From Terramyces sp. JEL0728 (Eukaryota; Chytridiomycota; Chytridiomycetes; Rhizophydiales; Terramycetaceae), in contig JADIIU010000130.1 of the NCBI GenBank assembly GCA_027603945.1, forward strand, positions 1 through 35,917: a stretch of DNA of 35,917 nt, written 5' to 3'. The notes beneath the pieces are model-generated. The model did no database searches. It was not told the origin of the DNA and saw nothing but the letters and a program-made list of their open reading frames with translations. Below are positions 1 through 35,917 of the stretch, piece after piece. Each line of letters opens with the position of its first letter. Position 1 is the stretch's first letter. Made by a program: the position numbers and the translations under genes.

Positions 1-1615
1 TGTGGTTGTATGTGCCCGTGTATCGGTTGGTACTGAGCAATATGTGGAGAAAGAGACTGGATTGGAACAGCTCCGGGTGGTAGCTGGCTAACATCCTGGA
101 TTGGAATCATATTTGGAGAATGTGAATTTTTGTAATTCAATAGAGAATTTTCCACTACAGTTTCCTTTTTTACTTCTTCCTTCTTGCCAAACAATAATTT
201 GGATACCTCTACTCCTTCTGCTTTAGACATTAAATTATTCAATATTTTGCGAGATTTTGAATAGATCGAAGAAACTTTTTCATCTTGCACTGAAAGTTGA
301 TTTTCCGGTGGTATTTGCTGCGCTTGATATTCCAAAGAAACCACGGCAACACTGCTCCGCACATCGTCAGTCTCAACTTCTGCAGTTACAACTTGATTCA
401 TGTGAGATTGTGCAATTGCTTGGTTGCGGTTTTGATATAATGGAGATGTCTACATTTAAACACAATTACTACAGCCTCTTTTTCGTATCCTGGCATTATT
501 CTGGGTTCCAGTGGATGCCTGTTTACCAGATTTGTATTTACATTAAAGTTGGCACTTGAAGCAAAGCTGAATGGTCTGGCATCATCTGAAATCACTCCAG
601 GATAATAGGGTTTGTTTTCACTGGTTTCTACAGGACTAGCAACTGTAGTGCTGTCTGGGCTAACTAGGGGGCTTGTAACATTTGATAGAGGACTGTTGAT
701 AGGGCTAGCAACTGCAGTGGGAGCAAGAGATTCTTTTCTTGAAGGAATAACAATCCTTTGCTTTACAGCTTCTTTTTCACTTTCTGCGTTATTTGTAGTT
801 TGGTTTGCAGATACGGCAGAGGCTGCATTGCTAAACGAAATGATGCTTTCTTGCTCCACTTCAATTTCTGACAGAGAAACCAGCTCAGCTTCGTCAACGA
901 CAAACCTTGGTTGGTCTTCCACTGTTTCCATAGTAGGGACTGGTGTTTCTTCCTGGATTTTATCTTTTATTTTTTGAATTGCTGCTTTGGTTGTTTGAAT
1001 TTCAGTTTCTACCTTTACAATATCCTCTTCAGAGCCTTTCTCTTGAGCTTCCTCTGCTGGTAATTGAGTAAATGTTTTATAAGAACTCTCATTTGATTGA
1101 GTAAATGTCTTGAATCCTTTGTTCACGTTCAATGGTGGGACAGGCGGTTCATAGTGCAGGTTGTGTAATGTTGAACCAGCACTGTTTATATTTGCGCTGG
1201 ACTTTCGCTTTGGAATTACAAAGTTTCCTTTCATAAAATCATTTTTACCTTCCATTGCCTGTTGGAGAAAGTCAGAGTCGAGAACTTTGAGCCCAGGTTT
1301 TAAATCATCATCAAATAACCTACTAGGACTGAATGCAGTGTCGATTTTATTACTGCCATCAGACGAAAGCGATTCTACTCCATTGCTCTTTAGAGACAAA
1401 TCCGAGTTTGACCTTAAATTGTCAAGCCTGTTTTCCTTTTCATTCAGAAAATTGGGTCCTTTAAGGGATGTGATTCTCTTGATTGAATCTTTGATTTTTA
1501 CTTCCAGTTCATTGTCGATTTTGTTGCGGTCTGGGTTTGGTTGTGTGCGATTTGGTTTTATGATCCTCGAGATTGTACGGACAGGAATAACAATTTTATT
1601 CAAGTCTTGATCCAT
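1..1615 (-). CDS. Disordered motif-repeat protein, 3' end outside window
   Basis: Partial gene of at least 531 codons. It starts at the ATG at 1613-1615 and runs off the left edge. Exon 1 is 470-1615; a 20-nt GT-AG intron at 450-469 restores an open frame that continues to position 1. The protein is low-complexity and rich in S, P, E, K and Q, with no membrane segment, so it is probably a cytosolic or nuclear disordered scaffold. It has three copies of an IPxR(T/K) motif (IPVRTIS, IPKRKSS, IPSRKES), two of them in an R-K-x-S setting that could be a kinase or 14-3-3 site, and one QPRFVV motif. The last visible part is P/Q-rich. The gene at 8212 has the same PRFVV motif and a P/Q-rich stretch before its terminal zinc ribbon, so I suspect paralogy and a ribbon just beyond the window edge. 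The family is not recognised. Confidence 0.75.
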
Positions 1616-1761
1616 AGTAGCTTATTTCCAGCGAATAATTAATGGCAAGTTGCTTTTGTTTCGTACGAGCAGTTTAGTTCCCGTGAATTCTGGGTTTCCA
1701 ATCGACCGCTGCAGTTCAAAGAACAATAATACTAGGCTGGACGAAATTTATTACAGGAAAA

Positions 1762-2718
1762 TTATTGAGGAATGGTCAGCATTAGGTCGCTCTTATTACT
1801 GACATGAATCAGATTCACAGGCGGCACGCTTGATAATTCAGACATCTTACGGCTGACTTGGACTAGCGATGATTTTCTGGTTTTAGAAACATCTCGCAAG
1901 AACGCAGAGTATTCTGGATTTTCTTTTGTTGGCGATTGATGTAATGGGGTAAACTTATGAGAGAGAGGTTGGTTTCTAGGATGAGGTGCGGTTGGTTGCT
2001 TGACTGGCTGCTTCTCTTGATAGCTTCGATTGCCGAATAATTTTTTGGTTTGGATAGTCAGTTTCTCTTGCTGTATCCTTTCCACCATTGCAAATATAGA
2101 ATTATTCTTTTGTTTGTCAATCAAGCTGCTTGCATTCCTATTTGGAATAGCTGATTTTGGTCTCTTTTCAATCAAACTTGCTGGCTTGGAAGGACGAGCT
2201 TCGTTCCCTTCTTGAATGACATCCATCTGGGTAATTGCCTTCCTTGACAGTTCAACAACGGCTTTCCTTTGAATCTGATGCTCAGAGGCAATCTTCTTCT
2301 CTATTAGACTACCTCTTTTCCTGTTTTCATTCTTTACAGGTTTCTGTGCGAGGGCATTTCGTACTTCTGGATCTAGCATCGAAGATCTTCTTTGCGGTAT
2401 GAGAATTTCTAATTGTGGTGAATACGCAGGTGGAGACGGGAAATTGAATGAATTTGCGGAATGGGGAGCTATTTCTTCCTTTATCTTTGCTATTTGAGGC
2501 AGCTTGAGTTTGGACTTTGTTGAAAGTCCCAGCGAGGGAGTCGGACTTTTTGGTGAATCCACCATGTAGAGTTCATACAAATCTTCATTGCTGCAGTCAT
2601 CATACACCAGGCTTTCCAATAGCATCTGTGGAGAGTTTTGCAAAATGTAAGCATCTTCGCTTGATTGAAGCTGCAACACTTGGATTAGATTGTGAATGTT
2701 CTCTTGCTGGACAGTCAT
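1762..2718 (-). CDS. Disordered protein with SLI(E/D)K repeats
   Basis: Single-exon gene of 318 residues. I chose the ATG at 2716-2718 (MTVQQENIHN) because a TATA box lies 25-31 bp upstream; the frame is open further upstream but has no ATG there. After a short amphipathic N-terminus (LIQVLQLQSSEDAYILQ) the protein is disordered and basic. It carries three copies of a motif, RGSLIEKK, PASLIEKR and ASSLIDKQ, which look like spaced docking motifs. It also has IPQRRSS, matching the IPxRKxS motif of the neighbouring gene at 1-1615, which hints that both bind the same kinase or adaptor. No catalytic domain or membrane segment is visible. The family is not recognised. Confidence 0.7.
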   Translation of the reverse strand: MTVQQENIHNLIQVLQLQSSEDAYILQNSPQMLLESLVYDDCSNEDLYELYMVDSPKSPTPSLGLSTKSKLKLPQIAKIKEEIAPHSANSFNFPSPPAYSPQLEILIPQRRSSMLDPEVRNALAQKPVKNENRKRGSLIEKKIASEHQIQRKAVVELSRKAITQMDVIQEGNEARPSKPASLIEKRPKSAIPNRNASSLIDKQKNNSIFAMVERIQQEKLTIQTKKLFGNRSYQEKQPVKQPTAPHPRNQPLSHKFTPLHQSPTKENPEYSAFLRDVSKTRKSSLVQVSRKMSELSSVPPVNLIHVSNKSDLMLTIPQ

Positions 2719-2742
2719 TGCCCTATCATCTCCCTTCTTCTT

Positions 2743-2749
2743 TTTTATA
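2743..2749 (-). promoter_or_regulatory. TATA box of the gene at 1762-2718
   Basis: TATAAAA on the minus strand, 25-31 bp before the chosen ATG. The same spacing recurs at several other genes in the window and decides the start here. Confidence 0.5.
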
Positions 2750-3016
2750 TCTGTCAGATCCCAATCCCATTTGCCAGATACAGCTTTTCTGCAGGTGCCA
2801 CCGAACAGGCTTTCCCATTTGTAATGTGAATATTTCCAGATGCCGTGGGTTTCCAATCAAATCCACCACAGCAATGCAACAACCTACTTATCTTCTCTCT
2901 CGAGTTGAACCATTTTTGTTTTTAATATTTTTATTTCAAGATCGGAAAATTAGCTGTGTGGGCTCAACCTCACACTAATCAACTGATTGACACATTTAGC
3001 GAAAGTGAGTACAATA

Positions 3017-4602
3017 TTATATTCGCACAGTTTGCTTTTCGTCTACGGTTTTGCCATCGTCTGTTTTACTTTTTGAGTGTGCAACCAGCATCTTTAGCGG
3101 CTCTGCTGATTTCTCACTGGGTTTGCCTGTTGCTATATCAGCCTTGTATTTCAATGCATTAATTAGTATACCTTTGAATGAATAGAAGCTGTATTGTTGT
3201 ATGATAAAGTGCAACACATAAAACAAGTCGATGCAGTTGCCCAATCCTGCCAACGCTCTATCGTTCCCTACATTAATAAATACTCGCCAGCAACAAATGT
3301 ATTTTTTCCAATATTCAGAATAACGTAATAAAATGCAAGATTAAGTGTCCCACAAAGTAACGGAAGGGAGATTTGCGGGTTTTGGAAAAATACAAACAAC
3401 TTTCCTCGCAGACCAGCTTTTAAAAATCGCTTATCAACATGGATGATTTTTACGGTAACTGCAAGAGTTGTAAACACCCCAACCAAAAACCTAGTGTCAT
3501 ATTAAGCGTACCACACCAATACTCGAAAATTATTTGCAAAGTCGACCCATCTGGACTGAATTTCATATAGACTAGCATCTCCAATATAGAGTCCGTATAT
3601 TACCCAGTAGTACATATAATCCGATCCATCCAGTGCAATGTGTAGAAACGTTATTCCAATGTACGATAGTGTTTTATGCATTAAATTGCCTTGAATACAC
3701 AGGTCAAATATTATAAATACGTCCATTAGATATACGCAGTAGAATGATATGTCCTGGGTGTAAATCGGTACTGTTGTAAGAAAACTAAGCTTTGATATTG
3801 AATCGTCTGGAGAAGCAACATAGTATTCCGAGTAAAACGACAATATTGAATACAAGAAAAATATTGCATTTACCAGCAACATCAGGAAATCTCTAATTTG
3901 CCATCTACGAGATAACTGATGGCCCTTGAAAACCATTGATCCCAAAGGCAGTATTCCACAAATCGCCAAACATATTGTGCCGAGTATTTCCAAAGGATCC
4001 TTATTTAATGGGTATACCATATTTGTAGGAAAATTCGAAACCCAAATGTAGCTAAACTGGCCATGGGTAAATCCAGTCATTTTACCAGTGAAATTACCCA
4101 GTATTGCTGATGTGTAGTTACTTTCAGTAGCAAGAGTAAATTCTTCAATTGGAGCACTTGTGCATCCGTCTCCGTCATATATCAGTAAACTGTTTTGAAA
4201 GCATTTAATAAATCCCTGGAAACAAGTGTTAGAATCCAAGTAGAATCCTGTATTATATTCAGCATATCCAATATCAAGCGCATTAACTGCACAGTAGAAT
4301 TGATTTGCGATGGATTTTGGCAAGATATCTTGGGTTGCTAAGTCATCATACGCGTCTCCTTGATACAAGAATGTTCCCGCCATACTCTGGTACGTAAGAG
4401 TCATTGACTTGTCAGCTGCAGAATGGCAGCAACTATCCGGCGGGACTCCGGCCTTTTCAGTGCTGCAGACATTGTATCCAACATCATTTTCAATTATTGA
4501 GAGAATCGTAGAGTTTTGATAATCATTATATGCAAAAATTGAAGATGGAGCTCCTACACAATCTGAAGACTGCCAATTGAATTCGAGGAATGGCGTAGAC
4601 AT
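3017..4602 (-). CDS. Family A seven-helix receptor-like protein, copy 1
   Basis: Three exons: 3512-4602, 3288-3490 and 3017-3267, giving 514 residues. The introns are 3491-3511 (21 nt, GT-AG) and 3268-3287 (20 nt, GC-AG, donor GCGAGT). The GC donor is fixed by alignment with copies 2 and 3, whose intron lies at the same site and phase. The start MSTPFLEFNW (ATG at 4600-4602) matches the other copies; an ATG at 4642 is possible. The first ~210 residues form an ectodomain with many cysteines (SSDC, NVC, SCC, YYC, NTC, GDGC) and N-glycosylation sites. Seven hydrophobic segments follow, starting just after LNKDPLEI, and then a short hydrophilic tail. The topology is that of a receptor, but no known GPCR motif is recognised, so ligand binding is inference. 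It is the first of three tandem copies. Confidence 0.85.
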
Positions 4603-4698
4603 TAATTTAGTACAATAAAACGAAAATTTGAATAAACATCCCAATGGTCATTGTTCTCTTTGTAGCCTTGTTCAAAATGGATTTATTTTGCGATAGAA

Positions 4699-6279
4699 TT
4701 ATAATTTAATTGTTTGTTTCTCGTCTACAGTGTTTTCCGGGTATGAATTGCTCTTTGAGTCAGCAATTAGCATCTTGACAGGAGCTTCCGACTTTTCACC
4801 TGGCCTTGCTGTTGGAGCTTGATTCTTAAATCTCAATGCATTCAGTAGTATTGGCTTAAACGTGTAAAAGCTGTATTGTTGAATCATGAAATGGAATACA
4901 TAGCAGAGATACGTGCAGTTGTTTAGTCCAGCGGCTGCACGATCGTTTTCTTGAATTAACAAATAGTACTTGCAAGAAAAGTAAAGGTAGCAATTTCCCA
5001 AACAATGTAGTAGAGAGCAACGTTTGTAACATGTAGTACCATTGGGAGGGATACCTCTGGTGTTCGCATTAGTAAAAATAATTTCCCAGCTAGATTGGCT
5101 TTCTTGAATCTTTGGTCAATGTAAATGATTTTGATTGTTACTGCCAAAGTAGTAAAAACCCCAAATAGGAACCTGTATTAATTGCATATACCATATTAGC
5201 AATCTCGCTGATTTTGTTTGTTTTCCCCAGTCTTCTTGCAAGGCGTAAATTGAAGGATCTCCCGAGTATAATCCATAAATTCCCCAGTAATACAGATATG
5301 CGTTTCCGTCGAGGGAAAAGTGTAATAGTGAGACGGCTACGTATGCCATTATTTGATACGCCTTTTTAACTTGAAAGCATAGGTTAAGCAGAATATATAC
5401 ATCCAGTAAATACACTGAGTATAACGATAGTTGTTGGAAATAAATAGGAATGGTTGTCACTAAACTTAGTAGTGATACATTGATAGTTGAGGGAACAACG
5501 TAGTATTCTGTATTCAAGAGTAGAACAGCGAAAAGAAAGAACAGGATATTGATGAATAACATCCACAAGTCTCTGATCGACCATCGCCGGTACAGCTGGT
5601 ATGTTTTGAGTAGCAGAGAACCAAGCGGCAAAACAGCGGCAAATATCACACAAAATGTTCCAAATGCCTCGACCGGATCTTTGTTGAGTGGATACACCAT
5701 GTAGGTCGGGAAATACATGGTCCAGATATAACCGAATTCGCCATTTGTAAATAACGTCATTTTAGCTGTGAAATTTCCAATTATCAGTGAAGAGTAATTT
5801 GTTTCTGTGCCTAATGCATACACTTCGCTTGTTCCAGAACACTCTTCTCCCGGATACAAATACAGGGTGTTTTGACTGCACTTTACATATCCCTGAAAAC
5901 AATTTCCAGACGATAAATAAAATGCAGTGTCATATTCGACAATCCCGGTCTCTAATGTGTTGATCGCACAGTAATAGTTGTTGGCAGCCGATGTAGGCAC
6001 ACGTCCTTGGTTCGCCAAAGTATCGAATGCATCGCCGTCATAGGAAAATGTGCCTGCCACACTTTGATATGTTAGTGTCATTTCAGTGTTAACTGACGAT
6101 CGACAGCAACTGTCTGGAGGTGCATATAATATCTGGGTGCTGCAAGTGTCATAGCCTGTATCTCCGTCGATAATAGCCAAGATTGAGGAGTTCAGGTAAT
6201 CGTTGTATGCAAATATGGATGACGGTGCTCCAACACAATCTGTAGATTGCCAGTTGTATTGCAGAAATGGAGTTGTCAT
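4699..6279 (-). CDS. Family A seven-helix receptor-like protein, copy 2
   Basis: Three exons: 5192-6279, 4970-5172 and 4699-4949, giving 513 residues. The introns are 5173-5191 (19 nt) and 4950-4969 (20 nt), both GT-AG. The start is MTTPFLQYNW (ATG at 6277-6279). The layout matches copy 1: a cysteine-rich glycosylated ectodomain (STDC, DTC, SCC, YYC, NC, KC, EEC), seven hydrophobic segments from about residue 220 and a hydrophilic tail. Exons 2 and 3 are 203 and 251 nt, exactly as in copies 1 and 3. The third exon keeps the ENDRAAAGLNNC block that anchors the splice junction. Only 96 bp separate it from copy 1 and 50 bp from copy 3, so the cluster is a tandem duplication. It is a probable surface receptor or sensor; the function is unproven. 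Confidence 0.87.
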
Positions 6280-6329
6280 ATCTTTTTGGACAAAATTTCT
6301 TGGGTAGACAATGGGTAAACAATGAACAT

Positions 6330-7908
6330 TCAATTTCCTAGCTTTATTGTTTCTTTTTCGCCAACCGATTTTAAATTTTTGCTATGCGAATCGTCCAAAA
6401 GCATTTTTACAGGTGCAGCCGTTTGTTCGCCTGGTTTTCCTGTCGGTAGATCGTTCTTGTATTTCAGTGCGTTTACAAAAAGCGACTTGAAGGAATTAAA
6501 GCTGTACTGCAGGATCAAGAAATGCAGCACGTTACACAGATAGGCACTATTATTTAGACCTGCGACCCCACGATCATTTCCTGGATTATTGATTAATTAC
6601 TTGCAAGAAGAGTGTGATTAGCGATATCGTTTACTATATAGTAAAACGCGACGTTAAGTGTATGAAGAAACAGCGGCAAAGATATTTCGGGGTTATTGAA
6701 TAGGAGGGGTATTTTTTCAACAAAATTAGCCTTTTTGAATCTCCTGTCGACAAGAATAATCTTGATTGTTACCGCTAATGTGGTTATCACTCCGAATAAA
6801 AACCTGTTGTGAATTCCACTTACCATACAATCATTCTTGATATGTTGATGACGTTTCCCCAGCTAATTTGCAAATCGTATATTGATGAATCTCCAGTATA
6901 TAGCCCATAGATAGCCCAATAGTAGAGATATTGATGGCCGTCTAGAGCAATATGCAGCAGTGTAATCCCGAAATACGATAGTTTCTCATATCTCCTAGAC
7001 TGCGTGCACAAATGAAAAATCATATAAACATCCAGCAAATATACTAAATAAATTGATATTTCTCCGAAATAAATAGGAATGGTTGTAATCAGGGACAATA
7101 ATGAAATACTGATGTTAGAACTGGCAATGTAATATTCGGTATACAGCATCAGTATGGCAAATAAAAAGTAAATTAAATTGATGACCAACATAAAGAATTC
7201 ACGCACAATCCATTTCCTGTACAATATATACAATTTAAAAAAGAATGATCCCAATGGCAATGCAGCAGAAAGAATTAAACAAACTGTTCCGTAAGCTTCA
7301 AGCGGATCCTTATTTAATGGATAAATTAAATAGCTTGGAAAGTAAGTTGTCCATATATAACTAAATTCGCCATTAGTGAACAAAGTCATTTTCCCCGTAA
7401 AATCTCCAAAAATATTTGAGGTGAAATTAGATTCTGCTATTAAAGAGAAGCTTTCTGGACTTCCTGTGCATCCAGTCGAATTATACAAATAAATACTGTT
7501 TCCATTACATATTAGAAAGTCTTGAATACACTTTCCATTTGACAGAAAGTATCCAGTGCTGTATTCAGCGTATCCTTCCTGAAGAACATTAACCGCGCAA
7601 TAATACTGGTTTACAGCTGATTTCGGTAGCGTCCCCTGATCATTTAGTGTATCAAATCCATCTCCTTCGTAGAGAAATGTCCCACCGACACTTTGGTAAT
7701 TGAGAGACAGACTGGTATCTATAGCAGAGTGGCAGCATTGATTGGGCGGGATATTTGGTATTTGTGTGCTGCAAGTATTAAATCCAGTATCGTTATCGAT
7801 TATTGACAGGACAGTGGAATTTAGATAATTATTATAGGCAAATATTGAAGATGGAGGCCCAATGCAATCTGTATTATACCAATTGAATTCTAGAAATGTA
7901 GTCATCAT
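6330..7908 (-). CDS. Family A seven-helix receptor-like protein, copy 3
   Basis: Three exons: 6824-7908, 6601-6803 and 6330-6580, giving 512 residues. The introns are 6804-6823 and 6581-6600, both 20-nt GT-AG. The start is one of two adjacent ATGs (7906-7908 or 7903-7905); the second gives MTTFLEFNW, aligned with the other copies. The ectodomain has conserved cysteines (NTDC, NTC, QCC, YYC, KC, LIC, TGC) and the motif PPSSIFAYNNYLNST. Seven hydrophobic segments follow the conserved LNKDPLEAYG block. The tail is hydrophilic and diverges from the other copies (KNLKSVGEKETIKL). Divergence between copies is spread over ectodomain and helices while splice sites and exon lengths are fixed, which suggests selected paralogues, not pseudogenes. 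Confidence 0.87.
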
Positions 7909-7948
7909 AGAAACATTTTCTCGATTACACAATGGCTATTTCGACGCG

Positions 7949-8215
7949 ATGGTGATTACTATGCCAGCTGGGGCTACTCCTTCAAACTATTTGGCCCTTC
8001 AAGAATTGATTTTGACTGCGGTTCGGGAAAACGCATTTCTGCTATGGAAATTTCCTTATTTTTACACGCCAAAAGACTGCTATTGGATTTTATTTCATGA
8101 GAGTAAAAAGTTCATTTCCATTCAAACTAGATCTAGTATTCCTCATAAAAATGTGTTCCCCTTTGATCTGTTTCAAAGACCTGAAGCCAAAAAAGCCGAA
8201 AATTTTACAAAATGA
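7949..8215 (+). CDS. Small ORF upstream of the zinc-ribbon gene (uncertain)
   Basis: An open frame of 88 residues starting MVITMPAGATPSNYLALQEL. Its TGA stop overlaps the ATG of the next gene (AATGA). The composition is natural, with aromatic residues and the string KFPYFYTPKDCYW, but I recognise no family. The segment is also the only upstream space for two divergent genes, so it may be promoter or 5' leader. It could be a separate small protein, an upstream ORF, or chance. Confidence 0.25.
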   Translation: MVITMPAGATPSNYLALQELILTAVRENAFLLWKFPYFYTPKDCYWILFHESKKFISIQTRSSIPHKNVFPFDLFQRPEAKKAENFTK

Positions 8216-9647
8216 GTGAAGGTCTCGCCAAACTCCAGCAAGTACTAGGAACTCAAGAGCAACCGAAATTCCATATGCAGCAGTCGCCGAGGTTAAATGT
8301 AAATTCACCAATCAAACAGTCACCGCTAGTAAAAGAAATTGTTATTGGGTTTGCAGAGGAAGAGTCAGCACCTAGATTTGTATTGGAAAAGGATGGTTCA
8401 AATGTTACTTCGGTAGAAATGGAGGAAAAGAAACCGGCTGCAGCAATTCAAGAAACAAAGCCAGCAATTGATACAGACGCTTTCCCAAGATTCAGGGTAA
8501 ACGAACCATCATCACCTCCAGAAACGGAAATTAATGTAGAATCCAAAAAGCCAGTGAATAACTACTCTGTTCAAGCGATTAATGCATTGTATGAATCGCA
8601 GAATTATGAAGCAACCAGAGTTAGCACTGTCAAGAGTGAAAATACTGTTTCCACTTTGAACACAGTTCATTCATCTGACAAGGACGAAAAGGATGAAGAA
8701 CGAATTGAACAGCCAAGATTTGTCGTAGCCACTCAATCTCAAGGAATCGCTGCAGTGCAACCAACATCGCCTGTTGCTCCTCCTATTGTTATTCCAAGTC
8801 CACCAGTATTGCTGCCGAAATCTCTCCCAACTACTAGTCCAGAAACGACAGTGGCAAAACTTGAAACAGCCAATTATGCATTTAATTCAGAGAAATTCAC
8901 ATATAGCCCTGGTCAGTATTCAACAAACAGACCTATGAGCTCAACTTCATTCAATATCCCACCTCCACCGTCAGATTCGCAGTCAGAATTAGATCTCAGT
9001 GATATTGAGCTGGAAGCAGGAGACTATTTACAAAGAAAAAAAGAGTTGGAACAAAAATTACTGGAATTCATGTCAGTAGGTAAGAAATGCTAATAAAAGG
9101 GAAACAAGAAACGCAATTGGGAAAGAGGATTGCAAAATCATTGAAAAGACGCAATGTTACAGTCTCTTCAGAGTTGGATGATTTTGAAATTGGCTCTGCA
9201 TTAAAGGAATACGAGATCCAAAGGAGAGATACACAAGTAACTGCCAGCGACCAGGCTTTAGAAGCACTGAAGCAGAGTTTAATGATGGCAGTTCCTTCCA
9301 AAATGGGACCGCCAATCCCGCCTTTACCTTCTGTAAAGACTATTTTGGAACAGAGAGAGCTAAAGTATCAGCAATATGCAAAATATTCTTCTCAATCCCT
9401 GAATAGTGGATCACAGGGTTCTCCTGAGCAACCGTTGCAGATGCAGCCAGTGCAAATTCAGCAGATGCAGCCAATGCAAATCCAGCAAGTGCAACCAATG
9501 CATCAAAATCAAAGGATGTGTCCAAATTGTAAACAAATGACTAATATTACTTCCAAAGCAGCTGGATTCTGCTGTCTAAAGGTACATTTTACTTGAAAAT
9601 AGAAATCAACCACAGTATGTCCGGCATGTCAATTTGTACTAGAATAG
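8212..9647 (+). CDS. Disordered PRFVV-motif protein with C-terminal zinc ribbon
   Basis: Three exons: 8212-9079, 9100-9581 and 9603-9647, giving 464 residues. The introns are 9080-9099 (20 nt) and 9582-9602 (21 nt). The last intron splits the zinc ribbon: splicing joins CPNC, CCLK and CPAC into a CxxC-CC-CxxC ribbon and ends the protein at 9645-9647. The N-terminal two thirds are disordered and carry APRFVLE, FPRFRVN and QPRFVVA, three versions of a motif also found once in the gene at 1-1615. Before the ribbon is a repeated M/Q/P/V/I tract (about 9430-9510). A helical middle part (LEQKLLEF to IQRRDTQ) could self-associate. No enzyme domain is visible. It is probably a scaffold with a small metal-binding or ubiquitin-type reader at the end. 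The stop lies 6 bp from the convergent PYM stop. Confidence 0.8.
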
Positions 9648-9653
9648 AATTTA

Positions 9654-10112
9654 TTACTGCAATTCTTTTAATTCATTTTCAATTAAAGTTTTAGTTTCCA
9701 GTTTTTGTAGCTGTTCCGGTTCTAGATTTTTGCCTTGTTTCTGTTTTTCTTCAATCTCTTGAATCTGTCGTAGTTTTTTTGATAACTGCTTGATTCTCTT
9801 TTCCTTGTCTACTTCTGTATCCAAATCTTGTTTTGTTGGCGCAGTTTTTGGTATTGCTGGTGCAGATTCATGTTTGGCTGGTTCCTTTTCTACTTTCTGT
9901 GGTTTCTCTTTTTTGACCTTTACTTCATCTCTAGTCCTATTAGTCCCTGGGATGTAATTCTTGATTGATGAAACTGATTTCGATTTGAAGGATTGGACAT
10001 CTTCTTGAGGAACAAACCCTTGTCTGATTTTGATTTCCTTTCTCACTGATCCGTCTGCCCTTACTGTAGATGGGATTTTGTTGTTTACAATTCCGCTGGG
10101 TTTTGGTGGCAT
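9654..10112 (-). CDS. PYM1: PYM, partner of Y14-Mago (EJC disassembly factor)
   Basis: Single exon, 152 residues. The N-terminus carries the Mago-Y14-binding region typical of PYM/WIBG: IPSTVRADGSVRKEIKIRQG followed by FVPQEDV. The C-terminus has the family's basic coiled segment, KKLRQIQEIEEKQKQGKNLE and PEQLQKLETK, which in animals binds the ribosome. The K/P/E-rich linker is disordered. PYM removes exon junction complexes from translated mRNA in the cytoplasm. Its presence implies an EJC in this organism, which is notable because some exons here are only 18-28 nt, too short to hold a normal EJC about 24 nt upstream of a junction. The family assignment is firm. Confidence 0.9.
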   Translation of the reverse strand: MPPKPSGIVNNKIPSTVRADGSVRKEIKIRQGFVPQEDVQSFKSKSVSSIKNYIPGTNRTRDEVKVKKEKPQKVEKEPAKHESAPAIPKTAPTKQDLDTEVDKEKRIKQLSKKLRQIQEIEEKQKQGKNLEPEQLQKLETKTLIENELKELQ

Positions 10113-10519
10113 TGGAAAAAAGAAATGAGGATTTAAAAAACACTTGTCTATTAAACCTTACTTCTCTCGCATCTAGGATGAGCAATGTCACGTAAAGAGA
10201 GTACTGCTCATCTCTACCCGATTCACCAACCGGTTAATATCGCAACTGATCTTTTTTAATGATGCCAAACAAATACGGAAATTCGTTCCTTTTCCTTGCA
10301 CGGCCTGTTTAAACTGGAAAGAGCTAGTTGAGGCGAATACAGCACATTGACACGGAGCACTCCAGTATTTCAGCACGAAATGTCCATGTTATTGTAACTG
10401 TTCGGCCACAGATTTTCCACATTTCAAGCCCACAATTTCATGCAAGCCTCACTACTCTTCGTCCGCATTTTTCCCACTCGCAATATAAAACCAGCAAGCA
10501 ATCTGTCTTCTCAATTCAA
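10113..10519. other. Divergent intergenic region PYM / DJ-1-like
   Basis: About 400 bp between two divergent starts. A TATAAAA at 10484-10490 on the plus strand serves the DJ-1-like gene (30-36 bp before its ATG). An in-frame ATG at about 10328 would give a 64-residue basic extension, but the TATA position argues against it. I see no convincing gene here. Confidence 0.5.
10484..10490 (+). promoter_or_regulatory. TATA box of the DJ-1/HSP31-like gene
   Basis: TATAAAA lies 30-36 bp upstream of the ATG at 10520 and supports that start over the upstream in-frame ATG. Confidence 0.55.
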
Positions 10520-11206
10520 ATGGCAGCAAAAAAGGATATTATTTTTGTAATGACAAACCACGCAGATCTTGGTTCCACCGGTAAAAAGACGGGATACTGG
10601 GTTTCGGAGGTTGCTCATCCTTACAGTTATCTCAAGCAATTCTACAACATTACTTTTGCATCCCCTAAAGGCGGCGAATCTCCAGTCGACCCAGGCTCAC
10701 TTGAAGCACACAAAGATGATGCATCTGTGATTACTTTTCTGCAAGATACTGGCGTACAAGAAAAATTAAAGAACACTGTCAAGTTATCTGGTTTGAATCC
10801 ATTAAATTACGTTGCTTTGCTATTCCCTGGAGGCCATGGCCCAATGTATGACTTGTACTCTGACAAACAATCACTCGATTTCGCGGCAAGAGTATACGAA
10901 AACAACAAGATAGTAGCTGCATTGTGTCACGGTCCGGCAGCCATTGTTCAAATCAAAGTGCACGGAGACTACTTGATTAAAGGGAAGCGTGTAACTGGAT
11001 TTTCCAACTCTGAAGAAGACGCGGTTCAATTATCCAAGTTTATGCCGTATCTATTGGAAGATGAGTTGAAAAAGAACGGTGGGGTTTATGAATGCGTCGC
11101 GGATTGGCAATCGCATGTTGTTGTTGACGGGAGGTTGATTACTGGACAAAACCCAGCTAGTGCTCACGAAATAGCTGTTAAATTGCATGAAGCAATTGAA
11201 AAATAA
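10520..11206 (+). CDS. DJ-1/PfpI family protein, HSP31-like glyoxalase/chaperone
   Basis: Single exon, 228 residues, the usual length for fungal HSP31-like proteins. It carries the nucleophile elbow AALCHGPAA with the catalytic Cys at residue 136 and its His next to it, the FPGGHGPMYD loop before it, and the C-terminal LITGQNPASAHE block that closes the active site. An acidic residue near the start (ADLG) fits the Glu/Asp of the triad, but I did not verify it. Family members convert methylglyoxal to D-lactate without glutathione and protect against carbonyl stress in the cytosol. A longer form from an upstream in-frame ATG would add an R/H/S-rich stretch like a mitochondrial presequence, but TATA spacing favours the short form. 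Confidence 0.92.
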   Translation: MAAKKDIIFVMTNHADLGSTGKKTGYWVSEVAHPYSYLKQFYNITFASPKGGESPVDPGSLEAHKDDASVITFLQDTGVQEKLKNTVKLSGLNPLNYVALLFPGGHGPMYDLYSDKQSLDFAARVYENNKIVAALCHGPAAIVQIKVHGDYLIKGKRVTGFSNSEEDAVQLSKFMPYLLEDELKKNGGVYECVADWQSHVVVDGRLITGQNPASAHEIAVKLHEAIEK

Positions 11207-11265
11207 ACTTTTCATCCAACCATTTTGTTCGAGATAGTAACTCTGTCTAGATTACAAGACCAAAA

Positions 11266-12569
11266 TCAAGATTTTCTTCGCTTTATTCCATGACACTGAC
11301 AGACCACATCTGCATCACTGTCGCTGCTAGATTCGCTCGTACTATCGTCACTACTGCTGGCAATTGCAGGAACACTCTTTAAACAGTCGGCATTATGCTT
11401 CAATTTCGTCGGCAACCGCTTATAAATCTTTTCAGATAATTTCTTTCTCGAATACCTACTCTGTAGCCATACTTGATCAAAATTCAATGGATGACAAAAG
11501 TTTTGAGTGACCGCAATGCAGAAATTCAAGTTCATTACTATATGCAACCAGCCACCTGGCACAAACACTATTTCGCCTGGTTTTTGTCGTATTTCAATCA
11601 TTGGGATTTTGTTTTTTAGTGTTGGGTAAATAGACGCAAACCACGTACATGGTTCTTTGTCTATATTTTTTGGGTTGACCAGCTCTTTGCTTGTGCCTGG
11701 TGGAAACAATACCCATCGCTTTTCTCCTTGGATTAGAGCGTTCCATGCTGATGTTCCTTAGTAAAAAGATAAATACCCAGTGGATCAATGTGCATACCAG
11801 TGCCACTCCTTGCTGGACCAATGACTATCCATCTGAAAGGCGGTCTTCTGCCTCCTCCTAGTTCCAGTAAATCATCCTTGAAATACTTTGGAACGGTGAA
11901 ATCATCCACTAAATGGCAGGTAGCTTGCGAGGAATTTGGATCAAATTTATGCCTGGAATCTTTAACTGCACTTCTTCTAGCACTACCATAAGTTCTATTC
12001 ACCTGTGGTGCAGCGTTCGCTTGCCAAAACCTATGTTATCAGAGTCTACCAGCATCAAATATATAAAGAGGCGAATCATCTGTGAGTCCGTCTCTAAAGC
12101 AGTAATTAAAGAAATACTTGGCACTCAGATAGATTATATTTTCATCATCGTCCTCTCCCACTTTGAACTTTTCATACCTCCAATTAATCCCACATACCTT
12201 TCTGTTAATTATTTCCCAACCTAAATGTTAATCATCTGATACCTAATTGTGAGTAGGATTATACCTATATCAGTAAATGCAGTACCTATAAGTGTAGGCG
12301 AAATAAGTTGGAGTCCATTTCTTCATTGCCGGCCATTTATCCATTCCTCCAGTAATAACCACTGGTATTCCAGCCTCAATGTACTCTTCAAATTCCTCTT
12401 CAGTAGTCGAATATTTAATTCGCCCCAAATTATCTTGAAAATCATAGTAATCATATTTGTAATATTTTCCTCTTTGCCATTGGTCTAACTGCAAATCCTC
12501 TCTGGTTTTCTGTTTACAAATGTTGATTTTTTTAATATATTTTTGCTCATTGATGTGCGGAAGTTTCAT
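11266..12569 (-). CDS. JMJD6: JMJD6-like JmjC-domain oxygenase
   Basis: Five exons: 12286-12569, 12050-12177, 12003-12030, 11777-11982 and 11266-11756, giving 378 residues. Single introns lie at 12031-12049, 11983-12002 and 11757-11776 (19-20 nt). Between exons 1 and 2 lies a 108-nt interval made of five consecutive GT...AG units (listed separately). The start MKLPHINEQ is the first ATG in frame. Landmarks in order: [47 protein letters not shown]; the iron-binding HxD in [18 protein letters not shown]; and the distal iron-binding His in [13 protein letters not shown]. These match JMJD6 and its fungal orthologues, Fe(II)/2-oxoglutarate lysyl hydroxylases acting in the nucleus on splicing factors. 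The acidic serine tail ([15 protein letters not shown]) resembles JMJD6's polyserine tail. A splicing-linked oxygenase with this intron structure is a curious coincidence. Confidence 0.93.
12178..12285 (-). other. Array of five back-to-back micro-introns
   Basis: The interval between JMJD6-like exons 1 and 2. Reading the minus strand, it divides exactly into units 12265-12285 (21 nt), 12243-12264 (22), 12221-12242 (22), 12198-12220 (23) and 12178-12197 (20). Each begins GT and ends AG, so every junction reads AG|GT. Most have a TAAY or TACT-like branch motif near the 3' end. Removing all 108 nt joins TAT-AG to G-TAT-GAA and gives [12 protein letters not shown], which matches the JMJD6 family without a gap. 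Units 1-4 have stop codons in frame when read through. The units are not similar in sequence, so this is not a recent tandem repeat. A single 108-nt intron is the alternative reading. Confidence 0.75.
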
Positions 12570-12575
12570 TTTTTT

Positions 12576-12755
12576 ATGAAAGGATTGCAGCTTGCGTACG
12601 AACAAGAACTAATCAAATTTGAAGACAGTAAAATTACAAGACAAGAAATATTTATTGATTATTTGGAGGATTTGTATTTCCAAGCTTTGAATAACAACCA
12701 AATGGAGCGTGCCAGGAGGCGGATACAAATTATAAAGTCGCACCTCAGGCGTTAG
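12576..12755 (+). CDS. Unidentified small ORF, 3' structure unresolved
   Basis: A 59-residue open frame beginning MKGLQLAYEQELIKFEDSKI, highly helical and charged, ending ARRRIQIIKSHLRR. Its ATG is only 6 bp from the divergent ATG of the JMJD6-like gene. Downstream, to about 12842, two other frames stay open and look protein-like, one reading LAVLGIPNTGSLLQISEYSL. Further splicing is likely, but I could not find a 19-23-nt intron that joins them: a 29-nt GT-AG candidate (12709-12737) and a 43-nt one both keep frame. The family is unknown. The end could be at 12755, about 12842, or later. Confidence 0.4.
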   Translation: MKGLQLAYEQELIKFEDSKITRQEIFIDYLEDLYFQALNNNQMERARRRIQIIKSHLRR

Positions 12756-12908
12756 CTGTCCTGGGGATTCCTAATACTGGATCTTTACTCCAGATTTCAG
12801 AATATTCACTTGGAATATCGGAAAAGCAACTATTTGGAATCTAGTCCCCAAAATTATGACCCAAGATAATCAGACAGGTATAATCAATTAGTCTGTTAAT
12901 AAATAAAA

Positions 12909-14160
12909 TTAATTCTTTTTTATCAAGTCAGCAGTTCCATCAGAATTTAAATAAAATTGGTGTCCCCTCCATTCAACTCCAGATCCAGCAATTGCCCATA
13001 AATATATAGGTAAAGCCAATAGCTCCCTCAAGAACCATCCAAACACGAGCGTTGGCTCTATTTTACCGTACATCCGCTTGACAATAAGCATATCCATGGT
13101 AAACCTATATCAGCAAAATGTACCAGAATAGCCAATTCAATACATTAAATAGTAGGATGTCGACCTGGAAATAGTAGTTTAGGGAAATTGACGTCAGCAA
13201 CGAACAAATTAAACATTCAGAGAACGGTTCATACAGGGTTGCCATGGTAACCGTATACTTTCGGACTCTGATCCATCTCGCTCTTCGCTGCAGGAACTCT
13301 ATCATTGTCATTGGCCCTATCGATTGATAGCAATAGTCTGGCGAAATCACATGGCTAAATCCTACAATTAAAATTTAATTGCCTATAATAAGCGCATAGT
13401 ATACCTTTTTCCATTATTTTAATTCCAATGATATTATCTTCACTCATGTATTTACCAAATGCTCTTAATCCTCCTACAGAATCTAAATCGCACTTTCTAA
13501 ATATGTTGCTTTTTCCAATTATACAGCTTGCGACTTTGAATGAATTGATCGCTGTGTACATCCTGGCATGCGTAGTAGACAAAAATATTCCATCCAGGTA
13601 ACTTGCGATTGTTGACATGTCCACACCAACTACATTAGAGAGGATTACTAGGTACATGATGGACTAGGCCAACTGTTGGATCTTGTAATATCTCTACAAC
13701 TCTAGATGTCGCATGAGGCTCTATAGACACATTAGAATCCAAGATCCATATAATATCTGCATCGCTACTTTCATATCCTTTGACTAAATTATTGACTTTG
13801 GGGTTCAATCCGACGTTTTCTATTCCTACAACTATACGAGACTTTGAGGGGAATTCCTTCCGCATTTGTAGGACTAGATCATAACATGGATCTGACTCTG
13901 ATTCGACAGAGAATACAATTTCGTAGTTTCCGTAATCTTGGAGGAAACTTGATTTGAGGTTCTTGTACAGGTTGTTGTCCATTCCTTTTAGCGGCCTTAG
14001 AATGGATACTTTTTGGTTGAATTTATGGGGTTGATATTTCGTTGGGTAGCGTAGTAAACTGGTTAATATAGAGTTACATTATTGTAGTTCCGATAGTAAT
14101 TAACAATACCATTATTATCCACGATATGATATTCAGTAAATAAAACGTTTCCAGCATCAT
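12909..14160 (-). CDS. UGCG: Ceramide glucosyltransferase (GT21)
   Basis: Five exons: 14078-14160, 13649-14058, 13405-13629, 13124-13361 and 12909-13104, giving 383 residues (animal enzyme about 394). Introns are 14059-14077, 13630-13648, a 43-nt two-unit array at 13362-13404 and 13105-13123. An N-terminal membrane helix (SWIIMVLLITIGTTIILL) is followed by VSILRPLKGMDNNL, the acidic SVESESDP, the nucleotide-binding DSNVSIEPHA, GLVHHVPIGV, the HARMY block, MSEDNIIG and the signature FLQRRARW (Q/RxxRW). C-terminal hydrophobic segments (LFNVLNWLFWF and a helix around FGWFLRELLALPIYLWAIAG) follow. It transfers glucose from UDP-glucose to ceramide on the cytosolic face of the Golgi, making glucosylceramide, a membrane lipid of many fungi absent from baker's yeast. 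Confidence 0.95.
13362..13404 (-). other. Two back-to-back micro-introns (GT-AG then GC-AG)
   Basis: Between exons 3 and 4 of the glucosyltransferase. On the minus strand, unit 1 (13383-13404, 22 nt) is GT...AG and unit 2 (13362-13382, 21 nt) is GC...AG, meeting at AG|GC. Removal of both restores the family sequence EKGFSHVISPDYC. Removing only one leaves a frameshift. A single 43-nt intron is possible, but it would be the only one of that size between simple junctions here. Confidence 0.6.
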
Positions 14161-14465
14161 TTGAGGTGAAAAATCAAACTTTGTTCCTCACTTAAAAATG
14201 GCTGGTGGTGTGGCTGATTGAGTGGTTGACGCATTTCCTGATTGGAAACTGCAACCAATAGTGTTGATCTAGGATATATCAGTTGGCAAGCACTATATGA
14301 TTCATTTCCGGTTGCATCCGTCAGCGTGGTTTATTTGCTTTTCGAGTTAATCGTAAAAAATAAAAGAAAAACAACTAAAAATTCAGTTTTTGATATTTAT
14401 TGATTCTTGCGACTACACCATCGGCTCTTCTTGCAAAGCGTTATCGACATGATTTCCGCATATGG
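14161..14465. other. Intergenic region upstream of the glucosyltransferase
   Basis: About 300 bp, AT-rich at 14340-14400. It holds the promoter side of the glucosyltransferase and the 3' side of the minus-strand ORF ending at 14466. I see no gene in it. Confidence 0.5.
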
Positions 14466-14716
14466 TTATAGATTAGGATATCGAGCTCTTGCGCACATTT
14501 GACGGTATTCGGCTAGATTCAGAATTGACCTTGATTGTTCCCAATATTGCTTGTGGGTCTCATTTGCGATTATTCGGTGGTATCCAGTATCAACAATGGG
14601 TCCATTGTAAACAGACAAATTACTGCATCGGTATCTGCCCCATCCTAAATCTCTAACTGAACAAGTGTTGAATTCAAATTGGTCAAGCGAAATTCAAAAT
14701 TGTTTATTTTGGACAT
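14466..14716 (-). CDS. Possible small cysteine-containing protein (uncertain)
   Basis: A tentative two-exon model: 14658-14716 and 14466-14634, joined by a 23-nt GT-AG intron at 14635-14657, giving 75 residues. The second part is convincing as protein (RCSNLSVYNGPIVDTGYHRI and YRQMCARARYPNL). The proposed ATG overlaps the end of the CxxC gene upstream, and the intron lacks a clear branch motif, so the 5' end may be wrong. It could be an independent small protein or a downstream exon of another transcript. The family is not recognised. Confidence 0.3.
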
Positions 14717-14844
14717 TGGCAGCGGTCTTCTTTTGGAATTCCCTGTAATGCTGTCTCGATATGCATTCCACAGCCAGCCCACGTTGGTTTATGGCATTTA
14801 GAACTATTTTTAGCTGATTTTTACCATTCAACTTTGCGGCACAT
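14704..14844 (-). CDS. 39-residue conserved CxxC protein
   Basis: Two exons, 14825-14844 (only 20 nt) and 14704-14803, joined by a 21-nt GT-AG intron at 14804-14824. The product begins MCRKVECSKCHKPTWAGCG and ends with IPKEDRCQCPK. The pattern CSKC...TWAGCGxH...RCxC is that of a widespread family of tiny eukaryotic proteins with paired cysteines (probably zinc-binding). The exact phase join (TG + T giving Cys) and the family match make the model solid, though the gene is shorter than usual ORF cut-offs. The function of the family is unknown to me. It lies just downstream of the first peptide precursor on the same strand. Confidence 0.85.
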
Positions 14845-14935
14845 TTTTGAGAAGATTTGTAATGGGTTTTACAGAGGGGCACGTGTGACAACAAAACTGC
14901 CACAGTAAATCAAAAAATCATTCAGAAAATCTTTA

Positions 14936-15170
14936 TTAATTGCTTGCTCTAATTATTGGTTCCGCTTCTCTTTTGTGAGCCCTGATAATTGGTTCCGTTT
15001 CTCTTTTGTGAGCTCTGATAATTGGTTCCGCGTCCCTCTTGTGAGCTCTGATAATTGGTTCCGTTTCTCTTTTGTGAGCCCTGATAATTGGTTCCCTCTT
15101 ATTCATACGGCTATATTAGTCAAGTTTACTCTGCCAAAACAACAGCAACCAACAACGCAAAGACCTTCAT
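14936..15170 (-). CDS. Peptide precursor 1: five IIRAH-type repeats
   Basis: Two exons, 15130-15170 and 14936-15110, with a 19-nt intron at 15111-15129; 71 residues. The signal peptide is MKVFALLVAVVLA, followed by DRMN and five units each led by Lys-Arg: EPIIRAH, ETEPIIRAH, DAEPIIRAH, ETEPIIRAH and EAEPIIRASN. Kex2-type cleavage after KR and removal of X-Ala and X-Pro dipeptides would release IIRAH-like peptides; the ET units might stop trimming early. The layout is that of yeast alpha-factor and of Kex2-processed repeat proteins. It acts outside the cell if processed so. The intron follows the signal peptide in phase 2, as in precursors 2-4. The TAA stop overlaps an AATAAA polyadenylation signal. 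Role as pheromone or autocrine signal is inference. Confidence 0.88.
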
Positions 15171-15194
15171 TTCGGAATTGAAAGTAACCTCAAA

Positions 15195-15202
15195 TATTTA
15201 TA
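15195..15202 (-). promoter_or_regulatory. TATA box of peptide precursor 1
   Basis: TATAAATA on the minus strand, 25-32 bp before the ATG at 15170. Just upstream are two copies of ACCCAGGATT about 21 bp apart (see findings). Confidence 0.55.
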
Positions 15203-15354
15203 CGCAATCCTGGGTCCAAAGGAAATCCTGGGTTCGCCGAACTGTTCCTTTGAACCACTTTCGTATTGTGATTGGACCCAACAAACAATAGTAAGGGATA
15301 AACTTTTTTATTTTATTGGAGTTGGTACATATATCCAATTTGAGAACAGGTAAT

Positions 15355-15537
15355 TTAAACGTATCTAAGTGGTTCAGGTTCAGCTTCACGCTTTACATAT
15401 CTGAGTGGTTCAGCTTCACGCTTTACATATCTGAGTGGTTCTGGTTCTGCTTCTCTTTTGTTTCTACAATAAGAAATATATTACAAAGGAGCTGGAATAG
15501 CAAGGACAGTAGCGAATAACAAGTAAGTGAATTTCAT
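15355..15537 (-). CDS. Peptide precursor 2: three LRYV repeats
   Basis: Two exons, 15485-15537 and 15355-15463, with a 21-nt intron at 15464-15484; 53 residues. The signal peptide is MKFTYLLFATVLA and then IPAPLN. Three KR-led units follow: EAEPEPLRYV, EAEPLRYV and EAEPEPLRYV, the last ending at the stop. The spacer is pure EA/EP dipeptides, the substrate of Ste13-type dipeptidyl aminopeptidases, so the predicted mature peptide is LRYV in all three units despite different spacer lengths. This uniformity is the best evidence for dipeptide trimming. A near-TATA (CATAAATA, 15566-15573) lies 29-36 bp before the ATG. Confidence 0.9.
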
Positions 15538-15851
15538 GATGGTAGTTCAAATGCTAAATTACCAGTATTTATGTTAATTCATCAGTATATCCATGGCGGA
15601 GATTTCCACAATTTGACCATGGATATGCAGTAATCCACGTAGGAATTATTGGTATGTACCCATGGATTACCAAAAATCCACGTAAAATCTTTAGCGTCAT
15701 TGTTAAATCTTGAATAATACTTGTCTGAGGTATACCAGAATGTGAACAGATCGTTTGCAGATGCCTGTTATTCGACTCTGGCGAATGAACAGATGAATAA
15801 AAATTATAAATGAGATGGATTTGACAATGTTTGTACATTTATTACAAATGT
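15538..15851. other. Intergenic region upstream of peptide precursor 2
   Basis: About 310 bp. It holds a CATAAATA box and, at 15590-15690, repeated palindromic elements (ACGTGGATT...ATCCATGG twice, plus a third CCATGGATAT). An open frame crosses it on the minus strand (15569-15838), but its composition is unlike the genes here and it overlaps the promoter elements. I do not call it a gene. Confidence 0.5.
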
Positions 15852-16069
15852 TTAGGCGCGGACAATTCTTGGAATTGCTTCTCTTTTAGCTGGGAAATGT
15901 AATCTTGGCATTCTACGGTTAGATTTGCTTACATTGGCTCAGCTTCTCTTTTGAATGGGATCTTTCTAATAGCTTCAGGTTCAGCTTCTCTTTTTACACT
16001 ATCATCAAGTAATATTTACACAACAGGAGCAGAAAAAGTAAGAGCAATCAAGAGTACAGTGAATTTCAT
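15852..16069 (-). CDS. Peptide precursor 3: three different peptides
   Basis: Three exons, 16020-16069, 15933-15998 and 15852-15912, with introns 15999-16019 (21 nt) and 15913-15932 (20 nt); 58 residues. The signal peptide is MKFTVLLIALTFSA, then PVVV. The KR-led units are EAEPEAIRKIPF, EAEPIMPRLHFPA and EAIPRIVRA. Unlike precursors 1 and 2, the three predicted cores differ (IRKIPF, IMPRLHFPA, IPRIVRA or RIVRA), so one gene may encode several signals. The second intron falls inside the second peptide, and its removal is needed to keep the third unit in frame. A TATAAAA at 16098-16104 lies 29-35 bp upstream of the ATG. Confidence 0.86.
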
Positions 16070-16376
16070 TTTGATCGTGCCAGTTTAATACGCATGATTT
16101 TATAAGAAATTGATGGTAAATATTTAGATGTGTTCCACGATCATCTATAAATATTTGTGTAAATAATATTCCGTCGCATGGCAAACAAACACTCTAAGAG
16201 AAAATTATCCAGTGGACCAGCATTTGATAAGAATTAGTATTACTTTGGGTCTGCCAGTAATTGGGAGGTTGATTATAGCTATTTAGCCATTGCACTAGAA
16301 GCAAATGGATGGTATGAAAAGATATTGCTATAGAAACATGAGTTGAGTGTGATCACAATTTTATTAACAAGTTTCA
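16070..16376. other. Intergenic region between peptide precursors 3 and 4
   Basis: About 300 bp. It carries the TATA of precursor 3 and the short 3' end of precursor 4. A plus-strand frame from 16178 to 16333 reads like protein but has an internal TAG at 16235-16237 (see findings). Confidence 0.5.
16098..16104 (-). promoter_or_regulatory. TATA box of peptide precursor 3
   Basis: TATAAAA on the minus strand, 29-35 bp before the ATG at 16069. Confidence 0.5.
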
Positions 16377-16645
16377 TTAGTCTCGTGCCGGTTCAGCTTC
16401 TCTTCTCCATCTTCTGATTGGCGGGATTTTAGTTCCAGCTTCTCTTTTATTTCTTCTCACTGGAACATATGCAGGCTCGGCTTCTCTTTTATTTCTTCTC
16501 ACTGGAACATATGCAGGCTCGGCTTCTCTTTTAGCTCTACGAAGGATAGCTTCTGCAGTAGGTTCACGCTTTTCAAATCTAGTTTAAGGAATAATTACCC
16601 TGGGTTGGCAAGTACACTGGCAAGTAACAACAAAGACAATTTCAT
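16377..16645 (-). CDS. Peptide precursor 4: AYVPVRRN-type repeats
   Basis: Two exons, 16599-16645 and 16377-16578, with a 20-nt intron at 16579-16598; 82 residues. The signal peptide is MKLSLLLLASVLA, then NPGFE. KR-led units follow: EPTAEAILRRA, EAEPAYVPVRRN twice, EAGTKIPPIRRW, and after an Arg-Arg site EAEPARD. The two identical AYVPVRRN units also repeat at DNA level (a 51-nt tandem at about 16446-16547), indicating recent unit duplication. Predicted cores are AILRRA-, AYVPVRRN- and GTKIPPIRRW-like. Because Arg-Arg also occurs inside the cores, the exact ends are uncertain. The gene is divergent from the family B receptor-like gene at 16875, with 229 bp between the two ATGs. Confidence 0.88.
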
Positions 16646-16668
16646 TGAGTAAGGTTAGAATAGCGCTG

Positions 16669-16675
16669 TTTTATA
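16669..16675 (-). promoter_or_regulatory. TATA box of peptide precursor 4
   Basis: TATAAAA on the minus strand, 24-30 bp before the ATG at 16645, in the intergenic region shared with the receptor-like gene at 16875. Confidence 0.55.
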
Positions 16676-16874
16676 CTAAAAGGAATAAATATTTGGATAA
16701 ACATTAGTCATGTTGTTTGGTAAATACCATGTGGTAAATAGATAGTAACACAAAGAACCAAGCAAGATATTCCAGCAGAAAGTATTGCAAGATATTCCAG
16801 CATGCAAGGCACATAGGGTTGTTCCAGTATCAATATTGTACTGAAAACAAGATTTTGAATGACGTTTTTCTTAC

Positions 16875-17809
16875 ATGCCAAACACCACCCTCTCCAACGT
16901 AGACTACTTGCCTCTGACAATTCCAGCAGGCCAGTTTCAATTAGCGCTGCAAATAATAGTACTTGCTGCATGCACGATATTTACAATTTACACATTTATT
17001 AAAATCGGACCTAAAGCTACAAAATTACACAGGCAAATCAAAGTGTTGTATGTGTTTTCAATTATTACTCAGGTTGCATATATTTTATATTATAATACCC
17101 CAGATGCATCTCTTGTGTTTAATTTTACCCGCGGGTACTGTTTATTTACTCTACTGTATATCAACCGACATTCAGAATTCGAGTTTTTGAAATTATTATC
17201 GTCAATATCGATTTTATCAGCGAGACACTTGTTTATATTGCAGATATCATGGCTAGTAATTTGGCTGGGACTGGTGTTCTTGCCTTTGACAGGAGGATTG
17301 ATTATAACATTTGCTTTTCCGCAACATCTACTAATGTTCAGATCGGTAAAATGTCATTAATCCAGTATGGTGATTTTTCAGCACTGGTTTTCAATCTTCT
17401 TGGGTCAGTTTTGGAATTCCTTACAAATATTTACGCTGCATTCATTATTAGGAGATTTATCATAAGGAAATATTCTCGGAATGAAGATGAAGATGCGAAA
17501 TACGCTTTATCGTTAGCCTCTTTCCAACAGCTGAAATGGCTGAGTTATGGGATTGTTTTTAACGCCTTTTTTTGCTCTACATTGTATATTGGCTCTTTCT
17601 ACATTGACGACCACGCATTGAAATTACTGACTTGCAACGCATCGCAAATCATTGTTAATCTGACAACTATTATGTTTGCCTACAGGTTCATTGCGGCTCA
17701 GCAGTGTATTTTCCCCCAGGACCAAACCATTCAGAGCAAAGACAAGAAACTGTCTGCTCCTAAACAATCAAAATCAAACGGGACACTAACCAGGATAATA
17801 AAGGAATAA
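16875..17809 (+). CDS. Family B seven-helix receptor-like protein, copy 1
   Basis: Two exons, 16875-17345 and 17366-17809, with a 20-nt intron at 17346-17365; 304 residues. A short N-terminus with an NTT glycosylation site is followed by seven hydrophobic segments: FQLALQIIVLAACTIFTIYT, VLYVFSIITQVAYILYY, a segment with EFEFLKLLSSISIL, LQISWLVIWLGLVFLPLTGG, ALVFNLLGSVLEFLTNIYAA, WLSYGIVFNAFFCSTLYIGS and IIVNLTTIMFAYRFIAAQQ ending in CIFP. A basic tail follows. The family hallmarks are EFEFLK or ELEFLK after helix 3, the phase-0 intron between helices 4 and 5, and CIFP after helix 7. The topology and size suit a GPCR-like receptor, but I recognise no Ste2, Ste3 or Gpr1 signature. Its divergent pairing with precursor 4 makes it a candidate peptide receptor. 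Confidence 0.85.
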
Positions 17810-17830
17810 AATGTAAAATGTTTATTCTAG

Positions 17831-18418
17831 TTAGCATTTTTGCCAGTTAAATGTATAAGATTGCAAAATAAATCCAGTTTCAGAGCTGGTAGTAATGGAA
17901 GATACTGGGCCAGTAGTAGTGCTGTTTACGATTTGTACTTTGGTGTTGATTTCCAAGCCAACGTCGTTTGTGCATCCACTCCATACAGGTTGATCTAAAG
18001 GCACAATATCAACCAAGTTGAAATCTCCCTGAGCTGGACCAGTAAAAGTATGTGCAAAGTTGGCGGTGTCAGATTCGCCTTGGAAGTAATAAGAAGTCTT
18101 TTCGACTGCAGTTACACCTGGTTGGAGGTTCAAAGTACCAGTGAAGCCTACACCAGCTAAAGAGAATTGCCATCCAGCTTCGTAGTCAAATTCAACTGAA
18201 ACTTGGCAGTTCTTTCTTGAGTCAGTAATTTTGGTTCCGTTTCCAGATGAAGCAGTCAAGTGAGCAAATTCAATGTGGAATGCGGATCTATCTGGAGTAA
18301 TATATGCGCTGGAACTGCCTTGAGGACAGCCTGAGCCGCCGTAAAGGATCTGCTTGATGTTTGCGAATGAGGGTTGTGCAGAAACGTATAAAGCTAAAGT
18401 TGCCAAGTATAGTGCCAT
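17831..18418 (-). CDS. Secreted DUF4360 protein
   Basis: Single exon, 195 residues. It begins with a signal peptide (MALYLATLALYVSAQ) and has the DUF4360 opening YGGSGCPQGSSSAYITPDRS, a paired C-terminal cysteine arrangement (GCTND and a final KC) and a beta-rich composition with N-glycosylation sites. DUF4360 proteins are small secreted proteins of fungi, often expanded, with no known enzyme activity; some are linked to host or surface contact. The gene converges on the family B gene with 21 bp between stops. The assignment is firm; the function is unknown. Confidence 0.9.
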   Translation of the reverse strand: MALYLATLALYVSAQPSFANIKQILYGGSGCPQGSSSAYITPDRSAFHIEFAHLTASSGNGTKITDSRKNCQVSVEFDYEAGWQFSLAGVGFTGTLNLQPGVTAVEKTSYYFQGESDTANFAHTFTGPAQGDFNLVDIVPLDQPVWSGCTNDVGLEINTKVQIVNSTTTGPVSSITTSSETGFILQSYTFNWQKC

Positions 18419-18617
18419 TTTGGTGTTTGGTTTACTGTTGGTTTAAATAGACGAGACTCTGGCCTACCCAGTCATACCACTTGCTTGAATTAGAAAGTGC
18501 CCATTAGAATGCTGATGTACGAGAATTCAAGGACGCAAATGCGTGGGTCTGTCCAAAGGACTATTGACCGCTAGTGCATTGACACTGCAAAGTGTGTCGA
18601 CAACGCTCTTTGTCAAA

Positions 18618-18845
18618 TCAACTATAATCAATCTTGAATGGAATCTTTTCGTTTACAAACCACTCGACAATTTCTGTCCCCTTTTTGGGTTTCTTGGCGA
18701 ATAGACTGCAACGAGATCCCAAACCGACATCTGGTCTGAAAAAGCACTCTGCAAGGGTTCTTTATTACCGCAACTGATACCGCAGCATAATATTAAACAA
18801 GATGGCGTTCGTTTGTAGGACTAGACGACGATGAAAGCAAGACAT
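18618..18845 (-). CDS. Possible small basic protein (uncertain)
   Basis: A tentative two-exon model, 18781-18845 and 18618-18759, with a 21-nt GT-AG intron at 18760-18780, giving 68 residues. The second exon looks strongly protein-like (FFRPDVGLGSRCSLFAKKPK and GTEIVEWFVNEKIPFKIDYS). The intron has the standard size and keeps frame. The 5' end is weak: other frames around 18845-19240 on both strands are also open, and downstream of the stop another frame (VVDTLCSVNALAVNSPLDRP) looks coding, so further exons may exist. The family is not recognised. Confidence 0.35.
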
Positions 18846-19281
18846 TGCTGAAATACCTTATTGGCTGTAGACAAGATGACTAGAGTCCCTTTCAATGCTT
18901 CAGGAGCATACACAATGCATATCAGGGGTTTGCAGTATATTAATGCATTGTCATTGGTAGCTGTCAATGGATTATGGTATTGCAAAATAGTCCCAATCAA
19001 TTGTTGATTGCATACCCCTGGAAAGGATCTCAAGAGTAATGGTAAATAGAAACAAAGATTGATGCCAAATTGATTATGTAAGCAGACGGAAGCAAATCTG
19101 GCAAATGGCAAACAGCCGGATTTGGCTGAGCAATCTCCAAATAATAAGCTACCAGTAGATAATCAACGACAAATGGAGCGGCCGGACAATTCTCCATTCC
19201 AAGTAAGGCATACATCGACGTCATCCTGCAGCTCATCCACTATTTCCCCTCAAGAAAATTAAATTTTTTGGTGAATCTGAA
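18846..19281. other. Unresolved region before GTP cyclohydrolase
   Basis: Open, hydrophobic frames occur on the minus strand (about 18830-19230), and a 43-codon frame on the plus strand starts MTRVPFNASGAYTMHIRGLQ at about 18879. I could not join any of them with 19-23-nt introns into a recognisable protein. It may be a decayed or fast-evolving membrane protein gene, or simply the promoter of the GTP cyclohydrolase gene. Confidence 0.35.
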
Positions 19282-20040
19282 ATGTCTCCTAACCACGAAA
19301 GAGCTAAATCAACACAGTCAGTCAAACTCGATGACAATGGATTATCTTGGGCTCCTCAAGGAATGGCAAAGAGATTGAAAGAAACACCTGAAGGAAAACA
19401 GGCAAGGTTGGAACGTATTGCTGATGCGGTGAAAATTATCCTAGAGAATTTGGGCGAAGATGTTGATAGAGAAGGGATTGTAAAGACTCCTATGCGTTAC
19501 GCCAAAGCACTTGATTTTCTCACTCAAGGATACAATTCCAATTTGCATGATCTCGTCAACCAAGCTGTATTCGAAGAGCAACACGATGAAATGGTAATGG
19601 TAAAAAACATTGACATCTGCTCAATGTGCGAACACCATATGGTTCCTATTATCGGCAAGGCAAGTAAATTTAATGCAGATGACTATTGCTTACATTCCGA
19701 ATCAAAAAGTTATTGGGCTATCAAAGTTGGCTCGCATTGCTGAAATGTTTGCCAGACGTCTCCAAGTACAAGAGCGCTTGACCAAACAAGTTGCTACTGC
19801 TTTGATGGACGTACTTAGCCCTCAGGGAGTTGCAGTAGTTTTTTATTAACTTGGGTTACAATGGAAGCCAACCATATGTGCATGGTTATGAGAGGAGGTA
19901 ATTTACATTAATCTAGTTCAAAAAGCTAGTACTAGCACTATCACTTCCTGTATGGTGGGAGTATTCCGGGAAGATGGCAAGACTAGAGATGAATTCTTGA
20001 AGGTATTCGTTTATTAATCTAGCTATCGCGCAACCATTAA
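19282..20040 (+). CDS. FOL2: GTP cyclohydrolase I
   Basis: Five exons: 19282-19659, 19679-19834, 19855-19897, 19917-20002 and 20023-20040 (18 nt); 226 residues, the normal family length. It converts GTP to 7,8-dihydroneopterin triphosphate, the first step to folate and biopterin, in the cytosol as a homodecamer. Signature blocks are [17 protein letters not shown], the zinc-binding [41 protein letters not shown] and [12 protein letters not shown]. Intron 1 (19660-19678, 19 nt) has a GC donor (GCAAGT); it is the only way to join IIGK to MTIAYIPN. Intron 2 (19835-19854, 20 nt) runs GT...GG: removing it gives [13 protein letters not shown] at exactly the family length, whereas no GT-AG choice keeps frame. 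Introns 3 and 4 are ordinary 19-20-nt GT-AG. Confidence 0.92.
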
Positions 20041-20447
20041 TAAAGTCTATTTATTTGTGGGAGCTTAATTATTACATATTTCTTTTCTGTGTAAAAACAC
20101 GTGAATTACATGAGATGCTGAATATGATATTGCGGATTGTTCTTGTATTTTGACAGGGATAATACTATGCACTCTACCCTTACCTGCTGTTTAGGAAGTT
20201 GGGATGACACTCTTGATAGTTCAACTTCACAATACTACTTTGGGTTTCTGTAGCAAGTTGCTCAAGTATAAATGTCTTTGGACAGACAGAAACTGTAACT
20301 TTTGATTGGCAATCTTATCCAACGGTTGATTACTCTATTCTTGTGATCGTTTGCAAGTAGACGCACCAGTAAAACTCAATTGATAGATTACTATTGAGAT
20401 CGTTTGCTCCATCAAACAAATCCAAGATCATTTTGAAAAAAATTCAA
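20041..20447. other. Intergenic region upstream of the aminopeptidase gene
   Basis: About 400 bp with no convincing gene. It contains a CACGTG palindrome at about 20099 and a TATAAA at about 20267, too far from the next ATG to match the spacing seen elsewhere. The open frame from about 20394 into the next gene has no ATG before 20448. Confidence 0.4.
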
Positions 20448-23197
20448 ATGCAATCAGACGATATTGAAAGGCAAGACAACGAGCAACTGCTGGGAATCAA
20501 TCCAGACAGGCCGGTAAACATCAGACAAAAGCATAGGCGATTAGGAAGGAAAAAGCAGAGATTAATTCTAATTGCAGTAGTCAGTGTAGTTTCATTATTC
20601 GCTATATTATTCATGATTACTGGATTGCCAACTAAGGGAGATGTACCAGTTGGACAACCTGTAGAGCACACTAATGACCAAGTAAATGTACCTGCAGAAG
20701 AGCATAAGGATAAGGAAATACCTGGCAGTGAGCATTCCAAAGATATACCAGCAACCACCGTTAGTGATAATCAAACACCAGCTACTGTTAGTGATAATCA
20801 AACGCCAGCAACTATCCCAAAAATTAAAGGCACTGGAAACAAGGAAAAGGAAACTAAAGTAGAACCAATTGGATCAAAGAAACCAATCAACTTTAAAGGA
20901 TTAAGTGGGTATGGCGCAACAGGATACCTAAGCGCAGAAAACAACTGGATAAAATCTCCCCACGTCCAAGATGGAACAGTAGCTAAAATGGACAATGGAT
21001 TAATCAAAATCTCCCACATAGAGTACGGCAACGATACTATTCTCGCCAATGTCAACGATTTCAAAACAGACCAAGGACAATTAATACCTAGCAACTGGGA
21101 AATATCAAACGACATGGAGTATATATTATTAACCACTGATGTGCAAAGCGGTTGGAGACATTCTTTCTTTGCTGACTATTATATTTACAGCATCAAGGAG
21201 AAAACGACCAAGCCATTAACTTTAACTAAATCTGATAAAGTTATAGAAAATGAATTGGGGAGTGGGAGAATTGCACTCGTATTGTGGGCTCCTGTTGGCC
21301 ATAATTTGATATGGGTGCGTGATAATGATTTGCATTTCACTGTTGATGGCCATGAACTGCGCGTAACCTCAGATGGATCAAAGGGTATAATCAATGGTAT
21401 CTCTGACTGGGTATACGAGGGTAATGTTATCTAATAGCAGAGGAAGTATTAAATAACCCACAGTCATCTTGGATATCACTTGATGGTAATGCAGTTGCCT
21501 ACATCAAATACAATGAAACTCTAGTAAGAGACTTTGAACTGCAATATTACGACAAAGCAGGATATGATCAGTATCCGCAAAAGATTGATTACAAGTATCC
21601 GAAGCCAGGAACACCTAACCCAACTGTTTCACTCCATATCGCACAAGTAGCGAACCTGGGGATACAAAATCAGGAAATTAAACTTGACGATATATTCCAG
21701 CCTGAAGATCTGATCATTGTAGAATTAAAATGGCTGGAAGCTCGTGTATTGATTGTAAGATGTATGAATCGGATCCAGAATCACCAAAAACTATATTTGG
21801 TCGAGTACAGTGGGGCCAAGTGGAAAAGCACGCTTACTAGGGATGAAAAGACTGCTGATGGTGCGTGGTATACCAAAGTAATTCCATTTAACACAGATGC
21901 ATTCAATGGAAGTAGTGAAAGGCAGTTACTTGGAACTCTTGGATAATGAAGAAGGCTACTTACATATCGCCTTTTTCAAAAATATTTCATCTTCAAAGCC
22001 AGAATGGTTGACAACAGGCAAATATGATGTGGATGCAATTAAAGGCATCAGTGACGATTATGTGTATTACACTAGTACAGAAATTCATTCTACCGAAAGA
22101 CACTTGTTCAAAACAAGTTTTACTGGCGGAAAAACACAAATGACACCAATGGAAACTGCCAAAAAGTACAGGGTAGTCAAAGAGTATGAAAAAGATATCG
22201 GCCAAGAAATTGGAGGCGAAGGATATTATGATGCAAGATTCTCACCTGGATGTACATACTACTCTGTTGGATACTTGGGTCCTGATATCCCATGGCAGCG
22301 TTTGGAAAAAACTGGAGATCCATCGTTTGGTAAATATACAAGCGATTGGGAAGCCTACCAGACACTCCACGAAACATACGAACTCCCGCAAATATCTTAT
22401 TTACAAATACCAATAGACGGCGACGAACTCAACTGTAAACTCATCCTGCCACCCAATTTTGACAAGACAAAGAAATATCCCGTCTTGTTTGAAATTTATG
22501 GCGGTCCCAATCATCAAAAAGTAAACAAGGTGTATACGATTGATTATTTGTATCGTCTGACCACATATGGATTTATTGGCGTTATAGTTGATGCAAGAGG
22601 AACAGGATTTAAAGGCCGAAAGTTCCGTACAGCAGTGTACAAGAACCTGGGCAAGCATGAATCACAAGATTTTATAAGCACGGCAAAGTACTTGTCAGAA
22701 ACATATTCGTTTATCGATAGTAGTCGTATCGGTATTTGGGGATGGAGCTTTGGCGGATTCCTGACATCGAAAACAATCGAGCAAGATTCGACAATGTTCT
22801 CGCTTGGAATGGCTGTTGCACCAGTAACTGACTGGAAACTATATGATTCTGTTTATACAGAGGTACGCCTTGCTAACGTAGCGATACATGCAGACCCCGC
22901 AGGAGAACCCTGAAGGGTACAAGGAATCAGCTATTTCTAGGATGAACGGATTTAGAAATGCAAAGTTCCTGATGATCCATGGCACAGGCGATGGTAAATT
23001 CTTTTTAATCAGATAACGTGCATTTCCAGAACAGCGCTAAATTAGTGTGGAAGCTCACCGGTGCAGGTGTAGAAGGGTACACTGTACAGTACTACACAGA
23101 TAGTGATCATAGCATGGGTGCCAACGGTGCTCAAACACAAGTCTACAAACTCCTGACGACATTTATTTGTTTTAATTTCAAAGTGGAGTGCAAATAA
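20448..23197 (+). CDS. Dipeptidyl aminopeptidase, Ste13/DAP2/DPP4 type
   Basis: Five exons: 20448-21420, 21441-21877, 21897-22862, 22882-22993 and 23013-23197, with 19-20-nt GT-AG introns; 890 residues, usual for the family. Type II membrane topology: a basic cytosolic start (RRLGRKKQR), one helix (LILIAVVSVVSLFAILFMIT), then a P/T/K/E-rich lumenal stalk with a TVSDNQTPA repeat. The propeller holds DWVYEEEV, whose double Glu binds the substrate amino terminus; intron 1 splits this motif. The hydrolase domain has Ser754 in GWSFGG, Asp829 in GTGDDNVHF and His862 in SDHSMG. The family removes X-Ala and X-Pro dipeptides in the late Golgi (Ste13) or vacuole (Dap2). The peptide precursors at 14936-16645 carry exactly such spacers. 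Ste13 versus Dap2 cannot be decided here. Confidence 0.93.
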
Positions 23198-23204
23198 AGG
23201 TTTA

Positions 23205-24586
23205 TTAAACACGGCATTTAGCGAAATCTGGGTCTGTTTGCTGGTTGTCAATCATTTGAATTGCAGCCCCTAAACACCACCCGATTTCAATTCCATTAAT
23301 CTTTTTTGTAGTTTTTACTATATGCGTTTCTGGTAGACCGTATCCGACCGTCAATAGAGAGTACATGAATCCTAAATCCATGCACCAGTCTGAATTCTTT
23401 TCGTATTCTTTTAACCCAGCCTGTAGCAGTTGTGGCGATTTTCCACAAACGATATCTGCTTGATGCTTCATTTGTCGCAGTTCAAATGAATTTTCGTGGT
23501 TGAATGGGTCGGCGAATTTATCGTAGAAATAAGAAAAGGCGTAAAGGTCGTGTTTGAAACTGTCTTTGAGGTTTGGCATGTATATTCCATCAAAAGAACA
23601 AGGATCCAAAGCACATGTTTCCTTCTTGTTGAACAAATTGTCTGATATGAATGAATAGCACTGGTCAAAGTCTGTTCCAGTTCCTTTGAGTTCAACCAAG
23701 GTGCCTTCGTTTTCTAAAGTGCTGGTCTTTCCTTCAGGCAGACAAGGTGCGTGAGACTTTGATGCTTTTTTAATCTTTAATCTTCCTTGCATCAGCCCAT
23801 ATCCATCGTATGAATGTTGATACAGCACATAATCATGGCCAGAGAATTTCAGTTCTTTTTTGTGAGATCCTGGATGCATCGATCCAGATGGCTCAAATAC
23901 GATCTGAGTTGAGCCGCCTCCCAAGTCCATTATGCCAACAGTTGGTTTTTTATCTCTTCCGCCGATATTTCCCAGTAAATAATTGATTGTAATCCAGGCA
24001 AATGCACCTTGGTTAATTTAAAATACCTTCATCATCGCCTCCCATTATTTCAACGGCTCCTTCTTTAATCAGAGGGAACGGATATTCAGTCTTTAGTTTC
24101 TGCTCAACCTGCTTTAAAATAATTTCTCCCATCCCGTTTTCCAACATTCGCAACCCGGCAGTAGCTTTTACAGCAATTGGAGTGCATTTGTGTAATTCAA
24201 CAGGAACATTCGCAACTGCGTCTTTTAGCAGTTTATCCAAAGAATCAGCAGCAGCCTTTGGATCAGTGACATATGACGACAACCCTGGCTTTGTGTGTAT
24301 AAAAACTTCGTCTTCCAATTCCGGTGCTTGATTGCAATAATTAAATCGATAAACATGAATACGCGAACTGAGTTAATATTGCTTACCCTGTAGACCCGGC
24401 ATCGATGACTATTGCGTACTGGATATCTGGCATTCCTTTATGCACAATTCCACATTTGTCTGTTTTCACTCTGGCAAATACCTGTTTTTTTATTGATCCT
24501 AAATTTGTGGGGCTGAATAGCAAGTATAGGAATACTAGTAGTAATATTAGTACTATTGGTCGGAATAACGTTGACCTGCTTCGCAT
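23205..24586 (-). CDS. GDA1: GDA1/CD39 family nucleoside diphosphatase
   Basis: Three exons: 24387-24586, 24027-24367 and 23205-24007, with two 19-nt introns (24368-24386, 24008-24026); 447 residues. The start is the ATG at 24584-24586 (MRSRSTLFRP). A single N-terminal helix (PIVLILLLVFLYLLF) gives type II topology. The apyrase conserved regions appear in order: VIDAGSTGSRIHVY, KATAGLRML, GGDDEGAFAWITINYLLG and VGIMDLGGGSTQIVFEP. The first intron splits the first of these and the second the third. GDA1 hydrolyses GDP/UDP in the Golgi lumen to exchange UMP or GMP for nucleotide sugars, supporting glycosylation; a fit with the UDP-glucose-using ceramide enzyme nearby is only thematic. The stop lies 7 bp from the convergent aminopeptidase stop. 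Confidence 0.92.
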
Positions 24587-24638
24587 AGATTGAACTTTTT
24601 CCACTTTGAAAAGCAAAGTTTCAAGTGGCAATCAGTGT

Positions 24639-25533
24639 TTAGTTTATTAATTTATTACCAATATCTGTACCATTCGTCTTGATTTTCCTGGTCTTTGCCA
24701 ACGAATATCCACCGCCAGCTTTTAAATTCAACTGCTCTACTTCCTTAGTATCTGGGAAAATACAGTTTTGACAAATCAAGAAGCGAAAAGTAACGAGCGG
24801 CGGGGTATTAAACACCATGATCTGTGACAAAGTATTACTAAAATCGTGTACATTGCCAACACTAGAGACTAGACAGATTATATAGAACCCAATCGCAATA
24901 GAGTTGTTGATTACTATTCCTATGGTAATATAAGTCAAGAACGTGAAATTCCGCGCACTTTGTTTCAATTCTTCCTCCTTGTACTTGGTTTGAATAAAAG
25001 CGCGTATGGACACTACAGCTATTGTCGCTAGTCCAAATTCAACGAGTACACAGGAAACGTCAAATAGCATTGAAGTTATACCGCGAATCTGATTAGAAAC
25101 AAAGTACATTGTTTGCAAGTGCCTGGGTGGACGATGGAAATGGTTGAGTGAAAATGTAGTAATATACAAACATTGGTACCAGACAGCAAGCGATACTCCA
25201 TGTTACCCAGACCAGTTTGATCTTATTAATCGTTTCATTCTTGAATATCGTAATTACACTAATAATTTGTATAAAGTCAAATTCACAGTACCCAAGGAGT
25301 ATTTCTGTTGACAAAAGAGTGGTTTGGCAGAATAACTCGAATGTAATGTTGTCGTTTTGAAAGGTATATATGAGGTATAGCGTCTGCGAAATCATACTGA
25401 TGACCAGCATCATTTTGATTTTAATTCCACTTGATATTTTCTTTTTTCCAACAAGCAAGTAGACTGTAAAGATACTGGTGATTATGAATTCTATAATTTG
25501 AATACAGAGTTGCACGATGGTCAATGAGTTCAT
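24639..25533 (-). CDS. Family B seven-helix receptor-like protein, copy 2
   Basis: Two exons, 25108-25533 and 24639-25088, with a 19-nt intron at 25089-25107 in phase 0; 291 residues. Seven hydrophobic segments start directly at MNSLTIVQLCIQIIEF, so the N-terminus is very short. The block CEFDFIQIISVITIF after helix 3 and CQNCIFP after helix 7 place it in the family of the gene at 16875. The intron falls at the same point between helices 4 and 5. The cytosolic tail is basic (KTRKIKTNG). Sequence identity to the other copies is low away from these anchors, which suggests fast divergence as in ligand-binding receptors. Confidence 0.84.
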
Positions 25534-25653
25534 AAGACTGTTTTCTAAGGATGACGTTTTGCTGGTATTATTAGATTAATAATCACAATGAGTTTATTTA
25601 GAATCATCTAAAGCATTCTCTTGGATTCTGGTGGTATGAATTACAGGATCCCC

Positions 25654-26605
25654 TTAGATTCTGGTTGCTAATTCCACTTTGCGATCAGATATACGAGTAT
25701 TCTGAGACCCAAAGTTGAACAATGTATTAGCCAGTTTAATCCTTTTTTCAGTATTTTCAACTACGGGACCAACAGTAGGGAAAATGCAGTTTTTGGACAA
25801 GAGGAATCTGTATGCTACTAGTGACGGTGTCAGGTGGATAAAAACATGCGCACAGTTAGTAGTAATTGTTCTGTTGTTGATATCGCTGTATACATACCGC
25901 ATAATGTATAGCCATGTGCTAAATGTATTGTTGGCGACGATTGCACCAGTAAGGTACTTTAGTTTGGCAAAATTCCGTCTTGCAGATTCATACCTATCCA
26001 ATTCCTCGCCATTACTATACTTTCTCTTTATATATGAATGGATTCCAGAAATCGCAACAAAAGCAAGTGTAAATTCGGTGATTAGACACGATCCATCAAA
26101 TACCAGTGATCCTATTTGCTGCACCTATGTTAGTACTTTCTACTTGGTATGAAATTTGAATTGTCCTTGGTGTACTATAAGGATCACATTTAGAAATGAA
26201 ATCCACAATCACTGGCACAAACCCGCCTAATACACACCATATTACCCACACAGATTGAAGAACATTGATAATGTCTTTGCTGAAAATAGTAATCACACTG
26301 ATCGTCTTCAAGAATTCCAGTTCGCAAAACCCAATAATCAGAAAAGTGCCGTAAATAAACAGTTGACAAATAAACGATAATCCAGGCACATCTATCGGTG
26401 TATTAAAATTGAAGAGATACAATATCTGCGACGTAATACTGATTAATAATAATAATTTGATTTTTATATTATACGCTTTTTCGTGCTTTGTGCTTGTGAT
26501 TGAGTAACAGGCGAATACTACTGTGCCAGTAAATACTATTGTTTGGATCGGTATTAGGAATTGGCCATAGATTGTGTCTGATGAAAAGTAATCGGGATTT
26601 GACAT
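25654..26605 (-). CDS. Family B seven-helix receptor-like protein, copy 3
   Basis: Two exons, 26144-26605 and 25654-26124, with a 19-nt intron at 26125-26143 in phase 0; 310 residues. The start is MSNPDYFSSDTIYGQF. The anchors CELEFLKTISVITIF, YRFLLSKNCIFP and the intron site define the family. The loop between helices 5 and 6 is charged (KRKYSNGEELDRYESARRN), as in all copies, and is probably the cytosolic contact for a G protein or other partner if this is a GPCR. It lies 120 bp downstream of copy 2's start on the same strand and is divergent from copy 4. Confidence 0.85.
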
Positions 26606-27036
26606 GCGACAAATAAAGTGACGTACAAAAATGCATTCACACGATTAAATTGCTTATAATGGTAAGCGGATATAATTAAAGTCTTGGCGCATTGCTTGGT
26701 TTATTGAATAGAGTGTGAAATAGAGAACCTTAATCGCGGAAAGCTATTCTGTTCCAGTCTAATTCGCATAGTAAATCAATTGCAAATCATTAATAGCTTA
26801 TATAATTATCATGCATTTTCAAAGTTTCACAAATATTAAATTGTACTGTAAAAAATTTGTACCAGTAAACAAAAAATTACGGACAAATATTTGTTTATTT
26901 GAACCCTCAATAAACAAACATGTGTGATGTAGAGCAAACACAATTATTGGAGAACTTTGAACACCCTTTTGCAACATTATTCAATAAAGGTTGGTGACGT
27001 TGATTTTTTTGATTGTCAACTTTGAAACCCCAAAAT
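26606..27036. other. Divergent intergenic region between family B copies 3 and 4
   Basis: About 430 bp, very AT-rich. It contains a 7-bp inverted repeat (GTTTATT/AATAAAC, about 26893-26915) and a 25-codon frame at 26920-26997 starting MCDVEQTQLLENFEHPFATL, which could be an upstream ORF or a small exon of the plus-strand gene. No larger gene is seen. Confidence 0.45.
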
Positions 27037-27959
27037 ATGTCAGAACCAATATTCTTCAGTCCTACATCGGTTTATGGAATAATCCAAATAACATTACAAA
27101 TACTAACACTAATATCGACTCTAGTTATCACTGGAACTTGCATTTTCTGGAAACGAGCAAAATTCACGGATCCCATATATTTATTATACCTGGTCAGCAT
27201 TATTACACAGATAATATACCTCTACTATTTCAACGACGGACGTTTTGTACTGTCCATCGATTATCTCAAAGGAGTATTTCTCTTTTCTACATTGACAATG
27301 AAAGGATACTGTGAATTGGAATTCATCAAAGTTATTATTATTTTGTCGAATATAAAGAAAAAGACTGTACAGATAATGCAGATTGTCTGGGTCTTGTGGT
27401 TTGTAATCTCGATATTTCTGCCAATTACCATCACGTATGTTATGATTGCCAACGACAATGCCCCGCCGATATCACTACAAGTAATGCTATCTAACAATAG
27501 ATCCGCGACTTTGGCCTAGTTGCATTCAATGTAATTGGAGTAGTGGTTGAGGTAGTATTGAATTCATTCTCTGCAATCAAAATACAAAATTATATACTAT
27601 TCAAATTCTCAAAGAGTGAAGAAGACGCTGAAAAGTTGATGATTGCGAAATCGAATCTGCTTGTATTGAAATGGTTCAGCTATATGATTATTATGAATTC
27701 ATTTTTGTGTACTGTTTTGTACATGGGATATTATTTTATTTCCGATCCGCCCTTGAACAAATTGACGGTGAATCTATCACAGATTTTGATTCATGTAACT
27801 ACTGCGATTATTGGGTACAGGATTATCTTTGCTCAACGGTGTATTTTCCCCGATCATACTTCATCGCGCAGCCATAGTAGTAAAAGAACATCGGAAGCAG
27901 TAAGACCAAGCATTACCAAAGTCACAATGGCTGCAACAAAAATAATATCAGAGAAGTGA
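27037..27959 (+). CDS. Family B seven-helix receptor-like protein, copy 4
   Basis: Two exons, 27037-27480 and 27501-27959, with a 20-nt intron at 27481-27500 in phase 0; 300 residues. The start is MSEPIFFSPTSVYGIIQI. The family anchors CELEFIKVIIILS, the intron between helices 4 and 5, and AQRCIFP after helix 7 are all present. The loop FKFSKSEEDAEKLMIAKSNL between helices 5 and 6 is close to that of copy 1 (RNEDEDAKYALSLASFQQ), so copies 1 and 4 may be the closest pair. The S/R-rich tail after CIFP could be a phosphorylation-controlled region. Confidence 0.86.
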
Positions 27960-27979
27960 CTGGACAATAAACAGATATT

Positions 27980-28174
27980 TTATTGCAATTCATCGTTAGC
28001 AATCCCTCTTTGGATATCAATACGACTAGCTTCTTTGATTCCAAGTCTTTTTTCTTGATCGTGGTGTTTTTGTCGCTCTTCTGCTTGATCCAAGATTTTG
28101 TACAATTTCTTTTCGTCTTTTTTGGACCAGTGCTCTGCATTATCGTGGTGGTTGTGCTTTGGATTTTTTGTCAT
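27980..28174 (-). CDS. Small charged coiled-coil protein
   Basis: Single exon, 64 residues, from the ATG at 28172-28174 (MTKNPKHNHHDNAEHWSKKD) to a TAA at 27980. It is very rich in K, E, D, Q and H and predicted helical (LYKILDQAEERQKHHDQEKR). A CATAAAA box lies 25-31 bp upstream, matching the promoter spacing of the window. There is no signal peptide or membrane segment. The family is not recognised; it could be a small cytosolic or nuclear accessory subunit. The stop is 20 bp from the convergent family B stop. Confidence 0.6.
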   Translation of the reverse strand: MTKNPKHNHHDNAEHWSKKDEKKLYKILDQAEERQKHHDQEKRLGIKEASRIDIQRGIANDELQ

Positions 28175-28210
28175 TTGTAATTTCAACTGGGGATTCTCCT
28201 TTTATGCGCA

Positions 28211-28597
28211 TTATTTCGTATTAGTCAACCTGAGTTTTTCAAAGTAGTGTGGCTTATTCACACTTGAAATTTCGGAAATAATCCAATCCTGAAGAGGTTG
28301 CAGCTGATGATCTTTTGTTTGATCAAGAAGCATTAAGGGCTGTCTGTAAGAACATTTTATCGAAACTGATAGTATTATCCGCAATCCAACTCTGTCGTCA
28401 AACTGGTATATTCCTCTGAGGTGGAGATGAATCAAAATGAATAATTGCAAGGAATACCCCTCACACGAAAAAGTCCGAAAGTTCACGGATGTTTGTCCGA
28501 ACCAAAGATAATGCAGACGAAACGGTATTTCGGCCCATCCGATCCTATAGGAGCACAATTTTTTAATATCAGATCGCGAGTCCATCCTATATTCCAT
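28211..28597 (-). CDS. Unidentified ORF, possibly spliced
   Basis: An open frame of 128 codons from the ATG at 28595-28597 (MEYRMDSRSDIKKL) ending SVNKPHYFEKLRLTNTK. The C-terminal third looks protein-like. In the middle two other frames also look coding (MGRNTVSSALSLVRTNIREL; ADNTISFDKMFLQTALN), so hidden micro-introns or a wrong frame are likely. I could not find junctions that join them. The family is not recognised. Confidence 0.35.
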   Translation of the reverse strand: MEYRMDSRSDIKKLCSYRIGWAEIPFRLHYLWFGQTSVNFRTFSCEGYSLQLFILIHLHLRGIYQFDDRVGLRIILSVSIKCSYRQPLMLLDQTKDHQLQPLQDWIISEISSVNKPHYFEKLRLTNTK

Positions 28598-28680
28598 AGC
28601 CCTTCTTGCTCGCTTTTTCCTTTTAATCAGGGTCACACAAAAACTGAAGAAAAAATTTGTCCATCCCTTTCGAACTAAAA

Positions 28681-29971
28681 ATGACTACGGACGACAGTTT
28701 GGAAGGTTTAAAGAACAAGATTCTACATGAAACAAAGAATGTCGCTTCATTTGTAACTATCGGCCAAACGCTACACAAATTATATTACCAAGACAAACTT
28801 GTAAAGAACCAAAAGGAGTTTCTCGAATGGACAAAAATGAATTTGGGATTCTCCAAATCAACCACATACGAATACATTATCTCTTACAGAGTTTATTCGG
28901 ATATCGTTGCAAAACTCCCTGCCAACTTTGCCCCACCAATGTACCAGTCGCATTGCCAGCTACTATCAAAAGTCCCTGCGGAACAGCTAGTCGATGCTTG
29001 GATTGAAGTGAACCAAACTGCACCGAATGGAGTCATCACCACCGTAATCATTAGCTAACCTAGGCTGTTTTGGAAGCATATCTCGCATCAAGAAATTATA
29101 AAACCGAAAAGAAAGTTTCTCCGAAAAAGAAGAGAAAGCAAGAAAAACGGAGATTAAAGAAGACTGTTTCTGATAGTGAAGAAGAAGAAGAAGATCAGTT
29201 GGAATTTCCAACTACTGAGTCGCAAGATACCGTGGTGGCAGAACCCCTGGAATTGAACTTTGAATTCGACCAGCAAATTAAACAAGAGGAGCAAACCCCT
29301 CCAAAGAAAAGAGCAAGAATGCGTATTGAAAGGCCAAAGCTACCTTTTGACGCAGCATATGTGTACGAATTGGCGCAGAGAACTGTTACTGGACAAGAAT
29401 TTGACAAAGTATGTAAATCAACAGCAGAATTCTATGCGCTTGAACAAGAGACTTGGTATGGACGGATATATTGTGATCTCAGCTCATCTCTACCTTTTTC
29501 AACCACAGGCAATGACCAAGATACTGGTATTGAAAGGTTATTATCAGTCATTTTTACCAGATATGCGAGCAAGGAATACAACGAAGGTATCTTTATTATC
29601 AGGGCTGAATTTGGAGCCGACTGGTTTACCCCAATCCTCCAACATCCGATATGCATACTTCGTCACATTGATCCTCAAAAAAATGGCTTTAATTCCTACG
29701 TTGCTTTTTATATGGGTAGCAATGTTCTTGAATTTGCCAACTGTTTCAGAAATGTTGGTCTAATACCTGGCTTTAATAGTTGGTAATTATCCTTGATTCT
29801 AGGTCGTTGAATTTGTCGGCTAGCAAGCAGAGAATTGAACCAGCCCCTGTCGAACAAGATTTTAATAGTGAATTTATCAATGAGCAACATCTAGATCAGC
29901 CAATGGAGGATTTGTCCCAAGCTGCTAGTGTATTGTGCCATATGACCAATGGTCTAGATGATAAAGAATAA
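28681..29971 (+). CDS. DUF3102-like / degenerate phage Dam-like fusion protein
   Basis: Three exons: 28681-29043, 29064-29782 and 29803-29971, with two 20-nt introns; 416 residues. The N-terminal ~120 residues are helical (FVTIGQTLHKLYYQDKLV, WTKMNLGFSKSTTYEYIISY) and resemble phage-type DUF3102/plasmid DNA-binding regions. A basic linker (SPKKKRKQEKRRLKK, PPKKRARMRIERPK) looks like a nuclear signal. The C-terminal domain (about residues 220-380) resembles phage N6-adenine methyltransferases in layout: FDKVCKST, ETWYGRIYCDLSSSLPFS where a catalytic NPPY would be expected, and HPICILRHIDP ... VAFYMGSNVLEFANCF. The missing NPPY suggests loss of catalysis and use as a DNA-binding protein. The assignment rests on pattern only, so confidence in function is low; the gene model is good. 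Confidence 0.75.
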
Positions 29972-30152
29972 TGAAAATAGTTTTATATTTTACATTTGGA
30001 TGATTATTGGATTGCCACTGCTCTGACCCGAATATATTGAGGATGCTAGAGCTAGTTTGGCTCGCAACGCGTACGACGGAATAATTCGTGAATAGTAAAT
30101 TGAATGCTCATTTCCATCTGAGACTGTTTCATATAGTATAAACATAGCAGAT

Positions 30153-32282
30153 ATGCGTTGCAGCCAATCAAATAAGAGTAACAATGGAAATTTGCAAACA
30201 ATAACAACACTGCACCCAGTGAGCACTTTCCAGCGAAGGACACTACAGGTACGACAGGCAGGATCCAATATGGCTTCCATTATCGACACGCATGCGACAA
30301 GAATAAGACTGTACAGGAATGGAGACATCTATTTCCCTGGGAAAAAGATCCTAATAACGTCGTACATCAAGAACTTTGAGCAGGTAATTGCAGCATGACA
30401 AAAGTTTTTGACAGAGTGTTCACGGGATATACAATTAATTGGAGGTGTTCGCAGAATATTTGACATGAATGGGGCAAGAGTCAGGTCACTAGACGAGCTG
30501 CATGATTCACGTTTTTACGTAGCGACAAGTGGGGAGCCTTTCAAAAAAGTAGATTATTTAGTAGAAGAAGATCAGATCCCGCCTGTATTTATTGGAGTAA
30601 GCAGAGCAACATTGTCAATGCAGCAAACTTCCCAGTCTCAGACAAGCTTAACGCGAAGAAAAATCAATAGATCCACTGGGGGCTTGCTCACAGAAGACCA
30701 AAAGGCAGAAATCCGCAATCAGCATTCAGAAAAATCGTTATTTGGTCCATCAGTAACCGTTTCTAATCTAGTCAAAAGCATTCAAAATTGCTGTTTTTGA
30801 AAATGGAGAGCAAATGAATGAAGGAGTCAGACTAATATTGAATCACAGAAACTGTAAAACATTCGAGCAGGTACACGGTATTAATTACAGCTTTTAAAGT
30901 ATCTTTCGTCTTTGAAGATTTTAAAGAGCGGCCAGGTTCGAAAGATTTATGATGCAAAGTCTGGAAAGAGAATCAGAGTGTTGAATGATCTGCAACCCGG
31001 GCAAAATATTGTTTTATCCTCCTTTGATCCATTTAAAAAACTACCGTACCATTTCATAGATTTGGAGAGCAAGGTGCCAGTGATGAAAAAAGAAAAGCAG
31101 GTGCCAAAAATTGTCAGGTTCTATCCAAATGGCGACGCCTACCATTTAGGATTAGGGCTTACCGTTACCAAAAAGAGATTCCCAACGCTTTCCAAGGTAC
31201 CCACTATTAACCCAAGGTGTTGGACGTTTTAAACTCGCAAATTGAGCTAGTGACTGGTAAAATCCAAAAAATATACGCCTTGGATGGAACTAGAATATAT
31301 AATGTAGACGACTTGAGACCTAATGGCAATGTGCTGGTTGCAAATGATGATCCCTTCATTAAACTAAAGTACAATGTAATGGCAATTCAACATAATCATG
31401 GGCAGCCTGGGCTTAACGGAGCCACCTTGCGAAACGAGTATATAAACAAGATCCGTCCAATTACTCAACGTGGACGAGTAAGACACCATACAGAATCCGG
31501 TGATGTTCCTGCTTCTGAGACGGCTACTAAACCAAATACATCGCACAAGAGAAAAAAGAGCCACCAAGCGCAGGAAGAGCCATTGGAATCAGAAGAATAT
31601 GTTGTCCAGTCGTATACATCAACATTGAAACCAGCAGAGGAGAAACAAAATGGTAATTTGTATTGATTATAGCTCCAAAACACCAGGCACATGCTTCTGA
31701 AAAGAGACCTGCGCCAACAAAGTATAAAACAGTAAAATCAGCAGGAAAAGGTAAACCAGATGTAATGCAGATCATACAGTTAAAGCACATCAGGAAGAGA
31801 AACTAGCTGAAAAACACCAGGAACCCCCTCGAGAGAAGCAGCATGAAAAACAAGAGACTGTCCTTGAGAAACCGCAAGACACTCTCCGAGAAAGCACTCA
31901 AGAGAGAAATCAAGAGAAATCGCACGACAAAGCAAACGTTAGTTTTGCACTGGAAAAGAATCAAACACAACACCTATCAAGAAAATCAACCCCAAAGAAA
32001 GAATCTAGACCACCTTCCGCAATCCCTGAAGACGATGCCATCAAACATAAATCAGGCAGAGAAGAAGAAATACTAGAAACACCTACAAAGACCATGCAAT
32101 CAAATAAATCAATTGCAGATGCAAAGAGGGTAGAATCAAACCCCAATTCAGCAGCAACAACTCCAAAATTGAAGAAAGTCGCTCTTTCTACTTCTAAAAT
32201 TCCAAAATTATCATCATCAAGAACTAATTCTAATGAAGAAATTGTAGAAAGATCCAAATCGGCAGGCGCGACCAAGGTTTAG
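30153..32282 (+). CDS. Triple doublecortin-domain microtubule protein
   Basis: Seven exons: 30153-30383, 30405-30752, 30772-30870, 30891-31196, 31217-31652, 31673-31750 and 31771-32282, with 19-21-nt introns; 669 residues, or 630 if the ATG at 30270 is used. Three DCX domains occur in order, each with the motif set of the family: RLYRNGDIYFPG ... VRRIFDMNGARV ... EPFKKVDY; AVFENGEQMNEG ... VRKIYDAKSGKRI ... DPFKKLPY; and VRFYPNGDAYHLG ... IQKIYALDGTRI ... DPFIKLKY. The C-terminal ~300 residues are disordered, K/E/Q-rich, with coiled-coil potential. DCX proteins bind between protofilaments and stabilise curved or ciliary microtubules. In fungi they are known mainly from zoosporic lineages, so this supports a flagellated relative. 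An intron splits each DCX domain at the same site. Confidence 0.93.
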
Positions 32283-32456
32283 GTATGGTTGATAATAAAC
32301 ATTTTGGTAGACGTAATTTTGAGGCATGCTCTGCAACATGTTCTATACGAGTTCACGGGCACATTCAAGTGTTGCCTGGATTTATCAGCGGTTTGCAGTC
32401 AGAGTTGTAAATATGGTTTCAAGCTAAATGTCTACCAAATTTTTTCGTGATCTGAA

Positions 32457-34059
32457 ATGGACAAAGGAAAAACGATTGGCGGTTTCAATCCGCAGCACTT
32501 GTCAGAATCTAGGGGTTTCGATGGCAAGTAATCACTTATGCATAGGTAGTTATTCACTAAAACAGGTAAACGTGTGAGGAAAGCGATTCAGAGAAGAACC
32601 ATTGATTTCAACTCTAATATTATGCGTCATTTGCAGTTACGACAGGTAAACAAGTACGGGGATTACATTGCTTCACAGCCAGAATCTTCGTTTGTCGTCA
32701 ATTACTTGCCTCCTCTGGCTTATGAAACCAACCCAATAGCTTCAATCACAACAAAGTTCATTCATCAGTCCACTAATAAAGTAAGGTGCCCTATCAATGC
32801 AATAAAGGTTGTTTTTGTTTTATTTCTAGGCAATCTGTTTATAATTTAGGTATTCAAAGTTAATAGCAGTGGACTCCGGAAGGGAGAAGGTTGATTACAG
32901 CAGCAAGCAGCGGAGAATTTACTCTATGGAATGGCCTGACTTTTAATTTCGAGACTATTCTTCAAGCCCACGATTCCGCAATTAGAAGCATGAAATGGTC
33001 TCACAATGATACTTGGATGCTGAGTGGTGACGACTCTGGTAAGCAATTTTAATTGGAGGAATCATAAAGTATTGGCAGTCAAACATGAACAACTTGAAAA
33101 TTGTAAATGCTCACAAGGAAACAGTTCGTGATTTGTCCTTTTCGCCAAACGATTCAAAGTTTGCAAGTTGTTCTGATGATGGGACTATCAAAATTTGGTA
33201 ATATTTACTTATGCAGGTCGTTTAACGATGCTGAAGAAGAAAGGGTTTTGACAGGACACGGCTGGGATGTCAAATGTTTGGCTTGGCATCCGTTCAAAGG
33301 TATTTTAGCTTCCGGATCAAAGGATAACTTGGCAAAGATTTGGGATCCAAAGACTGGTAAGGCACTAGCAACACTTCACGGCCACAAGAATACTATTATG
33401 CAGTGCGAATGGAACAAGAATGGCAACTGGCTGTTAACTTGTTGCAGAGATCAATTGGTTAGATTATACGATATTAGAACCATGAAAGAAATGCAGATAT
33501 TCAGAGGTTTGCAGCACTAATTCCAGGTCACAAACGGGAAGTCCAGTCCATTTCCTGGCATCCAATACATTCAAATTTATTCTCTTCTGGTGGTTGGGAA
33601 GGCGGGTTGATGTTTTGGCTCGTTGGCCAAAATGATCCTGTAGTGTCCATTGAACAAGCACATGAATCATCAATCTTTTCTTTAGACTGGCATCCGTTGG
33701 GCCATTTGCTTGCCAGTGGAAGTAACGATCACACTACAAAATTCTGGACAAGAAACAGACCGGGGGATTTGATGAATGACAAGATCAACTTGACAAAGGA
33801 AGAAGCAGACTCATTAGGACTGATGGTTGAGAATATAACGCCAAACGAAGTAAAAGAGGAACAAGAAGGGTTGCCAGGTCTTCCTGGATTGGACAGCAAT
33901 AGGATACCAAGATACAGCAAAAAAGACAAGGAAGAAAGCAGTGGCGGATGGAATAGTCTTCCAGGACATAGAAACAACAGTCAGTCCGGCCAGCAAAATA
34001 ATTATCAAAACCAATTCCAGAATCAAAACCAACGACATGGATTTAACCAACGACATTAA
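32457..34059 (+). CDS. PFS2: PFS2/WDR33 polyadenylation factor
   Basis: Six exons: 32457-32523, 32566-32807, 32870-33038, 33059-33197, 33217-33506 and 33527-34059; 479 residues, typical of the yeast protein. The first two gaps are arrays of two and three micro-introns (listed separately); the other introns are 19-20 nt. The N-terminal block [20 protein letters not shown] and [15 protein letters not shown] are diagnostic, followed by seven WD repeats (from [20 protein letters not shown] to [17 protein letters not shown]). A Gly/Asn/Gln-rich tail replaces the long animal tail. PFS2/WDR33 is a core subunit of the cleavage and polyadenylation factor in the nucleus and, with Yth1/CPSF30, recognises AAUAAA. 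Many genes here have AATAAA overlapping or just after the stop codon, consistent with a working signal. Confidence 0.96.
32524..32565 (+). other. Two back-to-back micro-introns (GC-AG then GT-AG) in PFS2
   Basis: Unit 1 is 32524-32545 (22 nt, donor GCAAGT) and unit 2 is 32546-32565 (20 nt, GT-AG), meeting at AG|GT. Removing both joins GAT-G to GT-AAA-CGT and gives [14 protein letters not shown], matching WDR33/PFS2. The nearby GT alternative (GTAATC at 32528) leads to an immediate stop. Confidence 0.65.
32808..32869 (+). other. Three back-to-back micro-introns in PFS2
   Basis: Units 32808-32829 (22 nt, GT-AG), 32830-32849 (20 nt, GC-AG) and 32850-32869 (20 nt, GT-AG). Both internal junctions are AG|G(C/T). 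Removal of all 62 nt joins CPINAIK to WTPEGRRLI, as in every PFS2/WDR33 protein. Retention of the first or second unit brings stop codons. Confidence 0.72.
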
Positions 34060-34573
34060 TAAACATTGGTGTTAGATCCAGCTACCAGTTTGCAAGTGTA
34101 TTTTAACGATGAGTAATCAATGTTGGTCCAAAAGTCGTGTTGATGATTCATCTGTTTGTTTACAGATCCGGTGGCATTGTTAGCGACGATATTAAAAGGC
34201 AGAGCACTTTCCGTCGGCAACCACTATTAGTTTCTTGTATTGACCAAAGCCGTGTATTAAGTCTGTTACTTGGCGAACGGAAATCCGTATACTTTCCGTT
34301 GGCCACGTCGACTCACCCCATATCCGACTTGTTTCATCATCAAACACTCATACACAATAAAACTATGTTTCCAACACATTTAAAAAGCAATATCCGTACA
34401 TAAATCAGCATGTATTTCCGCCAATAGCCATATTTTTCCCCACCGACTTTCTCTTTTTAATTTTTAGGCGGAGACTCATTTCCCCCAATCCGCCGACTTT
34501 GATGAAACACAAAACACCGTGTCATTGATTTTTTCCACTATAAATACCAAACTAGATTTAGAAAACCAAAAAT
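34060..34573. other. Intergenic region upstream of the MFS exporter
   Basis: About 500 bp. It holds a TATAAATA at 34539-34546, AATAAA of the PFS2 gene at about 34058, repeated CCGACTT blocks (about 34322, 34440, 34493) and two TGAAACA heptamers in opposite orientation (about 34329-34335 and 34503-34509). An 88-codon frame at 34137-34403 is unlike the genes here and I do not call it. Confidence 0.5.
34539..34546 (+). promoter_or_regulatory. TATA box of the MFS exporter
   Basis: TATAAATA, 28-35 bp before the ATG at 34574. Confidence 0.55.
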
Positions 34574-35917
34574 ATGGACAAGGAAGAATCTGGTGTTCAA
34601 GTACTCCGAAATGAAACTGCAGTAGATTTGGATGAAGTGGCTGTCAAGCTAACTCCTTTTCAATTTATCTCTGTGTTTGTCTCGTTCGCGTTTTCTGTAT
34701 TCTTGGTTTCCCTGGACGGAACTATTGTGTCTACAGCTATCCCATCTATTGGAGCTGAATTCCATGCTTTTGATCAAGTATCTTGGATCGGTATTGCTTT
34801 TTTGCTGACATCAACTGCACTCTCGCCCGTGTATGGTGAACTGTGTAATATTTTTGGACGTAAACCTGTGTTTCTATTTGCAATTATTATATTTGAAGTT
34901 GGGTCTCTGATGTGTGGTATCGCTGGTTCTATGAACTTCCTGATTGCTGGCAGGGCTGTTGCTGGTATTGGCGGTGGAGGTATCTTTTCTTGCGTGCTGA
35001 TTATGATTGCGGATATTACGTCGCTCAGAGATTCTGGCAAGTACCAAGGAATCATTGGCGCAGTCTTTGGATTGTCTAGCGTTATCGGACCTTTGTTGGG
35101 AGGGATCTTTACCGACAAACTTACTTGGAGATGGTGCTTCTATGTCAACTTGCCTATTGGAGGTATTGCTGCCATTGTTGTGTTCATGTACTTGACTTTT
35201 CCACCACCAGAAGGTTCAATCAGAGAAAAATTGTACAAGATTGATTATATCGGTACTTTCTTTATTGTTGCTTCCACTGTCTTGATCTTGATTCCATTGG
35301 AATTAGGCGGATCTACCTGGGCTTGGAATGAACCAAAAACAATCATCTGCTTTGTCGTTGGAAGTATTCTTGCTATTGTATTTGTTTACGTTGAATTCAA
35401 AATCGCAAAAGAACCAATTATTCCACCAAGGCTATTCAATGACAGATCAGTTTCGCTTGCATTGTTGGCCGCTTTCCTTGTTGGATGTGCATTTATTCCA
35501 CTCTTCTTTTATGTTCCTACCTTTTTCCAACTTGTTGATGGAGAGAGTGCAACCTTATCTGGCTTGGAAAGTATTCCAATGATCTTTGGTTTAGTGCTTA
35601 CTGCAACTGTATCTGGTGCTTTGGTCGGTAAACATGGTAATTACCGTGTTTGGTTCTTTGGCGGAGCAGTGTTGCTCGCTGTTGGTCTATTTTTAGTGTC
35701 CAGACTTGGCCCTGGTACACCCAAAGTATTACAAATCATATTTTTATTCATTGGCGGTCTTGGTGTTGGTTCAATCATCCAAGTCAGAGTTTACGCTGTC
35801 CAAGCTGGTGTAGAAAGAGACGACATTCCTTCTGGAACTTCAGCTTCCAACTTTTTCTTGAACTTGGGCGGTACTTTTGGTTTGGCAATCTTTGGAACTG
35901 TATTTAACAATGCTCTT
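34574..35917 (+). CDS. DHA2-type MFS multidrug exporter, 3' end outside window
   Basis: Open for 448 codons without introns and cut by the right edge. After an acidic cytosolic start (MDKEESGVQVL) the protein has at least twelve hydrophobic segments of the 14-helix drug:H+ antiporter-2 family. Visible signatures are LDGTIVSTAIPSI in helix 1 (motif D1), GELCNIFGRKP (motif A), GRAVAGIGGGGIFS (motif B), VFGLSSVIGPLLGGIFTDKL (motif C, the antiporter motif) and WRWCFYVNLPIGG. It probably exports a toxic compound or siderophore across the plasma membrane in exchange for protons; the substrate cannot be told from sequence. It is the only long intron-free gene in the window, which may mean recent origin or transfer. 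Confidence 0.93.
   Translation, partial: MDKEESGVQVLRNETAVDLDEVAVKLTPFQFISVFVSFAFSVFLVSLDGTIVSTAIPSIGAEFHAFDQVSWIGIAFLLTSTALSPVYGELCNIFGRKPVFLFAIIIFEVGSLMCGIAGSMNFLIAGRAVAGIGGGGIFSCVLIMIADITSLRDSGKYQGIIGAVFGLSSVIGPLLGGIFTDKLTWRWCFYVNLPIGGIAAIVVFMYLTFPPPEGSIREKLYKIDYIGTFFIVASTVLILIPLELGGSTWAWNEPKTIICFVVGSILAIVFVYVEFKIAKEPIIPPRLFNDRSVSLALLAAFLVGCAFIPLFFYVPTFFQLVDGESATLSGLESIPMIFGLVLTATVSGALVGKHGNYRVWFFGGAVLLAVGLFLVSRLGPGTPKVLQIIFLFIGGLGVGSIIQVRVYAVQAGVERDDIPSGTSASNFFLNLGGTFGLAIFGTVFNNAL

Follow-up and report, generated by a model that had tools for sequence, protein, structure and literature searches.

The window analysed here, a whole stretch of 35,917 bp, is contig C130 of the 15.0-Mb, 231-contig genome of Terramyces sp. 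JEL0728 (Chytridiomycota, Rhizophydiales, Terramycetaceae). Between positions 14936 and 16645, its minus strand carries four paralogous precursor genes (P1 to P4). Four genes for receptor-like membrane proteins (R1 to R4) and one for a dipeptidyl aminopeptidase lie beyond them, between 16875 and 27959 (Table 1). A previous sequence-only reading had described four tandem minus-strand precursor genes of 53-82 aa, with micro-introns and 3-5 KR-led units, and this description was borne out. The receptor-like genes and the aminopeptidase, which it omitted, are the features that make the cluster interesting.

Table 1. Positions of the genes and other features in the window.
Feature	Position	Strand	Description
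T1-T3	3017..7908	-	512-513 aa
P1 precursor	14936..15170	-	71 aa; intron 15111-15129 (19 nt); 5 units; predicted products IIRAH (x4), IIRASN
P2 precursor	15355..15537	-	53 aa; intron 15464-15484 (21 nt); 3 units; predicted product LRYV
P3 precursor	15852..16069	-	58 aa; introns 15999-16019 (21 nt), 15913-15932 (20 nt); 3 units; predicted products IRKIPF, IMPRLHFPA, RIVRA
P4 precursor	16377..16645	-	82 aa, GenBank HDV01_001309; intron 16579-16598 (20 nt); 5 units; predicted products ILRRA, AYVPVRRN (x2), GTKIPPIRRW, ARD
P4/R1 intergenic region	16646..16874		229 bp, common to both divergent genes; contains AAATATTT element
R1, receptor-like membrane protein	16875..17809	+	304 aa; intron 17346-17365 (20 nt)
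DUF4360 secreted-type protein	17831..18418	-	E 1e-51; tail to tail with R1
S9B dipeptidyl aminopeptidase (Ste13/DPP4 class)	20448..23197	+	890 aa, hydrophobic N-terminal stretch; introns 21421-21440, 21878-21896, 22863-22881, 22994-23012
GDA1/CD39 nucleoside phosphatase	23205..24586	-	E 8.6e-96; between aminopeptidase and R2
R2, R1 paralog	24639..25533	-	291 aa; intron 25089-25107 (19 nt)
R3, R1 paralog	25654..26605	-	310 aa; intron 26125-26143 (19 nt)
R4, R1 paralog	27037..27959	+	300 aa; intron 27481-27500 (20 nt)
Doublecortin-domain exon (PF03607)	30405..30752	+	E 5.9e-11; DCX-like stretches by eye to ~31600
MFS transporter (MFS_1, also TRI12)	34574..35917

Precursor genes and their neighbourhood

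P1-P4 share a common plan, consisting of MK and a hydrophobic leader, a few residues, and then three to five units, each made of Lys-Arg, Glu-Ala/Glu-Pro-type dipeptides and a short core; one unit of P4 is led by RR. Similar units separated by KR or RR stand in tandem, as in Kex2-processed repeat proteins (KEPs), and the three units of P3 are much unlike one another. By hydropathy, the best 11-residue stretch of the leader scores 2.3-3.3 and the remainder of the protein is below zero in all four cases. The five introns of P1-P4 measure 19-21 nt and are all in phase 2. As the first of them lies directly behind the leader in each gene, the four are taken as paralogs. Spliceosomal introns of 19-21 nt are usual here and near the smallest known. 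All 14 introns that were checked by frame, motif or paralog alignment, 13 of them inside the window, are of this size (five in P1-P4, four in R1-R4, one in R6 and four in the aminopeptidase), and a wider splicing script, which scored short introns higher, proposed longer ones as well. After removal of the intron, P4 matches HDV01_001309 of Terramyces sp. JEL0728 letter for letter over its 82 aa, which gives independent support for the gene model. The earlier statement that such genes are too short for annotation therefore fails for P4; P1-P3 were absent among the 23 matches at E <= 10 in our precursor search of predicted proteins. Open reading frames antisense to the repeats (plus strand, up to 94 aa) were rejected, as they merely mirror the repeats.

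R1 starts 229 bp from P4 and is divergent from it, and R2-R4 are 8-11 kb away. Copies of the palindrome AAATATTT occur at 15192, 16118, 16149, 16687 and 26885, that is, 5' of P1, P3 (twice) and P4/R1, and between R3 and R4. There are nine copies in the window against 3.26 expected, a count to be read knowing that the element was chosen post hoc, having stood out among shared upstream k-mers. The upstream count is not independent either, because P4 and R1 have a single common intergenic region. In the products of T1-T3, the N-terminal part, some 200 residues long, contains Cys, and inspection by eye suggests about seven hydrophobic stretches. T1 has no Pfam match, and its protein search of the genome gave 60 matches, with exon pieces counted singly, indicating a very large, unrelated and unclassified membrane-protein family. 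Since seven-helix-type genes are common in this genome, the presence of some such gene near the precursors is weak evidence; four of the eight members of the small R family, together with the aminopeptidase, are better evidence than any seven-helix neighbour. A tRNA scan found no tRNA genes.

Processing signals, predicted peptides and enzymes

Mature products were predicted by assuming a Kex2 cut behind KR, loss of the basic pair and stripping of N-terminal X-Ala/X-Pro dipeptides, a rule that gives ten distinct peptides (Table 1). The sequence-only reading had left out ILRRA, which ends the first unit of P4, and ARD, from the last. X-Ala or X-Pro opens 14 of the 16 units right behind KR, in the manner of alpha-factor precursors, and ET opens two units of P1. 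The ET spacers differ from the X-Ala/X-Pro preferred by Ste13, and the product rule leaves them on; they are nevertheless probably removed, because adjacent units have identical cores. In P2 the spacers comprise three, two and three dipeptides and LRYV is constant, as fits a discarded spacer. With ends as predicted, eight of the ten products have 3-8 residues, shorter than the 9-24 residues given for Ascomycota peptides in one survey (PMC6339444), and IMPRLHFPA (9) and GTKIPPIRRW (10) fit that range.

The KREAEP-type signature is not a chance feature and is nearly confined to the P1-P4 cluster. A strict degenerate K-R-E-A-E-P pattern has eight matches in the 15.0-Mb genome, all inside the cluster, and its reversed control has none. 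The loose pattern KR-[ED]-[APST]-E-[AP] has 15, of which 11 are inside the cluster (reversed control, 1); the remaining four are solitary and lie in frames outside repeat precursors. Repeat units of equal length were also compared at the DNA level, with differences summed over pairs. The single pair of P2 units differs at eight synonymous and no non-synonymous sites. Among P1 units (three of ten possible pairs) there are six synonymous and four non-synonymous differences; the core IIRAH is free of the latter, which all fall in the ET/DA spacer. The two AYVPVRRN units of P4 have the same DNA sequence, and a comparison of either with GTKIPPIRRW shows one synonymous and 16 non-synonymous changes. 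Signs of purifying selection on the core are therefore confined to P1 and P2, and P4 shows none.

The aminopeptidase gene lies between R1 and R2, 3.8 kb from P4. Its product has both domains of the S9B class (DPPIV_N, 265 bits; Peptidase_S9, 175.4 bits in Pfam) and aligns with DPP4 structures at E 2e-110 over residues 180-883. The double-Glu motif and the catalytic Ser, Asp and His are in place (DWVYEEEVL, GWSFGG, GDDNVH and DSDHSM), one intron boundary having been set from the conserved DWVYEEEVL motif. Judged by these features, the enzyme is of the class, Ste13 in yeast, that the spacers of P1-P4 call for. It is the only S9B gene found by a DPPIV_N search of the genome, where it appears in three exon pieces; "only" in such six-frame searches denotes a lower bound. 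Because 10 kb on either side of a point amount to 0.13% of the genome, chance is an unlikely explanation for the 3.8-kb distance to P4, a judgement to be read with the fact that, although the expectation of an aminopeptidase comes from the spacers, the search was made after the gene had been seen. A kexin-type gene is also present in the genome, with one P_proprotein match at C14:153340-153621 (84.5 bits, cut-off 21); by eye, the adjacent exons encode the His and Asn motifs of subtilisins as well as a hydrophobic tail. As a prediction, processing of P1-P4 of the kexin/aminopeptidase type is well supported by sequence.

The receptor-like family

Four further members of the R family, R5-R8, are found at three other loci, R5 and R6 together on contig C121, where one receptor paralog matches a Terramyces sp. 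JEL0728 protein in GenBank with full identity over 303 aa. The stretches read around R5-R8 (C121, 30 kb; C87, 14.9 kb; C140, 20 kb) contained no convincing KR-repeat open reading frames, so that linkage to a precursor is not universal in the family. Around R5 and R6 there is a paralog array of Zn2Cys6-type transcription factors (Cys motif, by eye), and C121:5603-6157 (+) encodes a protein that looks secreted and has some eight TTTPCAEDLAVVA-type repeats, which lack KR sites.

R5 alone was modelled, from a shallow alignment of 13 rows, some of them fragments, and the model has the seven-helix fold of a GPCR. In Foldseek its best E value was 1.1e-3, none being <= 0.001, and class D (STE2) tied with class A receptors, hence no class is assigned. 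R1-R4 may be regarded as GPCR-like candidate receptors; simple hydropathy of R1-R4 gave no seven separate stretches. None of the eight R proteins matches Pfam STE2 (PF02116) or STE3 (PF02076), in scans at E up to 1 for R1 and R2 and up to 10 for R3-R8. Searches of the genome for the two families do not imply genome-wide absence: the STE3 search gave no match, and a control genome was likewise silent, and the STE2 search, in which no control genome gave a match either, gave one sub-threshold match elsewhere. The latter is a 274-aa open frame at C20:141785-142270 (18 bits, cut-off 27.2, E 0.008), possibly a distant Ste2-like protein.

A single-sequence search of 5.8 billion proteins found no relatives of R1 at E <= 10. 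With the eight-row R alignment as query, six proteins were found at E <= 1, namely R5, R6, part of R8, two R8-like proteins of Boothiomyces and a metagenome fragment; R1-R6 had no match from another named species in that search, only R8 having relatives, in Boothiomyces. In the PDB sequence search, R1-R4 gave a lone match at E 0.67, which is not meaningful. The tree places R1-R6 and the metagenome fragment in one group (100/99), and R7, R8 and a Boothiomyces protein in the other; R7 has a long branch, and the branching order within R1-R6 is mostly open. At least 12 G-alpha genes score above the family cut-off. Seven of them are on contig C65 in two groups (13.5-16.0 and 59.9-66.1 kb), and the others are on C133, C20, C49 and C99.

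Relation to known systems and possible function

In the precursor search, P4 itself was recovered at 3.1e-24, and the other 22 matches were at 1.5e-3 or worse. Many of these 22 are, by eye, other KREAEP-type repeat proteins, some under fungal or animal names (Lineolata, Cherax), and the motif is read as recurring by convergence because the cores show no likeness across the matches by eye. The precursors themselves have no counterpart from another named species among the matches. The sequence-only reading had taken lack of the pattern in close relatives as evidence against its view, and the outcome goes partly against it: no protein labelled Boothiomyces, the relative represented in this database, is among the 23 matches at E <= 10 in this search of predicted proteins. 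Such a result is compatible with fast divergence or missing annotation, as R1-R6 are likewise without matches from another named species among predicted proteins.

Basidiomycete pheromone/receptor (P/R) loci hold pheromone precursors and 7TM receptors together, the pheromones being farnesylated and read by Ste3-type receptors. The present locus resembles them in uniting precursors with receptor-like genes; it differs in its Kex2-type peptides, in the lack of a CaaX end in P1-P4 and in the lack of an STE3 match in R1-R8. Like the ascomycete alpha-factor precursors (MFalpha), P1-P4 have a leader, Kex2 sites, Ste13-type X-Ala/X-Pro spacers and several similar units per precursor. Unlike MFalpha, they have few residues between the leader and the first KR, they form four tandem paralogs with different cores, and these cores bear no likeness to the alpha factors familiar to us, as compared by eye. 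The R proteins also differ from the STE2 receptors of class D in lacking a PF02116 match; the R5 model ties with class A. A survey finds STE2 receptors in Ascomycota only (PMC12842992), and another paper reports no mating-type genes in the chytrids analysed (PMC6572847). Among the open-access titles and abstract beginnings listed, none described a peptide pheromone or a receptor locus from a chytrid, or precursors of this kind linked to a receptor family.

KEPs, in turn, have been reported across fungi, including 178 in 14 of 19 Chytridiomycota strains, in a work that defined them by features of ustiloxin-type precursors (PMC7329392). P1-P4 are like the KEPs of other fungi in being secreted-type proteins with tandem units split by KR. 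A 250-species survey describes KEPs with a Ste13 signature in Ascomycota, Basidiomycota and Rhizophagus irregularis, calls the last the unique early-diverging fungus with such features, and suggests a search for GPCR partners (PMC6339444). P1-P4 depart from other KEPs in having this signature in an early-diverging fungus other than Rhizophagus, and in their linkage to a receptor-like family and an aminopeptidase gene. The interpretation in the sequence-only reading is supported in part: the alpha-factor-like architecture and early fungal host are upheld, and its word "undescribed" applies to these sequences and not to their design (PMC7329392, PMC6339444). In sum, P1-P4 are KEPs whose processing signals are of the alpha-factor type, and what is chiefly of interest is the locus around them.

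On balance we read it as a self-signalling peptide-receptor locus of a chytrid, possibly one for mating pheromones, and hold this with slightly better than even confidence. P1-P4 would be secreted as precursors, a kexin would cut behind each Lys-Arg and a carboxypeptidase would take off the basic pair. The linked aminopeptidase would then strip the N-terminal Glu-Ala/Glu-Pro-type dipeptides up to the core and release short peptides, mostly of 4-10 residues (IIRAH, LRYV, IRKIPF, IMPRLHFPA, RIVRA, ILRRA, AYVPVRRN and GTKIPPIRRW). GPCR-like R1-R4, encoded at the same locus, may read these peptides and signal via one or several of the numerous G-alpha proteins. As precursors and receptors alike number four and have diverged, they may have duplicated in parallel to form several pairs of ligand and receptor.

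Alternatively, P1-P4 could be genuine KEPs whose peptides act at the cell wall or outward, on other microbes, plants or algae; the receptors would then be chance neighbours or sense something else. KEP functions are called largely unknown (PMC9769878), which leaves room for this. Several cores, such as AYVPVRRN and GTKIPPIRRW, are short and basic, and R paralogs occur at three other loci that are free of precursors in the stretches examined. However, LRYV, IIRAH and other cores of 4-6 residues would be unusually small for membrane-active peptides, and some other reason would be needed for the linkage both to four receptor paralogs and to the one S9B gene that the search found. We consider an outward role unlikely. 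That P1-P4 are decaying or unexpressed duplicates, their signature a functionless relic, would agree with the absence of P1-P3 from the protein matches, with the mutually different units of P3 and with the lack of a purifying pattern in P4. It is very improbable given that frames and splice sites are intact in all four genes and that synonymous exceed non-synonymous differences in P2 (8 vs 0) and P1 (6 vs 4, core 0).

We give least credence to an ustiloxin-type RiPP cluster, in which Kex2-cut cores would be cyclised or modified into a secondary metabolite. The MFS transporter at the end of the window could belong to one, but no modifying-enzyme family, of which UstY-type DUF3328 is an example in ustiloxin, was found by Pfam among the 16 window proteins or exons scanned. 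KEPs were indeed defined from ustiloxin-type precursors (PMC7329392), yet the Ste13 signature is stated to be absent from the precursors of toxic cyclic tetrapeptides and epichloecyclins (PMC6339444).

For a self-signalling locus, mate or kin recognition among gametes or zoospores is the most likely use, a step to which we give a probability of roughly one third. Somewhat more tentative is the full proposal of a pheromone/receptor mating locus in Chytridiomycota, with several unlipidated peptides, a non-Ste2/non-Ste3 GPCR family and a co-encoded maturing enzyme. If true, Chytridiomycota would have a mating system based on peptides, outside Dikarya and with a receptor family of its own; this system would either be anciently related to that of alpha-factor or have arisen as its second invention. 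Pheromones are largely unknown in the chytrid lineage, and here predicted short ligands, candidate receptors and the expected maturing enzyme are adjacent. The locus also supplies possible ligands for orphan receptors of a fungal family.
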